Of a stretch of 64,000 bases of DNA, positions 1 to 64,000 are shown one piece after another (within the stretch, counting starts at the first letter, position 1; each line of letters starts with the position of its first letter). The stretch is taken from positions 1-64,000 of the forward strand of contig CAIOFF010000016.1 of assembly GCA_903857495.1 (NCBI GenBank). The letters run 5' to 3'. A program made the position numbers and the translations under genes. This stretch comes from an uncultured Holophagaceae bacterium. Its GTDB lineage: Bacteria > Acidobacteriota > Holophagae > Holophagales > Holophagaceae. A model generated the notes under the pieces. That model saw only the letters and a program-made list of their open reading frames with translations. It was not told the DNA's origin and made no database searches.

Positions 1-497
1 GCTGTGGCCCACCAAGAGCGTCCGCTCAAGTACACTGGATGGAGATTGGAGGCTCGGTAAATATTGGCTGTGGCCCACCAAGAGCGTCCGCTCAAGTACA
101 CTTCCCCTTTTCCGTCGAGGACTTATCGAGGCGCTGTGGCCCACCAAGAGCGTCCGCTCAAGTACACTCAAGGTCTTCTTGAGCCGCTCCACAAGCTGGC
201 TGTGGCCCACCAAGAGCGTCCGCTCAAGTACACTAGTGAAGCCATCGAGATCATCAAGACCAAGGCTGTGGCCCACCAAGAGCGTCCGCTCAAGTACACT
301 TTCGCGGCCTGGGCCATCACGGCCCGCTTGCTGTGGCCCACCAAGAGCGTCCGCTCAAGTACACTTGTGGGAAGTTCCTCGACCTCGACCTGGCCGCTGT
401 GGCCCACCAAGAGCGTCCGCTCAAGTACACTAGGCGGCGTGCCACCATTTGCGTAGAGCGGGCTGTGGCCCACCAAGAGCGTCCGCTCAAGTACACT
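1..497 (+). CRISPR. Type II-C CRISPR array, 8 repeats and 7 spacers (left end cut)
   Basis: Eight identical 36-bp repeats lie at 1-36, 67-102, 133-168, 199-234, 265-300, 330-365, 396-431 and 462-497. The seven spacers between them are 30 nt, except the fifth (301-329), which is 29 nt. The repeat opens with GCTGTGGCCCACC and closes with CAAGTACACT. Plus is the likely crRNA strand, because the anti-repeat at 4991-5027 reads as the reverse complement and belongs to a plus-strand RNA with its own terminator. The TACACT at the repeat end resembles a -10 box, as in Neisseria II-C repeats that carry internal promoters. The array therefore runs towards the 3' end of cas2. It starts exactly at the window edge, so more repeats and any leader are probably outside. 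No repeat shows end degeneracy. Confidence 0.98.
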
Positions 498-501
498 CCA
501 T

Positions 502-529
502 CCTCCCCCAAATGCATATAAGGGGGAGG
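502..529. terminator. Hairpin between array and cas2
   Basis: A perfect 8-bp inverted repeat (CCTCCCCC at 502-509, GGGGGAGG at 522-529) encloses a 12-nt AT-rich loop. It sits 4 nt after the last repeat and 18 nt past the cas2 stop, between two convergent transcription units. It lacks a U-tract on either strand, so it may be a weak bidirectional terminator or an RNA-processing structure. Confidence 0.45.
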
Positions 530-547
530 CTTAGTGTGATGATCGGA

Positions 548-880
548 CTACATGAGTTGCAGTAGTGGGGGTTCTTCTTCGACCTGGACACGGCGTTTTC
601 CTCGAAAGACTTCCATCTTGGCGAACTGACGGTCTGTAAGGGCCAACACTCGGACCTCGCCTTCTTCCGGGACCCAGCGCCTGACCCGTTTCCTGTGGAC
701 ATCAGCGGCATCCTCGCTCTCACAGAATCGGCCATACACCGAGTATTGCAACATCATGAAGCCATCCTTGAGGAGAGCCTTTCTGAACAGGGAATAGTTC
801 CGTTTCAGTTCGGCGGTCTCCACGGGCAGGTCAAACATGGCCAGCAACCACATGGCGCGGTATCCAGAGAGGTCGGTCAT
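548..880 (-). CDS. cas2: CRISPR-associated endonuclease Cas2 (type II-C)
   Basis: This 110-aa protein has the normal Cas2 size and the first-strand motif MWLLAMFDLPVET (residues 10-22), whose Asp is the conserved metal-binding residue. Cas2 dimerises and bridges two Cas1 dimers in the spacer-integration complex. Its ATG overlaps the cas1 stop as ATGA (877-880), so it is translationally coupled to cas1. An internal Met at residue 10 just before the motif is an alternative start, but the coupling favours the longer form. It is the last gene of the cas9-cas1-cas2 operon. No csn2 or cas4 lies next to it, which fits subtype II-C. Confidence 0.95.
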   Translation of the reverse strand: MTDLSGYRAMWLLAMFDLPVETAELKRNYSLFRKALLKDGFMMLQYSVYGRFCESEDAADVHRKRVRRWVPEEGEVRVLALTDRQFAKMEVFRGKRRVQVEEEPPLLQLM

Positions 881-1797
881 GTGTCGGGAAAGATCAACTT
901 CTTGGTGTTGCCTGTCAGTGCTGCGGCGAGGCTCTGGGCGCTCTTCAACACGGCATGAGACAGGCGGAGGCTTTCCTTTTCCATACTAATCCGAGTATGA
1001 AGCACGCCCAACAGTTCACCCCGGATCTCCTGGCTCATTTTTGCCTTGGCTTCGTGGCTATTAAGCAACTGGACCACGACGGCATCCACAAAGGGGCGGT
1101 AGGGTTCCATCAGGTCATCAGCCAGAGGGAAGTTACTGTATTTATTGTGATGCTGGAGGCCCAATGCCGGGTGGAGCCCACAGGCGCAAAGGCTTCGAGC
1201 TACCTGAGCCCTGAGCACTGCATAGCCGTAGTTCAGGAAGCGGTTGGCATCATCAGCCTCCCGGTCGCGCCTGAACTCAGGGTCGCCAATGAGCGCCCTC
1301 CAATACCTTCTGGCAGCTTGTGCCTCAAGGTTGCCCTCGTCCCCAGACCGGATCTGCCTAGCCATGATTCCAAGCCCTTCATCCTTGCCTCTTACTAGCT
1401 TCAACAGGGAGGCCTGGGCCTTCACCTTTGCCTTGACGATCTGCTGCCAGAGACGCTTCTTCAGTGGGAGGGATGCACCTGCCTGGCGGGCCATTCGTTC
1501 TGCCTGAATGAAGTGTCCCTGAAGAGGCAGGAGAAGGCCTGCTGGTTGGTGTTTTGTGTCGCAGACCAGCACGGCACCTCCCACCATGGCAATGGCTTGA
1601 AGCGCAGCAGAAGAGATCTGTGCCTGGGGGTGGGAGAGGACAAGCACACCCAGATCCTCCAGCGGAATCCGGACAGGCTCCCTCCCAGGTTGGTCGATCT
1701 GTAACGACTCCAGGGCCAGGTGGATGCGGGCTGGTGACTCGGCGATCTCTAAGACCCGATCAGTCACGGGAGCTTCGGGACAGTCCAATAGGGTCAA
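877..1797 (-). CDS. cas1: CRISPR-associated endonuclease Cas1 (type II)
   Basis: This is a 306-aa integrase of the adaptation complex, which captures protospacers and inserts them into the array with Cas2. The metal-binding residues are visible: E158 in GNLEAQAARRYW, His216/217 in GLQHHNKY, and acidic residues around D227-E231 in ADDLMEPYRP. The length is typical of type II Cas1. The start overlaps the last 38 nt of cas9 in another frame, and the stop overlaps the cas2 start, so the three genes form one polycistronic unit. All active-site residues are intact, so spacer acquisition could be functional. Confidence 0.96.
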   Translation of the reverse strand: MTLLDCPEAPVTDRVLEIAESPARIHLALESLQIDQPGREPVRIPLEDLGVLVLSHPQAQISSAALQAIAMVGGAVLVCDTKHQPAGLLLPLQGHFIQAERMARQAGASLPLKKRLWQQIVKAKVKAQASLLKLVRGKDEGLGIMARQIRSGDEGNLEAQAARRYWRALIGDPEFRRDREADDANRFLNYGYAVLRAQVARSLCACGLHPALGLQHHNKYSNFPLADDLMEPYRPFVDAVVVQLLNSHEAKAKMSQEIRGELLGVLHTRISMEKESLRLSHAVLKSAQSLAAALTGNTKKLIFPDT

Positions 1798-4700
1798 TTT
1801 GGGTTTTTCTCAGGCTCAATTCTCTGGCCCTAGATGGTGCCACAAGGAAATAAGCCCCCACTTTTTCCTGCTCCTGCTTCAGCCTCGCATCTGAATGGGA
1901 AGCGAGACCGATTTGGCAGTTGGTTTTTACTGTTCTGACCCATGCCGCCTTCACAACACCTTCTTCTTCGTATTGCACGGTATCCCCTGAACGAAGCGAC
2001 ATGACGAATCCATCCTCTCGCCTGATCACGGCTTCTCCTGCGGCGTGTCTTCGAAGGGCCTCGAACAGAGAAACCACATCCGCCTTCCAAATGGACCTCC
2101 CCTTGGCATCCAGGGCTTCATGGATGGTCATATGGTGATTCGCATCTGACTCCACATGGCGAAGCCGGTGGTCCTGACCAACAGGAATGACAGTTCCGGA
2201 TACCTTGATTCGGACCTTGTGGATGGGGATATGGCGACCATCGCGACAGAGCAAGTGGGGGTGGTCCTTTGGTTCCTTGAATGCCTTTTTGGGCTCGGTC
2301 TGCCTCATTTCGGCTAGTCGCGCCTCCACCCTTCCACGAACCGAGTCATCCACGATCTTGGCTATATCCTTGGGACCAAGGTCCTCCACGCGAATCCGCT
2401 GGATCAGGCTTGCCCCCTCGACCCCGTAGATCGTCTCCTTGTGGATGCGTCCCTGTAGCTTCCTGCGGACCCGACGGCTAATGGTGACTGTTTCCAGAGC
2501 GGCAGCCGCGTCCTTGGAAAAGTCGGCCCAGGGGAGGCTGAAGGTGGAGAAGCGGGATCGCCTTGCCTCCCAACCGTTCTTGGATGCGTCTGAAAGGGCT
2601 TTGAGGGTCCCAGGGCTGGTCACCGCGATGACCAGTGCATCCAGGGCATGGTGCCGGTGGTCCTGACGGTTCTTCTCTCCACCACCAAGTAGAGGATTCA
2701 GTTCCCACAGGCCCCGGAGCATTGATGTCACCTGGCCCTTTGAGGCATGAATCCTTCGGCCTTCTTGATCCCAGAGCCCCCCATATAGCAAGGACATGTA
2801 TTGGCAAGCCAGTCGACTGGCGTGGGCTGTGTCATTCAACTGAGAGGAAATGAAATCCCCGTCCAGTTCCGTCTGGCGGAATCGCTGAAGTTTTACGATC
2901 TTCCCCGGTCCGTCCTTCCAGTTCTCGATTCGCCCAAGGATTTCGGCCATGACGCCAGGCGTGTATGCCTCCATTGGGGCCAGATTTCTCTTCACATTCC
3001 GGTTGTGTTCCGCCCAGCAAAGAGTCTTATTGGCGAATGAATCATCCAGGGACTTGCTGAAAGGAATGATGTGTTCGACATCCCATGGACTGCTTGCCTG
3101 GAAGACCTCGGTAAGAGTGATTGGCTTCCCGGTGTAGGGGCAGAGCGCCATTGGGCCACCGCATTCCTGCCACAGGAGGTATTTCTCGATGTCTCTGCCC
3201 TTTGGGTCGGCCTTGAAGGGGCGAATGGCCTCGCGAGCTGTCTCACGGTCCTTGGTCCGGTCAGCAATCTTCTTGGAGATGGCGGCGCGAACATCCCGGC
3301 TCTTCTTCAGATCCCTAGCCAGTTCGATGTGGATGGCAACGGGTTTCCCCCACGCACGAATGACTGCATGAACCACCTTCCGAAGTTCGGTCAGGGTTCT
3401 GGAAACCATTGGATTTCTTAGGGCAGGGAAGGCTTCGATGACCCGAGGGAGCTTGTCTACGGGAGTTGGAGTCGGCTCTGCGCCATAGACCTGCTTAACG
3501 GCTGTGGAGTAAGGGGTGCCTTGTTCAAGCCACGGAAGAAGCTTTTCGACCGCCTGGCGAGAGATGGCGAGGTAACCATCTTCTAGTGCCGTGTCAGCGA
3601 GGAGGGCTGCCTCTGATTTGGAAAGGCTCCAGTCCATCTGGAGGGTAGAGGCAAAGGCATCTGGATCTTCGGCGTGGCGCAGCGCCTTGACTAGGGCTTC
3701 CTGATGATCTGCATCCAGGCGGGACCAAAGCCCTGGGACTGCCTTATCGATGCGAGCAACCGTGCGGTTCCCCGGAAGGCCTTTGGCAGCCCCTTCGGCT
3801 AGGTTCAGCTTCCCCCGGCGACCGATCCCCCACTGAGACTTAATGGATGCAAAGGACACATCCCCTCTACCGAGTTCACCGATGAGCCACTGCCGTTGCT
3901 CTGGCGTTGCTTCGGACACCGTTCCGTCGTTCCACTGGACCTTCAGGTCATTGACCTTCTGTAGGATGCGGAACAACTGGGCCTTGGGATGGGCCAAAGC
4001 CATCCTTCGCGGGGCCTTGTAGATGGGGACCAGGCTTCCCTTCTCTAGGGGTCGACCATCGCGACGATGGGTCTTCTTAACCTTTACCCAACGGCCCTGC
4101 TCCAGTGAACACCAGCCAATCAAGTGGTCGGCGCTCTGCAAGGGTCTCTGGAAGAAGATGGCCCTGTGGAGCCTCTCCTTCAGTTCTGGGGTCAGCAAAC
4201 AGGGATGGTGCTTCCCTTGCTCGGCCCAGATGATCTCGAACTCCGCCTCAATCATGTTTCGGGAGGTGTAACGACCCCTGATCCTGTTTGGGCCTGTCCC
4301 AGCATGGTTCTCTGGATCGTGCTTGGCGAACAGAGTTCCCAGAGTGCTCACCCCCTGGTCAGCCATCTGGCGCCGAAGTGCCTCAATGCTTCCACGGACG
4401 ATCCCTGTCTCTTCATCCGCCTCCTTGCGCGCTGCCTTCCGGTTGCTCTTGAATCCCCTACGCTGCCCCAAGTGGTAAAAGGCCCGGCCGAGGGCGAAAG
4501 GGTCGAGTGGGCCTGAGATGGCTTTGGCACGGAGTGAGTAAGGCAAGCGGACTGGATCTCCCCCAGCAACCAGCAGATCCCCATCTAGGTCCTTGAGGGT
4601 CTGAAAGATTCGAGTGGCCAAAGGCTTCTTCGGGTCACTTGGTATCGGTAGCAGTCCCCCAGCAACCAGAGCGAGGAAGAGTGTGTGCATCCGCCCGGCG

Positions 4701-4984
4701 CGTCGGGCCAACCCCCTTCGCATCCCCCGAGCCTGCCGACGCTCTACACCACGGCTTTCATCCTTCCCGCGTTCAATGTCTCCGCTGGTGCCTGGATCGA
4801 AGATGCGGGAACCCATGCCAAGGATGGAATGAGGAACCCAAGCCTTCGACTGAGGGTCCCATCCCGCTTCAAGGGCACACCACCCAACGGAGGCCGTTCC
4901 AAGATCCAATCCAAGGACAACCCCGACTTCACCAGGAAAAGGCACAAAAACCCCCTTGTAGTCAACTACGGTTGATGGAATCAT
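1760..4984 (-). CDS. cas9: CRISPR-associated endonuclease Cas9 (type II-C, 1074 aa)
   Basis: Cas9 is the RNA-guided double-strand DNA nuclease. The length matches compact II-C enzymes such as the roughly 1080-aa Neisseria protein. Visible motifs are RuvC-I GLDLGTASVGW with D27, an Arg-rich bridge helix at about 78-101, RuvC-II IHIELARDL with E554, HNH WDVEHIIPF with H638, and RuvC-III HHALDA with H779 and D782. All nuclease residues are intact. The C-terminal 200 or so residues should form the PAM-interacting domain; PAM choice cannot be read from sequence. The ATG at 4984 gives a 26-residue lead-in before D27, longer than in Neisseria. The upstream region has little Shine-Dalgarno character and is the complement of the tracrRNA anti-repeat, so the cas9 leader is itself a degenerate repeat. 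cas9 is first in the operon. Confidence 0.97.
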   Translation of the reverse strand: MIPSTVVDYKGVFVPFPGEVGVVLGLDLGTASVGWCALEAGWDPQSKAWVPHSILGMGSRIFDPGTSGDIERGKDESRGVERRQARGMRRGLARRAGRMHTLFLALVAGGLLPIPSDPKKPLATRIFQTLKDLDGDLLVAGGDPVRLPYSLRAKAISGPLDPFALGRAFYHLGQRRGFKSNRKAARKEADEETGIVRGSIEALRRQMADQGVSTLGTLFAKHDPENHAGTGPNRIRGRYTSRNMIEAEFEIIWAEQGKHHPCLLTPELKERLHRAIFFQRPLQSADHLIGWCSLEQGRWVKVKKTHRRDGRPLEKGSLVPIYKAPRRMALAHPKAQLFRILQKVNDLKVQWNDGTVSEATPEQRQWLIGELGRGDVSFASIKSQWGIGRRGKLNLAEGAAKGLPGNRTVARIDKAVPGLWSRLDADHQEALVKALRHAEDPDAFASTLQMDWSLSKSEAALLADTALEDGYLAISRQAVEKLLPWLEQGTPYSTAVKQVYGAEPTPTPVDKLPRVIEAFPALRNPMVSRTLTELRKVVHAVIRAWGKPVAIHIELARDLKKSRDVRAAISKKIADRTKDRETAREAIRPFKADPKGRDIEKYLLWQECGGPMALCPYTGKPITLTEVFQASSPWDVEHIIPFSKSLDDSFANKTLCWAEHNRNVKRNLAPMEAYTPGVMAEILGRIENWKDGPGKIVKLQRFRQTELDGDFISSQLNDTAHASRLACQYMSLLYGGLWDQEGRRIHASKGQVTSMLRGLWELNPLLGGGEKNRQDHRHHALDALVIAVTSPGTLKALSDASKNGWEARRSRFSTFSLPWADFSKDAAAALETVTISRRVRRKLQGRIHKETIYGVEGASLIQRIRVEDLGPKDIAKIVDDSVRGRVEARLAEMRQTEPKKAFKEPKDHPHLLCRDGRHIPIHKVRIKVSGTVIPVGQDHRLRHVESDANHHMTIHEALDAKGRSIWKADVVSLFEALRRHAAGEAVIRREDGFVMSLRSGDTVQYEEEGVVKAAWVRTVKTNCQIGLASHSDARLKQEQEKVGAYFLVAPSRARELSLRKTQIDPIGLSRSSRD
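4956..4984 (+). promoter_or_regulatory. Candidate tracrRNA promoter inside the cas9 5' end
   Basis: TTGTAG (4956-4961) and AATCAT (4979-4984) are separated by 17 bp. They would place transcription start near 4991, exactly where the anti-repeat begins. The boxes are only moderate matches to sigma-70 consensus (3/6 and 4/6). The element lies within the first codons of cas9 on the opposite strand. Confidence 0.4.
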
Positions 4985-4990
4985 ACGCTC

Positions 4991-5126
4991 GTGTACTTGA
5001 GCGGGCGCTTGCTTGGTGAGTCTCAGTAAGGACCCAACTAGTTTGTGTCCGTAGGCGCTGCCCCTTATACGGGCATCCTCCCTTCAAGGGTTTTTGGGGC
5101 ATCGGCAACGATGCCCCTCTTTTTTT
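4991..5126 (+). ncRNA. tracrRNA for the type II-C Cas9
   Basis: Positions 4991-5027 match the reverse complement of the CRISPR repeat. The first 14 bases (GTGTACTTGAGCGG) are exact. After one mismatch and CGCT comes a 2-nt bulge at 5010-5011, then CTTGGTG with further partial matches. Downstream is a nexus-like hairpin with GGAC (5030-5033) pairing GTCC (5047-5050), preceded by AA and followed by CGTAGGCGCTGCCCC; a very similar order occurs in the Neisseria tracrRNA. Next come a GCCC/GGGC hairpin (5060-5074), a small CCC/GGG hairpin near 5080-5090, and a terminator at 5096-5126. The RNA would be about 136 nt. It pairs with the plus-strand crRNA repeat to create the RNase III substrate and the Cas9 scaffold. 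It is divergent from cas9 and abuts its start codon. Confidence 0.9.
5096..5126 (+). terminator. Rho-independent terminator of tracrRNA
   Basis: GGGGCATCG (5096-5104) and CGATGCCCC (5109-5117) form a perfect 9-bp stem closed by a GCAA tetraloop and followed by TCT and a run of T residues to 5126. It is a textbook intrinsic terminator on the plus strand and defines the tracrRNA 3' end. Confidence 0.9.
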
Positions 5127-5493
5127 ACTGAAGGTTGAACGGAGCTACAATCCGTTTGGCAACTGTGAGGAAGACGCGCCCCCGCACATCCCTCCATGGG
5201 ATCAGGGTCTTCATAGCAACCCAGCGCCCCCTGTAGACCTTCTGTGGGCCGCTGCCTGTTCGCCGATGCCAGGCCCTGTGGATTGCCTAACCCTCCGCTC
5301 AACTCGGACCCCGCCTGTCATGTCCTCCGCTCTCTCTCATCCTCCGGCTTTCTCGGCTCCGTTTAGCGCCTCGGCGAAGCTTGGTCCGCCCAGCTTGTTT
5401 CGTAGCCCCATCTGGATGAGCAACCCCAAGTGCTTTCAGTAGGACTCAACTAACCTTATATATGATATTTACAAATTAATCGCCAAGCAGCAG
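5125..5493. other. Gene-poor, probably decayed spacer between CRISPR locus and tRNAs
   Basis: No convincing gene is seen over about 365 bp. On the minus strand a 29-codon ORF (5214-5125, starting MKTLIPWRDVRG and ending APFNLQ) is basic and protein-like, but has no clear ribosome site. Another open stretch on the same strand around 5330-5420 reads GLRNKLGGPSFAEALNG before a stop, in a different frame. These look like fragments of decayed coding or repeat sequence. The right part, near 5450-5480, is AT-rich (TTATATATGATATTTACAAA), unlike the rest of the window. No tRNA-end duplication was seen by eye. Confidence 0.35.
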
Positions 5494-5518
5494 AAAACCC
5501 GCGCTAGGCGCGGGTTTT
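5494..5518 (-). terminator. Terminator of the tRNA-Gln/tRNA-Glu operon
   Basis: An 11-bp perfect stem, AAAACCCGCGC (5494-5504) with GCGCGGGTTTT (5508-5518), has a 3-nt loop. Read on the minus strand it ends in TTTT just after the tRNA-Glu gene, so it terminates the tRNA transcript. The symmetric A/T tails also make it bidirectional. Confidence 0.85.
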
Positions 5519-5521
5519 GTT

Positions 5522-5596
5522 TGGTAGTCCCAAGGGGAATCGAACCCCTGTTCCCGCCGTGAGAGGGCGGTGTACTAACCGCTATACGATGGGACC
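5522..5596 (-). tRNA. tRNA-Glu (anticodon CTC)
   Basis: The 75-nt gene includes an encoded CCA (complement at 5522-5524). The acceptor stem is GGTCCCA with TGGGACT. The anticodon arm is CCGCC, loop CTCTCAC, GGCGG, with anticodon CTC at 5563-5561. The T arm contains GGTTCGATTCC. It is second in a two-tRNA transcript after tRNA-Gln and followed by a strong terminator. Its 3' end points towards the CRISPR-Cas locus, the usual side for tRNA-targeted insertions. Confidence 0.96.
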
Positions 5597-5625
5597 GTAT
5601 TGCCTACTGCATACTGCTTTTTGAA

Positions 5626-5700
5626 TGGTTGGGGAGGAAGGATTTGAACCCTCACCTGACGGTACCAGAAACCGTTGTCCTACCATTAGACCACTCCCCA
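5626..5700 (-). tRNA. tRNA-Gln (anticodon CTG)
   Basis: The 75-nt gene includes an encoded CCA (complement at 5626-5628). The acceptor is TGGGGAG with CTCCCCA. The anticodon stem is ACGGT/ACCGT around loop TTCTGGT, giving anticodon CTG at 5668-5666. The T arm is GGTTCAAATCC. It lies 29 nt upstream of tRNA-Glu in the same direction and has a promoter just upstream at 5716-5743. Confidence 0.96.
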
Positions 5701-5715
5701 ATGAGTGGAAGATTC

Positions 5716-5743
5716 ACTGTACCAGGTGCCAGACAAAAGGCAA
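5716..5743 (-). promoter_or_regulatory. Promoter of the tRNA-Gln/tRNA-Glu operon
   Basis: On the minus strand TTGCCT (5743-5738) is followed by a 16-bp spacer and TACAGT (5721-5716). The predicted start falls a few bases before the tRNA-Gln 5' end at 5700. The same TTGCCT/16-bp arrangement recurs upstream of the YecH-like gene at 48986. Confidence 0.6.
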
Positions 5744-5792
5744 GGGGCGGTACCGCCGATGGGGAGGTAGCCTTCAGGGGAGAGGTGTATCC

Positions 5793-6341
5793 ATGGCGGA
5801 ATCAATCAAGCTGGCTTATTTCATGGCGGTCAAAGAGGGAGCGAGCTACCTGGGGGGGCTGCTGGTCACGGACACCTCGGGCATCCCTCTCGACTTCCGC
5901 TACACGGAGCCCATCACGCCCACCCACCTGCAGAGCATCCTCTACGGCAAGTCGCTGGAGCCCCACCTGAAGGAGGAGGTCATCCAGAAGACGCTGCTGA
6001 AGGAGCTGAAGACGCCGCCGGACCTGTTCATCCTCAGCGCGACGGAGCTGGCGGGCGGCTGGTCCGGGGACGCGAAGTGCCCGGTGCTGGCGGTGCAGAA
6101 GTCCCAGGAGACTCCGCTGGTGAAGGTGGGTACCACCTTCCGGGCGGGTCCCCGAGACATCCTGCTGCAGCTGGCGGAGGGCGCGGCGCCCCTGCGGGTG
6201 ATGTTCGCGGCCTCGGTGGATGCCGCCGCCCAGGAGCAGGCCATGGCCAAGCTGCTGGAGGCGGGCTACCACATGGACCTGACCGAGCCCCTCGAGCGGG
6301 TCACTGTGGCGCTGCAGAGCCTGGTCGTGAAGGGCTCCTGA
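5793..6341 (+). CDS. Conserved protein of unknown function, first gene of signalling operon
   Basis: This 182-aa soluble protein begins MAESIKLAYFMAVKEG. I do not recognise a named family. It shows no signal peptide or membrane helix and is rich in hydrophobic beta-type segments (SYLGGLLVTDTSGIPLDFRY) that recall small sensory or cyclase-associated domains. The start at 5793 is chosen because AGAGGTG lies 6 nt upstream; the reading frame stays open further left, but that extension translates the tRNA-Gln gene antisense and is spurious. Its stop overlaps the next start as TGATG. Four genes follow in the same direction, so its job is probably tied to the FHA-GGDEF/kinase module. Confidence 0.8.
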   Translation: MAESIKLAYFMAVKEGASYLGGLLVTDTSGIPLDFRYTEPITPTHLQSILYGKSLEPHLKEEVIQKTLLKELKTPPDLFILSATELAGGWSGDAKCPVLAVQKSQETPLVKVGTTFRAGPRDILLQLAEGAAPLRVMFAASVDAAAQEQAMAKLLEAGYHMDLTEPLERVTVALQSLVVKGS

Positions 6342-7126
6342 TGTTCAGCCGGGTGAAGGGCGCCATGGCGGACGCGGCGGAGACGCTGCGTCGGACTTTT
6401 GCCGGGCTCCCTGTCGTGACCGTGGTCCCGGAGCACTTCCACCCCGGGAGCCATCGCGGAGCCCTGCTCGCGGTCGATCCCAGGTCCGGCCTGGAGCTCC
6501 TGGCCGCTACGGGCCAGGGGGCCCGGCTCTTCCGGGAAGGGGTGCCGGCCCTGGCGCTGCCCGCCTTCGAGGCGAAGCTGCAGGCCGAGGCGGGCTGGGC
6601 GAGCTGGGGGGCCGCGGCCGAAGTGGTCCGCATGACGCCCCTGGAAGCGGGGCGCGCCGCGCAGGTTGCGGTGCCCCCCCTCCCGCTCCAGGCCCGGACG
6701 CTGGGCCGGGTGGAGCCGCCGGCCTGCCCCAGCACGCGCCGCATCGCGGAGCCGCTGGCCCGGCCGGGCACCCGGCGCCTGGATCCCAGGCTTGGCAACG
6801 TGAGCGCTCAGGCTGGCCTGGAGGCCATCCTGGGACTGCCCATCCCCATCCGCGCCGAGGACATCCAGCGGCTGCCCAAGGGCCTGTGGATGCGCTACAG
6901 CCTGCAGCTGGTGCGCGGCACCGGGGAGAACGTCCGGAACCTGGAGGTGCTCGGACTCTTCCGCATCCCGCGCAAAGGGGTGGCGGACCTGCGCCACGAC
7001 CCCCGGCAGAGCCGGATCCTGATCCGCCTGGAGGCCTCGGCGGTCCGGGCGCCCCGGGAACCCTTCATTCTGGCCCGGCGCAAGGACGACGGAGCGTTGC
7101 TAAGCTGCTTCGTGGAGGGCTCGTGA
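6341..7126 (+). CDS. Protein of unknown function coupled to FHA-GGDEF genes
   Basis: This 261-aa protein (MFSRVKGAMADAAETL) has no signal peptide or membrane segment and no family that I recognise. The middle part (about residues 115-150) is rich in Pro and Arg and contains Thr-Arg-Arg repeats, possibly a linker and conceivably a phospho-threonine target. The C-terminal 90 residues look folded (LWMRYSLQLVRGTGENVRNLEVLGLF, then ILIRLEASAV). The start is set by the TGATG overlap with the preceding stop, and the end overlaps the next GTG start. A phosphothreonine ligand for the neighbouring FHA domains would be a reasonable but unproven role. Confidence 0.75.
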   Translation: MFSRVKGAMADAAETLRRTFAGLPVVTVVPEHFHPGSHRGALLAVDPRSGLELLAATGQGARLFREGVPALALPAFEAKLQAEAGWASWGAAAEVVRMTPLEAGRAAQVAVPPLPLQARTLGRVEPPACPSTRRIAEPLARPGTRRLDPRLGNVSAQAGLEAILGLPIPIRAEDIQRLPKGLWMRYSLQLVRGTGENVRNLEVLGLFRIPRKGVADLRHDPRQSRILIRLEASAVRAPREPFILARRKDDGALLSCFVEGS

Positions 7127-8061
7127 AGCGCAAAGGCACCCCAGGGCCCCTTTCTTCAGCGGATGAGACCCTCCCCGGTCTGCCGGAGATGGAGACCGTG
7201 GTCCGTCCCAAGACGCTGGACGAAGGCCACCTGGCGCCAGCGGAGTGGGCTTTTGTAGCCTATGCCGGCGCGGCGCTGGGCCGGGTGTTTCCGCTGCCCA
7301 GGGGTGAGCTCCTGCTGGGGCGCGCCTCGGACTGCACGGTGGCGCTGGTGGATGGCGAGGTGAGCCGGCACCACGTCCGCCTCCAGGTGACCGAGGCTGG
7401 GATCCAGCTCGAGGATCTGGGCTCGACCAATGGCACCCTGGTCAACGGTGACCTGGTGAGAGGCCTCGTGCAGCTCGGCGTCGGCGACCGGCTGTCCCTG
7501 GGTGGGCACGTGCTCAAGCTCGTGTATCTGGATCCGCTGGAGCGCGCCTTCCACGAGACCCTGCTGGACCTCAGCACCCGGGATGCCCTGACAGGGCTGG
7601 CCAACCGCAGCAGCACCCTGACGGAGTTCCAGAACCGGTTCGGCCTGAGCTTCCGCTACAGCCGCCCCCTTTCGGTAGTCATCTGCGACCTGGACCTGTT
7701 CAAGCAGGTCAATGATGTCCATGGCCACGGCGGCGGGGATCTGGTGCTGCGCGCCTTCGGAGAGCGGCTGCAGGCGGCCCTCCGGGAGGCGGATCTGGCC
7801 GGACGCATCGGGGGCGAGGAGTTCCTCATGGTGCTGCCCGAGACGGATCTGGCGGGCGCGCGCATCCTGACCGAGCGTCTGCGCAAGTCCATCGCCGGGA
7901 AACCCATCCTCCTGCCCACCGGGAGCCTGAGCATCACCTGCAGCATGGGCGTGGCCCAGCGGACGGTGGCGGACCTGGAGGCGGGCCACTTGCTGGCCCG
8001 GGCCGATGCCGCCCTCTATCGCGCCAAGGCCCAGGGCCGGAATCGCGTCTGCGAGGACTGA
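7123..8061 (+). CDS. FHA domain diguanylate cyclase (GGEEF)
   Basis: This 312-aa protein combines an N-terminal forkhead-associated domain (about 55-130) with a C-terminal GGDEF domain (about 145-312). The FHA hallmarks are GR at 66-67, SRHH at 81-84 and STNG at 101-104, the residues that bind phosphothreonine peptides. The cyclase signature GGEEF is at 230-234 with an inhibitory-site RxxD (READ, 221-224) five residues before it, so c-di-GMP synthesis with product inhibition is expected. It starts with GTG at 7123 in a GTGA overlap with the previous gene. It is soluble, and output is probably controlled by docking to proteins phosphorylated by the kinase three genes downstream. A near-paralogue follows. 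Confidence 0.92.
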   Translation: MKRKGTPGPLSSADETLPGLPEMETVVRPKTLDEGHLAPAEWAFVAYAGAALGRVFPLPRGELLLGRASDCTVALVDGEVSRHHVRLQVTEAGIQLEDLGSTNGTLVNGDLVRGLVQLGVGDRLSLGGHVLKLVYLDPLERAFHETLLDLSTRDALTGLANRSSTLTEFQNRFGLSFRYSRPLSVVICDLDLFKQVNDVHGHGGGDLVLRAFGERLQAALREADLAGRIGGEEFLMVLPETDLAGARILTERLRKSIAGKPILLPTGSLSITCSMGVAQRTVADLEAGHLLARADAALYRAKAQGRNRVCED

Positions 8062-8073
8062 ATGGAACTCCGC

Positions 8074-8079
8074 TAGACT
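8074..8079 (+). promoter_or_regulatory. -10-like TAGACT box seven bases before an ATG
   Basis: TAGACT at 8074-8079 ends 7 nt before the ATG at 8087, so transcription would begin at the start codon, giving a leaderless message. No good -35 is visible. The surrounding stretch TGGAACTCCGCTAGACT is nearly repeated upstream of the Trm112-like gene at 44275. Confidence 0.4.
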
Positions 8080-8086
8080 CTCGTCG

Positions 8087-9019
8087 ATGCCCCTCGAACC
8101 CACCCCCCCCGAGCTGCCTCCTTGGGACCCTGCCGCCGCGCAGGTGGAATCGGATCTGTTTGAGGATCCCGCCGCCCACCAGTGGGTGCTGGTCCGCTAC
8201 GTGGGGCAGCCCATGGGGGAAGCCATTCCGCTGTCGACGCTGGGCCTGGAGGTGGGCCGGGATCCCGAGAACGGGCTCTGCCTGCTGGAGCCCCAGGTGA
8301 GCCGAAGGCACGCCCGTCTGGAGGTCTCGCCGGACCGGGTCTCGGTGAGCCTCTGGGATCTGGGGTCCACCAATGGTGTCTTCGTCAACGGCCGACGGCT
8401 GCCGGTCACGGCCGCTCCCCATCGGCTGGTGGCTGAAGACGTGGTCCGGGTGGGCGGCCATGCCTTCAAGCTCAAGCACATGGATGCCCTGGAGCGGCGC
8501 TACCACCAGGACATCGTCGCCCGCACCACGCTGGATCCCCTCACGGGCGTCCATAACCGGGCCACCATCCTGCAGCAGCTCGAGTCCCACGTGGAGCTGG
8601 CGCGCCGCCACCAGCGACCGCTGTCGCTGCTCCTGGCGGACCTGGACCGGTTCAAGCAGGTCAACGACACCTTCGGTCACCGGGCGGGAGACCAGGCGCT
8701 GGAGGCCTTCGGCGGGCTGCTGCGGCGGCGGCTCCGCAGCTCGGATCCGGTGGGCCGCCTGGGTGGCGATGAGTTCCTGGCGGTGCTGCCGGAGACCTCC
8801 GTGGACCTGGCCCTCAGTGCCGCCGAGGACTTCCGCCGCTCGCTTGCTGAGCGGCCCCTGACCCTGGAGGATGGCCGGGCGATCCTGGTGACCTGCAGCC
8901 TGGGTGTGGCGGAACTGAAGCTGGAGGATGCCTGCGGGGGATCCCTCCTGGCGCGGGCCGATGTGGCCCTCTACGCCGCCAAGGACCGGGGCCGGAACCG
9001 CGCCGTCGCCGCGCCATGA
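8087..9019 (+). CDS. FHA domain diguanylate cyclase (GGDEF), second copy
   Basis: This 310-aa paralogue of the preceding protein has the same FHA-GGDEF order. FHA hallmarks are GR at 57-58, SRRH at 72-75 and STNG at 94-97. The catalytic motif GGDEF is at 226-230, with an I-site RxxD (RSSD, 217-220). The 25-nt gap before its ATG holds a -10-like TAGACT and no ribosome site, so it may also be transcribed from its own leaderless start. Its stop overlaps the kinase start as ATGA. Divergence from its neighbour suggests an old duplication with different phosphopeptide preferences. It should make c-di-GMP in the cytoplasm in response to Thr phosphorylation. Confidence 0.93.
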   Translation: MPLEPTPPELPPWDPAAAQVESDLFEDPAAHQWVLVRYVGQPMGEAIPLSTLGLEVGRDPENGLCLLEPQVSRRHARLEVSPDRVSVSLWDLGSTNGVFVNGRRLPVTAAPHRLVAEDVVRVGGHAFKLKHMDALERRYHQDIVARTTLDPLTGVHNRATILQQLESHVELARRHQRPLSLLLADLDRFKQVNDTFGHRAGDQALEAFGGLLRRRLRSSDPVGRLGGDEFLAVLPETSVDLALSAAEDFRRSLAERPLTLEDGRAILVTCSLGVAELKLEDACGGSLLARADVALYAAKDRGRNRAVAAP

Positions 9020-10434
9020 ACGGGCAGCGTCCGCCCGCCCAGATCGGCAGCGTGCGCCTGCTGGAGCCCTTGGGCGAAGGGGGCATGGCCCTGGTGTTCC
9101 GGGGCGAGGACCGCTTCCGTCCCGAGCTCTCCTGCGCCGTGAAGCTGCTGCGCCCGGAGGTGCACCGGGACAGGGATTTGGTGCGCCGCTTCCTGCGCGA
9201 GGGCGAGGTGCTGGAGCGCCTCTCGCACCCGGCCCTGGTGGAGATCTACTCCTTCGGGACGAGCAACGGCTGGCCCTACCTGGTGATGGAGCTGCTGCCC
9301 GGCGGCAGCCTCAAGGCCTGCCGGGGCGAGGCGCCCGCCGCCCTGGTCCGCCGCCTCGTTCCGGTCTGCGGCGCCCTGGGCGTGGCCCACGCCGCGGGCG
9401 TGGTGCACCGGGACCTCAAGCCGTCGAACCTCCTCTTCGCCGCCACGGGCCAGCTCAAGGTGACGGACTTCGGCGTCTGTTTCTGGGAAGGGGAGGAGGG
9501 CCTCACCCGCGCCACCCGCAGCCAGATGGTGGTGGGCACTCTGGGCTACATGGCCCCGGAACAGCATGGCGATCCCCGGCGGGTGGATGGCCGCTGCGAT
9601 GTCTATGCCCTGGGTGCGGTGCTCTACGAGTTCACCACCGGGCAGCCCTACGCCCAGGTGCAGATCGCCCCGGCGGCCTGCCGACCCGGCTTTCCCCCTC
9701 GCCTCGCCGGGCTGGTGCTGCGGGCGCTCCAGCCCGATCCCGCCAGGCGCCTGCCGGACATGGCCACCTTGGGCGGGGAGCTGGCGACCTGGCTGGAGAG
9801 CGCCGAGGCCGCGGGCTGGGGCGAGGAGCCCCTCCCGGGGTTTTCCGCCCAGGAGCGGGAAGCCGCCACGGTGGCGGGGCCGCGGCGGGATGAGGGCTTC
9901 AGCGCGCGGCTCGGCCCCTACCTGGATGCCTTGGCCACGGGGCAGGTGGGCGTCCGGCGCGCTGCCGCCGATGGCCTCGTCGCGGCCGTGCGGGACGGCG
10001 ACGGCCCCTGGCTGGCGGAGGCCCTCACGGCGGCCCCGGCGAGCGCCCGTTTTGCCCTGGCGCGGGCCCTGGGCAAGGTCGGTGGAGAGCTGGCCCTGGG
10101 GCCGCTGCTCACCTTGCTGCCGGATCCCTATGCCCAGCGCGAGGCCGCGGAGGCTGTGGCGGAGCTGGCCCTCCGGACCGGCCTGATCCAGCCGGCGCTC
10201 AAGGCCCTCCACGAGCCCGGGATGGGGGCGGCCTGGCGGTGGCCGGCCCGGGCTTGCCTCGGGGACGAGTCCTGGTGCAGGGCGCTGCTGACGGCCTGGG
10301 GCAGCCTGGCGCCGCCCTTCCGCATCCAGGCCCTGGAGGCCGCCCTGCAGCTGCCCGACAACCTGCGGACGCTGGTGAAGCTGGCCACCGCCGATGCCGC
10401 CGGGAAGGCGCGGGCGCTCTGGGAACAGCTCTGA
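9016..10434 (+). CDS. Hanks-type Ser/Thr protein kinase with C-terminal HEAT-like region
   Basis: This 472-aa kinase has a complete catalytic core: Gly-rich loop LGEGGMALV (19-27), ATP-binding K43 in CAVKLL, catalytic loop HRDLKPSN (131-138), DFG (151-153) and APE (180-182). The second half (about 300-470) is Ala/Leu-rich with helical repeats resembling HEAT units (for example SARFALARALGKVGGELALGPLLTLL) and probably acts in protein docking. No transmembrane helix is present, unlike PknB-type receptors. It is coupled by ATGA to the second FHA-GGDEF gene, so it is the obvious source of the phosphothreonines read by the two FHA domains. It closes the operon; the next gene is convergent. Confidence 0.93.
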   Translation: MNGQRPPAQIGSVRLLEPLGEGGMALVFRGEDRFRPELSCAVKLLRPEVHRDRDLVRRFLREGEVLERLSHPALVEIYSFGTSNGWPYLVMELLPGGSLKACRGEAPAALVRRLVPVCGALGVAHAAGVVHRDLKPSNLLFAATGQLKVTDFGVCFWEGEEGLTRATRSQMVVGTLGYMAPEQHGDPRRVDGRCDVYALGAVLYEFTTGQPYAQVQIAPAACRPGFPPRLAGLVLRALQPDPARRLPDMATLGGELATWLESAEAAGWGEEPLPGFSAQEREAATVAGPRRDEGFSARLGPYLDALATGQVGVRRAAADGLVAAVRDGDGPWLAEALTAAPASARFALARALGKVGGELALGPLLTLLPDPYAQREAAEAVAELALRTGLIQPALKALHEPGMGAAWRWPARACLGDESWCRALLTAWGSLAPPFRIQALEAALQLPDNLRTLVKLATADAAGKARALWEQL

Positions 10435-10443
10435 GCGCGGGCC

Positions 10444-11031
10444 TCAGGCCAGGGTGCGCCACCAGATCCAGTAGGCGACAGGGACCGCGGCCCCGGCCCC
10501 GGTCAGCCACAGGCCCCGGCCCAGGAAGCCCTTAGGGCCCTTGAGGATGAACAGGCCCGTGAAGGCCAGGACGAGGAGGGCCAGGGCATACAGGTCGGCG
10601 ATGACCGTCCACAGGCGCTTGGGAGCGTTGAGGTGCAGCTGGTTCATGGCGAAGAGGACGGGGCGGGGCCGCACGGCCTCCACCAGCACCTTCCCCGTGG
10701 GCAGGTCCACCGCATAGCTGGCCCGTTCGTAGTAGAGGTTCAGCGTGTCGTCATCCGGCTGGAAGGCGCTCTTGAAGCGGCCCTCGGGCTGCAGCTGAGC
10801 CTGGGCGGCCCGCACCAGGGCCTCCGTGGGGTCCGTCCGGCTCAGGGGCTGGATCTGGCGGACCTCTTTCACCTTGGCGTAGTTGGGATTCCAGCTGGCG
10901 ATGTGGTTCACCGCCAGGCCGGAGATGGCATAGGCCACGGTGAGGGCCACGGTGACGTAGCCCACATCCCGGTGGGTGGCGGCGTTCCAGCGGCGCCAGG
11001 GCCGTGCCCGGCGGGCCGGTTCGGGAGTCAC
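10444..11031 (-). CDS. PepSY-associated transmembrane protein
   Basis: This 195-aa protein has an N-terminal helix (VGYVTVALTVAYAISGLAVNHI, about 24-45) and two more helices near the C terminus (ALALLVLAFTGLFIL and AGAAVPVAYWIWW). Between them lies a periplasmic PepSY-like segment. The NHIASWNPNY pattern after the first helix is typical of the PepSY_TM family found near iron or reductase systems. The start is GTG at 11031. It is 7 nt downstream of the DUF4920 gene and likely co-transcribed. A redox or metal-related role is possible but not shown. Confidence 0.8.
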   Translation of the reverse strand: MTPEPARRARPWRRWNAATHRDVGYVTVALTVAYAISGLAVNHIASWNPNYAKVKEVRQIQPLSRTDPTEALVRAAQAQLQPEGRFKSAFQPDDDTLNLYYERASYAVDLPTGKVLVEAVRPRPVLFAMNQLHLNAPKRLWTVIADLYALALLVLAFTGLFILKGPKGFLGRGLWLTGAGAAVPVAYWIWWRTLA

Positions 11032-11038
11032 CTGGGGC

Positions 11039-11494
11039 CTACTGGACCTCGGCGCCGAGGCCTTCGATGCGCACGATGGTCTTGGGGCCGGTGATCTTGC
11101 CGTAGTCGGCGGGCTTGCTCAGGGCCTTGGCTTCCTTGTCGCACATGGCCTTCTGCTGCTCGACGGAGAGGACGCGCTTGGACACCGTGCCCTCGGCCAC
11201 CACGGTGCCGCCCTTGGCGGCCATGGGGAAGGCGATGACCCCATCCTCGACCTTGAACAGGATCTCCTTCTTGTCGGCGCCGATCTTGATCCAGCAGCCG
11301 CGCTCCTCGCAAACCTCCGTCACGAGGCCCTTCACGCGGACCTTCTTGCCGGCGAAGGCATCAGGATTGGCCAGGATCTCGGCCACCTTCACCTCGTCCT
11401 TGAGGGCCAGGGGCTGGCCGTACTTGCGGGCTCCCGCGGCGCTGAGGCAGGCGGGAAGCAGGAGCATGAGGGCGAGGGTGGCGGGGGTGCGCAT
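11039..11494 (-). CDS. DUF4920 family lipoprotein
   Basis: This 151-aa exported protein starts MRTPATLALMLLLPACLSA; LPAC at 13-16 can serve as a lipobox, with C16 lipidated. The rest fits DUF4920, an OB-fold-like family with a conserved EERGCWIKI motif (Cys near residue 57). The start is supported by GGAGG just before the ATG. It lies upstream of the PepSY-type gene on the same strand. Function is unknown; family members often sit near metal or redox genes. Confidence 0.8.
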   Translation of the reverse strand: MRTPATLALMLLLPACLSAAGARKYGQPLALKDEVKVAEILANPDAFAGKKVRVKGLVTEVCEERGCWIKIGADKKEILFKVEDGVIAFPMAAKGGTVVAEGTVSKRVLSVEQQKAMCDKEAKALSKPADYGKITGPKTIVRIEGLGAEVQ

Positions 11495-11599
11495 GGGGCC
11501 TCCGGGGGGACTCTGATAATAACCCGGCAGTCGTTAATGAAGGCCGGAATCTGCCATGCTCCCGCCATCCGGGTCGAGCAACACGAAGGGCGCTGCAGG

Positions 11600-11860
11600 T
11601 CAGGGCTTCCGGTTGCGCGCGGACAGTCGGTCCAGCATGTCCCAGACCTCGTGGCACTCCTCGCAGGTGGAGCGGGGTTCGCCGCAGGGGAAGCCCTCCA
11701 CGCCCATGCCCTGGCACCGGGGGTTGCTGAAGAAGAACAGCAGCTCCTGGACGGAGCCCAGCATCCGGGCCTGCAGAGCCTCTTCCGGCAGGGCACGCAG
11801 GCCTTGGATGAGCTTCCACTCGGCGGCGCTGAGCTCGGGGTGATCGATGGTCTGGGACAT
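11600..11860 (-). CDS. Small Cys-rich protein of unknown function
   Basis: This 86-aa protein starts MSQTIDHPELSAAEWKL. The C-terminal half carries Cys residues in PRCQGMGVEGFPC, then STCEECHEVWD, a layout that could bind zinc or another metal. GGAG precedes the ATG. It stands alone between the DUF4920 gene (about 100 bp away) and the nrfHA upstream region. I do not recognise a family. Confidence 0.65.
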   Translation of the reverse strand: MSQTIDHPELSAAEWKLIQGLRALPEEALQARMLGSVQELLFFFSNPRCQGMGVEGFPCGEPRSTCEECHEVWDMLDRLSARNRKP

Positions 11861-12120
11861 GGGCGCTCCGGGAGGCCAGTATACGGTCCTCCGATGGGGG
11901 AGGTCTGCCCTCAGGGCAGGGGCGAGGCACTGAAAAGACCAAGATAATCAGCGTGAATATCGGCAATTAGATACATTTGTATGTAATGGGAAGCTACACC
12001 CACGAAGGATTCCTGCTCCTTGCCGGGCAAATAAACAGGAATTTAGGATTGACTGGTCTTAATTATGAACCCATCCTTCCAGGTGCTGGGTGAGTGCCCG
12101 GTCCCACCGATGGATGACCC
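11861..12120. promoter_or_regulatory. Upstream region of nrfHA with small palindrome
   Basis: This 260-bp AT-richer stretch contains no gene. TACAT (11972-11976) and ATGTA (11981-11985) form an inverted repeat with a 4-nt gap, about 135 bp before nrfH, and could bind a regulator. A TTGACT at about 12048 is a possible -35, but no matching -10 is convincing. Regulation by nitrite or anoxia is expected for this operon but cannot be assigned from the sequence. Confidence 0.35.
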
Positions 12121-12618
12121 GTGAGCGGAAAGCGTCGACTCCTGTTCCTGAGCCTGGCCACCAGCGTCTTCCTCGGGGTGTTCCTGGGGTCGGGTGCCTA
12201 CACCTTTATCTCGGCCCACGGCACCTCCTACCTGTCGAACGATCCCGCGGTCTGTGTGAACTGCCACATCATGCGCGACGACTTCGACGGCTGGCAGCAC
12301 GGCTCTCACCACGCGGTGGCGGTCTGCAACGACTGCCACCTGCCCCATGACAACGTGGTGAACAAGCTCTTCGTGAAGGCCAGCAACGGCTACCACCACT
12401 CCAAGGCCTTCACGCTCCTGAACTTCGCCGAGCCCATCCGCATCAAGCCCGGCAACGCCGAGGTGCTGGAGGCGAACTGCCTCCGCTGCCACGGCGAGCT
12501 GACGGACGAGATCACGGCCCACGGAACCCTGGGTGTCGCCACGGATCCGGGCCAGAAGGCCGACCTCTACGGCTGTGTCCGCTGCCACCAGGGTGTGGGC
12601 CACGGCCCCACCCGATAA
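12121..12618 (+). CDS. nrfH: Cytochrome c nitrite reductase small subunit NrfH
   Basis: This 165-aa NapC/NirT-family tetrahaem protein has an N-terminal membrane anchor (about 7-30) and four CXXCH haem sites: C45-H49, C69-H73, C120-H124 and C152-H156. It takes electrons from menaquinol and passes them to NrfA in the periplasm. The start is GTG at 12121; nearby ATGs are out of frame. nrfA follows 65 nt downstream, as in the nrfHA operons of epsilon- and deltaproteobacteria. Confidence 0.95.
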   Translation: MSGKRRLLFLSLATSVFLGVFLGSGAYTFISAHGTSYLSNDPAVCVNCHIMRDDFDGWQHGSHHAVAVCNDCHLPHDNVVNKLFVKASNGYHHSKAFTLLNFAEPIRIKPGNAEVLEANCLRCHGELTDEITAHGTLGVATDPGQKADLYGCVRCHQGVGHGPTR

Positions 12619-12683
12619 AGCCCCATGCCAACGCCTGACCCCAACCCGACGATGCGTGTCACCCACGCGGGAGGAACCCTCCG

Positions 12684-14174
12684 ATGACCGACCAGCCCAC
12701 CCCCCTGTTCTCCCGCCCCTGGGCCCGCATGGGGCTCCTGGCCATCGGCGCGGCCGTGGCCACGGTGCTGATGATGAGCCTCTACGCGAGCATCTCCAGC
12801 CGCAAGGCTGAGGCCCGGCAGACCAGCCTCAAGGTCGTGGACTTGGACGAGAAGACCGTGGATCCCGAGATCTGGGGCAAGAACTTCCCCCGCCACCTCG
12901 ATGCCTACAAGCGCACCGCCGAGAAGTACAGCACCAAATACGGCGGCGCCGGCAGCGAGGGCCTGCCCAAGAGCCGGATCCTGGAAGACCCCCGCCTGGT
13001 CAGCATCTTCGACGGCTATGCCTTCGCCATCGACTTCAACCAGCGCCAGGGGCACGCCTACATGCTGGAGGACCAGCGCAACACGAAGCGCGTCACGACC
13101 AAGCCCCAGACCGGCGCCTGCATGCACTGCCACGCGTCCAACACCGTGGCCTACCGCGAGGCGGGCCTGAAGGGTGGCGCGCCAGGCACCCTGGACGAAG
13201 CCTTTCCGAGCCCCAATGCCCAGGCCCAGCTCATGGCGGGCTTCGAGGCCGTCTGCAAGCTGCCCTATGCCGAGGCGACCAAGCTGGTCAAGCACCCCGT
13301 GGCCTGCATCGACTGCCACGACCCCAAGAACATGGCCCTGCGCGTCACCAAGCCTGGCTTCATCCGGGGCGTCGTGGCCCTGGCGAACAGCACGGAGCCC
13401 GTGCCGCACCTGCCCTCCATCGAGAAGTGGCGCAAGGGCGACAAGGCCATGCCCTACGACGCCAACCGCGACGCCTCCCGCCAGGAGCTGCGCTCCATGG
13501 TCTGCGGCCAGTGCCACGTGGAGTACTACTGCGGCCCCAAGGCGACGCTGTTCTTCCCCTGGAACAACGGCCTCAAGGTCGAGCAGATCGAGGCCTATTA
13601 CGACAGCTACAAGTTCAGCGACGGCCACCGCTTCTTCGACTGGAAGCACGCCCAGACCGGCGCCGAAGTGCTCAAGGCCCAGCATCCGGAGTTCGAGATG
13701 TGGAGCCAGGGCGTCCACGCCCGCTCCGGTGTCTCCTGCGCCGACTGCCACATGCCCTATGTCCGCGAGGGTGCCATCAAGATCAGCAACCACCAGGTGC
13801 GCAGCCCGCTGCTGGACGTCTCGCGCTCCTGCCAGACCTGCCATCGCTTCCCCGAGGAAGAGCTCAAGGCCCGCGTGACGGCCATCCAGGACCGCACCAA
13901 GGCCCTCATGGACCGCGCCGAGGATGCCGTGGTGCAGCTGATCAGTGACATTGTCGCCGCCAAGCAGGCTGGCGTGGACGATGCGAAGCTGCAGCCCGTC
14001 TTCGAGCTCCAGCGCAAGGCCCAGTGGCGCGTGGACTTCGTGAACGCCGAGAACTCCATGGGCTTCCACGCCCCCCAGGAAGCCGCCCGCATCCTGGGCG
14101 AGGCCATCGACTATGCCCGCCAGGGGCAGGTGGTGCTCCGGGATCTCGGGAAGCCCAAGGTCGCGAAAAAATAG
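12684..14174 (+). CDS. nrfA: Ammonia-forming cytochrome c nitrite reductase NrfA
   Basis: This 496-aa pentahaem enzyme reduces nitrite to ammonium with six electrons. Five haem motifs are present: C146MHCH, C208IDCH, C274GQCH, C352ADCH and C383QTCH. The first corresponds to the catalytic haem, which in classical NrfA is CXXCK; here it is CXXCH, the variant reported for Campylobacter. Other active-site landmarks remain: the Arg of RQGHAYMLED, the Tyr of QCHVEYYC, and the His of SQGVHARSG. An uncleaved-looking helix at about 14-36 may anchor it. No nrfEFG-type special haem lyase is next to it, which fits the absence of CXXCK. A strong terminator follows. Confidence 0.95.
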   Translation: MTDQPTPLFSRPWARMGLLAIGAAVATVLMMSLYASISSRKAEARQTSLKVVDLDEKTVDPEIWGKNFPRHLDAYKRTAEKYSTKYGGAGSEGLPKSRILEDPRLVSIFDGYAFAIDFNQRQGHAYMLEDQRNTKRVTTKPQTGACMHCHASNTVAYREAGLKGGAPGTLDEAFPSPNAQAQLMAGFEAVCKLPYAEATKLVKHPVACIDCHDPKNMALRVTKPGFIRGVVALANSTEPVPHLPSIEKWRKGDKAMPYDANRDASRQELRSMVCGQCHVEYYCGPKATLFFPWNNGLKVEQIEAYYDSYKFSDGHRFFDWKHAQTGAEVLKAQHPEFEMWSQGVHARSGVSCADCHMPYVREGAIKISNHQVRSPLLDVSRSCQTCHRFPEEELKARVTAIQDRTKALMDRAEDAVVQLISDIVAAKQAGVDDAKLQPVFELQRKAQWRVDFVNAENSMGFHAPQEAARILGEAIDYARQGQVVLRDLGKPKVAKK

Positions 14175-14193
14175 TTTTCCAGCAGGGACAGAA

Positions 14194-14222
14194 GAGGGGC
14201 CGGCAGCGCCGGCCCTTCCTCT
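14194..14222. terminator. Terminator between nrfA and the WYL regulator
   Basis: GGGCCGGC (14197-14204) and GCCGGCCC (14208-14215) form a perfect 8-bp stem with loop AGC, extended by purine/pyrimidine flanks. It lies between the nrfA stop and the convergent regulator stop, so it probably serves both genes. The T-tract is imperfect (TTCCTCTGTT). Confidence 0.7.
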
Positions 14223-14224
14223 GT

Positions 14225-15283
14225 TCAGCGATACTTGGCGGCCATGAGCTTGAGCGTCGCCAGCAGCTGGGTCCGCAGGCTCTTCGGCTCGAGCACCTCG
14301 GCATCGGCCCCGAACTGCAGGATGAAGCGGGTGGGACCCGAGGGCTCCGTGGCCTGGAAGCTGAGGAGCACCGTGCCCCCCTTCTCCTTGCGGACCTCGA
14401 TGCCGGGCAGGGCTGGGGGAGCGTCCAGCAGCGCCTGGGGCCAGTTGGTGCCAGCCACGCGCACCTGGATCCTGAAGGGCGCCGAGGGGCTGAACCACCC
14501 GCCGATCTGCAGTTCCCGGGCCGCCTCCAGGGGGCGCTTGTCGGGGATGAGGCCCCGCCGGGCCAGGGCCTTGGCCTCCACGATGCGGGCCAGGCGGAAG
14601 TGTCGGGGCTCCTGCTTGGCCGCGTCCCAGGCCAAGAGGAAGGCGCCGCCGGAGAACACATCGTGGGTGAGTGTGAAGGGCACCACGGTCCGGGCGCTGG
14701 TGCGGCCCGTGGAGGCGGCCTGGTAGGTCAGCTCCAGCTCGCGGGGGCCTTCGGGGTGGCCCAGGGCGAGCAGCACCTGGGTGAGCATCTTCGTGTCCAG
14801 GGCCTGCTGGTCATCGGCGCCGCCGCGCACGCAGACGTGCTCCTGCAGGGCCTTGAAGAGGTCCCGGTCCCGGGTGCTCAGGTGGCTGTCCGCCAGGGCG
14901 CGCAGGCCCTCCAGCTGGTCATACCAAAGCTCTGTGGCCGTGCCCTCCAGGGCCATGAGGGCCACCTCCAGGGCCATGCGGGCGTGGGGGGTGATGCGGC
15001 TGTCCCAGTCGGGCCCCTTCTCCAGGGTGAAGTGGATGAGCGCGGGCCGGCCTTCGCGGGCCTTGCCGAAGCGGGCGCCCTGGTCCTCCAGGAGCTGCAC
15101 GGCCCGGTCTACGGTGCGCATGGCGACGCCACCCAGCTTCCGGGCCAGGCCCGCCTTGGTGATGCCGCGCTCGCCGGCATCGCGGATGGCTTCCAGCACC
15201 TCCTGCAGCCGCTCGGGCTTGACCAGATGGCCGCCGTCCGGGCGGGGGGACTCAAGGGCTTTCCGGGACGCGGGACGGGCCAT
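14225..15283 (-). CDS. WYL domain transcriptional regulator
   Basis: This 352-aa protein has an N-terminal winged helix-turn-helix (about 20-75, with GITKAGLARKLGGVAMRTVDRAVQLLE), a central helical region, and a WYL-type ligand domain (about 190-290, including RELELTYQAASTGRTSARTV). WYL regulators usually sense nucleotides or nucleic acids and control defence or stress genes. The start at 15283 is set by AGGAGG spaced 5 nt before the ATG; the frame is open for another 26 codons upstream but without a ribosome site. It is convergent with nrfA and its target is unknown. Confidence 0.88.
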   Translation of the reverse strand: MARPASRKALESPRPDGGHLVKPERLQEVLEAIRDAGERGITKAGLARKLGGVAMRTVDRAVQLLEDQGARFGKAREGRPALIHFTLEKGPDWDSRITPHARMALEVALMALEGTATELWYDQLEGLRALADSHLSTRDRDLFKALQEHVCVRGGADDQQALDTKMLTQVLLALGHPEGPRELELTYQAASTGRTSARTVVPFTLTHDVFSGGAFLLAWDAAKQEPRHFRLARIVEAKALARRGLIPDKRPLEAARELQIGGWFSPSAPFRIQVRVAGTNWPQALLDAPPALPGIEVRKEKGGTVLLSFQATEPSGPTRFILQFGADAEVLEPKSLRTQLLATLKLMAAKYR

Positions 15284-15333
15284 GGCGACCTCCTGGCTCC
15301 AGGATTGGTCAGCGACTGTCCAAAGGCAAGGGG

Positions 15334-15930
15334 TCAAAGCCGTTCGGCGGAGCTCCCACAACTCAAGAACAGGGGCTCTTCCCAGGAGGCGCCGGTCGAA
15401 GGCTGTCCCAGCACCGCGTGGGCGCCGGCGTAGAGGGCGCTCCAGAGGGCATTGCGGACCGGCGGCTCGGCCAGGCGTTCCAAGGGGAGGGTGACCCGGG
15501 TCTCATGGTCCCAGCCAAGGCGCCGGTTCAGGGCCTTGAGCCTGGCCAAGTGCTCGGTCTGGGTCTGGCTGCCCAGGAAGGGCGTGGCCTCATGGATCTG
15601 CTGCTCCTGCTCATGGAAGGGGCCTCGGCCTGCTTCCGCGTTGAACAGGCTCCCTCCCAGGACTTCCGGGGGCAGGGTGGCCCGGGCGGGGTCCCAGACC
15701 AGCCCTGAGGCGGCGGCCGCGACCTCTGCGACCCAGTCCCAGGGACTGCCGGTGGCGCACCCCACGGCTTCGGGTGGGGGGACCTGGGCCAGGAGTCCCC
15801 GGGCCACGCCCTCGACCCGGTTCCGGAACTGGGCGTAACTCAAGGTACCCCAATCCGGGGCCGAGACTGCCGGCCGCTCCTGGAGGCGCGCAGCACGCTG
15901 GATGAGCAGCTCCCGGAGGTTGGTGGCCAT
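15334..15930 (-). CDS. Truncated AMP-ligase-like protein
   Basis: This 198-aa protein begins MATNLRELLIQRAARLQERPAVS, followed by TLSYAQFRNRVEGVARGL. This matches the opening of acyl-CoA synthetase or acyl-AMP ligase proteins, where a short helix and a LTYxxL element precede the nucleotide-binding core. The core motifs, including the phosphate-binding Ser/Thr/Gly loop, are missing, and the C-terminal part is unrelated, so catalysis is unlikely. It lies 50 bp upstream of the WYL gene on the same strand. It could be a degenerate paralogue or an accessory fragment. Confidence 0.5.
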   Translation of the reverse strand: MATNLRELLIQRAARLQERPAVSAPDWGTLSYAQFRNRVEGVARGLLAQVPPPEAVGCATGSPWDWVAEVAAAASGLVWDPARATLPPEVLGGSLFNAEAGRGPFHEQEQQIHEATPFLGSQTQTEHLARLKALNRRLGWDHETRVTLPLERLAEPPVRNALWSALYAGAHAVLGQPSTGASWEEPLFLSCGSSAERL

Positions 15931-16065
15931 GCCGCCCAGTGTGGTCCCTCCTCGGGGGAGCTTGCTAAGTAAAATTGCTAGTCAACCCCACCCGGGACCT
16001 GCGGGTCTGTGGGGGTATTGGGTTCCCCACGCCACGCGCTGAGCTACCCACCCCAGGAGACCTCC

Positions 16066-17733
16066 ATGCGACCTTCGCTCCGCACCCTTTCCCTGCTGGC
16101 GGTTCCGGCCCTCACGGGCCTGGCCTTGACCCTCGCCTGCGGCGGAAGCTCCAAGTCTTCCTCTGACACCCCCTCGCTGGTCGCTCCGGTGACAGGTGGG
16201 GCGGCGATCATCCTCACCGACGCCCCCTCGGACCAGTGGTCTGCCGTGGAAGTGGTGGTCACCAAGGTGACCCTGCTCAACAAGACGGACCATTCCAAGG
16301 AAGTGGTGGCCTTCGAGGGCACCAGCGCCAAGATCAACCTGGTGGACCTGGATAGCGTGGGTGAGCTGCTCGCCACGGCCCAGCTGCCCGTGGGCACCTA
16401 TGACGCGGTGCGCGTCACCATCGACCCCGCCAGCGTGAACCTGGTGACGGCCGGGGGAGTCACCATCCCCAGCGGCCAGATCCACGTGCAGGGGGCCAGC
16501 GTGCTGGTGACCCTGAGTGCGGACCTGGTGGTGACCGCTGCCGGCAGCAACGCGGTGCAGCTGGACTTCGACCTGGGGCATCCCCTCTTCCTGGTGCAGC
16601 TGCCCAACGGCGACTGGGCCCTGAACCTGCAGGTGAAGCACCGGCCCAACACCAACGGCATGATGGGCATGGCCCAGTTGGTCCTGCGGCACCGCCGTGG
16701 CACCGTCACCTCTGTCGCGACCAGCAGCTTCCAACTGCACACGGACACCGGCAACGACCTCACCGTGCATGTGGACACCAATGCCTGGTTCTGGAATGTG
16801 GACACCAAGGCCCTGGGGAGCTTCGGAGGCCTGACGGCGGGCAAGAATGTGCTGATGTCACTCCGCCTGCAGCCGGACGGCTCGCTCTGGCTGGTGCGGG
16901 CGTGGTACAGCGCTAGCGCCCTGCAGGAGTGGACCCCCGAGGGCCACGTCACCAGCGTCGATCTCGTGGGCAAGCGGCTGCTGGTCAGCACCAATGCCGC
17001 CGCGCCCAGGGCCTTTGCCATCGATACGGACACCACCTTCACCTTCCAGGGCGGTCAGAGCCTGGGCACCGGCCAGGCGATCCTTTCGAACCTGTGGACG
17101 GGCTTCAAGGTCCAGATCGAAGTGAAGGATCCCCTGGCCGCCCCGATGCACGCCAAGTCCGTGGACATTCAGCGCGCCGTGGACGGCGGCGTCCTCAAGA
17201 CTGCCACCGCCACGTCCTTCACCTACCAGCACCCGCAGGCCGCCGATCGTCTCCACGCCTACGCCAGTCCCTTCTCCTGGTGGTATCTAGGCTTCCCTGG
17301 CACCGCCTTTTCCAGCGCGGGCACCTTCGCGGCGGCCGTCGCTGGGGCGGGGGACGTGAAGTCGCAGGGGGTGAGTGACCTGGTCTGGAACTCTGGCACC
17401 AGCGCCTGGGATGCGAGCAACGCCATCTTCCTGCCCGTGAACCTGCCCCAGGGCACCATCAGCAGTTCCTACAACGGTGGCCAGCTGGGCTTCACCTTCG
17501 TCAACAGCGCCAACGCGAGCCAGGCCATCACCGTCACTCTGAACACCACGGTCGGTGCCCAGCCCTCCGTGCTCGAAGTCGTGAAGCAGGGCAGTGTGGT
17601 GACGGTCGTTCCCATCGACCTGATTGCCTGGGGCACCAAGCTGGTGGCTCCCGCCAAGGTCCGGGTGGCCGTGGTGCCCAAGCCCGACAACAGCTTCGCG
17701 GCCTACGCGGTGGTGGTTTTCACAGGCTTCTGA
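16066..17733 (+). CDS. DUF4382 domain lipoprotein
   Basis: This 555-aa exported protein has the signal LSLLAVPALTGLALTLAC, a lipobox ending near residue 25, followed by a Gly/Ser-rich linker. Residues of about 40-180 match the DUF4382 pattern (AAIILTDAPSDQWSAVEVVVTKVTLL), a beta-rich domain of bacterial surface lipoproteins. The remaining 370 residues are Ser/Thr/Ala-rich beta-type sequence with DUF5666-like strands (GHVTSVDLVGKRLLVSTN). AGGAGA before the ATG sets the start. It stands alone and ends in a strong bidirectional terminator. Function is unknown. Confidence 0.85.
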   Translation: MRPSLRTLSLLAVPALTGLALTLACGGSSKSSSDTPSLVAPVTGGAAIILTDAPSDQWSAVEVVVTKVTLLNKTDHSKEVVAFEGTSAKINLVDLDSVGELLATAQLPVGTYDAVRVTIDPASVNLVTAGGVTIPSGQIHVQGASVLVTLSADLVVTAAGSNAVQLDFDLGHPLFLVQLPNGDWALNLQVKHRPNTNGMMGMAQLVLRHRRGTVTSVATSSFQLHTDTGNDLTVHVDTNAWFWNVDTKALGSFGGLTAGKNVLMSLRLQPDGSLWLVRAWYSASALQEWTPEGHVTSVDLVGKRLLVSTNAAAPRAFAIDTDTTFTFQGGQSLGTGQAILSNLWTGFKVQIEVKDPLAAPMHAKSVDIQRAVDGGVLKTATATSFTYQHPQAADRLHAYASPFSWWYLGFPGTAFSSAGTFAAAVAGAGDVKSQGVSDLVWNSGTSAWDASNAIFLPVNLPQGTISSSYNGGQLGFTFVNSANASQAITVTLNTTVGAQPSVLEVVKQGSVVTVVPIDLIAWGTKLVAPAKVRVAVVPKPDNSFAAYAVVVFTGF

Positions 17734-17743
17734 TGTTGGCCAT

Positions 17744-17785
17744 CTGAAAATACGAACGGTGCCTTGGCGCCGTTCGTATTTTCAG
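17744..17785. terminator. Bidirectional terminator
   Basis: A 16-bp perfect stem, CTGAAAATACGAACGG (17744-17759) with its complement at 17770-17785, is extended by an inner GCC/GGC pair. A/T-rich ends give a T-run on both strands. It separates the DUF4382 gene from the convergent methyltransferase gene, whose stop codon (17782-17784) lies inside the right arm. Confidence 0.92.
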
Positions 17786-18945
17786 GCCCGGGCGCTCACG
17801 GCGCCCACGGTGAAGCCCGGGTGCTGGTCCATGAGTGGCCGCGGGGGCGGCACGAACTGGAGGTCGCCGAAGCCTGCGTGGCAGAGGGCCGCCTCCCAGG
17901 CCTCGGGCGTGAGGAAGCCGTGGCGGGGTCGCCAGCGGGGATCCAGGGTGACGTCCGTGAAGCTCTTGATGAAGCCGAAGAAGAACTCCAGGTAGAGCGG
18001 GGTGCCCAGGTCCGGCTTCATGCACTCGCCGATGACCAGCCGGCCGCCGGGCTTCAGCTTGCTGCGGAGGTCCAGCAGGGTGCGCTCGAGGTCCTGGGCC
18101 ACGTGCAGCACGTTGATGCCGATGATGGCGTCCAGGCTCTGGGCTGCGATGCCCTGGTCCCCGAGCGGGCGGTTCAGGTCCAGGGACTGGAACTGAAGGG
18201 GGAGGCCGGGTGCGGCGGCCTTGAGCTCCCGCTGGGCGCGGCGGAGGAAGGTCAGGGCGACATCCGTGAACCGGTACTCGGCGATGCGGCTGGCCCAGCC
18301 CTCCTCGGTGCCCTGGCGGGCGAGCAGCTGGGCAAAGGACCCTGCCCCGGCGCCCAGCTCCAGCACCCGGGCGCCTTCGGGGAGTCCCTCACGCAAAGCG
18401 AGCAGGGTCAGGAGGTTGTTCGGGTAGTAGCCCAGGTTCTCGTTGCGGAAGTAGGCCAGCCAGAGCGGGTACAGCGCCAGGTCGAAGAGCAGGCCCTCGC
18501 CGGGCTTTCCCTCTGTGAAGAAGGGCCGGATGTGCGAGCGCACCCCGTCGAGCAGGTCGAAGTTCCCGGCGTGGCCCGGCGCCGCTGCCTCCGCGAGCTG
18601 GCGAAGCTCCGCCAGATCCAGGTCCGGCTCCCCCCGCAGGACGTAGGCCTCGCCCTCCCGCGCCAGCAGGCTCTCTCCGGCCAGGAAGGGCAGCATCCAG
18701 GCCAGAGGCTTGCGGCACTGCGCCGGCAGCCCCTCACAGAGGTCATCGAGCGTGGCTCCGGCCCGCAGCCGGCCCTCCCAGCCCAGATCGAACAGGAGGA
18801 GCAGGCAGGTCCGGGCGGTATAGACCGCCGAGGCCCGATGCAGCACCAGGAAGGGCTGGGTGAAGAGCCGGGCGATGTCCGTCCCGTGGGGCCCCAGGAG
18901 ATCGAGGCTGGGTGCAGCCTCCAGGGGGCCCAGGGAGTGGGCCAT
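17782..18945 (-). CDS. Class I SAM-dependent methyltransferase
   Basis: This 387-aa protein has the SAM-binding motif VLELGAGAGSFAQLLA at about 195-210, then LDAIIGINVLHVAQDLERTL (motif IV region) and LKPGGRLVIGE. The N-terminal 170 residues are helical and resemble the dimerisation part of O- or C-methyltransferases acting on small molecules or polyketides. The substrate is unknown. The start overlaps the prs stop as ATGA, so it is the second gene of a prs transcript, an unusual pairing. The stop sits in the terminator palindrome. Confidence 0.85.
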   Translation of the reverse strand: MAHSLGPLEAAPSLDLLGPHGTDIARLFTQPFLVLHRASAVYTARTCLLLLFDLGWEGRLRAGATLDDLCEGLPAQCRKPLAWMLPFLAGESLLAREGEAYVLRGEPDLDLAELRQLAEAAAPGHAGNFDLLDGVRSHIRPFFTEGKPGEGLLFDLALYPLWLAYFRNENLGYYPNNLLTLLALREGLPEGARVLELGAGAGSFAQLLARQGTEEGWASRIAEYRFTDVALTFLRRAQRELKAAAPGLPLQFQSLDLNRPLGDQGIAAQSLDAIIGINVLHVAQDLERTLLDLRSKLKPGGRLVIGECMKPDLGTPLYLEFFFGFIKSFTDVTLDPRWRPRHGFLTPEAWEAALCHAGFGDLQFVPPPRPLMDQHPGFTVGAVSARA

Positions 18946-19892
18946 CAGTCCATCATCTCGCTGATGCTCCGTCCCCCGTGGATGCGCAGGATCGCGTCGC
19001 CGAAGAGGGCGGCGGTGGAGAGGACCTTGAGGAAGGGCAGGGCCTTGGCCGTGGCGGGCGAGACCGGGATGCTGTCCGTGACCACGAGCTCGTCGAGGTT
19101 CGCGGAGTTGAGGGTCTCCACGGCCTTGCCTGAGAGCACCGGGTGGGTGACACCGACGCGCACGGTGCGGGCGCCGAGCTCGCGCAGGATGCGGGCCGCC
19201 TCCTTGATGGAGCCGCCGGTGGCGATCTCGTCGTCGTAGATGATGGCGTCCTTCCCCTCCACGTCGCCGATGAGGGCCACGCTCTGGGCCTGCTCGGAGT
19301 CGTCGAAGCGGCGCTTGTCGATGATGGCCATAGGCACCGAGAGACGCTTGGCGAAGTGGCCGGCGAACTTGGCGGCGCCAGCGTCCGTGGCCACCACGGC
19401 GGCGTTGGAGAGGTCCTTGGTCAGGAAGTAGTTGGTGAGGATGGGCGTGGCCAGCAGCTGGTCCGCGGGCTTGCGGAAGAAGCCCAGGATCTGCGGCGCG
19501 TGCAGGGTCATGGTGAGCACGCGGTCGGCGCCGGCGGTCTCGAGCAGGTCGGCCACCAGGCGGGCCGTGATGGAGATGCGCGCCTCGTCCTTCTTGTCGC
19601 TGCGGGCGTAGGGGAAGTAGGGCAGCACGGCCGTGATGCGGGCCGCCGAGGCGAACTTCAGCGCGTCGATGAGGATCAGCAGCTCCATCAGGTGGTCGCT
19701 GACGGGCGGGCAGGAGGACTGGATGACGAAGACATCGGCCTCGCGGACGTTCTCCTCCACCTTCACCTTGATGTTCTCGTTGGAGAACCGGGTGACCTTG
19801 AGGCGACCAAGCGGCATGCCCATGTGGGTGGTGATGCCCCGCGCCAGATCCGGGTGGCTGCTCCCGGAAAAGACCTTCATCTCGCCAAACAT
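18945..19892 (-). CDS. prs: Ribose-phosphate pyrophosphokinase (PRPP synthetase)
   Basis: This 315-aa enzyme makes PRPP from ribose 5-phosphate and ATP for nucleotide, His and Trp synthesis. Visible motifs are FSNENIKVKVEENVREADVF near 37-56, YFPYARSDKKDEARISITA (ATP and flexible-loop region) and the PRPP loop IIYDDEIATGGS. The loop has DDEIATGGS where the classical enzyme has DDMIDTGG, and the flexible loop is also altered, so it is a divergent Prs. GGGGGA precedes the ATG, and TACACT upstream is a candidate -10. Confidence 0.93.
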   Translation of the reverse strand: MFGEMKVFSGSSHPDLARGITTHMGMPLGRLKVTRFSNENIKVKVEENVREADVFVIQSSCPPVSDHLMELLILIDALKFASAARITAVLPYFPYARSDKKDEARISITARLVADLLETAGADRVLTMTLHAPQILGFFRKPADQLLATPILTNYFLTKDLSNAAVVATDAGAAKFAGHFAKRLSVPMAIIDKRRFDDSEQAQSVALIGDVEGKDAIIYDDEIATGGSIKEAARILRELGARTVRVGVTHPVLSGKAVETLNSANLDELVVTDSIPVSPATAKALPFLKVLSTAALFGDAILRIHGGRSISEMMD

Positions 19893-19976
19893 GGATCCCC
19901 CGATGGTGGTCTTAGTGTAGCCGACCGATCCGGGAGGTGGGCGTCACATGGAAGAGTCTGGCGGGAGAATCGGGGC

Positions 19977-21278
19977 CTAGACCCGTCCCCCGCCCACGCG
20001 CTCGATGTGGGCGCCCACGCCCTGGAGCTTTTTTTCCAGGCCCGAGTAGCCCCGGTCCAGGTGATAGATGCGGTCGACCACGGTCTCACCCCGGGCCACC
20101 AGGCCCGCGATCACCAGGGCGGCGCTGGCGCGGAGGTCCGTGGCCATGACCGTGCAGCCCGTCAGGTCCGCGGGGCCCGCCACGATGGCCGTGTGGCCGT
20201 CGGTGCGCAGGTTGGCCCCCAGGCGCTCCAGCTCCATGGCGTGCTGGAAGCGGTTCTCGAAGATGCCTTCATTGATGACGCTGATGCCGTGGGCCTGGGT
20301 CATGACGGCCATGACCTGCGCCTGCAGATCCGTGGGGAAGCCCGGGTAGGGCAGGGTGGTGATGTCCTTGGAGCGCAGCTTCTGGCCGGCTTCCCGCTGG
20401 ATGCGGAGCTGGCGCCCGTCCTGGCCCTCGCGCTCGGTGATGACGCAGCCGGAGCGCTCCAGCAGGTCCAGCAGGGAGCGCAGGTGCTCGGGCTCGCAGC
20501 GGTCCAGCACCACGTCCCCGCTGGCCACCGCCACGGCGCAGAGGTAGGTGCCAGCCTCGATGCGGTCGGGGATGACCACGTGCTCGCAGCCATGGAGGCT
20601 CTCGACGCCGGTGATGATGAGAGTGCCCGTGCCGAGGCCCTCGATCTGGGCGCCCATCTCCACCAGCAGCTGGGCCAGGTCGCCGATCTCCGGCTCCTGG
20701 GCGGCGTTCCGGAGGATGGTCACCCCTTCCGCCAGGGTCGCGGCCATGAGGATGTTCTCCGTGGCGCCGACGCTCACCTTCTCGAACATGTGGTCGATGG
20801 CCTTCAGCCGGCCCTTCACCGAGGCGTGGATGTAGCCGTGGCTGATCTCGATGACCGCACCCATGCGCTCCAGGGCTTCCAGGTGCAGGTTCACGGGCCG
20901 CGCGCCGATGGCGCAGCCACCGGGCAGGCTCACCGTGGCCTTGCCGAAGCGGGCCAGGAGGGGGCCCAGCACCAGGATGGAGGCCCGCATGGTCTTGACC
21001 AGGTCGTAGGGGGCCTTGGGATCCTCGCTGCCCGCGCAGGCCAGGGTGCCCTTCAGCTCGAAGCCCTCGCCCTCGGGTTCCAGGGTGGCCTCGGTGCCCA
21101 GGGCCTGCAGCACCTTGACCATGGTGCGGATGTCCGCCACCGCGGGCAGGTTCGAGAGGACCACCGGCTCCGACGTCAGCAGAGCCGCCGCCAGGCAGGG
21201 CAGGGCCGCGTTCTTGGCACCGGACACCCGGATGCGCCCCAACAGGGGGTGGCCGCCTTGAATCACCAGTCTGTCCAT
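19977..21278 (-). CDS. murA: UDP-N-acetylglucosamine 1-carboxyvinyltransferase
   Basis: This 433-aa MurA catalyses the first committed step of peptidoglycan synthesis, adding enolpyruvate to UDP-GlcNAc. SGAKNAALP (Lys-Asn pair) is at about 19-27, and the catalytic Cys is C122 in GGCAIGARP, so the enzyme would be fosfomycin-sensitive in principle. DRIEAGTYL and YPGFPTDLQAQ are also typical. The start at 21278 is chosen over one five codons upstream because GGGAGA lies 4 nt before it. It is divergent from the debranching enzyme gene. Confidence 0.96.
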   Translation of the reverse strand: MDRLVIQGGHPLLGRIRVSGAKNAALPCLAAALLTSEPVVLSNLPAVADIRTMVKVLQALGTEATLEPEGEGFELKGTLACAGSEDPKAPYDLVKTMRASILVLGPLLARFGKATVSLPGGCAIGARPVNLHLEALERMGAVIEISHGYIHASVKGRLKAIDHMFEKVSVGATENILMAATLAEGVTILRNAAQEPEIGDLAQLLVEMGAQIEGLGTGTLIITGVESLHGCEHVVIPDRIEAGTYLCAVAVASGDVVLDRCEPEHLRSLLDLLERSGCVITEREGQDGRQLRIQREAGQKLRSKDITTLPYPGFPTDLQAQVMAVMTQAHGISVINEGIFENRFQHAMELERLGANLRTDGHTAIVAGPADLTGCTVMATDLRASAALVIAGLVARGETVVDRIYHLDRGYSGLEKKLQGVGAHIERVGGGRV

Positions 21279-21390
21279 CGAATCTCCCGCCACTCAGCGT
21301 AGCCCATCCCGTGGGGCCGAGGACGCAGCTGCCAGGCCCCGGGACGCATTTCTTGTCCCGGAAAGGCGCCATTGGCCTGAAAATCCCCCC

Positions 21391-24300
21391 ATGTCTCATC
21401 CCGCGATGCGTCCCCCCTGTGGCACCCGGCTGCTCCGTTTCGTGGGAGACCGGGCGGTCTTCAGCCTCGACCATCCCCAACCCGGAGCCCCCGGCTGGCG
21501 CGCCTACCTGCGCACCAACCTCACCCGCGGGGCGCGGATGCGGGAGGAGACCCTGGGCCTGCTCGGAGAGAAGCTGCGGGATCCCGCGGGCTCTTCCTGG
21601 CGGGACATCCCCCTCGAGGCCACCCCCGAGGGCTGGACGCTGGACCTGGCCCTCACGGAGTCCGGCCCCTTCCGCGCCAAGGCCTACTGCGTGGATCCCG
21701 AAGGCTTCCAGCACTGGCCCGAGGGCGAGAACGTGGGGATCACGGTCCACCCGGACCGGCTGCGCACGGCCAACACCATCTACTGCGCCTTTCCCCGGAT
21801 GTTCGGCGGCGCGGCGGGCCTCCAGCGGCCGGACCTGGCCAAGACCATCCGCGAGCTGGACCAGGCGGACTACACGGTGATTCCGCCCTCGGGCCGGCTG
21901 CGGGACCTCACGGCCGAGGTGCCCCACATCTTCGACCGCCTGGGCTGCCGCATCCTCCACCTGCTGCCCGTGGGGCCCGTGCCCACCACCCACGCCCGCA
22001 TGGGGCGCTTCGGCAGCCCCTACGCCCAACTGGACCTCACGGCCATCGATCCCGCCCTGGTGGACTTCGACCAGCGGACCACGGGCGAGGAGCAGTTCCG
22101 GGAGCTGACCTCCGCCGTCCACCAGCGGGGTGGTCAGGTCTTCCTGGACATCCTCGTGAACCACACGGGCTGGGGTTCGCGTCTGCTGGAGCACCGTCCC
22201 GAGTGGTTCCGCCGGAACCCGGACGGGACCTTCCACAGCCCCGGCGCCTGGGGCAACACCTGGGCGGACCTGGTGGAGCTGGACCAGGGCAGTCCCGCCC
22301 TCTGGGACACCGTGGCCCGGGCCCTGCTGGTCTGGTGCGGCCGCGGCGTGGACGGCTTCCGCTGCGACGCGGGCTACATGGTGCCGCTGCCCGCCTGGCA
22401 GTACATCACCACCAAGGTCCACCAGGCCTATCCCGAGGCGGTGTTCCTGCTGGAGGGACTGGGCGGCGCCTGGGAGGCCACCGAGACCCTGCTGACCCGG
22501 GGCGGCATGCACTGGGCCTACTCCGAGCTCTTCCAGAACTACCGGCCCACGGAGGTGGCCACCTACCTTGACCACTGCTTCCGTCAAGGGGAGTGCTCGG
22601 GGCTGCTGGTGCACTACAGCGAGACCCACGACAACCTGCGACTCGCGGCCCAGGGGCCCGGCTGGTCCCGCCTACGGAACCGGCTCTGCGCCCTGGCCAG
22701 CCAGAGTGGCGCCTTCGGCTACACGTCCGGGGTGGAGTGGCTGGCCACCGAGAAGGTCGATGTCCACGAGGCCCGGGAGCTGGCCTGGGGCGCCGAACCC
22801 AACCTGGTCGGGGACCTGGCGGCCCTCAGCAGGCTGCTCGCGGACCACCCCTGCTTCTACGATGGCGCCGAGGTCCGCCGCCTCAGCGTTGTGGACGCGC
22901 CCGGCCTGGTCCTGCTGCGGACCTCCGCCGAGGGCCTCGACCGGACCCTGGTCCTGGTCAACCTGGATCCCGAAGCGCCCCAGCCCTGCCGCATCGAGGC
23001 CCCGGTCTGGGCCGACTTCGGCGAGGTCTGCGTGGACCTCCTGGGCCAGGCCAGGCCCGAGCAGCAGGTGCTGCCGGACGGGGCGCGCCGCCTCCTCCTG
23101 CCCCCCGGTGGCAGCTACTGCCTTGCGGCCCAGCTGGCCCCCCGGGGTCTGGCGGGCGAGGCCTACCGGGAGGCCCGGGCCCAGGCGGCCTGGGCTCTCC
23201 AGGCCATGGCCGCGGTCCTGCCGGCGGAAGCCCTCGGACCCGCGGACTGGCGGGAGCTGGCCGGGCGCGTGGCCCGGGACCCCGCCGCCTTCCTGGCCGC
23301 GCTGCCCCACCTGGACGCCGGCCTGCTCCGGCAGGACTTGCTGGCCGCCCTGGACCAGGCCCAGCAGGCCGGGACCTTCCCCCGGGTCACCCTCTGGCAG
23401 GCGGAGGACCTGCGCCGGGTGAGTCTGGTGGCCCCGGACCACTGGCTGCTGCTCTGGGAGACCGCGCCCTTCGAGGCCACGCTGGTCCTGGCGGGCCACC
23501 CCAACCTGCACCTGCGCAGCATTCCTGTGGTGGGTGGCCACATCGCCGCCGTGCCGCCCCAGCCCGTCCGGGCCGGGGACGCGACGCTGCAGCTGCACCG
23601 CCACCGGGCGGGGGAGGGCCTGCTCCGGGCGGAGCTCCGGTTCCTGCCGGTGATGCCGGAGCCCATGCGGGTCGGTCGCGGCGGGCTGGCCCTCCTCACC
23701 AACGGGCGAGGCGGCATGGCCCGGCTCCATGCGGATCTCGGCGCCATCGCCTCCAAGTATGACTGCCTCCTGGCCGCGAACCTGCACCCCTCGGCCCCCT
23801 CGGACCGGCACGTGCTGGTCAAGCGGCTGCGGGCGTGGGTCAATGCCGACGGCTTCATCAGCCCGCTGGACGGCCTGAACCTCACGCACTTCGAGGCGGG
23901 TCCGCCGGTCCGGTGGACCTTCCTGGCCGGTGCCGGGGACGGGTGCCGGGTGGAGCTCCGCCTCGAGGCGGAGATGCTCCCGGACCTGAACACGGTGGTG
24001 CTCCGCTGGTCCCGGCCCGCCCAGGATCACAGCGCCAGCGTCCTGCCGGTGGAGCGCCAGGTGCGGCTCACGGTGCGGCTGGACCTGGAGGATCGCTCCT
24101 TCCATGGCGAGACCCGCCTCGATCCCGCGCTGGAGGCCCACTTTGCGGCGTCTACGAAGAGCCTGCAAAACGAAGTTGGCTTCGCCTTCACGCCAGCTCC
24201 GGGCCGCCAGCTCCAGGTAACCGCGGAAGCAGGGGTCTACCGGTCCCAGCCCGAGGCCTGTCGTGGCATCCACCACCCCGTGGAGGGTTCCCGGGGGCTC

Positions 24301-25635
24301 CTGAATGTTGGGGACGCCTGGAGCCCAGGCTGGTTTGATGTGTCCCTGCCGCCGGGCACCGAGGTGTCCATGCGGATCGATGCCGAAGCTGCCCCGGCCG
24401 AGGAGACCGCGCCAGCCGCGGCCTCCCAGGCCCGGGACATCCCCGAGCGGCTCCACCAGGCGCTCGGCGCTTTTCTGGCCCACCGGGAGGCGGGTCTCAC
24501 GGTCATCGCGGGCTATCCCTGGTTCCTGGACTGGGGCCGGGACACCCTCATCGCCAGCCGGGGCCTGCTGGCCGCGGGCTGGGCCGAGGAGGCGGGGCTG
24601 ATCCTCAGGACCTTCGCGGCCCTGGAGGAGGGCGGCACCCTGCCCAACATGCTGGGCGCCGACAACACGGCGGATCGGGACACGTCCGATGCGCCCCTCT
24701 GGCTGGCCGTGGCCTGCGAGGAGGCCGCCGAGCAGTTGGGTCTGGCGTTCTACCAGGCGGATGCCGGCGGCCGCACCGTGCTCGAAGTGCTGACCTCCCT
24801 GGGCGAGCACCTGCGGCGGGGGGCGCTGAACGGCGTGGGCATGGATCCCGCATCGGGCCTGCTGTGGAGCCCCGCGCACTTCACCTGGATGGACACCCGC
24901 TACCCGATGGGTACGCCCCGGGAGGGCTACCCGGTGGAGATCCAGGCCCTCTGGGTCCGGCTGCTGCGCCTGCTGGAGCGGCTCCGCGCGCCCAGTGACG
25001 GGGAGCCCTGGGGCGACACGGCCGTCCGGGCCGAGGCGTCCCTCGATGCCTTCTGGCTGGCGGACCGAGGCTGGTTCGCCGATGTCCTGGCGGCAGGGAA
25101 GGGGGTGCCCGCGGCCCAGGCCGTGCCTGCGGATCACCTGCGGCCCAACCAGCTCTTCCTGATCTCCCTCGGTCTGGTGGTGGGCGAACGCGCCCGCCGG
25201 GCCGTGGCCGCCTGCGCCCGCCACCTGCTGGTACCTGGGGGGTTGCGCAGCCTGGCACCCCTGCCCGTGACGTTGCCGCTACCCATCCCGGCCCCCTGGG
25301 GCACCACCCTCAACGACCCGCTGCAGCCCTATTGGGGCCACTACGAGGGCGACGAGGACACCCGGCGCAAGCCTGCCTACCACAACGGCACGGCGTGGGT
25401 CTGGCAGCTGCCCATGCTCTGCGAGGCCCTGGACCTGGCCTGGGACGGGGACGCCGCCGCCCGCGCCACGGCCCGGGCCTGGCTGGCCTCGGTTGGTCCC
25501 TTGCTGGATGTGGGGTGCCTGGGGCAGTTACCCGAGCTCCTGGATGGCGACGCGCCCCACGCTCAGCGTGGCTGTGATGCCCAGGCCTGGAGCGTCAGCG
25601 AGGCCCTGCGGGTCTGGAAGGTCCTGCATCCCTGA
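21391..25635 (+). CDS. Two-domain glycogen debranching enzyme (GH13 + GH133)
   Basis: This 1414-aa protein fuses an alpha-amylase-type domain with an amylo-1,6-glucosidase domain, as in eukaryotic debranching enzymes. In the GH13 part the nucleophile D326 (GFRCDAG), acid E355 (FLLEG) and D414 (ETHDN) are all present. The C-terminal part (about 1020-1410) is GH133-like, with YPWFLDWGRDT near residue 1045, LPNMLGADNTADRDTSDAPLW and YHNGTAWVW. The middle (about 550-1000) is beta-rich. The pair would transfer short maltooligosyl chains and hydrolyse the 1,6-linked glucose. It has no clear ribosome site; GAAAAT lies 6 nt before the ATG. glgB follows after 42 bp. Confidence 0.93.
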   Translation: MSHPAMRPPCGTRLLRFVGDRAVFSLDHPQPGAPGWRAYLRTNLTRGARMREETLGLLGEKLRDPAGSSWRDIPLEATPEGWTLDLALTESGPFRAKAYCVDPEGFQHWPEGENVGITVHPDRLRTANTIYCAFPRMFGGAAGLQRPDLAKTIRELDQADYTVIPPSGRLRDLTAEVPHIFDRLGCRILHLLPVGPVPTTHARMGRFGSPYAQLDLTAIDPALVDFDQRTTGEEQFRELTSAVHQRGGQVFLDILVNHTGWGSRLLEHRPEWFRRNPDGTFHSPGAWGNTWADLVELDQGSPALWDTVARALLVWCGRGVDGFRCDAGYMVPLPAWQYITTKVHQAYPEAVFLLEGLGGAWEATETLLTRGGMHWAYSELFQNYRPTEVATYLDHCFRQGECSGLLVHYSETHDNLRLAAQGPGWSRLRNRLCALASQSGAFGYTSGVEWLATEKVDVHEARELAWGAEPNLVGDLAALSRLLADHPCFYDGAEVRRLSVVDAPGLVLLRTSAEGLDRTLVLVNLDPEAPQPCRIEAPVWADFGEVCVDLLGQARPEQQVLPDGARRLLLPPGGSYCLAAQLAPRGLAGEAYREARAQAAWALQAMAAVLPAEALGPADWRELAGRVARDPAAFLAALPHLDAGLLRQDLLAALDQAQQAGTFPRVTLWQAEDLRRVSLVAPDHWLLLWETAPFEATLVLAGHPNLHLRSIPVVGGHIAAVPPQPVRAGDATLQLHRHRAGEGLLRAELRFLPVMPEPMRVGRGGLALLTNGRGGMARLHADLGAIASKYDCLLAANLHPSAPSDRHVLVKRLRAWVNADGFISPLDGLNLTHFEAGPPVRWTFLAGAGDGCRVELRLEAEMLPDLNTVVLRWSRPAQDHSASVLPVERQVRLTVRLDLEDRSFHGETRLDPALEAHFAASTKSLQNEVGFAFTPAPGRQLQVTAEAGVYRSQPEACRGIHHPVEGSRGLLNVGDAWSPGWFDVSLPPGTEVSMRIDAEAAPAEETAPAAASQARDIPERLHQALGAFLAHREAGLTVIAGYPWFLDWGRDTLIASRGLLAAGWAEEAGLILRTFAALEEGGTLPNMLGADNTADRDTSDAPLWLAVACEEAAEQLGLAFYQADAGGRTVLEVLTSLGEHLRRGALNGVGMDPASGLLWSPAHFTWMDTRYPMGTPREGYPVEIQALWVRLLRLLERLRAPSDGEPWGDTAVRAEASLDAFWLADRGWFADVLAAGKGVPAAQAVPADHLRPNQLFLISLGLVVGERARRAVAACARHLLVPGGLRSLAPLPVTLPLPIPAPWGTTLNDPLQPYWGHYEGDEDTRRKPAYHNGTAWVWQLPMLCEALDLAWDGDAAARATARAWLASVGPLLDVGCLGQLPELLDGDAPHAQRGCDAQAWSVSEALRVWKVLHP

Positions 25636-25666
25636 ATCAAGGGTCCTGGTTCATCGGTTTAGACCC

Positions 25667-25672
25667 TAGAAT
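25667..25672 (+). promoter_or_regulatory. -10-like TAGAAT box five bases before glgB
   Basis: TAGAAT at 25667-25672 is followed by GGCCC and the glgB ATG at 25678, which would make a leaderless glgB message. No clear -35 is visible. No Shine-Dalgarno sequence precedes this ATG, which supports the idea. Confidence 0.45.
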
Positions 25673-25677
25673 GGCCC

Positions 25678-27606
<1,929 letters not shown>

Positions 27607-27614
27607 GACGTTTC

Positions 27615-29741
27615 ATGGACAAACTTCTCCCCAAGCTGCAGCAGCTCACCCAGAACCTCTGGTGGACGTGGAAACCCGAGGTCCGCACGATCTTCCGGGA
27701 TCTCGACATCGACCTCTACCACCGGGCCCACCAGAACCCCATGTCCGTCCTGAAGCAGATCTCGCCCGAGCAGCTGGAGCAGCGGGCGGCGGACGTGGAC
27801 GTGCCGGCCCGGGTCGATCGCGCTCTGCGGCAGCTGCAGGAGTACCTCACGCCCGTCACCACCTGGGGGCTCACCCACGCCGGCGCCATGCGCTCCCGGC
27901 CCATCGCCTACTTCTGCATGGAGTTCGGCATCCACGAGTCCCTGCCCATCTACTCGGGCGGTCTCGGCATCCTGGCGGGCGACCACCTGAAGTCCGCCTC
28001 GGACCTCGGCATCCCCCTGGTGGGCGTGGGCCTGCTCTACCACGAGGGCTACACCAGCCAGGTGCTGGACGCCAACCTCTGGCAGCAGGATGTGGTGGAG
28101 CCCTACGACATCGCCGACCTGCCGCTGGTCCACACCGTGGACCGCCACGGCGAGCCCATCTACGTCTCCGTGGAGCTGCCGGGGCGCCTGGTGCACGCGG
28201 CGGTGCTGGAAGTCCAGGTCGGCCGCATCCGGCTGATCCTCCTGGACACCCGCGTCAAGAAGAACGATCCCAAGGACGTGGCCCTGGCGGCCCGGCTCTA
28301 CGGCGGCGACCAGCGCATGCGCATCGAGCAGGAGCTGCTGCTCGGCGTCGGCGGCGCCCGGGCCCTGCGGGCCCTCGGCATCAACGCCAGCGTGTTCCAC
28401 CTGAACGAGGGCCACTCCGCCTTCGCGCTGCTGGAGCGGGCGCGGTACCGAATCCAGCACGATGGCATGGATCCCCACAAGGCCCTGCAGGAGGTGGCTT
28501 CGGCCTCGGTATTCACCACCCACACTCCCGTGGATGCCGGCCATGACCGCTTCCCCGCGGAGCTGGCGGCGGAGCACCTGCATGCCCTGGCCGAGGGTCT
28601 GAAGCTGTCCCTGGACGAGGTCATGGGCCTGGGCCGGGTGAATCCCCATGACCACGGCTCCCCCTTCCTGCCCACGGTGCTGGCCCTCAAGCTGACCCGC
28701 CGCGCCAACGGGGTCTCCGCGCTGCACGGCGTGGTGTCCCGAAAGATGTGGAACCACCTCTACCCCGGCCTGCGGGAAGAGGCCGTGCCCATCGGCCACG
28801 TCACCAATGGCGTCCACCTGCCTTCCTGGCTCGCCACCGAGATGCACCATCTCTACGAGGCCCACCTGGGCGTGGCCTACCAAAGCTCCCTGACGCGGCC
28901 AGACACCTGGACGAAGATCACGTCGGTCTCCAACGCGGAGATCTGGGAGACCAAGCAGGTGCTCAAGGCCCGGACCATCCGCTTCATCCGCGGCCGCTCC
29001 GCCAAGATGCGCGAGCGCCTCGGCCTGCCGGCCATCGAGCCGCCGCCCCTGGATCCGGATGCGCTGACCATCGGCTTCGCCCGCCGTTTCGTGCCCTACA
29101 AGCGGCCCGACCTGCTCTTCACGGACCTGGAGCGCCTGGACCGGCTGGTGAACAACCCCGAGCGGCCCGTGAACCTCATCTTCTCGGGCCGGGCCCATCC
29201 TGCGGACCAGACGGGCAAGGGCCTCATCCAGAGGGTGTCCCAGCTCCTCGAGGACCCGCGCTTCCGCCACCGGATCCTCTTCATCGAGAACTACAACATC
29301 CGGGTGGGGCGCATGCTCTACCAGGGCATCGACGGCTGGCTGAACAACCCCCAGCGCCCCCTGGAAGCCTGTGGCACCAGCGGCATGAAGGTGGTGCTCA
29401 ACGGCGGCCTGCACATCTCCGTGCGGGACGGCTGGTGGGCCGAGTCCTACGACGGTGAGAACGGCTTCGCCATCGGCAGTGGCGAGATCCACGCAGACCA
29501 GGCCGTTCAGGACCAGCGCGACGCCGATGACCTCTTCCGCCTGCTGGAAGAGGAAGTGGTGCCGCTCTACTACGAAAACCGCAATGCCGCAGGCGTGCCC
29601 AACGGCTGGGTGGAACGCATGAAGCACTCCATCCGCACCCTGGCCTGGCGCTTCAATGCCGACCGCATGGTGCAGGACTACACCGAGCACCTCTACCTGC
29701 CCGCCGCCATCGGCAGCAGCTGCCAGATGCCACCTCCTTGA
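27615..29741 (+). CDS. glgP: Alpha-glucan (glycogen) phosphorylase, GT35
   Basis: This 708-aa enzyme releases glucose 1-phosphate from glycogen. The N terminus (LLPKLQQLTQNLWWTWKPEV) matches the DUF3417 lead domain of the shorter bacterial/Thermotoga-type phosphorylases. The core shows YFCMEFGIHESLPIYSGGLGILAGDHLKS, and the PLP-binding lysine is K592 in ACGTSGMKV. It lies in an operon with glgB and the debranching enzyme, which together give complete breakdown. Confidence 0.95.
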   Translation: MDKLLPKLQQLTQNLWWTWKPEVRTIFRDLDIDLYHRAHQNPMSVLKQISPEQLEQRAADVDVPARVDRALRQLQEYLTPVTTWGLTHAGAMRSRPIAYFCMEFGIHESLPIYSGGLGILAGDHLKSASDLGIPLVGVGLLYHEGYTSQVLDANLWQQDVVEPYDIADLPLVHTVDRHGEPIYVSVELPGRLVHAAVLEVQVGRIRLILLDTRVKKNDPKDVALAARLYGGDQRMRIEQELLLGVGGARALRALGINASVFHLNEGHSAFALLERARYRIQHDGMDPHKALQEVASASVFTTHTPVDAGHDRFPAELAAEHLHALAEGLKLSLDEVMGLGRVNPHDHGSPFLPTVLALKLTRRANGVSALHGVVSRKMWNHLYPGLREEAVPIGHVTNGVHLPSWLATEMHHLYEAHLGVAYQSSLTRPDTWTKITSVSNAEIWETKQVLKARTIRFIRGRSAKMRERLGLPAIEPPPLDPDALTIGFARRFVPYKRPDLLFTDLERLDRLVNNPERPVNLIFSGRAHPADQTGKGLIQRVSQLLEDPRFRHRILFIENYNIRVGRMLYQGIDGWLNNPQRPLEACGTSGMKVVLNGGLHISVRDGWWAESYDGENGFAIGSGEIHADQAVQDQRDADDLFRLLEEEVVPLYYENRNAAGVPNGWVERMKHSIRTLAWRFNADRMVQDYTEHLYLPAAIGSSCQMPPP

Positions 29742-29829
29742 GGCGGTAGACCGCTCCCCCCAAATCTAAGAATTAGCTTCTAAAGAACCTAGCCTCCCTG
29801 CCGATAGGGTGGCTAAGGGGATGTCCGGG

Positions 29830-30459
29830 ATGACCCTAGCAGTGGTCCATCAATCGGAAGCTGATCGGCTGAACACGGAGCGCCGGGCCTTCCTGGCATT
29901 GCTCCGCATGTCGAACACCCTGTCCAGTCCCCGGGAGATCGCGCAGCAGCTGATCGTCGTCGTCCGTGAGATCTCCGCCTGCGAGGCCATCGGCATCCGC
30001 CTGAAGGTCGGCCCTGAGTATCCCTATGTCGTGACCCAGGGTTTCACCGAGAGCTTCGTGAAGCTGGAGAACAGCCTCTGCATGGAAGACGGCGAGGGGC
30101 GGCTGCTGCGCGATGCCCAGCGCCACCCCCTGCTGGCTTGCATGTGCGGGGCGGTGCTCTCCGAGCGCGTCGACCCGGCCCAGGCCTTCATCACCGAGAG
30201 GGGTTCCTTCTGGACCAATGCCACCTCGGACCTGCTGGCCTCGGCCCCGGCGCTGCCGCTCACCTGCGCCATCCGGAATCGCTGCCACACGGCAGGGTTC
30301 GAGACCGTGGGCCTGTTCCCCATCCGCCGGGACGGGGTCACCTACGGCATGATCCAGTGCAATGATGCGCGCCGCGACCGCTTCACCCCGGAGAGTCTGG
30401 CCATGCTGGAGGCGCTCGCCGACGGCGCCGCCCACCTGCTGCAGGTCACTATGGCTTAG
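29830..30459 (+). CDS. GAF-like sensor domain protein
   Basis: This protein of about 209 aa is a single sensory domain. It resembles the GAF-like module often placed before PAS domains and histidine kinases in deltaproteobacteria: FWTNATSDLLA, then RNRCHTAGFETVGLFPIRRDG and FTPESLAMLEALAD. No output domain is attached, so it must signal through a partner. Several Cys (SLCMEDG, LACMCGAV, LTCAIRNRC) could bind a metal or sense redox. The start is ambiguous: GTG 29809, ATG 29821 and ATG 29830 are in frame, and the last is 9 nt after AAGGGG. It sits between the breakdown and synthesis halves of the glycogen cluster. Confidence 0.75.
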   Translation: MTLAVVHQSEADRLNTERRAFLALLRMSNTLSSPREIAQQLIVVVREISACEAIGIRLKVGPEYPYVVTQGFTESFVKLENSLCMEDGEGRLLRDAQRHPLLACMCGAVLSERVDPAQAFITERGSFWTNATSDLLASAPALPLTCAIRNRCHTAGFETVGLFPIRRDGVTYGMIQCNDARRDRFTPESLAMLEALADGAAHLLQVTMA

Positions 30460-30472
30460 CTGTCGGCTCTCG
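30459..30472. repeat. Two-unit remnant of the heptamer element
   Basis: GCTGTCG (30459-30465) and GCTCTCG (30466-30472) fill the space between the GAF-protein stop and the convergent pgi stop. They match the heptamer units of the palindromic elements at 45468 and 49300 but lack an opposing arm. Confidence 0.5.
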
Positions 30473-30473
30473 G

Positions 30474-31610
30474 TCAGGCGAGGCCGAGGCGCTTGAAAGT
30501 GCGCTTCTTTCCGTCCTCGACCTCGGGCTGGTCGAAGGGGTCCAGGTCCAGGGCGAAGCCGAGGATGCCGATGATGGCCTGCCAGGCCATCATGAAGGCG
30601 CCCACTTCCCGCTCGCTGAGGCTGGGCAGGGACCAGCGCAGCAGCGGCACGCCCGCGGCCTCCAGGGCGCCGGCGGTGCCTTCGGCCTGGGCGCGGAGGA
30701 TCTCGCCGCCCTGGAGCGCGGCCAGGCCCGGATAGGGCGAACCCGGCGGGGGATCCAGCTTCTCGGGGGCAGCGGCACCCTCGACGGTCATGAGGATCAC
30801 ACCCAGGTTCCGCGGCCCGGCCATCCAGCGCTGGAGCTGGCTGTGCTGGTCCACGGGGCCCACGGCGCGGATGGGGGTGAAGCCCTTGCGGGTGCCGTCC
30901 TTGGCGACCTTGCCCAGGGACTCGGCCACCAGCTGCACCCACCAGGCGGACAGGTTGTCCAGGCGCATGGCGTAGGGCATCAGCACCCACTCGGTGACGC
31001 CCTGCTGGTGGGCGTCCAGCAGCAGGTCCACGGTGGCGGCGATGCGGTCGTGCCAGGGGCCGGCGCCGGCCTCCACCTGGGCCATGACCTCGCGGCCGCC
31101 CTGGAGGAAGCCTGCCGCATCGCGGCCCAGCCAGGCCAGGGGTAGGGTGCCGATGGGCGTGAAGGCGGAGAACCGTCCGCCGACTTCCACGGGGATGGGC
31201 AGGATGCGGCAGCCGTTGGCGCGGCCCCAGGTGGCCAGGGGGTTGGCGTCGTCCTGGGTGATCAGGACGGGCGGGGCCAGCTCCGCGTAGCCCGGCAGGG
31301 CGCGGAGCCGCGCGACCCAGGTCCAGAGCTCCAGGGTCTTGCCGCTCTTGGAGGCCAGCACCAGCTGGTCGCCTGCCTGCAGCCGGAACTCCGGCGCGGG
31401 CTCGGGGGAGGCCAGGGGCACCCAGTTGCTGAAGGAACGGTCGTTGCCGAAGGCGCGGATGAGCGTCTCCGAGGGCAGCATGGAGCCCCCGATGCCGCAC
31501 CAGAGCAGGCGCTTCGCGGGATCCAGGGCGGGCAGGGCGGGCTCGGCCACCTTGCGCCAGCCTCCCATGGGATGGCTCACCACAGCCTGCCAGAGCGGTC
31601 GGATGTCCAT
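30474..31610 (-). CDS. pgi: Glucose-6-phosphate isomerase
   Basis: This 378-aa SIS-domain enzyme interconverts glucose 6-phosphate and fructose 6-phosphate. GIGGSMLPSETLIRAFG (about 39-55) binds phosphate, SKSGKTLELW is the second sugar-phosphate loop, and AVGPVDQHSQLQRWMAGP is close to the PGI signature. It is shorter than usual (445-550 aa), as in minimal PGIs. It is the last gene of glgC-glgA-pgi, two bases after the glgA stop, so flux from glycolysis to glycogen is co-regulated. Confidence 0.92.
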   Translation of the reverse strand: MDIRPLWQAVVSHPMGGWRKVAEPALPALDPAKRLLWCGIGGSMLPSETLIRAFGNDRSFSNWVPLASPEPAPEFRLQAGDQLVLASKSGKTLELWTWVARLRALPGYAELAPPVLITQDDANPLATWGRANGCRILPIPVEVGGRFSAFTPIGTLPLAWLGRDAAGFLQGGREVMAQVEAGAGPWHDRIAATVDLLLDAHQQGVTEWVLMPYAMRLDNLSAWWVQLVAESLGKVAKDGTRKGFTPIRAVGPVDQHSQLQRWMAGPRNLGVILMTVEGAAAPEKLDPPPGSPYPGLAALQGGEILRAQAEGTAGALEAAGVPLLRWSLPSLSEREVGAFMMAWQAIIGILGFALDLDPFDQPEVEDGKKRTFKRLGLA

Positions 31611-31612
31611 GC

Positions 31613-33046
31613 TCAGTCTCCTTTGGGGGCGATGCTCGCGTAGAGGTCCAGGTAGGCCCGGGCGGGCCCCTCCCAGCTGAAGTTGGTGGTCATGCCCCGG
31701 CGCTGCAGGAGGCGCCAGGCCTGAGGATCCTGGAAGAGGTCGATGGCGGCGTTGAGGGCCTCCCCCAGGGCCCAGCCATTGGCCCGGTCGAACACGAAGC
31801 CCGTGGCCGTGCGCGCGGCCTGGGTCTCAGGCGTCAGCCCGACCACGGTGTCGGCCAGCCCGCCCGTGCGCCGGACCAGGGGCAGGGCGCCGTAGGTCTG
31901 GGCATAGAGCTGGGTGAGGCCGCAGGGCTCCTGGCGCGAGGGCACCAGGATCACGTCCGAGGCGGCGAAGGCGCGGTGGGCCAGGGCCTCGTCGTAGCTC
32001 AGGAAGACGCCCACCCGGCCCGGGTGGCGGTGGGCGGCCTGGACGAAGGCGCCCTCCGCATGGGGGTCGCCGGTGCCGATGATCGCCAGCTGCGCGCCCC
32101 GGGCCACTAGGTGATCCACGTTTTCCAGGACCAGGTCGAGGCCCTTGAGCGGGTCCAGGCGGCTGATCGAGGTGAAGAGGGGCGCGGTCGGATCTTCGTC
32201 GAGGCCCATGCGACGCTGGAAGACCGGCCGGTTCGGCTGGCGACGGCCCGGGTGGCGCACATCGTAGCGGCTCACCAGATTGGGATCCCGGGCGGGGTTC
32301 CAGACCGTACTGTCCACGCCGTTGATGATGCCCCACAGATCGCCCCGGCGGTGGGACAGCAGGCCCTCCAGGCCGTGCCCACCGGCCACCTGGATCTCAT
32401 GGGAGTAGGTGGGGCTGACGGTGCTGATGCGGTCCGCAAGCTGCAGCCCGGCCTTGAGGAAGCAGATGTCCCGGTGAAACTCGACCCCCTCGGGGGTGAA
32501 GGCGCGGGGCGGCAGCCACAGGCTGTCGAGCATCTTGGCGGGAAAGCGGCCCTGGAAGGCGATGTTGTGGATGGTCATGACCGTGGCCGGCCGGGGCCCA
32601 TCGCCATAGGCCACATAGGCGGGCATGAGCCCCGTGTGCCAGTCATGGCCGTGCAGCACGCCGGGCCGCCAGCCATCCGCCGTGCCGACGCGGCCCAGGT
32701 GGGCACCGGCCCAGGCCAGGGCAGCAAAGCGTTGGGCGAGGTCGTCGGGGTAGCCGTAGGGGCCGCCGGGTCGGGCGTAGAAGGCGGGCTGGTCCAGCAG
32801 GTAGAGGGGCAGGCCCGGGGCCTCGGCCTGGAGGATACGGGCGGGGCCACCGCCCATGAGGTCTGGGAACGTCGCGGCCACGCCCTGTATCTCGACCGCA
32901 GCAAGGATGGCCGGGTAGGCGGGGACCAGGAGCCGGGCATCGATGCCGAGGGCGCGCATGGCCCGGGGGAGGGCCGCCATCACATCGCCCAGACCACCGG
33001 TCTTGACGTAGGGGAACAGCTCGGAGGCGACGAAAAGAACCTTCAA
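31613..33046 (-). CDS. glgA: Glycogen synthase (ADP-glucose), GT5
   Basis: This 477-aa synthase transfers glucose from ADP-glucose to the growing chain. The N-terminal MKVLFVASELFPYVKTGGLGDV contains the KTGGL motif that binds ADP-glucose. LHGHDWHTGLMPAY and the C-terminal PSRQEPCGLTQLYAQTYG acceptor/nucleotide motif are intact. It starts 4 nt after the glgC stop. The length matches E. coli GlgA (477). Confidence 0.96.
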   Translation of the reverse strand: MKVLFVASELFPYVKTGGLGDVMAALPRAMRALGIDARLLVPAYPAILAAVEIQGVAATFPDLMGGGPARILQAEAPGLPLYLLDQPAFYARPGGPYGYPDDLAQRFAALAWAGAHLGRVGTADGWRPGVLHGHDWHTGLMPAYVAYGDGPRPATVMTIHNIAFQGRFPAKMLDSLWLPPRAFTPEGVEFHRDICFLKAGLQLADRISTVSPTYSHEIQVAGGHGLEGLLSHRRGDLWGIINGVDSTVWNPARDPNLVSRYDVRHPGRRQPNRPVFQRRMGLDEDPTAPLFTSISRLDPLKGLDLVLENVDHLVARGAQLAIIGTGDPHAEGAFVQAAHRHPGRVGVFLSYDEALAHRAFAASDVILVPSRQEPCGLTQLYAQTYGALPLVRRTGGLADTVVGLTPETQAARTATGFVFDRANGWALGEALNAAIDLFQDPQAWRLLQRRGMTTNFSWEGPARAYLDLYASIAPKGD

Positions 33047-33049
33047 AAC

Positions 33050-34315
33050 CTAGGGCTCCAGCTGGTTCAGCATGCGCTGGGAGATGAGGGTCACGCCGTT
33101 CTCAGTGCGGTAGAAGCGGCGGGCATCCTCTTCCGGATCCTCGCCGACCACCATGCCAGCCGGGATCTTGCAGGCCCGGGCCACGATGCAGCGGCGCAGC
33201 CGGGAGTGTCGGCCGATGTCGCAGTCGGGGAGGATCATGGCCCCGTCCAGGCGGGCGTGGGAGTGGACCGAGACGCGGCTCGAGAGCAGCGAGTGGTGCA
33301 CGTGGGCGCCGGAGATGACGCAGGCGCCGGAGACCAGGCTCGAGAGCGCCACGCCGTTGCGCATCTCGCCCGCATGGACGAACTTGGCGGGGGGCAGCTG
33401 CTCCTGGTGTGTGGTGATGGGCCAGTTCGCGTCGTAGAGGTTCAGGGCCGGCAGCACGCTGGTGAGGTCCATGTTGGCCTCCCAGTAGGAGTCCACGCTG
33501 CCCACGTCCTTCCAGTAGGGTTCGGGATGGCCGGGGTTGGGGATGCAGCTGCGCTCGAAGCGGTGCGCGAAGACCCGGGCCTCGCTGACGATGCGGGGGA
33601 TGATGTCCTTGCCGAAGTCATGGCCGGAGTTGGGATCCTCGGCATCCTTGATGAGCTCGCGGGCGAGGAACTTCGCGTCGAACATGTAGATGCCCATGGA
33701 CGCAAAGGCCCGGTCGGGCTTGCCGGGAATGGCCGGGGGATCCGCGGGCTTCTCGACGAAGGACACGATGCGGTCGTTCTCATCGACATGCGCAATGCCG
33801 AAGCCGCGCGCCGCGTCGCGGGGCACCTCGAGGCAGGCGATGGTCATGTCCGCCTGGTTGTCGAGGTGGTCCTTGAGGAACACCTTGTAGTCCATGCGGT
33901 AGATGTGGTCGCCCGCGAGGATGAGCACGGTCTTGGGATCCGCCGCCTGGATGCTGTCGAGGTTCTGGTAGACCGCGTCCGCCGTGCCGCTGTACCAGGC
34001 GTCCTTGTCGAAGCTTTGCTGGGCTGGCAGCACGTGCACGTACTCGTTGAGCTTGCCCGGCAGGAAGGTCCAGCCGAACTGCAGGTGCTCCAGCAGGCGG
34101 TGCGAGTTGTACTGCGTGAGCACCATGATCTTGCGGAAGCCCGAGTTCACACAGTTGGAGAGGGTGAAGTCGATGATGCGGTACTTGCCGCCAAAATCGA
34201 GACCGGGCTTGGCGTAGTGATCGGTCAGGTCCATCAGGCGCTTGCCACGCCCTCCGGCCATCACGAGCGCGATGGTGTGCCTTGGTGAGACTCGCGATTC
34301 AGAGATCGTCAACAT
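33050..34315 (-). CDS. glgC: Glucose-1-phosphate adenylyltransferase
   Basis: This 421-aa enzyme makes ADP-glucose, the control point of glycogen synthesis. ALVMAGGRGKRLMDLT is the nucleotide-binding loop. FGGKYRIIDFTLSNCVNSG, WYSGTADAVYQNLD, GDHIYRMDY and FVEKP follow, then a C-terminal left-handed beta-helix region. It leads the glgC-glgA-pgi operon, with AAAGGA before the ATG and a TATTAT -10-like box at 34339-34344. Confidence 0.97.
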   Translation of the reverse strand: MLTISESRVSPRHTIALVMAGGRGKRLMDLTDHYAKPGLDFGGKYRIIDFTLSNCVNSGFRKIMVLTQYNSHRLLEHLQFGWTFLPGKLNEYVHVLPAQQSFDKDAWYSGTADAVYQNLDSIQAADPKTVLILAGDHIYRMDYKVFLKDHLDNQADMTIACLEVPRDAARGFGIAHVDENDRIVSFVEKPADPPAIPGKPDRAFASMGIYMFDAKFLARELIKDAEDPNSGHDFGKDIIPRIVSEARVFAHRFERSCIPNPGHPEPYWKDVGSVDSYWEANMDLTSVLPALNLYDANWPITTHQEQLPPAKFVHAGEMRNGVALSSLVSGACVISGAHVHHSLLSSRVSVHSHARLDGAMILPDCDIGRHSRLRRCIVARACKIPAGMVVGEDPEEDARRFYRTENGVTLISQRMLNQLEP

Positions 34316-34338
34316 GAGAGTCCTTTGGCCTTAAGGGA

Positions 34339-34344
34339 ATAATA
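34339..34344 (-). promoter_or_regulatory. -10-like TATTAT box upstream of glgC
   Basis: TATTAT (34344-34339 on the minus strand) is a 5/6 match to the -10 consensus, with start expected near 34332, about 17 nt before the glgC ATG. No strong -35 is visible at 16-17 bp, so an activator may be needed. Confidence 0.45.
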
Positions 34345-34376
34345 GCCCTGGACTGGCCAAGCGAAAGGCTATCTTT

Positions 34377-35029
34377 TCACCAGTAGCCCACGTGTTCCTC
34401 GGCCTGGAGCGCTTCCTGGAGCTCCACCAGGAACAGGCGCCGGGGCACCACCCGGAACCCGTAGCCCCGCAGACCCTCGTGGGGCAGCTGACCATCGAGC
34501 AGGGTGAACCCCCAGCCGGCCAGCCGCACATCCAGGGCCGCCAGGGCCGCGCGGCTGGCCTCGGGCTCCAGGCTGAACATGCTCTCGCCGAAGAAGGCGC
34601 CGCCCAGGGACACCCCGTAGAGGCCGCCCCGCAGCTGCCCGTCCCGCCACGCCTCGACGCTGTGGGCGTGGCCCGCGCGGTGCAGGGCCAGGTAGGCCTC
34701 CCGCATCTCTGCCGTGATCCAGGTGCCGTCCTGGCCGGGGCGGGGCACCCGGGAGCAGTGGCCGATCACCGCCTCGAAGGCCGTGTCGAAGCGGGTTTCG
34801 AAGGGCTGGTGCCGCAGGCTCCGGCGGGTGCGGGCGGAGAGGTGCAGGTGGCCGGGCCGCAGCAGGGCCCGCTCCGGCGGGGACCACCAGAGCAGGGGAT
34901 CCTCCTCGCCGAACCAGGGGAAGATGCCGCTGCGGTAGGCCTGCAGGAGCCGAGGCACGCTGAGGTCCCCGCCGATGGCCAGGAGGCCGTCCTCGGCCAG
35001 CTCCGGGTCCGGGAAGACCAGGCGCTCCG

Positions 35030-35048
<19 letters not shown>
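34377..35048 (-). CDS. aat: Leucyl/phenylalanyl-tRNA--protein transferase
   Basis: This 223-aa Aat enzyme adds Leu or Phe to proteins with N-terminal Lys or Arg, making them N-degrons. Typical motifs are GLLAIGGDLS, LLQAYRSGIFPWF, LLWWSPPERALL, TWITAEMREAYLALH, HSVEAW and GGAFFGESMFS. The start overlaps the last 19 nt of clpA, so it is coupled to the gene for the protease ATPase that acts on its products. Confidence 0.96.
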
Positions 35049-37268
<2,220 letters not shown>

Positions 37269-37276
<8 letters not shown>

Positions 37277-37580
37277 CGTCGGGCTCCACGGTGAGCAGGA
37301 GGGGAAAACCATCGCGCTCGGCCAGCTGCCGGCCGCGCTCGGCGCGGGTCTCCGCCACGTCCCGGGTGTAGCGACCGGCCACGCCCACCCCGGCCCGGTG
37401 GACTGCCAGCATGATGGCGATGGCCTCGGGCTCCGGCTTGCGGAAGACCGTCGTCAGCAGCCAGACCACGAACTCCTGGGTGGTGTAGTCGTCATTGTGG
37501 AGCAGCACCTTCCACAGACCCGGTTCCCGCAGCTTGGTGCGTTCGCGGGTGAGGACCTGGCCTTGTCGCTTCGTGGCCAT
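37269..37580 (-). CDS. clpS: ATP-dependent Clp protease adaptor ClpS
   Basis: This 103-aa adaptor binds N-terminal Leu, Phe, Trp and Tyr and hands substrates to ClpA. WKVLLHNDDYTTQEFVVWLL, with the conserved HNDDYT, and AIMLAVHRAGVGVAG form the N-degron pocket. It is followed directly by clpA and aat, so tagging enzyme, adaptor and unfoldase form one operon. Confidence 0.96.
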
Positions 37581-37628
37581 GAATGGCGCCTCCGGGGGAT
37601 TCAGGATAGCCCCTGCGCCCGGCGCCGG

Positions 37629-38069
37629 TCAGAGGTTCCCCAGCAGCCGGCCGTGCATGGCCCCGGCGGGGAGCGGCCCCCAGCTCCGGCCGTCCTGGCT
37701 GGCCGGGCGGTTGTCGCCCAGCACCAGATAGCCGTCCCCGCAGGCCTGCCGGCCCCCGCCGCTGCGCTCGGGGTGGGCCACCCAGGGCTCGTCCAGGCGC
37801 CGGTCATTGATCCACAGGTCCCCGCCCTCCCAGCGCACCTGGTCGCCGGGCAGCCCCAGCACCCGCTTCACCGAGGACCCCTGGGGCCCCTCCACGAGCC
37901 AGACCTCGCCCCGCCGGGGGGCCGGGACCACCCAGGCCCGCCAGGACCAGCGCAGGGCCCCATCCGGCAGGGCCGGCTCCATGCTGTGTCCGGAGATGCG
38001 GACCGGCCGCACCACCCCCAGGGGCGCGAGGGCCAGGGCCACGGCGGCGAGGGGGATCCAGGGGCGCAC
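37629..38069 (-). CDS. lepB: Small S26 signal peptidase I
   Basis: This 146-aa membrane serine protease removes signal peptides. An N-terminal helix (about 4-20) is followed by GHSMEPAL with the nucleophilic Ser, SSVKRVLGLPGD with the catalytic Lys, and GDNRPASQDGRSWGPLP. It is much shorter than the usual 250-320 aa because the beta-sheet insertion is minimal. A specialised substrate is possible. It lies 48 bp upstream of clpS on the same strand. Confidence 0.88.
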   Translation of the reverse strand: MRPWIPLAAVALALAPLGVVRPVRISGHSMEPALPDGALRWSWRAWVVPAPRRGEVWLVEGPQGSSVKRVLGLPGDQVRWEGGDLWINDRRLDEPWVAHPERSGGGRQACGDGYLVLGDNRPASQDGRSWGPLPAGAMHGRLLGNL

Positions 38070-38085
38070 GAGACGCTGACTCAGT

Positions 38086-38439
38086 TCAGCCGAAGACGCT
38101 CAGCCGCCGGCCCTGGCCGTCCGTGAGGGCGACCTCCTTGAGCCGGGCCGGGGCGGGGGTGAAGGGGGCCAGCTCGGCCAGGAGCCGCTGGGCCAGGGCC
38201 AGGGGGCCCTCCAGTTCGAGGTCCGACAGCAGCTGTCCCTGCAGGGGGGCGAGGCTGCGGTCCAGGGCCGCCTCCAGGTCCCGGAAGTCCACCACCACGT
38301 CGAAGCTGTCCAGGCCCTCCCGGGCGGCCACCACTTCAACCAGGTAGTCGTGCCCCTCCCAGCGTCCGCCGGAGCGGAACACCACGGAAAGGGGGCGGGT
38401 GACGGCGGACTCGAACACCAGGCTGGGAACTTGGGCCAA
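38086..38439 (-). CDS. QueD-like (6-pyruvoyltetrahydropterin synthase fold) protein, degenerate
   Basis: This 117-aa protein resembles the QueD/PTPS fold: GHDYLVEVVAARE, then DVVVDFRDLEAALDRSLAPLQGQLL, echo the GHxY...VVDFxxLK order. Of the three zinc His only the one in GHDY is visible; the first (FSAAH in active enzymes) and the HGH partner are absent, as is the catalytic Cys. A pterin-synthase reaction is therefore unlikely. It starts with TTG at 38439, 5 nt after GGAGG, and ends 16 nt before the signal peptidase gene on the same strand. Confidence 0.6.
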   Translation of the reverse strand: MAQVPSLVFESAVTRPLSVVFRSGGRWEGHDYLVEVVAAREGLDSFDVVVDFRDLEAALDRSLAPLQGQLLSDLELEGPLALAQRLLAELAPFTPAPARLKEVALTDGQGRRLSVFG

Positions 38440-38591
38440 GGGGGCCTCCGACTTACTCCAGGTTGAGACTTCAGTTTCACATGGTGAAGGCTACACTGGG
38501 CCATCGAGCCTGCCATACCTGACAACCGGGTTATTGATCAAGGCGGCCCCCGCCACCTTGACTGCCACCCGTCTTCGCGAGGAGCGACCCC

Positions 38592-40625
38592 ATGAAGGCC
38601 CTGGAAATCGCGCTGTTCTGGATCCTGACCCTGGCCGCGGGCGGCTTCTTCGTGTGGACCATCCGGCAGCGGATCGGAACCATGAAGGCCGGCCTGCCGG
38701 ACAACCGCACGGACCAGCCCTGGGAGCGCCTGAAGGGCGTCATCGTGCTGGCCCTGGGCCAGCAGCGCATGGTCCGGGACAAGTATGCCGGCTTCTATCA
38801 CATCCTCATCTTCTGGGGCTTCTGCGTGCTGGGGCTTCGCAGCCTCGGGCTGGTGCTGGAAGGCCTCTTCGGCTGGCACATGACCGAGGCCCTGGGCCAG
38901 TTCGGCCTGGGCTACCAGTTCACCAAGGACATCTTCGAGGTGCTGGTCCTCGTGGGCCTGGGCCTTGCGGCCTTCCGCCGCCTAGCCGCCAAGCCCTGGC
39001 GCCTGGAGAATTCCTGGGATGCCTGGGCCACCCTGAGCCTCATCGGCGGCCTCATGATTACGGACCTGCTGGCGGACGGCGCCTACATCTGGCTGCACAA
39101 CCCGACCTGGAAGCTGTGGGCCCCGGCCAGCCTCTTCGTGGCGAACCTGCTGCGCCCCCTGGATGGCACCGCCCTGTTGGTGGTCTACAAGAGCATGTGG
39201 TGGCTGCACCTGGGCCTGCTCTACTTCTTCGCCAACTTCCTGCCCTATTCCAAGCACTTCCACGTCTTCACGTCGCTGTTCAACATCTACTTCCGCGAGC
39301 TGCAGCCCAACAAGAACCTGAAGCCCATGGACATGGAGGCCGAGCACTTCGGCATCAACAAGATCCAGGACTTCACCTGGAAGCAGATGCTCGACTTCTA
39401 CACCTGTGTGGAGTGCGGCCGCTGCCTGGAGAACTGCCCCACGACCCTCACGGGCAAGCCGCTCCGGCCCAAGGACTTCGGCAACGACCTGCGCGACTAC
39501 CTGAAGGCCACGCCCCTCGCCCAGATGGGCCAGGACCAGAGCGTGCCCGAGGACCGCCTGCTCATCGGCGGTCCCGTGCCCGAGGGCGCCCACTGGCAGC
39601 GCGATGACGAGGCGCCCCCCTGGAGCAAGGCGCAGCTCGAGGGCTGGATCAGCCGGGACACCATCTGGGCCTGCACCAGCTGCGGCTACTGCGAGTGGGC
39701 CTGCCCGCTGCAGATCAGCTTCGTGGACAAGCTCGTGGGCATGCGCCGCTACCTCACGCTGGAAGAGAGCGACTTCCCTGCCGAGGCCCAGATCGCCTTC
39801 AAGGGCATGGAGCGCCAGGGCAACCCCTGGAACCTCGCCCAGGCCGACCGCGGCAAGTGGGCCGAGGGCCTGGACGTGCCCACCCTGGCCGAGAAGCCCG
39901 ATGCGGAATACCTGTTCTGGGTGGGCTGCGCCGGCAGCTACGACGCCGCGGGCCAGAAGGTGTCGCAGTCCCTGGTGAAGCTGCTCAAGGCCGCCAACAT
40001 CTCCTTCGCCATCCTGGGCACCGAGGAGAGCTGCACCTGTGAGTCCGCCCGGCGCCTGGGCAATGAGTACCTCTTTCAGACGGCCACGGAGACCAACGTC
40101 GAGTTGCTCAAGGGCTACGACGTCAAGAAGATCATCACCAACTGCCCGCACTGCCTGAACACGCTGAAGAACGAGTACCCGGACTTTGGCGGCACCTTCG
40201 AGGTGGTGCACGGCACCGAGCTGGTGGCGCAGCTCCTGGCCGAAGGCCGGATCAAGCTCGACCAGACCGTGGCCGTGGACCTCACCTACCACGACCCCTG
40301 CTACCTCAGCCGCTACAACGGCCAGGTGGCCGCGCCCCGCGCGATCCTGGACGCCATCCCCGGCGTGAAGCTCACGGAGATGGAGAAGCACGGCGAGGCC
40401 ACCATGTGCTGCGGCGCGGGCGGCGGACGCTTCTGGCTGGAGGAGCACCTCGGCAAGCGCGTCAACCACGAGCGCTTCGAGCAGGCCCTGGAGACGAAGA
40501 CCAGCACCGTCGCTGTGGCCTGCCCCTTCTGCAACGTCATGCTGAACAACGCCGCGGGCGAGACCGGCCACGAGGGCGTCGCCACCACGGACGTGCTGGA
40601 GCTGGCGGCGAAGGCGCTCAAGTAG
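38592..40625 (+). CDS. Membrane Fe-S oxidoreductase (EMO/heterodisulfide reductase-like)
   Basis: This 677-aa protein has an N-terminal NarI-like membrane domain (helices at about 5-25, 68-90, 110-130, 145-165, 195-220), two 4Fe-4S motifs (C272VECGRCLENCP and C361TSCGYCEWACP) and two CCG domains (around C446 and CCGAGGGRFW at 606-612). This layout matches ETF:menaquinone oxidoreductases, which pass electrons from acyl-CoA oxidation to menaquinone, and related HdrD-type proteins. No etfAB lies in the window. GGAG sits 8 nt before the ATG. The upstream region has a TTCAC-N3-GTGAA palindrome (about 38476-38488) just before a TACACT box, a possible operator. Confidence 0.85.
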   Translation: MKALEIALFWILTLAAGGFFVWTIRQRIGTMKAGLPDNRTDQPWERLKGVIVLALGQQRMVRDKYAGFYHILIFWGFCVLGLRSLGLVLEGLFGWHMTEALGQFGLGYQFTKDIFEVLVLVGLGLAAFRRLAAKPWRLENSWDAWATLSLIGGLMITDLLADGAYIWLHNPTWKLWAPASLFVANLLRPLDGTALLVVYKSMWWLHLGLLYFFANFLPYSKHFHVFTSLFNIYFRELQPNKNLKPMDMEAEHFGINKIQDFTWKQMLDFYTCVECGRCLENCPTTLTGKPLRPKDFGNDLRDYLKATPLAQMGQDQSVPEDRLLIGGPVPEGAHWQRDDEAPPWSKAQLEGWISRDTIWACTSCGYCEWACPLQISFVDKLVGMRRYLTLEESDFPAEAQIAFKGMERQGNPWNLAQADRGKWAEGLDVPTLAEKPDAEYLFWVGCAGSYDAAGQKVSQSLVKLLKAANISFAILGTEESCTCESARRLGNEYLFQTATETNVELLKGYDVKKIITNCPHCLNTLKNEYPDFGGTFEVVHGTELVAQLLAEGRIKLDQTVAVDLTYHDPCYLSRYNGQVAAPRAILDAIPGVKLTEMEKHGEATMCCGAGGGRFWLEEHLGKRVNHERFEQALETKTSTVAVACPFCNVMLNNAAGETGHEGVATTDVLELAAKALK

Positions 40626-40638
40626 GCGACCCACCCCG

Positions 40639-40676
40639 AGCAGCCATGAGGCGGGACCTCCCGTTTCATGGCTGCT
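40639..40676. terminator. Long hairpin between the Fe-S oxidoreductase and TDT genes
   Basis: AGCAGCCATGAGGCGGGA (40639-40656) pairs with TCCCGTTTCATGGCTGCT (40659-40676) with only two G-U pairs. There is no U-tract, so it may attenuate or stabilise RNA rather than stop transcription fully. It ends 39 nt before the next start codon. Confidence 0.55.
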
Positions 40677-40715
40677 TGGTGTGTCAGGGAAGACGGGCAG
40701 GACGAAGGGAAGAGC

Positions 40716-41807
40716 ATGCAAGAGCAACACGCGATCAAGCACTTCGCCCCGAGCTGGTTCGCCGTGATCATGGGGACCGGGGGGCTGGCGAACATCCTGT
40801 TTCTGTGGGAAGGCCAGTTCCTGTGGGTCTGGCGGCCGAGCCTGGCCGTGGCGGCCCTGGCCGATGTCGGCTACTTCCTGGTGCTGATTCCCTGGCTGCT
40901 GCGGTGGGTGCGCCACTTCGACTATGTGCACCGGGATCTCCACCACCCGGTGGCGACCAACTTCTTTGTCACCATGCCGGTGGCCACGGTGATCCTGGGC
41001 ACGAACCTGCACCTCATCTGGAGCCCCTACCTGGGCCGGGAGCTGGTCTTCGGTCTGCTGCTGGCCTGCTGGGTCATCGCCATCGCCGGCGTAGCTTTCT
41101 TTACCCTGTTCACGACCTTCCGGTTCATCCGGGCCGAGGCATCTCCGGCGCCGGAGACCATGAACTTCTCCTGGATCATGGCCCCCATCGCGAACATGGC
41201 CCTGCTCCTGCTGGGCAACCCCGTGTGCGGCTGGGCGGCGCAGCTGCGGCCCCAGTGGTGTTCGACCATCCTCGTCTGCAACGCCGCCATGCTGGGCATC
41301 GGCTTCTTTCTGTTCCTGTTCATCAGCGCCATCATCTTCGTCCGGCTGGCGCTGCACCCGCTGCCACCGGCGGAGACCACCCCGACCTTCGGGATCATCC
41401 TCAGCGCGGCGGGGCTGGCCGTGAGCGCCGTCCTGGACCTGGGCGCCAGCGCCAGGAGCCTGGGCCTCGTGACGGAGACGGGCCTCTTCTCCCTGGCCGC
41501 CGCCACCCTCTGGGGCTTCGGCATGTGGATCCTGGCCCTGATCCTGGTGATCTGCGCCTATCAGTGGCGGAGGGGCGGCATCCCCTTCAGCCTCGGCTGG
41601 TGGGCCTTCGTCTTTCCGCTCGCCGCCTACACCATCGGCAGCCAGAAGATCGCGCTGCGCTTTCCGTCGCTGCTCACGCGGGGCTATGCCATGGTCCTGA
41701 CAGTCCTGCTGGTGGGGCTCTGGCTCTACATCCTCGGCAACACGCTGCGGGGTGTGCTGCGGGGGACCTTGTTCCAAGGAAAGCCCATCGCCCAGCCCGA
41801 GGGGTAG
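40716..41807 (+). CDS. TDT family transporter (TehA/Mae1/SLAC1-like)
   Basis: This 363-aa integral membrane protein has about ten helices and the opening HFAPSWFAVIMGTGGLANIL, the hallmark of the tellurite-resistance/dicarboxylate transporter family. Members export C4-dicarboxylates or act as anion channels; the substrate is not clear here. The start is taken at 40716, after GAAGGGAAG; the frame extends 16 codons upstream into the hairpin. It lies 90 bp behind the Fe-S oxidoreductase gene on the same strand. Confidence 0.88.
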   Translation: MQEQHAIKHFAPSWFAVIMGTGGLANILFLWEGQFLWVWRPSLAVAALADVGYFLVLIPWLLRWVRHFDYVHRDLHHPVATNFFVTMPVATVILGTNLHLIWSPYLGRELVFGLLLACWVIAIAGVAFFTLFTTFRFIRAEASPAPETMNFSWIMAPIANMALLLLGNPVCGWAAQLRPQWCSTILVCNAAMLGIGFFLFLFISAIIFVRLALHPLPPAETTPTFGIILSAAGLAVSAVLDLGASARSLGLVTETGLFSLAAATLWGFGMWILALILVICAYQWRRGGIPFSLGWWAFVFPLAAYTIGSQKIALRFPSLLTRGYAMVLTVLLVGLWLYILGNTLRGVLRGTLFQGKPIAQPEG

Positions 41808-41829
41808 GCGGTCACTGGTCGGGTGCCCC

Positions 41830-42438
41830 TCAGTAGCTGAGCACCACCGCCGCCTCCAGGGTGTTGTAGCTCAGACCCCGGTAGATGCAGAAGACATAGC
41901 GGCTCTCCAGGCTGACGCGGCGGTGGAGCGTGTAGCCCAGGCCCAGGGCGACGGCGGGCTCGTCCTTGGTGCTGGTGTCGTTCACGATGTAGGTGCGGGT
42001 GGCGTTCACCCGGTCGCTGGTGGTGTAGGTCCCGAAGCTGTGCTCGCGCCAGACCTTGAGGTAGGCCCCGGCCAGGAAGTAGAGGCGGCCCTGGGGCCCG
42101 CTGGGGCGGTAGAGCAGGTCCCCACCCAGGGACCACGCGCTCCAGCGGGAGCCTTCCGCACCCAGATCGTTGTAGCGTGTCGACTTGTAGGCGTATTGGT
42201 TGTCGATGGTGGTGAAGGCCTGGAAGGACACCCTCGGGCGGATGGCCAGGGTTCCTGTCAGGGGAATCGTCAGGGACAGGGCTCCCTGGGATGCGTGCTT
42301 TGTCCCCATCTCATTGCGGAAATCGCCCTGGGCGTCGGCGATCCCCAGGTGCAGGCTGGGCACCATGGGCTCGGCCGCTGAGGCGAGCCCGCAGTAGGCC
42401 AGGCTGAGAGACAAGATCATGGGTCGGGTGAAGGGCAT
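41830..42438 (-). CDS. Predicted outer-membrane beta-barrel protein
   Basis: This 202-aa protein has a signal peptide (MPFTRPMILSLSLAYCGLASAA) and alternating strands ending in the aromatic-terminated TLEAAVVLSY, typical of small outer-membrane barrels. Strand-like pieces include RLYFLAGAYLKVWRE and PAVALGLGYTLHRRVSLESRYVF. No named family is recognised. It is downstream of the permuted SGNH lipoprotein on the same strand (25 bp gap), so both may act at the outer membrane. Confidence 0.72.
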   Translation of the reverse strand: MPFTRPMILSLSLAYCGLASAAEPMVPSLHLGIADAQGDFRNEMGTKHASQGALSLTIPLTGTLAIRPRVSFQAFTTIDNQYAYKSTRYNDLGAEGSRWSAWSLGGDLLYRPSGPQGRLYFLAGAYLKVWREHSFGTYTTSDRVNATRTYIVNDTSTKDEPAVALGLGYTLHRRVSLESRYVFCIYRGLSYNTLEAAVVLSY

Positions 42439-42463
42439 GGGCGGGTGTTCCTGGGGGGCGGGA

Positions 42464-43090
42464 CTAGCGGTTGAGGGGCATCACGGCCTGGATCACGACC
42501 GGTTTGCCGCTTTGGGTCTTCAGATAGCGAGCGATGGTCTCGACGTTGGCGACGACCTGGGAGATGGGCACCGCGGCGTGCAGGTCATTGTTGCCGATCA
42601 TCACGAAGTAGCAGTCGATGTCGGGTTGGACCAGCTGGTGCAGCCGCTGAAGCACATCGGCGGAGGTCTCCCCATCGACGCCCATGTTGTAGGCCTTGAT
42701 GGCCAGGAGGTCGTCCCAGGTGGCATCCCGGGTGGGATTCGGCATCTGAACCGCGTTGACGCGCCGGGTGATGGAGTCCCCGACCATGCCAGCGCAGGTG
42801 ACCTTGTTGAACGTGATGTAGGGGACGAGGCTGGCGTCGGCCCAGCGCAGGTAGCCCAGCTCCGAGAGATGCTCGCCGTCCGGCTGGTAGAAGAAGACCA
42901 GGGGCTTGCCGGTGTTGGTGAGCAGGATGGAGTAGGTGTCGAGGTAGGTGAGCTTGAGCTCCTGGGCCTTGTTGGCCAGGGCCATGTTCAGGGCCCGGAT
43001 CTCGATGTTGCTGGTGTCGCTGTTCAGCCCACCCGCACAACCGGACAGGAACAGGACACCCAGGGGCAGCAACAGAGCTCTCAGCTTCAA
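42464..43090 (-). CDS. Circularly permuted SGNH/GDSL hydrolase lipoprotein
   Basis: This 208-aa protein starts with TTG at 43090, 5 nt after GGAGG, which yields the lipoprotein signal MKLRALLLPLGVLFLSGC with C18 lipidated. SGNH blocks are all present but in rotated order. First comes what is normally the C-terminal part: EIRALNMALANKAQELKLTY and block V PDGEHLSELGY (D71, H74). Then comes the usual N-terminal part: block I GMVGDSIT (S106), block II NMGVDGET, block III MIGNNDL (N168), ending at VVIQAVMPLNR, where the normal protein would continue into EIRALN. It is therefore a circular permutation with a complete catalytic set. A longer in-frame ORF to 43300 lacks a ribosome site. Confidence 0.85.
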   Translation of the reverse strand: MKLRALLLPLGVLFLSGCAGGLNSDTSNIEIRALNMALANKAQELKLTYLDTYSILLTNTGKPLVFFYQPDGEHLSELGYLRWADASLVPYITFNKVTCAGMVGDSITRRVNAVQMPNPTRDATWDDLLAIKAYNMGVDGETSADVLQRLHQLVQPDIDCYFVMIGNNDLHAAVPISQVVANVETIARYLKTQSGKPVVIQAVMPLNR

Positions 43091-43313
43091 CCACGCCTCC
43101 AGGCAAGACACACCACGAGCCGGGCAGACCGCGGCAAAGGGAAACTCCCTTCCTTGGACCGATGATACTGGAGCGGGGTTGAATCCTGGTTCCGAATGAG
43201 GGCCCGGCGGGCCTGCTGGGCACCCGGGCCTTGGGTTATCTGGGGAGCCTCTGCCCCGGGACCGGCTCTTTCTATGTTGTGGGCTACAATGCGTCCACAC
43301 GGATGGAGCCCCC

Positions 43314-44237
43314 TTGGTTCGGGTCTACTGGAAAGCTGCCCACAAGGCCTGGGGATGGAGTCGGCACGTCTATCGCCTCAATCCGAACAGCTTGCGCTTG
43401 TTCAAGCGGCACCTGCGCTGGGCCACGGCCGCTGCCCTCCGGCCCGAGGCGGCCCTGGCCTGGTTCTCCTTCCACGAGGATGTGGCTGTGGAGGCCTTCA
43501 GCAGGGCCAACCCTCGGCTCATCTTCCGGGCCCTGACCCGCTACATGGCCGTGGGCTGGGGCCTGGCGCGCCGGACCAAGGTCATCCAGGACACCTACCT
43601 GTGCCTCCTCGGTCATGGTGGCTTCCTGGCCGAGGCCATGCGGCAGCCGGGGGGCTTGGTGCTGGCGCGCTTCGACCTGGACCGCGGCCAGAAGGGCCTG
43701 CTCCGCCTGGGCAGCGATGCCCAGTTCCGGAAGGAGGGCGAGATCTCGGTCTTCCTGGAGCTGGAGGGTGTGCCAGGGGCCATCACGGGGGTGGCCTTCT
43801 CCCTGGAACTCGGCACAGGACTGATCGTTCGCATCGGCGGGCTGCAGGGCCGCAAGGGTGGGGACGAGTCGGCCATCAAGCTGGCCACGAAAGCCATGCA
43901 CGGCCTCCGCCCCAAGAACCTCATGGTCCTGGTGGTCCAGGAAGTGGCCCGGGCCCTGGGGGCCTCCGAGCTGCAGGGGGTGGGCAACGCCATCCAGGTC
44001 TACCGAGCGCGGGTGAACAACCCCCTGGTACCCAGGCGGGACTTCCGGTTCGACTTCGATGACCTCTGGACCGAGGTCGGCGGTGTGCCCGTGGGGGACG
44101 GCTGGTTCCGGCTGCCGCTGACCACGCCCCGGCGCACGCCGGAGGAGATCAAGCCCAACAAGCGGTCCCTCTACACCAAGCGCTACCTCCTGCTGGATGG
44201 CCTCAGCGCCCAGATCCGGGAACAGCTGGCTTTCTGA
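43314..44237 (+). CDS. DUF535 (VirK/YbjX) family protein
   Basis: This 307-aa protein has the DUF535 order: an N-terminal helical part, then LLRLGSDAQFRKEGEISVFLEL, GVAFSLELGTGLIVRIGGLQG and VGNAIQVYRARVN. VirK of Shigella and YbjX belong here; roles in outer-membrane or peptide tolerance have been proposed but no activity is fixed. It starts with TTG at 43314 after GGAG; the ATG options upstream are out of frame. An extended -10-like GGGCTACAAT lies at 43281-43290. Confidence 0.82.
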   Translation: MVRVYWKAAHKAWGWSRHVYRLNPNSLRLFKRHLRWATAAALRPEAALAWFSFHEDVAVEAFSRANPRLIFRALTRYMAVGWGLARRTKVIQDTYLCLLGHGGFLAEAMRQPGGLVLARFDLDRGQKGLLRLGSDAQFRKEGEISVFLELEGVPGAITGVAFSLELGTGLIVRIGGLQGRKGGDESAIKLATKAMHGLRPKNLMVLVVQEVARALGASELQGVGNAIQVYRARVNNPLVPRRDFRFDFDDLWTEVGGVPVGDGWFRLPLTTPRRTPEEIKPNKRSLYTKRYLLLDGLSAQIREQLAF

Positions 44238-44285
44238 GCAGGACCGGCCTGCGGCTGGCCGGGCCGAACCCCGGTGGAATTCCGC

Positions 44286-44291
44286 TAAGCT
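44286..44291 (+). promoter_or_regulatory. -10-like TAAGCT box six bases before an ATG
   Basis: TAAGCT ends 6 nt before the ATG at 44298, predicting a leaderless message. The stretch from TGGAAT (44275) into the first codons closely matches the sequence at 8063-8101 before the second FHA-GGDEF gene. Confidence 0.4.
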
Positions 44292-44297
44292 ATCCCC

Positions 44298-44462
44298 ATG
44301 CCGCTCGAACCCCGCCTGCTCGAGATCCTCTGCTGCCCCGCCTGCCACGGTGAGCTCCTGGAGCGGGCCGAGGGCCTGCACTGCCAATCGTGCAAGCTCT
44401 GCTATCCCATCGAGGACGGCATTCCCGTGATGCTGGTGGATCAGGCCCGGCGGGTGGACTGA
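44298..44462 (+). CDS. Trm112/YcaR-like small zinc-binding protein
   Basis: This 54-aa protein ([19 protein letters not shown]) carries CCPAC at 12-16 and CQSC at 29-32, then [16 protein letters not shown], the signature of the UPF0434/Trm112p-like family. Eukaryotic and archaeal Trm112 activates methyltransferases; the bacterial role is unsettled, though YcaR sits among LPS genes in E. coli. Here the stop overlaps the heptose kinase start as TGATG, again an LPS gene. Confidence 0.9.
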
Positions 44463-45466
44463 TGCGCCTCGACCGCGCCCAGGCTGAGTCGGTGCTCCAG
44501 CGCATGCAGGGCCGGAAAGTGGCCGTGCTGGGTGATGTGATGCTGGACGAGTATCTCTTTGGCGAGGTGAGCCGCATCTCGCCCGAGGCGCCGGTGCCCA
44601 TCGTGCGGGTGGTGCGGGAGCGGTCCGTGCTCGGCGGCGCGGCCAACGTGGCCGCCAACCTCAAGGCCCTGGGCGCGGAGCCCATGCTGGTGGGCACTCT
44701 GCAGAAGGACCGCGCCGGGGAGGGCGTGCTGGGTCTGCTCGGGGCGCTCGACATCTCCATCTCGGGCCTGGTGCTGGACACCTCGCGTCCCACCATCATC
44801 AAGACCCGGGTCATCGGGCAGCAGCAGCAGATGCTGCGCATCGACCGGGAGGACGCGGGTCCGCTGGATCCGGTCGTGCTCCTGGGCCTGAAGGACCGCC
44901 TGCGCCGCGCCCTGGCCGAGGCCTCGGCCCTGATCGTGTCCGATTACGCCAAGGGCGCCATCAGCGAGCCGATCATGGCGGCGGTCCGCTCCCTCTGCGC
45001 CGAGCGGAACCTGCCCTGGATCGTGGATCCCAAGCCCGCTCACAAGCACCTCTACCGCGGCGCCACCCTCATGACGCCCAACACGAAGGAGACGTCGGAG
45101 CTGACGACCCGCCCGGCGCGGTCCGACATGGAAGTCACGGTGGCCGGCCGGGAGCTCATGCAGGACCTGGGCCTGGGCGGTCTGCTGGTGACGCGCAGCG
45201 AGCGGGGCATGGCGCTCTTCGCCCCGGACGCTGGCCAGGTCGCCCCCTGGATGATCCCCACCGAGGCCCGGGAAGTCTTCGATGTGAGCGGCGCCGGGGA
45301 CACGGTCATCGCCGCCTTCAGCGCCGCGGTGGCCGCCGGGGCCGACTGGCGCGAGGCCGCCATGCTGGCCAATGCCGCCGCCGGTGTCGTGGTCGCCAAG
45401 ATAGGCACCGCCACCGCCACCCCCGCGGAGATCCTGGCCCACTATCAGGATCAGGAAGCGAACTAG
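44462..45466 (+). CDS. rfaE1: D-glycero-beta-D-manno-heptose-7-phosphate kinase
   Basis: This 334-aa PfkB-family kinase makes heptose 1,7-bisphosphate for the LPS inner core. GDVMLDEYLFGEVSRISPEAPVPIV and GGAANVAANL are diagnostic of the RfaE domain I; DVSGAGDTVIAAF is the catalytic GAGD motif. No domain II (adenylyltransferase) is fused, so a separate RfaE2 must exist elsewhere. The start at 44462 overlaps the Trm112-like stop. The gene shows the organism makes heptose-containing LPS. Confidence 0.94.
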   Translation: MRLDRAQAESVLQRMQGRKVAVLGDVMLDEYLFGEVSRISPEAPVPIVRVVRERSVLGGAANVAANLKALGAEPMLVGTLQKDRAGEGVLGLLGALDISISGLVLDTSRPTIIKTRVIGQQQQMLRIDREDAGPLDPVVLLGLKDRLRRALAEASALIVSDYAKGAISEPIMAAVRSLCAERNLPWIVDPKPAHKHLYRGATLMTPNTKETSELTTRPARSDMEVTVAGRELMQDLGLGGLLVTRSERGMALFAPDAGQVAPWMIPTEAREVFDVSGAGDTVIAAFSAAVAAGADWREAAMLANAAAGVVVAKIGTATATPAEILAHYQDQEAN

Positions 45467-45467
45467 G

Positions 45468-45580
45468 GCTGTCGGCTGTCAGCCATCAGCTATCAGCTAT
45501 CAAGAGCAGGGCCGGGCCAGCCTGATGGGCCCAGCCGTGGCCCTCTTTTACCGACAGCTGAGAGCTGACAGCCGACAGCC
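45468..45580. repeat. Heptamer-built palindromic element, copy A
   Basis: The left arm has five 7-bp units: GCTGTCG, GCTGTCA, GCCATCA, GCTATCA, GCTATCA (45468-45502). The right arm has four complementary units: CGACAGC, TGAGAGC, TGACAGC, CGACAGC (45552-45579). About 50 bp of GC-rich sequence with its own small palindrome lies between. The arms pair over about 28 bp with few mismatches. It fills the space between two convergent genes and may act as a terminator. Confidence 0.85.
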
Positions 45581-45590
45581 ACAAGTGCCC

Positions 45591-46085
45591 CTAGTTCCGC
45601 AGCTCAATGGCGAGCAGGAACCGGTCTCCGGAGGCGAGGCGCTCTTTCACCTGGCTGAAGTTGAGGTCGAAGGTCTCGGTCTCGCCAGGCCTGATGGTGC
45701 CGAGCTTGGTGCCGCCGGAGGCCACGCCGATCAGCCGGCCATCCTTGTCCAGAACGGCCACAGCGAAGCCGGGAATCCGGGGGGACTTGCTGGTGTTGGT
45801 GACCTCCAGCTGGGCCCGGGTGCCGAACTCGGCGTTCTTCAGGAAATCGAAGAGGCTCTTCTCGACCTTGCGCTTGTTGAAGAAGATGCTGGTCACCTTC
45901 AGGCCGTCCAGGTTGATGGCCAGGGGAATGGTGCGGTCCCAGATGAAGCCGAGGCTCTCGGAGTGGAAGGAGAGCGGGGCGGCCGGAGCCTGGGCCACCT
46001 CCACCTGGGTTGGGGCCGCCGGGGCAGACCCACCGGAGGGAACCTGGGCGAGACCCAGGGCGGCGACGAGGAGGAGCGTCTGCAT
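45591..46085 (-). CDS. Exported protein of unknown function
   Basis: This 164-aa protein has a signal peptide (MQTLLLVAALGLAQVPSGGSA) and a beta-rich domain with LEVTNTSKSPRIPGFAVAVLDKDGRLIGVASG and TIRPGETETFDLNF, the pattern of FxLYD-like or similar periplasmic beta-sandwich domains that modify protein or cell-surface interactions. The start at 46085 follows GGAAGG; the frame is open further left, but that stretch is antisense to nothing recognisable and overlaps the neighbour. It follows the zinc-ribbon gene by one base. Confidence 0.75.
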   Translation of the reverse strand: MQTLLLVAALGLAQVPSGGSAPAAPTQVEVAQAPAAPLSFHSESLGFIWDRTIPLAINLDGLKVTSIFFNKRKVEKSLFDFLKNAEFGTRAQLEVTNTSKSPRIPGFAVAVLDKDGRLIGVASGGTKLGTIRPGETETFDLNFSQVKERLASGDRFLLAIELRN

Positions 46086-46086
46086 C

Positions 46087-47214
46087 TCAGTGCCTTCCGA
46101 ACAGGCCGCTGAAGAGGCCCTTCTTGGGGGCCGACTCGTCGACCTGGGGCAGGGTGGGCGCGCCGCCAGTCCGCTCGCGGCGGAGCCGGTCAAAGGCAGG
46201 GCGCAAGCCCGGCACCTTGCAGGCCTCCAGCCAGTTCTCACTGTGCTGGCGGGCCACCATGTGGTTCTCGAGGATGCGTCCCTCATCCACCCAGGCGATG
46301 AGCTGGGGCATCGTGAGCCCGCCGTAGATGTCTTCGCCGATCTTCAGGCGCAGGAGCTCTGCGCCCGTGTCGGGGCCCTCGGGGAGAGGCGCGAAGCTGC
46401 GCGGAGCCGGGACCACCTCGGTGAGTTCCTCGGGGGGCGGCAGCAGGTCCGTCGCCTCGAAGGCCACCGTCGGCTCCTCCATGGCGGAGGCGGGCACGGA
46501 AGCCATGGCCGCCAGGAGGTCGGCCTGGGAGATGCGGACCGTCGAGCTGGAGGCGCCGAGCAGGTCGGGGGCATAGCCGGAGGCCGTGGCGCCGTCTTCC
46601 AGGCTGGGGGCGGGCACCGAGGGCAGCTCTGGTTCGGGTTGGACCTTGGCTTGCGGGGTGGCCAGTGTCGAGTCCAGGGCGGACAGGGTGGCCTCCATGT
46701 CCATGTCGTCGGGATGGCGGCTGATCCTCAGGCCAGCCGGTTCGGCGGGGGCATCCCCGAAGAGCTTGTCGATGGCATCCCGGGCGGAGGTGTAGCCCGA
46801 GGCCGTGGTCTTGGGCAGTTCGAGGGGAGGCAGCTCCACCGGGGGGGCGGCCTCCTGGACTGGCACGGCGGCAGGCAAGTCTTCCTTCGCTTCGGGCAGG
46901 AAGGCGGGGACCTCGGGCAGGGTCTGGTCCAGGACCGCCGTGAAGCTGCTGGGCAGATCCTCCAGGGTGAGGGCTGGCGCTTCCTCCAGGTCTTGGGGAG
47001 GGAGGGTGGCCAGGCGCAGGGCCTCGAGCGCCTCGGCCTCGAAACCGGCGGTGGCATTCTGGGTGGGCAGGCCCAACACCCGCTGGACGACATCGCCCAC
47101 GGGGAAGGTGCTCCCGCATGAGAAACAGCGGGCGCGCCGCAGGGTCGGCCTCAGCCGTTCCGGCCGGAGGCGGTAGCGGGTGGAGCAGCTCGGGCAATGA
47201 ATCGCTTCGGCCAC
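46087..47214 (-). CDS. MJ0042-type zinc-ribbon protein with GYF-like C-terminal domain
   Basis: This 375-aa protein opens with a zinc ribbon (IHCPSCSTRYRL, then RARCFSCGSTF), the MJ0042 family finger. A long acidic, Pro/Ala-rich linker follows (about 60-285). Residues of about 290-340 (LKIGEDIYGGLTMPQLIAWVDEGRILENHMV) resemble GYF_2-like domains. The GTG start at 47214 is preferred because GAGGAG lies 6 nt before it; an ATG 11 codons upstream lacks a site. The linker contains repeated TASGY motifs. The role is unknown; similar layouts occur in myxobacterial motility proteins. Confidence 0.75.
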   Translation of the reverse strand: MAEAIHCPSCSTRYRLRPERLRPTLRRARCFSCGSTFPVGDVVQRVLGLPTQNATAGFEAEALEALRLATLPPQDLEEAPALTLEDLPSSFTAVLDQTLPEVPAFLPEAKEDLPAAVPVQEAAPPVELPPLELPKTTASGYTSARDAIDKLFGDAPAEPAGLRISRHPDDMDMEATLSALDSTLATPQAKVQPEPELPSVPAPSLEDGATASGYAPDLLGASSSTVRISQADLLAAMASVPASAMEEPTVAFEATDLLPPPEELTEVVPAPRSFAPLPEGPDTGAELLRLKIGEDIYGGLTMPQLIAWVDEGRILENHMVARQHSENWLEACKVPGLRPAFDRLRRERTGGAPTLPQVDESAPKKGLFSGLFGRH

Positions 47215-47300
47215 CGTGGACTCCTCGAGTTCGGAGCAGCATAGCACCCCCCCTGGGGCGCTGTCGCCAGGGCCGGGTATCCTGGCAGCACGGAGGTTTC

Positions 47301-47966
47301 GTGCTGGGCGTGTTCATCACCATCGAAGGCGTGGAGGGGTCGGGCAAGTCCACCCAGCTGTTCCGGCTCTCCGAGCGTCTGCGCCAGATCGGCCTGCCCC
47401 TGCTGGTCTCCAAGGAGCCCGGCGGCACGGCCCTGGGCCGGGAGCTTCGGCGGCTGCTGCTCGAGCGCCATCCCAGCGGCGAGGCCTGGTGTCCGGATGC
47501 CGAGCTGCTGCTCTTCTACGCCGACCGGGCCCAGCACCTGGAGCAGGTGGTCCGCCCGGCCCTCGCCGAAGGGATGATCGTGCTGGTGGACCGCTTTGAG
47601 GACTCCACCCGGGCCTACCAGGGCGCCAGCGGCGTGCCTGAATCGGCCCTGGACCGCCTCAGCGAGCTGGTGCTCAAGGGCCTCCGGCCCCACCTGACCA
47701 TCCTGCTGGACGTGGATCCCGAGCTGTCCTTGCAGCGCGTCGAGGTAAGGAACCTCTCCATGGGGGCCGAGTTCTCCGAGACGCGCTTCGACGAGGCCGA
47801 GCTGGACTTCCACCGACGCGTGCGCAAGCGCTTCCTGGCCATCGCCCAGAACAACCCCAACCGGGTGGCCCTGATCCCCGCCCGGGACGCGGTGGACGAC
47901 GTCGAGGCGGCCATCTGGGCCCGGGTGGCGCCGCTGCTGCGGAACGCCGGGTTCGGGGTGGACTAG
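47301..47966 (+). CDS. tmk: Thymidylate kinase
   Basis: This 221-aa enzyme phosphorylates dTMP to dTDP. The P-loop FITIEGVEGSGKSTQ, the DR(F)xDST motif (VDRFEDSTRAYQG) and ILLDVDPE are intact. The start is GTG at 47301 with GGAGG 4 nt before it; a second GTG three codons on is possible. Its stop overlaps the holB start (TAGTG), the common tmk-holB arrangement. Confidence 0.95.
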   Translation: MLGVFITIEGVEGSGKSTQLFRLSERLRQIGLPLLVSKEPGGTALGRELRRLLLERHPSGEAWCPDAELLLFYADRAQHLEQVVRPALAEGMIVLVDRFEDSTRAYQGASGVPESALDRLSELVLKGLRPHLTILLDVDPELSLQRVEVRNLSMGAEFSETRFDEAELDFHRRVRKRFLAIAQNNPNRVALIPARDAVDDVEAAIWARVAPLLRNAGFGVD

Positions 47967-48985
47967 TGGTGATTGGATTTTCCGCCGACATCTCCGGCCA
48001 TGAGGCCATCCGCCAGCGGCTGGCGGACCGGTTGCTGGCGGGTCGTCTGCAGGGCTCGCTGGTCTTCACCGGGCCCGAGGGCATCGGCAAGCGCCGGGTG
48101 GCCCTGGAGCTGGCCCAGCGCGAGCTCTGCTTCAGGCGCAGCGCCTGCGGCCAGTGCGAGGGCTGCCGGATGTTCGCCGGGGATGACCTGCCCTTCGAGC
48201 TGCCGAACCTGCTGCGCATCACCCCCGAGGGCAAGGCCGGCGTCATCCGCATCGACCAGATCCGCGAGGGCCTCGACTCCACGAACCAGCCCCGGTTCAG
48301 CCGCGGCGTCATCGAGTGGGCGTCCCTGGCCCCACCCATGGGCTGCCACCGCTGGATCCTGGTCGAAGAGGCCCACCGGCTCAATGAGTCCAGCGGCAAC
48401 ATCCTGCTCAAGACCCTCGAGGAACCGCCCGAGGGCACCCACTTCATCCTGATCACCCACCGCCCCGAGGCGCTCCTGCAGACCATCCGCAGCCGCTGCG
48501 AGCGCATCCCCTTCGCGCCCCTCGCCCCCCGGGAGGCCTGGGCCGTGGCCCAGCGGCGGGGCTGGCAGGAGGCCGACCAGGACCGCTGGTCTGCCCTGGG
48601 GGAAGGCAGCCTCCGGCTCCTGGACGAGACCGCGTTCCAGCGGGCCGAGGCTCAGCTGGAGGCCTGGCTCGCCCTGCTGGGCGGCGCCGCCTTCGGGGAG
48701 GCCTCCGGGTCCCTGCTGCCCGAGAAGGAATCGGCCCTGGCTCAGGGCGAGCAGCTGCGGCAGCCCCTGGAGCTGCTCCTCCGGATCCTGGCGGACCTGG
48801 CCCGCCTGCGCACGGGCGAGGCACCGACCCTGGCCCCCTGGCGGGAGGCCCTGGGGGCCCTGGCCGCTGCGCCGCTGGACCTGAAGGCCCCCCAGGAGGC
48901 CATCCTCGAGGCTCTGCGCCACCTGGCCCGGAACCTCAGCCCCGAGCCCCTGCTCCGGGAAGTGGCCCTCTCGCTGAGGAGCTGA
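47966..48985 (+). CDS. holB: DNA polymerase III subunit delta'
   Basis: This 339-aa clamp-loader subunit has LVFTGPEGIGKRRVALELA (Walker A-like), a zinc module with CGQCEGC, EEAHRLNESSGNILLKTLEEPPEGTHFILIT and the sensor SRCERIPF. It works with DnaX and HolA to load the sliding clamp. The start is GTG at 47966 overlapping the tmk stop. Confidence 0.92.
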   Translation: MVIGFSADISGHEAIRQRLADRLLAGRLQGSLVFTGPEGIGKRRVALELAQRELCFRRSACGQCEGCRMFAGDDLPFELPNLLRITPEGKAGVIRIDQIREGLDSTNQPRFSRGVIEWASLAPPMGCHRWILVEEAHRLNESSGNILLKTLEEPPEGTHFILITHRPEALLQTIRSRCERIPFAPLAPREAWAVAQRRGWQEADQDRWSALGEGSLRLLDETAFQRAEAQLEAWLALLGGAAFGEASGSLLPEKESALAQGEQLRQPLELLLRILADLARLRTGEAPTLAPWREALGALAAAPLDLKAPQEAILEALRHLARNLSPEPLLREVALSLRS

Positions 48986-49013
48986 TTGCCTTCTGGCTTC
49001 GCTGGGCTAGAAT
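48986..49013 (+). promoter_or_regulatory. Promoter of the YecH-like gene
   Basis: TTGCCT (48986-48991), a 16-bp spacer and TAGAAT (49008-49013) form a clear sigma-70 type promoter just after holB. Start is expected near 49020. The leader holds a small hairpin (CAGGAG with CTCCTG, about 49019-49036) that may mask or shape translation. Confidence 0.65.
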
Positions 49014-49050
49014 AGATTCAGGAGCGAAGACTCCTGAACTGGAGCCCCCC

Positions 49051-49293
49051 ATGTCCGAACCCCTCTTTGGCCACGATCTGCTGGGTCTCCTGGTGGAGAA
49101 GGGCGGGGCCTGCTCCCTGGAGTCCCTGCGCGCGGCCTCCGTCGCGGCCCACGGCCCCGCGGCCGTCTACTGCAACTGCGGCGGCGACAGCTTCGACTTC
49201 GACGGGGTCCTCGGCTTCCTGGCCAGCAAGGGCAAGGTCAGCGTCCAGAACGGCACCGTGAGCCTGGGTGTCGCTCCGGCATGCCAGCACTGA
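49051..49293 (+). CDS. YecH/DUF2492 family metal-binding protein
   Basis: This 80-aa protein matches the YecH-like family: FGHDLLGLLVEKGGACSLESLRAA, YCNCGGDSFDFDGVLGFLASKGK and a C-terminal ACQH. The Cys and His residues can bind a metal. Family members are small and of unknown role, common in anaerobes. It has its own promoter and is followed by heptamer element B. Confidence 0.86.
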   Translation: MSEPLFGHDLLGLLVEKGGACSLESLRAASVAAHGPAAVYCNCGGDSFDFDGVLGFLASKGKVSVQNGTVSLGVAPACQH

Positions 49294-49299
49294 GTCCTT

Positions 49300-49404
49300 G
49301 GCTGTCGGCTGTCAGCTCTCGGCTGTCAGTCAAGATGGCCCCGGCCTGTCCCGGCGCTGGGACGGGTGCTTCAGTTGACAGCTGATAGCTGAGAGCCGAC
49401 AGCC
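49300..49404. repeat. Heptamer-built palindromic element, copy B
   Basis: The left arm is GCTGTCG, GCTGTCA, GCTCTCG, GCTGTCA (49301-49328). The right arm is TGACAGC, TGATAGC, TGAGAGC, CGACAGC (49376-49403). The inner 47 bp carry a GTCCC/GGGAC hairpin. It sits directly after the YecH-like stop, upstream of the epimerase gene. It shares arms but not core sequence with copy A. Confidence 0.85.
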
Positions 49405-49473
49405 CCTTCCCTGGACGCCCCCTGCGCTCCTGCTGCATGATCGAGGTCTTCCCCCATTGCCTTCGGAGACCCC

Positions 49474-49884
49474 ATGAAACTGCTGCGCATCAACCACCTG
49501 GGCATCGCGGCGCCGGGGCTGGACGAGGCCATGGCCCGCATGGCCCGCCTCTTCGACATGACGGCGGAGCACACCGAGGAAGTGGCTGAGCAGAAGGTGA
49601 AGACGGCCTTCTTCCCTGTGGGGCCCAGCACCCTGGAGTATCTGGAAAGCACCGATCCCGATGGCCCCATCGGCAAGTTCCTGGCGAAGCGCGGCCCCGG
49701 CATCCACCATGTCTGCTTCGAGGTCGACGACATCGATGCTGCCGTCACCTCGCTGCTGGTCAAGGGCGTGCGCATGATCGACTCGGCCCCCCGCAACGGC
49801 GCGCACGGCTGCCGCGTGGCCTTCATCCACCCGGCCGAGACCGGCGGCGTGCTGATGGAGCTGAGCCAGGGCGGGGCGCACTGA
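49474..49884 (+). CDS. mce: Methylmalonyl-CoA epimerase
   Basis: This 136-aa vicinal-oxygen-chelate protein interconverts (R)- and (S)-methylmalonyl-CoA in propionyl-CoA metabolism. INHLGIAAPGLDEAM has the first metal His, GPGIHHVCFEVDDI the second, and the C-terminal VLMELSQ the Glu ligand. GGAGA precedes the ATG. Mutase genes are not in this window. It fits the acyl-CoA oxidation suggested by the Fe-S oxidoreductase. Confidence 0.94.
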   Translation: MKLLRINHLGIAAPGLDEAMARMARLFDMTAEHTEEVAEQKVKTAFFPVGPSTLEYLESTDPDGPIGKFLAKRGPGIHHVCFEVDDIDAAVTSLLVKGVRMIDSAPRNGAHGCRVAFIHPAETGGVLMELSQGGAH

Positions 49885-49893
49885 AGGCCGCCC

Positions 49894-50682
49894 ATGCGCC
49901 TCACTGACCTCGCCGCGCTTCTGGCCGGCTGCCTGGGGGTCGGCGCCCTCGGGGCCCAGGGCGCCGAGACGGGGTTCCTCTCGCGGACCCTTACCCGCGC
50001 CGGCCAGCGCCACCGCTACCAGATCCATGTCCCTGCGGAGTACGCCACCCGGACAGACTGGCCCGTGGTCCTCTACCTGCACGGCGCCGGGGAGCGGGGC
50101 GAGGACGGGCTGCGCCCGACCCAGGCGGGACTCGGCGCCGCGCTCCGCCGGGCACCGAAGCGCTACCCCGCCATCGTCGTGATTCCCCAGGTGCCTGTGG
50201 GAACGCAGTGGACCGGAGCCCAGGCCGACCTGGCCCTCGCCGCCCTGGACCAGGTCCTCGGCGAGTATCGGGTGGATGTGAACCGGGTGTATCTGACGGG
50301 CCTCTCCATGGGCGGCCACGGCACCTGGTATCTCGCCTACCGCCACCCCGAGCGCTTCGCCGCCGCGGCGCCTATCTGCGGCTGGACCCAGGATCTGGCC
50401 AGCCACGGACTCATGGTGCCGGTGGTGCCGCCGGAAGACGGCCCGGCCCTGCCGGCCCTCGCCCGGCGGCTCGCCAAGTTGCCCCTCTGGATCTTCCATG
50501 GCGACCAGGACACCGTCGTGCCCGTGCAGGGCTCCCGCACCGCCTTTGAAGCCCTTCAGGCCGAGTCCACTGTCGCCCACTACACCGAATACCCGGGCCT
50601 CAACCACAACAGCTGGGACGTCACCTATGCCTCCGACGCCTTCGTCTCGTGGCTCTTCGCCCAGCGGCGGCCGAAGCGCTGA
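49894..50682 (+). CDS. Secreted alpha/beta-hydrolase (esterase)
   Basis: This 262-aa protein has a signal peptide (LAALLAGCLGVGALGAQG) and a complete catalytic set: nucleophile in GLSMGGHG, Asp in HGDQDTVVP and His in GLNHNSWD. YLHGAGERGEDGL is the oxyanion region. It resembles the PHB-depolymerase/feruloyl-esterase-like branch (prolyl oligopeptidase family). The substrate is unknown. It starts 9 nt after the epimerase stop. Confidence 0.88.
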   Translation: MRLTDLAALLAGCLGVGALGAQGAETGFLSRTLTRAGQRHRYQIHVPAEYATRTDWPVVLYLHGAGERGEDGLRPTQAGLGAALRRAPKRYPAIVVIPQVPVGTQWTGAQADLALAALDQVLGEYRVDVNRVYLTGLSMGGHGTWYLAYRHPERFAAAAPICGWTQDLASHGLMVPVVPPEDGPALPALARRLAKLPLWIFHGDQDTVVPVQGSRTAFEALQAESTVAHYTEYPGLNHNSWDVTYASDAFVSWLFAQRRPKR

Positions 50683-50712
50683 AGGGGCAGGCTCGTGAGA
50701 GGGTTACCCCCC

Positions 50713-51108
50713 TCACTCCACCAGCTTCATCCCGCAGTGCTTCGAGGCGTCCTGGTCGAAGGTGGCCGTGTGGGTGCAACCGGCCAGGGCGCCACAGCGC
50801 TCAATGAGGCAGTCGGCGAAATCGGCTTTGCCCTGTTTGAAGAGGCGCAGGGCCTTCCACGCGGCATCGGCGTCGGCGACCACCAGCTCCTTGGCCCGCA
50901 GCAGGGTCTCCAGCACGGCGGCGACCTCCTCGCGGCTGGAGCCGTAGCAGCCGGTCAGGACCCACACCAGTTCCACCACGGCCACCAGGCTGACGTAGCC
51001 AGGTGCCTCGGCCGTAAGGGCTTCCATGAGGCGCGTAGCCCGGGGGGACTGCCGGGGATCGTCCTGGGCCACGTAGCGAACCAGGACATTGGTATCCAGG
51101 CCGATCAT
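50713..51108 (-). CDS. PIN domain toxin (VapC-like)
   Basis: This 131-aa PIN ribonuclease carries the acidic residues expected of VapC: D5 in IGLDTNVLVRYV, a Glu in AVVELVWVL (about 46), Asp in ADFADCLIE (about 98) and TFDQDA (about 117). The start overlaps the antitoxin stop as ATGA. VapC toxins cleave tRNA or rRNA; its target is unknown. Confidence 0.92.
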   Translation of the reverse strand: MIGLDTNVLVRYVAQDDPRQSPRATRLMEALTAEAPGYVSLVAVVELVWVLTGCYGSSREEVAAVLETLLRAKELVVADADAAWKALRLFKQGKADFADCLIERCGALAGCTHTATFDQDASKHCGMKLVE

Positions 51109-51347
51109 CGGGAGGCTGCTCCCCGCTTGGCGATGGCCGCGTTCATGTCCGCGAGGCTCACGGGCTTGGCGGGTTTCCCAACCATGCCCTTGAGGCTGGC
51201 CACCGGCTGGGTGGCCGCCACCAGCTCGAAGTGGCCCGGCTCCAGCTGCACGAACTCCACCCGGTCTCCGGACGCCAAGCCCAGCGCCACCCGGACGGAG
51301 GCGGGGATGGTGATCTGCCCCTTGGTGGTCAGGGTCGCAGTGGCCAT
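51105..51347 (-). CDS. AbrB/SpoVT-type antitoxin (VapB-like)
   Basis: This 80-aa protein has the swapped-hairpin DNA-binding domain TLTTKGQITIPASVRVALGLASGDRVEFV at the N terminus and a C-terminal toxin-binding tail. The start at 51347 is preferred because GGAGG lies 5 nt before it; an ATG four codons upstream has no site. It is expected to bind the palindrome at its own -10 box. Confidence 0.92.
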   Translation of the reverse strand: MATATLTTKGQITIPASVRVALGLASGDRVEFVQLEPGHFELVAATQPVASLKGMVGKPAKPVSLADMNAAIAKRGAASR

Positions 51348-51367
51348 GGTGGCCTCCATGTATTATT

Positions 51368-51399
51368 CCTTACTATAGGGTAAGGGGTGTGCCTGTCAA
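51368..51399 (-). promoter_or_regulatory. vapBC promoter with overlapping operator palindrome
   Basis: TTGACA (51399-51394), a 16-bp spacer and TATAGT (51377-51372) form a near-consensus promoter. CCTTAC (51368-51373) and GTAAGG (51380-51385) form a perfect palindrome covering the -10 box, the usual place for toxin-antitoxin self-repression. Confidence 0.75.
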
Positions 51400-51431
51400 G
51401 CCTTCGGCATCCCTTCCTGGCGGGCGACCGC

Positions 51432-52346
51432 CTAGCTCACCGCCCCCAGGTAGCCCAGCCACAGCGCCCGCCCGAAGAACACCACCACGGGCGTGGCCAG
51501 GGCCAGGAAGCAGCCGAAGGGCAGCAGGGTCTGGCCGTTGGAGCGGCGCATGAGCATGAGGGGCACGCCCACGGCCGCACCCAGGCCCGCGCCCAGGAAG
51601 AGAATCCCGAGCATCGGCGCCCAGCCCCAGAAGGCGCCCAGCCAGGCCAGCATCTTGAAGTCGCCCATGCCCAGGCCATCGGTCTTGCGGACCAGCTTGT
51701 AGGCCTGGTTCACCAGGGCGGGCACGCCGTAGCCCACGGCCATGCCGAGGAGGCTCTGCTGCCAGGTCACGGCGGGCTCGAAGCCGGGATAGGCGGGCGC
51801 GGGCTGGAGGCCGTTGTGCCAGGCCAGGACCTGGAGGAGGTGGTTGCTCTCGGTCCAGACCTTGACGAGGGTCTCCGGCCACTGGAGCTGGGGCAGGGTG
51901 AACAGCACCCCCAGAGCCATGAGGGGGAACTGGAGGACGTCCGGCAGGATCATCTCCGTGAAGTCCGTGAAGAACAGCACCAACAGCGCGTAGCCGCAGA
52001 GGAGCCCCTTGAACCAGATGAGGGTGCCGAAGGGGAAGATCCAGGGGGATACGGCGAAGAGTAGGCCCACCAGCAGCTCCACCAGGGGATAGCGCACGGG
52101 GATGCGCCAGCCGCAGGCCGCGCACTTGCCCCGCAGCCAGAGCCAGCCGAGGAGGGGCACGTTGTGCCAGGGCTTGATCTGGGCCTTGCAGGAGGGGCAG
52201 TGGCTGGCCCGCAGGACCACATCGCGGTCGGCGGGTTCCTCCTGGGGCAGGCGGTGGATCAGCACATTGCCGAAGGAACCCAGGATCAGGCCGAAGGGGG
52301 CCAGCAGCAGGGAGAGCAGCCAGGGGGGCAGGTCCAGAAGGGGCAT
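51432..52346 (-). CDS. pilD: Prepilin peptidase / N-methyltransferase PilD
   Basis: This 304-aa polytopic membrane protease trims and N-methylates type IV prepilins and pseudopilins. GSFGNVLIHRLP, two Cys pairs (CPSC, CAAC), TDFTEMILPD and GLGMGDFKML with the catalytic Asp pair are present. It stands apart from other pilus genes. Its presence implies type IV pili or type II secretion elsewhere. Confidence 0.94.
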   Translation of the reverse strand: MPLLDLPPWLLSLLLAPFGLILGSFGNVLIHRLPQEEPADRDVVLRASHCPSCKAQIKPWHNVPLLGWLWLRGKCAACGWRIPVRYPLVELLVGLLFAVSPWIFPFGTLIWFKGLLCGYALLVLFFTDFTEMILPDVLQFPLMALGVLFTLPQLQWPETLVKVWTESNHLLQVLAWHNGLQPAPAYPGFEPAVTWQQSLLGMAVGYGVPALVNQAYKLVRKTDGLGMGDFKMLAWLGAFWGWAPMLGILFLGAGLGAAVGVPLMLMRRSNGQTLLPFGCFLALATPVVVFFGRALWLGYLGAVS

Positions 52347-52412
52347 GCGACTACGATACCGGGGACCTCCACCCGGATTCCGGCAATATTAGGAGGTCAC
52401 CCCGGAGCGCTC

Positions 52413-53030
52413 ATGATCCGTCCCCTGCTTGCCTCTCTCCTGCTGGCCCTGGCCCTCCCGGCGGTGGCCCAGACCGCGGCACCCCAGGCCGCCGCGCCTG
52501 CGCCCACAGCCAAACCCCGGGTCCAGCTGGTCACCAGCTATGGTCCCATCGTGGTGGAGCTGGAGCCGGCGCTGGCGCCGAGGACCGTGGCGAACTTCCT
52601 GGGCTACGTGCAGCGCGGCCACTACGCCGGCACCATCTTTCACCGCGTCATCAGTGGCTTCATGATCCAGGGCGGGGGGCTGCTGGAGAACATGGAGGAG
52701 AAACCCACCGGGGAGGCCGTGCTCAATGAGGCCCCCCAGACCTTCAAGGCCGGCCTGAAGAACACCCGGGGCACCATCGCCATGGCCCGCACGGCAGCGC
52801 CGCACAGCGCCATGGCCCAGTTCTACATCAACCTGGTGGACAACGTCGCCCTGGACCACCGGGACCTGTCCGCGGAAGGCTACGGCTACTGCGTCTTCGG
52901 CCGGGTGGTCGAGGGCCTGGAGGTGGTGGACCGCATCGCCCGGGTCAAGACCGAGTGGCGCCGTGGCATGGGCGACGTCCCCCAGTTCGCCGTGCGCCTC
53001 AAAGAAGCCACGGTGCTGCCCGTCAAATAG
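52413..53030 (+). CDS. Periplasmic cyclophilin-type peptidyl-prolyl isomerase
   Basis: This 205-aa protein has a signal peptide (MIRPLLASLLLALALPAVAQ), an Ala/Pro linker and a cyclophilin domain: GPIVVELEPALAPRTVANFLGYV, GTIFHRVISGFMIQGGG and ARTAAPHSAMAQFYINLVDN. The active-site FHRVI and MIQGG motifs are kept. It assists folding in the periplasm. The start at 52413 has GGAG 5 nt before it. Confidence 0.92.
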   Translation: MIRPLLASLLLALALPAVAQTAAPQAAAPAPTAKPRVQLVTSYGPIVVELEPALAPRTVANFLGYVQRGHYAGTIFHRVISGFMIQGGGLLENMEEKPTGEAVLNEAPQTFKAGLKNTRGTIAMARTAAPHSAMAQFYINLVDNVALDHRDLSAEGYGYCVFGRVVEGLEVVDRIARVKTEWRRGMGDVPQFAVRLKEATVLPVK

Positions 53031-53036
53031 AGCCTG

Positions 53037-53441
53037 CTAGGGGTTGATCACCTTGATGGACGGGCCGGGGCCCTGGGGGCGCTGGCGGTCCTTGGGGATG
53101 AAGATGGCGTTGAGCAGGGACGCCACGAGGCTGGTCACCAGGGCGCCGAAGAACCCGGGCCAGAAGCCGCTGACGGCGAAGCCCAGGCCCAGGCGGGCCG
53201 AGAGGGTGCCCGCCAGCCAGAAGACCAGGCCGTTGATGACGAGGCTGAAGCAGCCGAGCGAGCAGGCCACGGGCACGAAGGCCAGGAACTTGAGCAGGGA
53301 GCCCACGGTGGTGTTGAGGGCGCCCAGCAGCACGGCCACGACCAGCAGCTCCAGGAAGGAGCCATGGCCCAGGCCCGGCACCACGGCGGAGGCCACCAGC
53401 AGGCCGATGGCGGAGAAGAGGAAACGCAGCAGCACGCTCAT
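53037..53441 (-). CDS. Phage holin family 4-type membrane protein
   Basis: This 134-aa protein has four predicted helices (LLRFLFSAIGLLVASAVVPG, FLELLVVAVLLGALN, VACSLGCFSLVINGLVFWLAG, FGALVTSLVASLLNAIFI). This matches the widespread Phage_holin_4_2-like chromosomal family, which is not necessarily a phage gene. The start overlaps the serine acetyltransferase stop as ATGA. Function is unknown. Confidence 0.82.
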   Translation of the reverse strand: MSVLLRFLFSAIGLLVASAVVPGLGHGSFLELLVVAVLLGALNTTVGSLLKFLAFVPVACSLGCFSLVINGLVFWLAGTLSARLGLGFAVSGFWPGFFGALVTSLVASLLNAIFIPKDRQRPQGPGPSIKVINP

Positions 53442-54337
53442 GTGGGCATCCCGTCCTTCTCGTTGGCCTGGGTGACGATGCTGCCAGGCGGCACACTGCG
53501 GGTGAGCCAGACGTTGCCGCCGATGGCCGAGCCCTTGCCGAGGGTGATGCGGCCCAGGATGGTGGCGTTGGAGTAGATGATGACGTCGTCCTCCACGACG
53601 GGGTGGCGGGGCACGCCCTTGATGGGGTGGCCTTCCGCGTCCAGGGGGAAGCTCTTGGCGCCCAGGGTGACGCCCTGGTAGATGCGGACGTTGCGGCCGA
53701 TGACGCAGGTCTCGCCGATCACGACGCCGGTGCCATGGTCGATGAAGAAGCGCTCGCCGATCTGGGCCCCGGGGTGGATGTCGATGCCCGTGAGGCTGTG
53801 GGCGTGCTCGGTGATCATGCGGGGCAGCAGGGGCACGCCCAGGTCGAGCAGCTCGTGGGCCAGGCGCTGGCTGGTGACGGCCAGCAGGCCCGGGTAGCAG
53901 AAGAGCACCTCGTCGGGGCTGGTGGCCGCGGGATCGCCCTCGAAGCCCGCCTGGACATCCGTCGCGAGCAGGTGGCGCACCTTCGGGAGGCGGGTGAGGA
54001 AGGCGCTGGCCAGGGCTAGGGCGCGGGTCTCGCAGCCTTCGCAGGTGGGGTCCGCGGCCATGAGGCCCCGCTGGATCTGGTCCCGGAGGCCGTGCAGCAC
54101 CCGGTCCATGCGGGCGCCCAGGTGGTAGCGCAGGGTCTCGCCCTTCAGCTCCGAGGGGCCGAAGTAGCCGGGGAAGAGCAGGGCGCGCAGGTCTTCCACC
54201 AGGTCGGCCAGCGCCGCGCGCGATGGGAACTCCCGCCGGCCCAGGGGCATCTCCGTGAGGGCGGTGGAGGCTTGCGCCAGGGCCTCGATGATGGCGGGAA
54301 GGTCGATGCTGGGGTCGGAAGAGGGCTCAGCGGACAT
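53438..54337 (-). CDS. cysE: Serine O-acetyltransferase (EpsC/CysE type)
   Basis: This 299-aa enzyme makes O-acetylserine for cysteine synthesis. An N-terminal helical domain is followed by a left-handed beta-helix with hexapeptide repeats: GIDIHPGAQIGERFFIDHGTGVVIGETCVIGRNVRIYQGVTLGA. The HGTGVVIGET and GVTLGA motifs are diagnostic. The long N-terminal region is of the EpsC form. Confidence 0.93.
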   Translation of the reverse strand: MSAEPSSDPSIDLPAIIEALAQASTALTEMPLGRREFPSRAALADLVEDLRALLFPGYFGPSELKGETLRYHLGARMDRVLHGLRDQIQRGLMAADPTCEGCETRALALASAFLTRLPKVRHLLATDVQAGFEGDPAATSPDEVLFCYPGLLAVTSQRLAHELLDLGVPLLPRMITEHAHSLTGIDIHPGAQIGERFFIDHGTGVVIGETCVIGRNVRIYQGVTLGAKSFPLDAEGHPIKGVPRHPVVEDDVIIYSNATILGRITLGKGSAIGGNVWLTRSVPPGSIVTQANEKDGMPT

Positions 54338-54428
54338 GGGTGCTCCGGCAGCGGGTCCCGGGGGCGCTTGACCCGGTGGAATCAGGATGCCGCAGGTGGC
54401 AAGGGCCGGGAACCAGGGATTCCATGAC

Positions 54429-58055
<3,627 letters not shown>

Positions 58056-58103
58056 GGCCCCATTCTCCGATGGATGCCGCCCTTTCGGGCAACTTCCCCA
58101 GGG

Positions 58104-59318
58104 TCAGTGCCGGGAGAGCAGCTCTTCCAGGGCCTGCCGCAGCTGGTCGCCGGAGGCCCCGGTTTCCAGGCGGGCGTGGGGTCCTTCGGTGGCGGGGCCG
58201 CCGATCTGAATCCAGCGGGGCCGGCGGCGCAGCAGGTTGCCCTCGCGCCAGACGGCCAGGATGCTCGGCTCCCGGGCCCAGAGCAGGACGCTCGGGTAGG
58301 GACCTTCCCGGGGGGGCACGGTGCCCCAGGGCTCCACCTCGGCGCCCCAGGCATGGAGCAGGGCCAGGAGCCGGTCGCTCTCTCCGGGGTGATCCATGCC
58401 CAGGGCCACGGTCCAGCCGGAGAGAAAGTCCCGGTGGCTGGGCTGGCTTGCCTCGTCGCGGTCATACCAGCCGAGGCGCTCCTGGCCTTGGAGGACCCGG
58501 CTCTGGACGCGGTAGCTGTTGCCGTCCGCGCCCAGGAGGGTGAGGTCTGCGGCCGCCTTGACCTGCTCGGCCCAGGTGGCGCCGAACAGGGCCTCCAGGG
58601 CCGGTTCGGCGCGATCGGTGCGGAAGGTGCGGCCCGGGGCCAGGCTCTGCCAGCCTTCCCGCTCGGTCTCGGCGAGCTGGATGCGGGCCTCCAGGACGCT
58701 CACCACGAGCCACTGCCAGGCGGACCCGATGGCCAGGGCCAGGATCAGGAGGCTGAAGCCGGAGAGGCGGATCTTGAGGTCGAAGAGGCTGAAGGCCGCC
58801 AGCTCGACCACCACCGGCAGGGTGACGCCCAGGAAGCCCAGGAAGAGGCGGCGGCCCAGGGGGTCCCCCTCCTGGCGGGCGCGAAAGGTCCAGTAGATGA
58901 TGCAGCCGCAGCCCGTCAGGTAGACGAGGTTGGAGGTGTTGTGCAGCCAGGTGTCGCCCAGGCTCGGGTGGGGCAGGACCAGATTGCGGAGGAAGTTCGG
59001 GATCAGGGCCAGGGCCACCCAGCGGGGGAACTGCTTGGGGATGTGACCCTGGAAGAGCCGGGTGAAGGCGGCACTGAGCGCCAGGAAGCCGAAGGCCATG
59101 AGCAGGCTCTGGGCCCGGTCCACCAGGTGGGGATTCAGGTCGGCCTGGGCGCCCAGGGCCAGGACGCCGTGGCGCAGGCTCACCAGGAGGCAGGCCAGGG
59201 CCAGCCATCCGACCATGCGGTCCCGCCGGGTGAGGGCGTCCGCCGCGAAGCTGATGCAGAGGGCCGCGAGGGCTCCCGCCTGGAGGGCATCGAGGAAGGG
59301 CCAGTCCAGAAGCTGCAT
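58104..59318 (-). CDS. Polytopic membrane protein with soluble C-terminal region
   Basis: This 404-aa protein has about seven N-terminal helices (to about residue 215) followed by a soluble part of about 190 residues. The layout resembles 7TM sensor proteins, but no output domain is recognisable: the C-terminal half has FGATWAEQVKAAADLTLLG and no kinase or GGDEF motif. It lies 48 bp upstream of dnaE on the same strand. I do not recognise a family. Confidence 0.7.
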   Translation of the reverse strand: MQLLDWPFLDALQAGALAALCISFAADALTRRDRMVGWLALACLLVSLRHGVLALGAQADLNPHLVDRAQSLLMAFGFLALSAAFTRLFQGHIPKQFPRWVALALIPNFLRNLVLPHPSLGDTWLHNTSNLVYLTGCGCIIYWTFRARQEGDPLGRRLFLGFLGVTLPVVVELAAFSLFDLKIRLSGFSLLILALAIGSAWQWLVVSVLEARIQLAETEREGWQSLAPGRTFRTDRAEPALEALFGATWAEQVKAAADLTLLGADGNSYRVQSRVLQGQERLGWYDRDEASQPSHRDFLSGWTVALGMDHPGESDRLLALLHAWGAEVEPWGTVPPREGPYPSVLLWAREPSILAVWREGNLLRRRPRWIQIGGPATEGPHARLETGASGDQLRQALEELLSRH

Positions 59319-59409
59319 GCGGGGGGGTCCGGGGGATGGGAGGATGGTTCCCAGCCTAATCCATTCTTTGTGCTGCTCGTAGCCGCCAACATCGCTGGAC
59401 CCTTTGGAG

Positions 59410-60342
59410 ATGCCGTTGATCGCCTTCGAGAACCTGGAAGTGCGCTACCCCGCCACCCCGGTGCCGGCCCTGAAGGGGCTGAGCCTGCGCTTGGAGCGGG
59501 GCATCGTGGGGCTGCTGGGGCCCAATGGCTCCGGCAAGTCCACGCTGCTGAAGGCCCTGCTGGGGTTGCTGACCCCGTCCCGGGGCTCCGGCACGGTGCT
59601 GGGGGTGCCCCTGGGGGGAGCCGAGGCCGCCCGGCTGCGGGCCCGCATCGGCTACATGCCCGAGTATGACGCCCTCATCGAGGATGCCTCCGCCTACGAG
59701 CAGGTGGCCTTCTGGGGCGAGCTGAGCGGCCTCGCGCCGGAGGCGGCCCGGGACCGCGCCCACGAGGTGCTCTACTTCGTGGGCCTCGATGAAGCCCGCT
59801 ACCGGCCCGTCAGCGGCTACTCCACGGGCATGCGCCAGCGGGTGAAGCTGGCCCAGGCCCTGGTCCATAGCCCCGAGCTGATCTTCCTGGACGAGCCCAC
59901 CAACGGCCTCGATCCCGACGGTCGCCGCCGCATGCTGGACCTGGTCCTGCGGGTCCACGCCGAGCTCGGCACCGGCGTCATCCTGGCCTCGCACCTGCTG
60001 GGCGACGTCGAGCGCGTGGCGGACCAGCTGGTGATCCTGGACCAGGGCCAGATCAAGGCTGCGGGCTCCATGGCCGGGCTGCGCAAGGCCCTGGCCCGGC
60101 GGGTGGAGCTGCGCTTTCTGGACCCCCTGGATGCGGCCCAGGAGGCCGCCCTGGCGGAGCTGGGCGCGGTGCTGGAGGCCCGGAACGGACTCTACGACCT
60201 GGAACTGACCGAGGCGGATCCCACCGCGACCTTCCGCTGGGCCGAGGCCCAGGGCCTCACCCTGATCCAGCTCACTCCCCGCCATGACCGATTGGACGAG
60301 GTGCTCCTGAGAGCCCTGCATCCTCAGCCGGCGGGAGCCTAG
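59410..60342 (+). CDS. ABC transporter ATP-binding protein (first pair)
   Basis: This 310-aa ATPase is of the CcmA/DrrA-like class. Walker A GPNGSGKSTLLKALL, signature YSTGMRQRVKLAQAL, Walker B LIFLDEPTNGLDPDG and the switch His in ASHLLGD are complete. The C-terminal 80 residues form an accessory domain. ATG 59410 abuts GGAG, while a TTG two codons upstream is an alternative start; neither has ideal spacing. The gene leads a four-gene transcript with its permease next. Confidence 0.93.
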   Translation: MPLIAFENLEVRYPATPVPALKGLSLRLERGIVGLLGPNGSGKSTLLKALLGLLTPSRGSGTVLGVPLGGAEAARLRARIGYMPEYDALIEDASAYEQVAFWGELSGLAPEAARDRAHEVLYFVGLDEARYRPVSGYSTGMRQRVKLAQALVHSPELIFLDEPTNGLDPDGRRRMLDLVLRVHAELGTGVILASHLLGDVERVADQLVILDQGQIKAAGSMAGLRKALARRVELRFLDPLDAAQEAALAELGAVLEARNGLYDLELTEADPTATFRWAEAQGLTLIQLTPRHDRLDEVLLRALHPQPAGA

Positions 60343-60344
60343 CC

Positions 60345-61205
60345 ATGCCCATCTACGCACCCACCCTCCCGCCCGCACCGGACCTTTCACTGGGTCAGCC
60401 ACCGGCCCTGGTGCTCATGCGCTTCGACTTCGCCCGGCTCTGGCGCCAGAAGATCGGCCGGTTCTTCGGCTTCGCCTTCCTCTTCCTGCTGCTCTGGAAG
60501 GTGGCCCGCATCTACATCGACTTCCTGCTCCAGACCAACCAGACCTTCAAGCCCATGCAGCAGTGGGCAAACGCCATTCTCACCCAGGGCGCCGCCTTCC
60601 AGGCGGACCTGCTGAACCCCGCCAGCTACCTGCTCTGGTTCCTGGTGGCCCTGGTGGGGGGTGGCCTGGTGGCGCGGGACACGCTCTACCGGGTGCGGCC
60701 CCTCATGTATGCCCATCCTGTGGCACCTAAGGACTACCTGCTGGCCAAGCTGGGCTTCGCCTCGGCGCTGCCCTTCGGCATCCTGCTGCCCTTCGCGCTG
60801 TTGCCCTGGGCCATGTCCCTGGTGCTGGCGGGGGCGCACGGACCCGTCTGGGTCACTGCGCCGCTGCGCCTGCTGCCCGCCATGGCCATCAGCTCTCTGC
60901 TCATGGGCTCCCTGGCCGTGGGAGCCTCCAGCATGGCGGCCACGCCCCGGGCCGGTATCGGCTGGGTCCTGGGCCTGGTGCTGGGCGCGGGCACCCTGGC
61001 CTCCATGATCCACGGCCTCACGGGCCTCAAGGCCATCGATGGCCTGAACCCCGTGATGCTCGCCGAAGCCTGGCCCCAGCTCCTGGTGGGCGTCGACAAG
61101 CCCCTGGTGGCCTGGGTGCCGGCCCTCTTGGGCACGGCCTTCCACATCGGGCTCTGGACCTGGGTGGCCGCCCGGCGCACCCGCCCCTCAGAGGCGGTGA
61201 TCTGA
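60345..61205 (+). CDS. ABC transporter permease (first pair)
   Basis: This 286-aa membrane protein has about six helices. LVGGGLVARDTLYRVRPLMYAHPVAPKDYLLAKLGFA is the ABC-2-type coupling segment that contacts the ATPase. GGGAG precedes the ATG, 3 nt after the ATPase gene. Its stop overlaps the next ATPase start. The exported substrate is unknown. Confidence 0.85.
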   Translation: MPIYAPTLPPAPDLSLGQPPALVLMRFDFARLWRQKIGRFFGFAFLFLLLWKVARIYIDFLLQTNQTFKPMQQWANAILTQGAAFQADLLNPASYLLWFLVALVGGGLVARDTLYRVRPLMYAHPVAPKDYLLAKLGFASALPFGILLPFALLPWAMSLVLAGAHGPVWVTAPLRLLPAMAISSLLMGSLAVGASSMAATPRAGIGWVLGLVLGAGTLASMIHGLTGLKAIDGLNPVMLAEAWPQLLVGVDKPLVAWVPALLGTAFHIGLWTWVAARRTRPSEAVI

Positions 61206-62125
61206 TGATTTCCCTCGATCGCGCCTCCCTCCGCTACGGCCCCATCCTCGGGCTCAGCCCCACCACCTTCGAGCTGCCGGACGGCGGTGGCATCACGGGT
61301 CTGCTGGGGCCCAACGGGGCCGGTAAGTCCTCCCTGCTTCAGCTGCTCTCGGGCCTGCTGCCCCCCTCGGGCGGCGAGGTCCGCATCTTCGGCGAGGCCC
61401 CCTTCCGCAACCCGGCGGTGCTGGCGCGCCTGGGCCTCGTACCCGAAGGGGACCGCCTGCCCACGGGTCTGCGGGCCGACCGCTGGCTGCGCATGATGGG
61501 TGAGCTTGCGGGCCTCAGCGGCGAAGCCCTCCGCGCGGCCACGGCCCAGGCCCTGGAGACCGTGGGCATGGCGGACCGCGCCCACCTGACCTTCGCCCGC
61601 ATGTCCAAGGGCATGCGCCAGCGGATCCGCCTGGCCCAGGCCCTGATGCACGGGCCCGAGCTGCTCATCCTCGACGAGCCCTTCAATGGCCTGGACCCGG
61701 AGGCCCGCCTCAATCTCATGGCCCTGCTGCGGGACCTGGCCGGGCAGGGAACCCGCATCCTGGTGTCGAGCCACATCCTGGGCGAGATCGCCCAGCTCAC
61801 GGACCGCATCCTCCTGCTGTTCCGGGGCCGCCTCCTGGCCGAGGGGTCCGTCACCGAGATCCGGCAGCTGCTGGATCGCCACCCGGTGGAATTGCGGCTC
61901 ACGGGCGAAGCCCAGGCCCTGGCCCGTTGGGCCGTGGAGCAACCGGAGCTGGCCGCACTGCGCATGGAGGAGGGCTCCATCGTGATTTCCGTGCGCTCGC
62001 CCCGTGACATCCTGCCCCGCCTGCAGAAGGCCGCCGCTCAGGGCGGCATCCCCCTGCGGGCCCTGGATCCATTGGATCTCAACCTGGATGCTGTCTTCCA
62101 ATATCTGACAAAGGACCATGCATGA
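61205..62125 (+). CDS. ABC transporter ATP-binding protein (second pair)
   Basis: This 306-aa ATPase has Walker A GPNGAGKSSLLQLLSGL, signature MSKGMRQRIRLAQAL, Walker B LLILDEPFNGLDPEA and switch VSSHILGE. It is a paralogue of the first ATPase in this operon. The start overlaps the preceding permease stop (TGATG), and the end overlaps the next permease start. Confidence 0.93.
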   Translation: MISLDRASLRYGPILGLSPTTFELPDGGGITGLLGPNGAGKSSLLQLLSGLLPPSGGEVRIFGEAPFRNPAVLARLGLVPEGDRLPTGLRADRWLRMMGELAGLSGEALRAATAQALETVGMADRAHLTFARMSKGMRQRIRLAQALMHGPELLILDEPFNGLDPEARLNLMALLRDLAGQGTRILVSSHILGEIAQLTDRILLLFRGRLLAEGSVTEIRQLLDRHPVELRLTGEAQALARWAVEQPELAALRMEEGSIVISVRSPRDILPRLQKAAAQGGIPLRALDPLDLNLDAVFQYLTKDHA

Positions 62126-62907
62126 GCGCCGCCCCGACTCCCCTGGCGACGATCCGGGCCACGGCCCTGGGCTACGCCCCCCGGGTGCTGCAGGGCCGGG
62201 GCTGGGTCATGGCGGGCCTGGTCCTGATCCCCGTGGCCCTCACCCTCCTCATCTTCACCATCGTGCGCCTCAAGGGCGAAGGGCCTAACTCCGCCGAGGC
62301 CGTGAAGGTCTTCCACGAGGTGCTCGTCAAGATGATGCTGCCCATCATGGCTCTGGTGGCAGCTCCGGCGGGCATTCGCGAGGACCTGGAGCAGCGCACC
62401 CTGCCCCTGCTGCTGGTGCGCCCCGCCCCCGCCTGGGCACTGCCCCTAGGCAAGGGCCTGCCCTGGTTCGCCTGGGGCGCCCTCTGGTTGCTGGTGGGTG
62501 TCCTGGGCCTGCAGGCGCTGGGCGGCGACCCGGCGCAGCTGCTAGGCCGCCTGGTGGCCATGGTGGGCGCCTGGTGGGGCGAGCTGGCTCTCATGACCCT
62601 GGTGGGCCTGCTCTTCAAGCGGGGCACCCTGTGGGGCGCCCTCTACTTCTTCATCTGGGAGCCCCTGGTGCGGATCTTCCCACCCTTCCTGCAGCGGCTC
62701 ACCTTCACCCACTACATCGAGAGCCTCGCGGGCAGCCGCGCCACCTCGGTGCAGACCAGCCAGCTGCTGGCCCAGGAGCAGGTGACGACCCATCCCCTCC
62801 TGGCCTTCCTCATCCTCGTGGCCTTCGGCGCCCTCTGCTGGGCCCTCGCCGGCTGGAAGCTCCAGCGCACCCCCGTGGGCCTCGCCGGCAGCGAAGCCGA
62901 GGGCTGA
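62122..62907 (+). CDS. ABC transporter permease (second pair)
   Basis: This 261-aa ABC-2 type membrane subunit has helices at about 28-50, 70-90, 110-135, 140-165 and 225-245. APAGIREDLEQRTLPLLLVRPAPAWALPLGK is the coupling segment. ATGA overlap links it to its ATPase. The two ATPase-permease pairs may form one heteromeric exporter or two related ones. Confidence 0.85.
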   Translation: MSAAPTPLATIRATALGYAPRVLQGRGWVMAGLVLIPVALTLLIFTIVRLKGEGPNSAEAVKVFHEVLVKMMLPIMALVAAPAGIREDLEQRTLPLLLVRPAPAWALPLGKGLPWFAWGALWLLVGVLGLQALGGDPAQLLGRLVAMVGAWWGELALMTLVGLLFKRGTLWGALYFFIWEPLVRIFPPFLQRLTFTHYIESLAGSRATSVQTSQLLAQEQVTTHPLLAFLILVAFGALCWALAGWKLQRTPVGLAGSEAEG

Positions 62908-62924
62908 AGAAGCTCCAGGGCAGC

Positions 62925-62952
62925 TTGCAAGTAAGCCAAAAAGGCCTAAAAT
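62925..62952 (+). promoter_or_regulatory. Promoter of the second vapBC pair
   Basis: TTGCAA (62925-62930), a 16-bp spacer and TAAAAT (62947-62952) precede the antitoxin ATG at 62972, with AGAGG in the short leader. GCCT/AGGC half-sites flank the -10 and could be the operator. Confidence 0.6.
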
Positions 62953-62971
62953 GTAAGGCAGAGGTAAAGCC

Positions 62972-63247
62972 ATGCGAACTGTTGCGACTTACCCGCCGAT
63001 GGCTGACGTGGAGGCTACGGTAAGCTCCAAGGGCCAGGTGACCTTGCCGAAGGCCCTGCGGGAGAACCTCGGCATCCAGACCGGCAGCCGGATCCGGTTC
63101 AGCCTGACCTCCCACGGTGGCTTCCAGGGGGAACCCGTTCGGTACGACCTGGACGACCTCTGGAAGAAGGCTGACGCAGGCCCAAAGGCCCCGGGGGTCC
63201 TGAGCTTCGAGGACATGGATGCCGCCAAGGGCCGGAGGGAATGGTGA
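62972..63247 (+). CDS. AbrB-type antitoxin (VapB-like), second pair
   Basis: This 91-aa protein has the AbrB fold EATVSSKGQVTLPKALRENLGIQTGSRIRFSL at about 13-44 and an acidic tail (GVLSFEDMDAAKGRREW) that should embrace the toxin. An internal Met at residue 10 is an alternative start. Its stop overlaps the toxin ATG as TGATG. Confidence 0.9.
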   Translation: MRTVATYPPMADVEATVSSKGQVTLPKALRENLGIQTGSRIRFSLTSHGGFQGEPVRYDLDDLWKKADAGPKAPGVLSFEDMDAAKGRREW

Positions 63248-63642
63248 TGGTCGTCGCCGACACCTACGTCTGGGCCCGCGCCCACTTGAATGACAACCAG
63301 GCCCAGGCCAGGAAGGCCCGGAAGGCTCTGGCCGAGGCTCAGGGGAAGGGCGGAGTGTTCGTTCCCGTGCTCGTCCTGGCCGAGCTCTCCTGGGTCCTGC
63401 GGAGCGCCAAGTGGGATCGGGAGCGCATCCTGGAGGCCCTGGAGGCCCTGCTTCAGACCCGTGGGGTCACCGTCGAGGCTCCCGGACTGGTTCGAGAGGC
63501 CATCGAGGCGACCCGGGCCGGAGGGACCGGGGGTTTCGCCGACCACCTCATCGCCCAGGTTGGCCTCGCCAGCGGAGCCAGCGAGGTCATCACTTTCGAT
63601 GGCAAGTTCGGCAAGGGCGAGCATGTCCGGCGGTTGAAGTAG
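63247..63642 (+). CDS. PIN domain toxin (VapC-like), second pair
   Basis: This 131-aa PIN nuclease starts MVVADTYVWARAH with D5; further acidic residues are in LVLAELSWVL, GGFADHLIAQ and TFDGKFGK. The start at 63247 has GGAGG 8 nt upstream; an ATG two codons earlier is too close to it. It shares only general fold features with the first VapC, so the two pairs are not a recent duplication. Confidence 0.9.
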   Translation: MVVADTYVWARAHLNDNQAQARKARKALAEAQGKGGVFVPVLVLAELSWVLRSAKWDRERILEALEALLQTRGVTVEAPGLVREAIEATRAGGTGGFADHLIAQVGLASGASEVITFDGKFGKGEHVRRLK

Positions 63643-63669
63643 GACACTGCGGGGTCCATTCATCCCGCT

Positions 63670-64000
63670 TCACGGCACCAGGACCACAGCGCCGGTGGTG
63701 GCGCGGGACTCCAGGAGGGCGTGGGCCTGGGCGGCCTCGCGCAGGGGCAGCCGGGTGTGGATGTGGGCCCTGAGGATGCCCTGGGCATGGGCGTCGAAGA
63801 GGTCCTTGGCGGCGGTCCGCAGGGCCTCGGGTGTGGCGATGTGGTTGAAGAAGGTGGGCCGCTGCACGGCCAGGGAGCCGCGCCGACCCAGCTCCACCAG
63901 CTCCACAGCGGGCGGCGCGCCGCTGGCGCGGCCGAAGGAGGCCAGCAGGCCGAAGGGGGCCAGACTGTCCAGGGAGGCCTCCCAGGTGTCCTTGCCCGTG
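63670..64000 (-). CDS. NADPH:quinone oxidoreductase (MDR family), C-terminal part
   Basis: The gene enters from the right edge, so only the last 109 or so codons are visible. GKDTWEASLDSLAPFGLLASFGRASG, RPTFFNHIATPEALR and the end ATTGAVVLVP match zinc-independent quinone oxidoreductases of the medium-chain dehydrogenase family. Its stop is convergent with the vapC gene. The N-terminal catalytic and NADPH-binding regions lie outside the window. Confidence 0.85.
   Translation of the reverse strand, partial: TGKDTWEASLDSLAPFGLLASFGRASGAPPAVELVELGRRGSLAVQRPTFFNHIATPEALRTAAKDLFDAHAQGILRAHIHTRLPLREAAQAHALLESRATTGAVVLVP

Follow-up and report, generated by a model that had tools for sequence, protein, structure and literature searches.

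What would a bacterium do with a protein kinase gene set directly behind two genes for FHA-GGDEF proteins, and would that kinase act on the cyclases beside it? The question is raised by a plus-strand block of five ORFs at positions 5793-10434 of the window, the whole 64,000-nucleotide stretch of DNA that was analysed; it comes from an uncultured Holophagaceae bacterium of soil and sediment, and its relatives mark it as Geothrix-like. The preliminary description of the block had predicted a relay from threonine phosphorylation to c-di-GMP. The operon is not named in the titles or abstract openings of the open-access literature searched. Its genes (hereafter A to E) and their landmarks are as follows.

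5626..5700, minus strand: tRNA-Gln (ARAGORN and Rfam), the usual neighbour on the operon's upstream side
5793..6341, plus strand: gene A, 182 aa, of a family without a name; predicted EndoV/PIWI-type RNase H-like fold
6341..7126, plus strand: gene B, 261 aa; compact C-terminal domain at about residues 160-258
7123..8061, plus strand: gene C, 312 aa, GTG start; predicted tail-FHA-GGDEF diguanylate cyclase
7195..7197, plus strand: codon of C Thr25, the invariant tail threonine (motif [DE]xxTx[VL]Rx[KR], 41/41 sequences)
7312..7503, plus strand: FHA domain of C, residues 64-127 (Pfam PF00498)
7576..8046, plus strand: GGDEF domain of C, residues 152-308 (Pfam); I-site RxxD and GGEEF intact
8087..9019, plus strand: gene D, 310 aa, the second FHA-GGDEF protein; FHA 56-123, GGDEF 148-305
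9016..10434, plus strand: gene E, 472 aa; Ser/Thr kinase of the Hanks type, soluble, with a HEAT-like tail at the C-terminus

Stop and start codons overlap at most junctions, as had been noted before: by 1 nt at A/B (TGATG, at 6341) and by 4 nt at both B/C (GTGA, 7123-7126) and D/E (ATGA, 9016-9019), while C and D are separated by a 25-nt gap. Across the Holophagaceae loci the same overlaps recur at A/B in 29/40, at B/C in 41/41 and at D/E in 35/37, with C/D overlapping in 3/38; from these frequencies the stop/start coupling of the block, as read from gene coordinates, is far beyond chance. Promoter and terminator scans of the locus found nothing, and such scans say little in a GC-rich genome. 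A neighbouring Cas9 was considered as an operon partner and set aside, being absent from all 42 relatives' loci searched.

Operon conservation, which the preliminary description had put forward as a check, was surveyed, and the neighbourhood is kept across several acidobacterial families. The order A-B-C-D-E is found in 38 of 43 Holophagaceae loci (a set in which L120 duplicates L064). D is missing from two (L037, L065), the contig ends inside the block in L060 and L062, and L070 holds A and B only, separated by another gene. A tRNA lies within 500 nt upstream of A in 31 of the 32 Holophagaceae loci tested, and it is tRNA-Gln in 30 of the 32. The operon is also present in the named species Geothrix limicola (L044) and G. 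rubra (L055), so the proposed relay is testable with purified parts and gene removals. Among 60 genomes (own included), A was found in 30: 25/37 of the genus, 5/7 of family f3, 0/9 of f2 and 0/7 of the others. B was found in 26/60, every one within the genus, and close matches to E (E-value < 1e-100) in 27/37 genomes of the genus. The genomes with B or E and without A are G010 and G021, both incomplete. By these distributions, A, B and E are present or absent as a set.

A wider sample of the phylum contained A in 34/396 genomes. In f3, of the same class, a kinase lies close downstream of A in 5/5 A-bearing genomes and is in each of them the genome's best match to E; the gene in B's place is 264-267 residues long in the four genomes read, and no FHA-GGDEF gene lies between A and the kinase, FHA-GGDEF being located elsewhere in f3 genomes. 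The arrangement A-B-FHA-GGDEF-kinase is found in 2/2 loci of f52, where one kinase runs off its contig, and in 3/6 loci of f28. FHA-GGDEF is present in 5/6 of the f28 loci: one of the six stops at a contig end inside this gene, and in another (L113) FHA-GGDEF stands next to A-B with no adjoining kinase. In one of the six f28 loci A-B is followed by Cas6 and Cas_NE0113. The simplest story, as far as gene order can tell it, would be one old block whose FHA-GGDEF gene was duplicated in Holophagaceae and lost from f3. The f3 arrangement suggests that the kinase has another job there. Homology of B between these clades is weak, with single-comparison hhalign E-values of 5e-4 (f1-f3), 0.012 (f1-f28), 0.008 (f1-f52), 1e-4 (f28-f52) and 0.011 (f3-f52), so that beyond Holophagaceae 'B' is mainly a positional name. 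Kinship of B to a short Synergistota gene was unsupported (E 0.19, f3-Synergistota).

Are the kinases of these loci the same kinase? E matches Pkinase at 2e-34 (Pfam), and the strings HRDLKP and DFG occur in 36/36 E proteins, DFG being scored by string and not by position. No transmembrane-like stretch was found in A-E (highest 19-residue Kyte-Doolittle mean 1.41). The earlier account of E, a soluble kinase of the Hanks type that ends in a HEAT-like tail, therefore holds, the tail more clearly in relatives than in E itself: its own HEAT_2 match is weak (0.0027, below Pfam's cut-off), and three related operon kinases (one f3, one f52, one f28) match at 3e-8, 6e-5 and 9e-17. In a kinase tree, 18 operon kinases (the window's E, 8 of 36 Holophagaceae E, five from f3, three from f28 and one of two from f52) are separated by a single branch from 21 others (support 84/97), and 0/500 shuffles gave a grouping as low. 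The others comprise five kinases from f28 loci and 16 background domains, the usable part of 20 background kinase stretches fetched (L158, L163, L165 and L170 were dropped, L170 being an arbitrary stretch). By this phylogeny, the operon kinases are one group.

The description of C and D as FHA-GGDEF proteins with intact catalytic and inhibitory sites was likewise borne out. Both carry FHA (Pfam; C 5e-16, D 3e-16) N-terminal to GGDEF (C 5e-39, D 5e-42) in a single chain. GG[DE]EF and the RxxD I-site are kept in 40/40 orthologs of C and in 36/37 of D, the exception being L046. In the FHA domain the columns G, R, S, R, H, S, N and G are invariant (C 41/41, D 38/38), and the T of STNG is present in 41/41 and 37/38, respectively. 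Hypr GGDEF enzymes are a variant that makes cGAMP. This assignment was rejected for C and D, in which the D..GH..GD pattern (C 40/40, D 33/37) speaks for ordinary c-di-GMP synthesis. Judged by their motifs, C and D are thus predicted to be c-di-GMP synthases with product inhibition. The closest solved relative of C, over residues 51-309, is 6hbz, the DgcB of Bdellovibrio.

What might connect the kinase to the cyclases is a single residue in the N-terminal tail of C. Over the first 40 residues the mean identity of 41 C proteins is 32%, versus 68% over the remainder; within this drifting segment Thr25 is invariant (41/41) and is surrounded by E/D at -3 (41/41), V/L at +2 (38/41), R at +3 (40/41) and K/R at +5 (41/41). 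Searched without alignment, [DE]xxTx[VL]Rx[KR] occurs in 37/41 C tails and in shuffled tails on average 0.0 times (maximum 1), a comparison that is a guide only, since the sequences are related. Identical rows were taken out before the tail threonines of C and D were counted. Tails of the f28 and f52 FHA-GGDEF proteins contain T-V-R or T-I-K-like strings in 4/5 rows (by eye). D tails hold no invariant threonine (T6 in 21/38), and the C-type motif occurs in 0/37 of them, each of the 37 having some Thr.

A further view of the tail comes from seven genomes within the genus (completeness 96% or higher in every one) that lack A, B and a close E. Each has one high-scoring FHA-GGDEF protein (>340 bits), encoded directly behind tRNA-Glu and tRNA-Gln, and at this tRNA-Gln locus it is C alone. 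The seven lone C genes group as a single clade within C (SH-aLRT 95), so the loss of A, B, D and E and the loss of the basic residues described next amount to one event. In the lone-C tails the threonine is kept in 7/7 (ADMPT), and the +3 Arg and the +5 basic residue are gone in 7/7. This pattern fits a reading of the +3 and +5 residues by the lost kinase, for which a single event is weak evidence. Lone C can apparently work without E, perhaps under another kinase.

A precedent for control through such a tail exists. The FHA domain of Bdellovibrio bacteriovorus DgcB (Bd0742) binds its own tail around pThr14, and DgcB with a locked tail is an active enzyme, whose kinase is left unidentified in the sections of the report drawn on here (PMC6733907). 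C resembles DgcB in domain order, a sound FHA pocket, an intact I-site and a conserved tail threonine (PMC6733907). It differs in having Arg at +3 where the DgcB tail has Val, and in sharing its operon with a kinase and two unnamed genes. GarA and OdhI, according to the same sections, also have a short tail whose phospho-threonine docks on their own FHA; they control other proteins by occlusion, whereas the FHA of C is fused to a GGDEF enzyme (PMC6733907). A Sorangium cellulosum protein (UniProt BE21_29150) even combines kinase, tail, FHA and GGDEF in one unit. It is one polypeptide, in contrast to the separate genes here, and the portion of the report that describes it does not mention A or B (PMC6733907).

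By analogy with DgcB, the operon is, on balance, probably a cytoplasmic phospho-threonine switch for c-di-GMP, in which E acts on the tail of C. This reading is favoured because of the invariance of the Thr25 motif, the DgcB parallel and the loss of the basic residues in the kinase-less clade. We infer co-transcription of the genes, and the phosphorylation, binding and activation steps and the role of A and B, as follows. E, probably steered by its HEAT-like tail and the A-B pair, would recognise the basic residues at +3 and +5 and phosphorylate Thr25 of C. Once phosphorylated, the tail would bind an FHA domain, either that of its own C chain or that of a partner C or D, and this docking would rearrange the GGDEF domains into a productive dimer that makes c-di-GMP, with the intact I-site capping output. 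Since D has a sound FHA and no invariant threonine of its own, its simplest role would be that of a partner whose FHA recognises a phospho-threonine not its own, for example that on C's tail. A and B may form an upstream sensing or scaffold unit, because no other part accompanies the kinase as consistently as this pair, which is also found without it.

How far, then, does the predicted relay stand? It appears to have been a good prediction and is partly supported: the conserved neighbourhood, the single kinase group and C's invariant tail threonine speak for it, and the idea can be narrowed, again with partial support, to Thr25 of C. As the whole content of the block it does not stand, given a D without an invariant threonine, an f3 block without FHA-GGDEF, the lone C genes and one locus with A and B only; these exceptions suggest a modular block that has the relay among its outputs. 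FHA-GGDEF enzymes were already known, and the DgcB study, in the sections used here, leaves the activating kinase open (PMC6733907). Here, a candidate kinase, a probable target threonine and two cyclases occur together in one conserved operon. The block could thereby reveal what activates a type of signalling enzyme that is otherwise an orphan.

Several features of the loci also count against a step from E to C, namely the persistence of C alone in seven genomes, the retention of A-B-kinase without an operon FHA-GGDEF in f3, the missing invariant threonine of D together with the kinase-less L113, and the Arg at +3 that is Val in DgcB. Might the phospho-threonines bound by the FHA domains of C and D instead belong to A, to B or to the activation loop of the kinase, so that the cyclases join a kinase-A-B complex, with the C tail threonine left to minor or constitutive docking? 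Thr-containing activation loops are retained in the operon kinases shown, A-B-kinase has lasted in f3 as a unit that lacks FHA-GGDEF, and D has a sound FHA with no invariant tail threonine. A purely trans model nevertheless leaves the invariant threonine of C and its flanking charges, set in a drifting tail, unexplained, and we regard such recruitment as unlikely. Comparably improbable is a looser association, in which E works mostly for A-B or further clients, control of C falls to other Hanks kinases in the genome, and the genes adjoin through a common programme and not through phosphorylation of C by E. The lone C at the tRNA-Gln locus of seven genomes, the A and B of L070, the FHA-GGDEF of L113 without a kinase alongside and the many further kinase-like matches in the genomes searched would all agree with it. 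The strict order and overlaps throughout Holophagaceae, the same gene order in f28 and f52, and the disappearance of the basic tail residues from the clade without the kinase argue against it and for the relay from E to the C tail.

The nature of A bears on what might lie upstream of that relay. The preliminary description had put A and B forward as unknown proteins that may be inputs or phospho-targets, and neither has a Pfam or NCBIfam match. The AlphaFold2 model of A, built from 29 sequences, is a confident one, with a pLDDT of 89.6 and a pTM of 0.85, and its top Foldseek match is an Endonuclease V (E 1.2e-7). In VIA-align it matches an Archaeoglobus Argonaute (Z 12.8, rmsd 3.8, 165 of 182 residues aligned) and mouse and Bacillus EndoV (Z 12.6), these alignments spanning 165-171 of 182 residues. 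The model thus predicts an EndoV/PIWI (RNase H-like) overall fold. Unlike Endonuclease V and PIWI domains, A lacks sequence-profile support, a Pfam match and evident catalytic carboxylates: 12 members gave no match to the EndoV family PF04493 at E 10, and comparison with three EndoV proteins of f3 genomes gave no profile support (hhalign E 0.28). The EndoV catalytic aspartates lie on strand 1 and at the end of strand 4; judged by eye on the alignment, A has no conserved Asp at either place. Conservation is seen, also by eye, at D27, D34 and an acid at 39. The model of B has a low-confidence middle, probably disordered, ahead of its compact C-terminal domain, and a fold search with B gave no PDB match with E below 0.3.

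A was sampled in two phyla, Acidobacteriota and Synergistota, and is found in 40/61 genomes of the latter. In the Synergistota loci read clearly (of which L144 and L151 were scanned with Pfam), sigma-factor and FapA genes, and in some CheC and CheD, lie upstream of A, and an S1-domain gene and DUF501 lie downstream. A thus represents an unnamed family of at least two phyla, with an EndoV/PIWI-like predicted fold and ties to signalling genes. Searches for A in plasmids gave no match, and in viral contigs 17 pattern stretches, none confirmed. Divergent A genes in G061 and G524 each stand directly before a long gene, which in G061 is SNF2-Mrr (Pfam) with ZorD-like PADLOC matches and in G524 begins alike.

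Could the block then be a stress or defence switch, in which A, an altered EndoV/PIWI-like protein, detects some unusual nucleotide or nucleic acid and the signal passes from A-B through the kinase to c-di-GMP or, in other lineages, to the SNF2-Mrr nuclease? The fold match of A, its place before these large genes and the A-B pair followed by Cas genes in f28 lend this some colour, and it still seems quite unlikely: a neighbourhood of chemotaxis and flagellar genes, as in the Synergistota loci read, is not a defence pattern, the plasmid and viral searches brought no confirmed A, and a fold alone shows no function. Defence was also set aside as the main reading of the locus, the PADLOC matches for E being generic-kinase ones (PD-T4-6, MAD6 and others), with none for A-D. 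A broader and rather doubtful proposal is that A-B is the founding pair of a sensor module, in which a catalytically altered A senses a nucleic acid or nucleotide and the outputs differ by lineage. If so, Acidobacteriota would have attached a kinase with tail-gated c-di-GMP synthases, Synergistota a chemotaxis/flagellar block and other lineages an SNF2-Mrr nuclease, and in the window an RNase H-like sensor would be linked by threonine phosphorylation to c-di-GMP. In the class to which G061 and G524 belong, A occurs in only 2/162 genomes.

Gene A, which encodes the predicted EndoV/PIWI-type RNase H-like protein, is flanked in Synergistota by sigma-factor/FapA genes on its upstream side, with CheC and CheD in some loci, and by S1/DUF501/argH-like genes on the other (L144, L147-L151, L071 and L072; Pfam was run on L144 and L151 only). 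In the same loci a short gene of unknown kind lies behind A. Long genes are found immediately 3′ of divergent A genes at L115:5298-8429 and L192:6407-9616. The long gene of L115 is SNF2-Mrr, with ZorD-like matches, and at L192 a recombinase-like ORF lies downstream.

The window itself opens with a type II CRISPR-Cas locus (1-4984, minus strand), comprising:

From the window start: eight CRISPR repeats, spaced by ~66 nt
548-880, minus strand: ORF in the place of Cas2 (labeled by eye)
877-1797, minus strand: ORF in the place of Cas1 (labeled by eye)
1760-4984, minus strand: Cas9, with HNH_4, RuvC_III and Cas9_a matches

In relatives this locus does not accompany the operon: Cas9 was found at none of the 42 loci searched. 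At L112:4334-8020, in one genome of the acidobacterial family f28, Cas6 and Cas_NE0113 follow A-B and replace FHA-GGDEF and the kinase. In genomes of a second family, f3 (L180-L184), the FHA-GGDEF gene is separate and distant from A, and mutM-like or spermidine synthase-like genes, labeled by eye, lie near it in several of these loci.

Within the low-confidence middle of protein B (window 6690-6790), P-x-x-R-R-L-type basic strings recur, and the B protein of L050 carries additional copies of them.

Follow-up and report, generated by a model that had tools for sequence, protein, structure and literature searches.

SGNH domains that are circularly permuted, with the catalytic blocks in the order H-S-G-N, have been described for AlgX/AlgJ, WssI and PatB1 (PMC9487903, PMC4148444, PMC10302187). 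AlgX, AlgJ and WssI are envelope-located polysaccharide O-acetyltransferases in which the permuted core is accompanied by a cap and extra elements; AlgX/AlgJ carry the motifs DxH and GTSYS and a Tyr in place of the block III Asn, which is replaced by Asp in WssI. PatB1 of Bacillus cereus, of the DHHW family, is an O-acetyltransferase with a permuted SGNH core, a beta-sandwich cap and the motifs KDS, DxRY and TDHHW. Definitions of order and motifs for AlgX/AlgJ and PatB1/DHHW were taken from PMC9487903. With the normal S-G-N-H order, the sialate 9-O-acetylesterase PvSAE of Phocaeicola (Bacteroides) vulgatus (PDB 6NJC and 7PZG) is of the Lipase_GDSL_2 type and has GNS in block I and an N-terminal helix that controls access to the active site and is also responsible for dimer formation (PMC9063846).

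The window (the whole 64,000-nucleotide stretch analysed, from an uncultured Holophagaceae bacterium) holds a gene for a small predicted lipoprotein whose blocks run V-I-II-III along the chain (D71/H74, S106, G137, N168) rather than in the usual S-G-N-H order. Like AlgX/AlgJ/WssI it combines a permuted core and the H-S-G-N order with a predicted envelope location, and like PatB1 it has a permuted core, but it is smaller than the former and carries DGEH, GDSIT and GNND, with the PatB1 motifs absent. The first-pass annotation knew of no SGNH lipoprotein with this permutation. This needs one qualification: the H-S-G-N arrangement as such was already known. What is new is its presence in a predicted lipoprotein that is a compact, canonical esterase of the GDSL type and keeps DxxH and GxND intact. 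A search of the open-access literature, subscription papers lying outside its scope, found no permuted GDSL lipoprotein. Taken as a whole, the locus is best explained, with a probability of roughly 0.75, by a genuine circular permutant of an SGNH/GDSL carboxyl-ester hydrolase that is anchored in the envelope and acts with an outer-membrane barrel protein.

Rotated order of the SGNH blocks

The features of the locus are collected in Table 1. The frame had been delimited exactly, although its minus strand was left unstated, and the residue numbers given for C18, D71, H74, S106 and N168 are correct. The TTG start behind GGAGG was likewise borne out, and TTG is the apparent start in all ten orthologues, so weak translation may have been kept by selection. 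The proposed export signal with a full lipobox also stands, with Cys18 invariant; the position before it is G in eight orthologues, S in L010 and N in L006, whose lipobox is, to judge from these residues, weaker. The gene does not lie at an edge of its 84 kb contig, and a native-order query against its own genome matched only itself. In the stretch searched, no Rfam element or sigma-70-like promoter was found, and the one terminator-like site is at chance level.

Table 1. Features of the permuted SGNH locus in window coordinates
Feature	Coordinates	Strand	Details and basis
Small outer-membrane beta-barrel gene (predicted), 202 aa	41830..42438	-	25 nt past SGNH stop; Pfam OMP_b-brl below cut-off
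Permuted SGNH lipoprotein gene, 208 aa	42464..43090	-	Stop TAG at 42464-42466; translation and orthologues
Former N-terminal SGNH part, residues 97-208	42467..42802	-	Pfam profile 2-111; AlphaFold2 strands
Block III oxyanion-hole asparagine N168 (GNND)	42587..42589	-	Sequence, orthologue alignment
Block II oxyanion-hole glycine G137 (GVDGET)	42680..42682	-	Invariant among orthologues
Block I nucleophile S106 (GDSIT)	42773..42775	-	Sequence, orthologue alignment
Former C-terminal SGNH part, residues 28-96	42803..43009	-	Pfam profile 127-176; AlphaFold2 helices and strand
Block V, D71-x-x-H74 (DGEH)	42869..42880	-	Sequence, orthologue alignment
Signal peptide and lipobox LSGC (residues 15-18)	43037..43090	-	Cys18 codon 43037-43039; sequence, Cys18 invariant
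TTG start codon	43088..43090	-	Kept at or within one codon in 10/10 orthologues
GGAGG ribosome-binding site	43096..43100	-	5 nt ahead of TTG; sequence
DUF535 (VirK/YbjX family) gene	43314..44237	+	Divergent; Pfam E 6e-53

The rotated order is seen in profile matches. In native order, two separate parts of the protein matched Pfam Lipase_GDSL_2 (60.7 bits, E 3.4e-16); when residues 97-208 were placed before residues 28-96, a single stretch covered profile positions 2-176 of 178 (64.3 bits, E 2.6e-17). Both scores exceed the curated cut-off of 32.9 bits. Submitted separately, the former N-terminal part, which holds strands 1-4 and blocks I, II and III, matched with E 1e-11, and the former C-terminal part, which holds a helix, strand 5, block V and the last helix of the domain, with E 0.009. 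A sequence search of the PDB gave the same picture: 6NJC and 7PZG aligned as two crossed pieces with the native sequence and as one continuous piece with the rotated one. The alignment with a rotated sequence that the first-pass annotation had proposed as a check is thereby supplied, and its V-I-II-III order, seen also in ten orthologues, is real. Blocks I (GDS), II (G), III (GxND) and V (DxxH) are all present and invariant in the ten sequences, in agreement with the claim of a circular permutation with a full catalytic set. The end at QAVMPLNR had been read as the break, and the chain is indeed opened after strand 4, directly behind a QAVMPLN strand that corresponds to QSVLPVN of 6NJC, with the same breakpoint in ten genomes.

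Among solved relatives, PvSAE scores highest by sequence (56.7 bits with the profile). The two proteins share the triad, the Gly/Asn oxyanion hole, a similar block II-III region and a strand 4 ending in PVN or PLN; they differ in block order and in block I. The gating and dimerization helix of PvSAE is also missing, with room for only about nine residues from Cys18 to the first core helix and for about four from the last helix to strand 1, so that neither the substrate of PvSAE (9-O-acetylsialate) nor its oligomeric state can be transferred to the Holophagaceae protein.

Structure prediction was sensitive to the depth of the alignment. With the ten orthologues alone, AlphaFold2 gave a poor model (pLDDT 52.5). 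The alignment was then deepened with native-order relatives found in the phylum, each split into halves that were entered as separate rows and unchanged from the DNA, and with stretches of two tandem SGNH proteins. On this alignment AlphaFold2 predicted a confident fold in the permuted order (pLDDT 90, pTM 0.83), in which the packing of the two halves rests on the ten orthologues, the two tandem proteins and the prior of the network, because the halves were separate rows. The check by structure prediction suggested earlier rests here on model confidence and secondary structure, which fit a permuted fold. The first half of the model comprises helix 28-44, strand 48-50 and helix 77-94, and the second half strands 99-104, 132-135, 160-164 and 198-201 with their helices. 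The five SGNH strands of the predicted sheet occur in the chain order 5, 1, 2, 3, 4, and about four residues would link the old C-terminal helix (77-94) with what was once the first strand (99-104). Foldseek returned canonical SGNH enzymes at full probability, the closest aligning over about 110 columns at 1.6-1.7 Å with TM of about 0.43-0.46, and PvSAE was among the best (1.6-1.7 Å over 110 columns). Among the matches listed, none was a good whole-chain match to a solved structure; because Foldseek aligns in chain order, such partial coverage is the signature expected of a permutant. A viral fold search gave matches to parts of ordinary SGNH domains only.

Distribution and origin of the permutation

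Orthologues with the same breakpoints were found in 10 of 47 genomes of one Holophagaceae genus, at 68-95% identity, which answers the earlier call for homologues with the same order. Carriers in the named genome collection (L025-L032) are all Holophagaceae metagenome-assembled genomes, with no isolate among them. Cys18, D71, H74, S106, G137 and N168 are invariant in the ten sequences, and the surroundings of the motifs are conserved (for example DGEHLSELGYL, TCAGMVGDSIT and IGNNDLH). All ten proteins stop a few residues past VMP. Overall dN/dS relative to the window copy is 0.09-0.33, and each of the two halves evolves under purifying selection. Since ten orthologues at this range of identity keep the order and selection acts on each half, a chance order is excluded. 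The same evidence bears on the rival view that the order reflects faulty assembly, a rearrangement artefact or the decay of a tandem SGNH gene to a fragment. The assemblies are drafts, and tandem two-domain SGNH proteins do occur in the phylum (L043, L047 and L121), yet the arrangement is found in ten different genomes with its own signal peptide and a conserved start, stop and breakpoints; with conservation and purifying selection across the ten orthologues, we consider this explanation excluded for practical purposes.

Beyond the genus, a search for close relatives across 84,980 species genomes found them in Holophagaceae only. Neither 77 genomes of other Holophagaceae genera nor 93 genomes from elsewhere in the class yielded a junction-spanning match with the same block order. 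When 396 genomes, sampled evenly across the phylum, were searched with a query that spanned the junction, six matches fell outside the genus, all weak, and none of those examined was a permuted single domain: L043 and L047 were ruled out as tandem SGNH proteins and L046 as a peptidase-like chance match. A plasmid search gave half-length matches only.

In a tree of rotated sequences, from which AlgX-type proteins were left out, the ten permuted proteins form one group with 100/100 support among canonical GDSL-2 families. The stem branch of the group is long (2.0), the tree does not fix its nearest relative, and no normal-order ancestor was identified in it. An inherited rather than a new permutation would be implied if the protein were a shortened, distant relative of the permuted O-acetyltransferases (AlgX/AlgJ/WssI or PatB1/DHHW) that adds acetyl to an exported glycan. 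The H-S-G-N order and the envelope location are common to both (PMC9487903, PMC4148444), and SGNH motifs do not tell hydrolysis from transfer. Against this, the protein keeps GDS, GxND and DxxH instead of GTSYS, Tyr and DxH (AlgX/AlgJ) or KDS and TDHHW (PatB1), and the mature protein, at less than 200 residues, is too short for a cap or carbohydrate-binding domain. At E 10, no match was obtained to the AlgX or DHHW Pfam families (subject to the HMMER filters) or, by sequence, to the PDB chains of AlgX, AlgJ and PatB1. The gene neighbourhood was profiled as far as the nearest neighbours of the SGNH gene, and a polysaccharide locus may lie further away. Membership in AlgX/DHHW is thus unsupported, as the defining motifs and extra domains are missing and profile similarity is undetectable, and we judge a truncated transferase to be unlikely. 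Because these hallmarks are absent and the group falls among GDSL-2 families, the permutation most likely happened independently of that in AlgX/PatB1, within a lineage of canonical esterases.

Such an event most likely had a single origin, in the ancestor of part of the one Holophagaceae genus, and probably came about when the domain was duplicated in tandem and in frame and the outer halves were then lost. The linker of some four residues would now connect the last helix with strand 1, formerly the two ends of the domain, and the new opening would lie in the loop past strand 4, leaving VMPLN as the new C-terminus and NIEIRALN as the new N-terminus. The tandem two-domain proteins L043 (1267-2874), L047 and L121 belong to another family of the phylum. 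In them, block V of the first domain precedes block I of the second within one chain, as a duplication route needs, but they retain two full domains and fall on a separate branch of the tree, and they are at most candidate ancestors of the permuted protein.

Putative barrel partner and proposed function

The small gene downstream encodes a predicted barrel protein whose Pfam OMP_b-brl match is weak and under its cut-off; no NCBIfam family and no solved relative by sequence was found for it. Clear barrel orthologues (58-94% identity) occur in exactly the ten carriers of the permuted SGNH gene, always 17-26 nt downstream, and matches in other genomes reach only about 24-41% identity, partly over short stretches. 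The barrel protein is therefore a putative partner of the permuted lipoprotein. This strict pairing would also suit an accessory role, in which catalysis has been lost and the permuted protein serves the barrel by structure or binding, but the triad, the oxyanion residues and their surrounding motifs do not vary among ten sequences whose identity goes as low as 68%, and loss of catalysis appears distinctly improbable. On the other side, the divergent DUF535 gene adjoins the SGNH gene in nine carriers; in the tenth, the contig breaks off before the place where it would lie. It is more widespread than the SGNH/barrel pair and sits beside other genes where the pair is absent. Published work connects the DUF535 family with the outer membrane and with lipid A, although the results conflict (PMC13109725), so that this neighbour is a mere hint of an envelope role.

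Returning to the reading as a permuted esterase, the invariant motifs indicate that the protein is most likely a serine hydrolase with a Ser106-His74-Asp71 triad and an oxyanion hole formed by Gly137 and Asn168. By analogy with PvSAE, the closest solved relative, the predicted substrate class is small O-acyl, probably O-acetyl, esters. The target ester would lie on an envelope glycan or lipid and would be attacked together with the barrel of about 202 residues. Export and, given the lipobox, lipidation on Cys18 are predicted, and the protein would probably be anchored in the outer membrane and face the periplasm. By the sorting rule of Escherichia coli, lipoproteins that lack Asp after the lipidated Cys go to the outer membrane. 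The residue after Cys18 is A, G or S in the ten orthologues and never D, and with the putative barrel partner this makes an outer-membrane location probable.

The permutation itself could be an adaptation to anchoring, placing the lipidated N-terminus on the side of the active site so that the pocket faces the membrane or the barrel, a suggestion that we offer tentatively and regard as rather less than likely. From the topology of the fold, the new N-terminus is expected where strand 4 ends, near the active-site loops of SGNH enzymes, so a short tether may hold the catalytic face toward the membrane. With the chain opened past strand 4, about nine residues of slack would remain to the lipid anchor, whereas in a lipoprotein of normal order the tether would attach where strand 1 begins, on the opposite side of the sheet.

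Natural circular permutants with intact catalytic residues and many orthologues are good tests of how far a fold tolerates rewiring. Because the apparently independent permutations of AlgX/PatB1 and of the Holophagaceae protein opened the chain between the same blocks, the comparison suggests that SGNH domains are readily opened between blocks III and V. For these poorly studied bacteria, a small esterase tied to a specific barrel protein is a directly testable two-gene module. If the anchoring interpretation is true, the SGNH/barrel pair would represent a new outer-membrane module of two genes that removes esters at the membrane surface.
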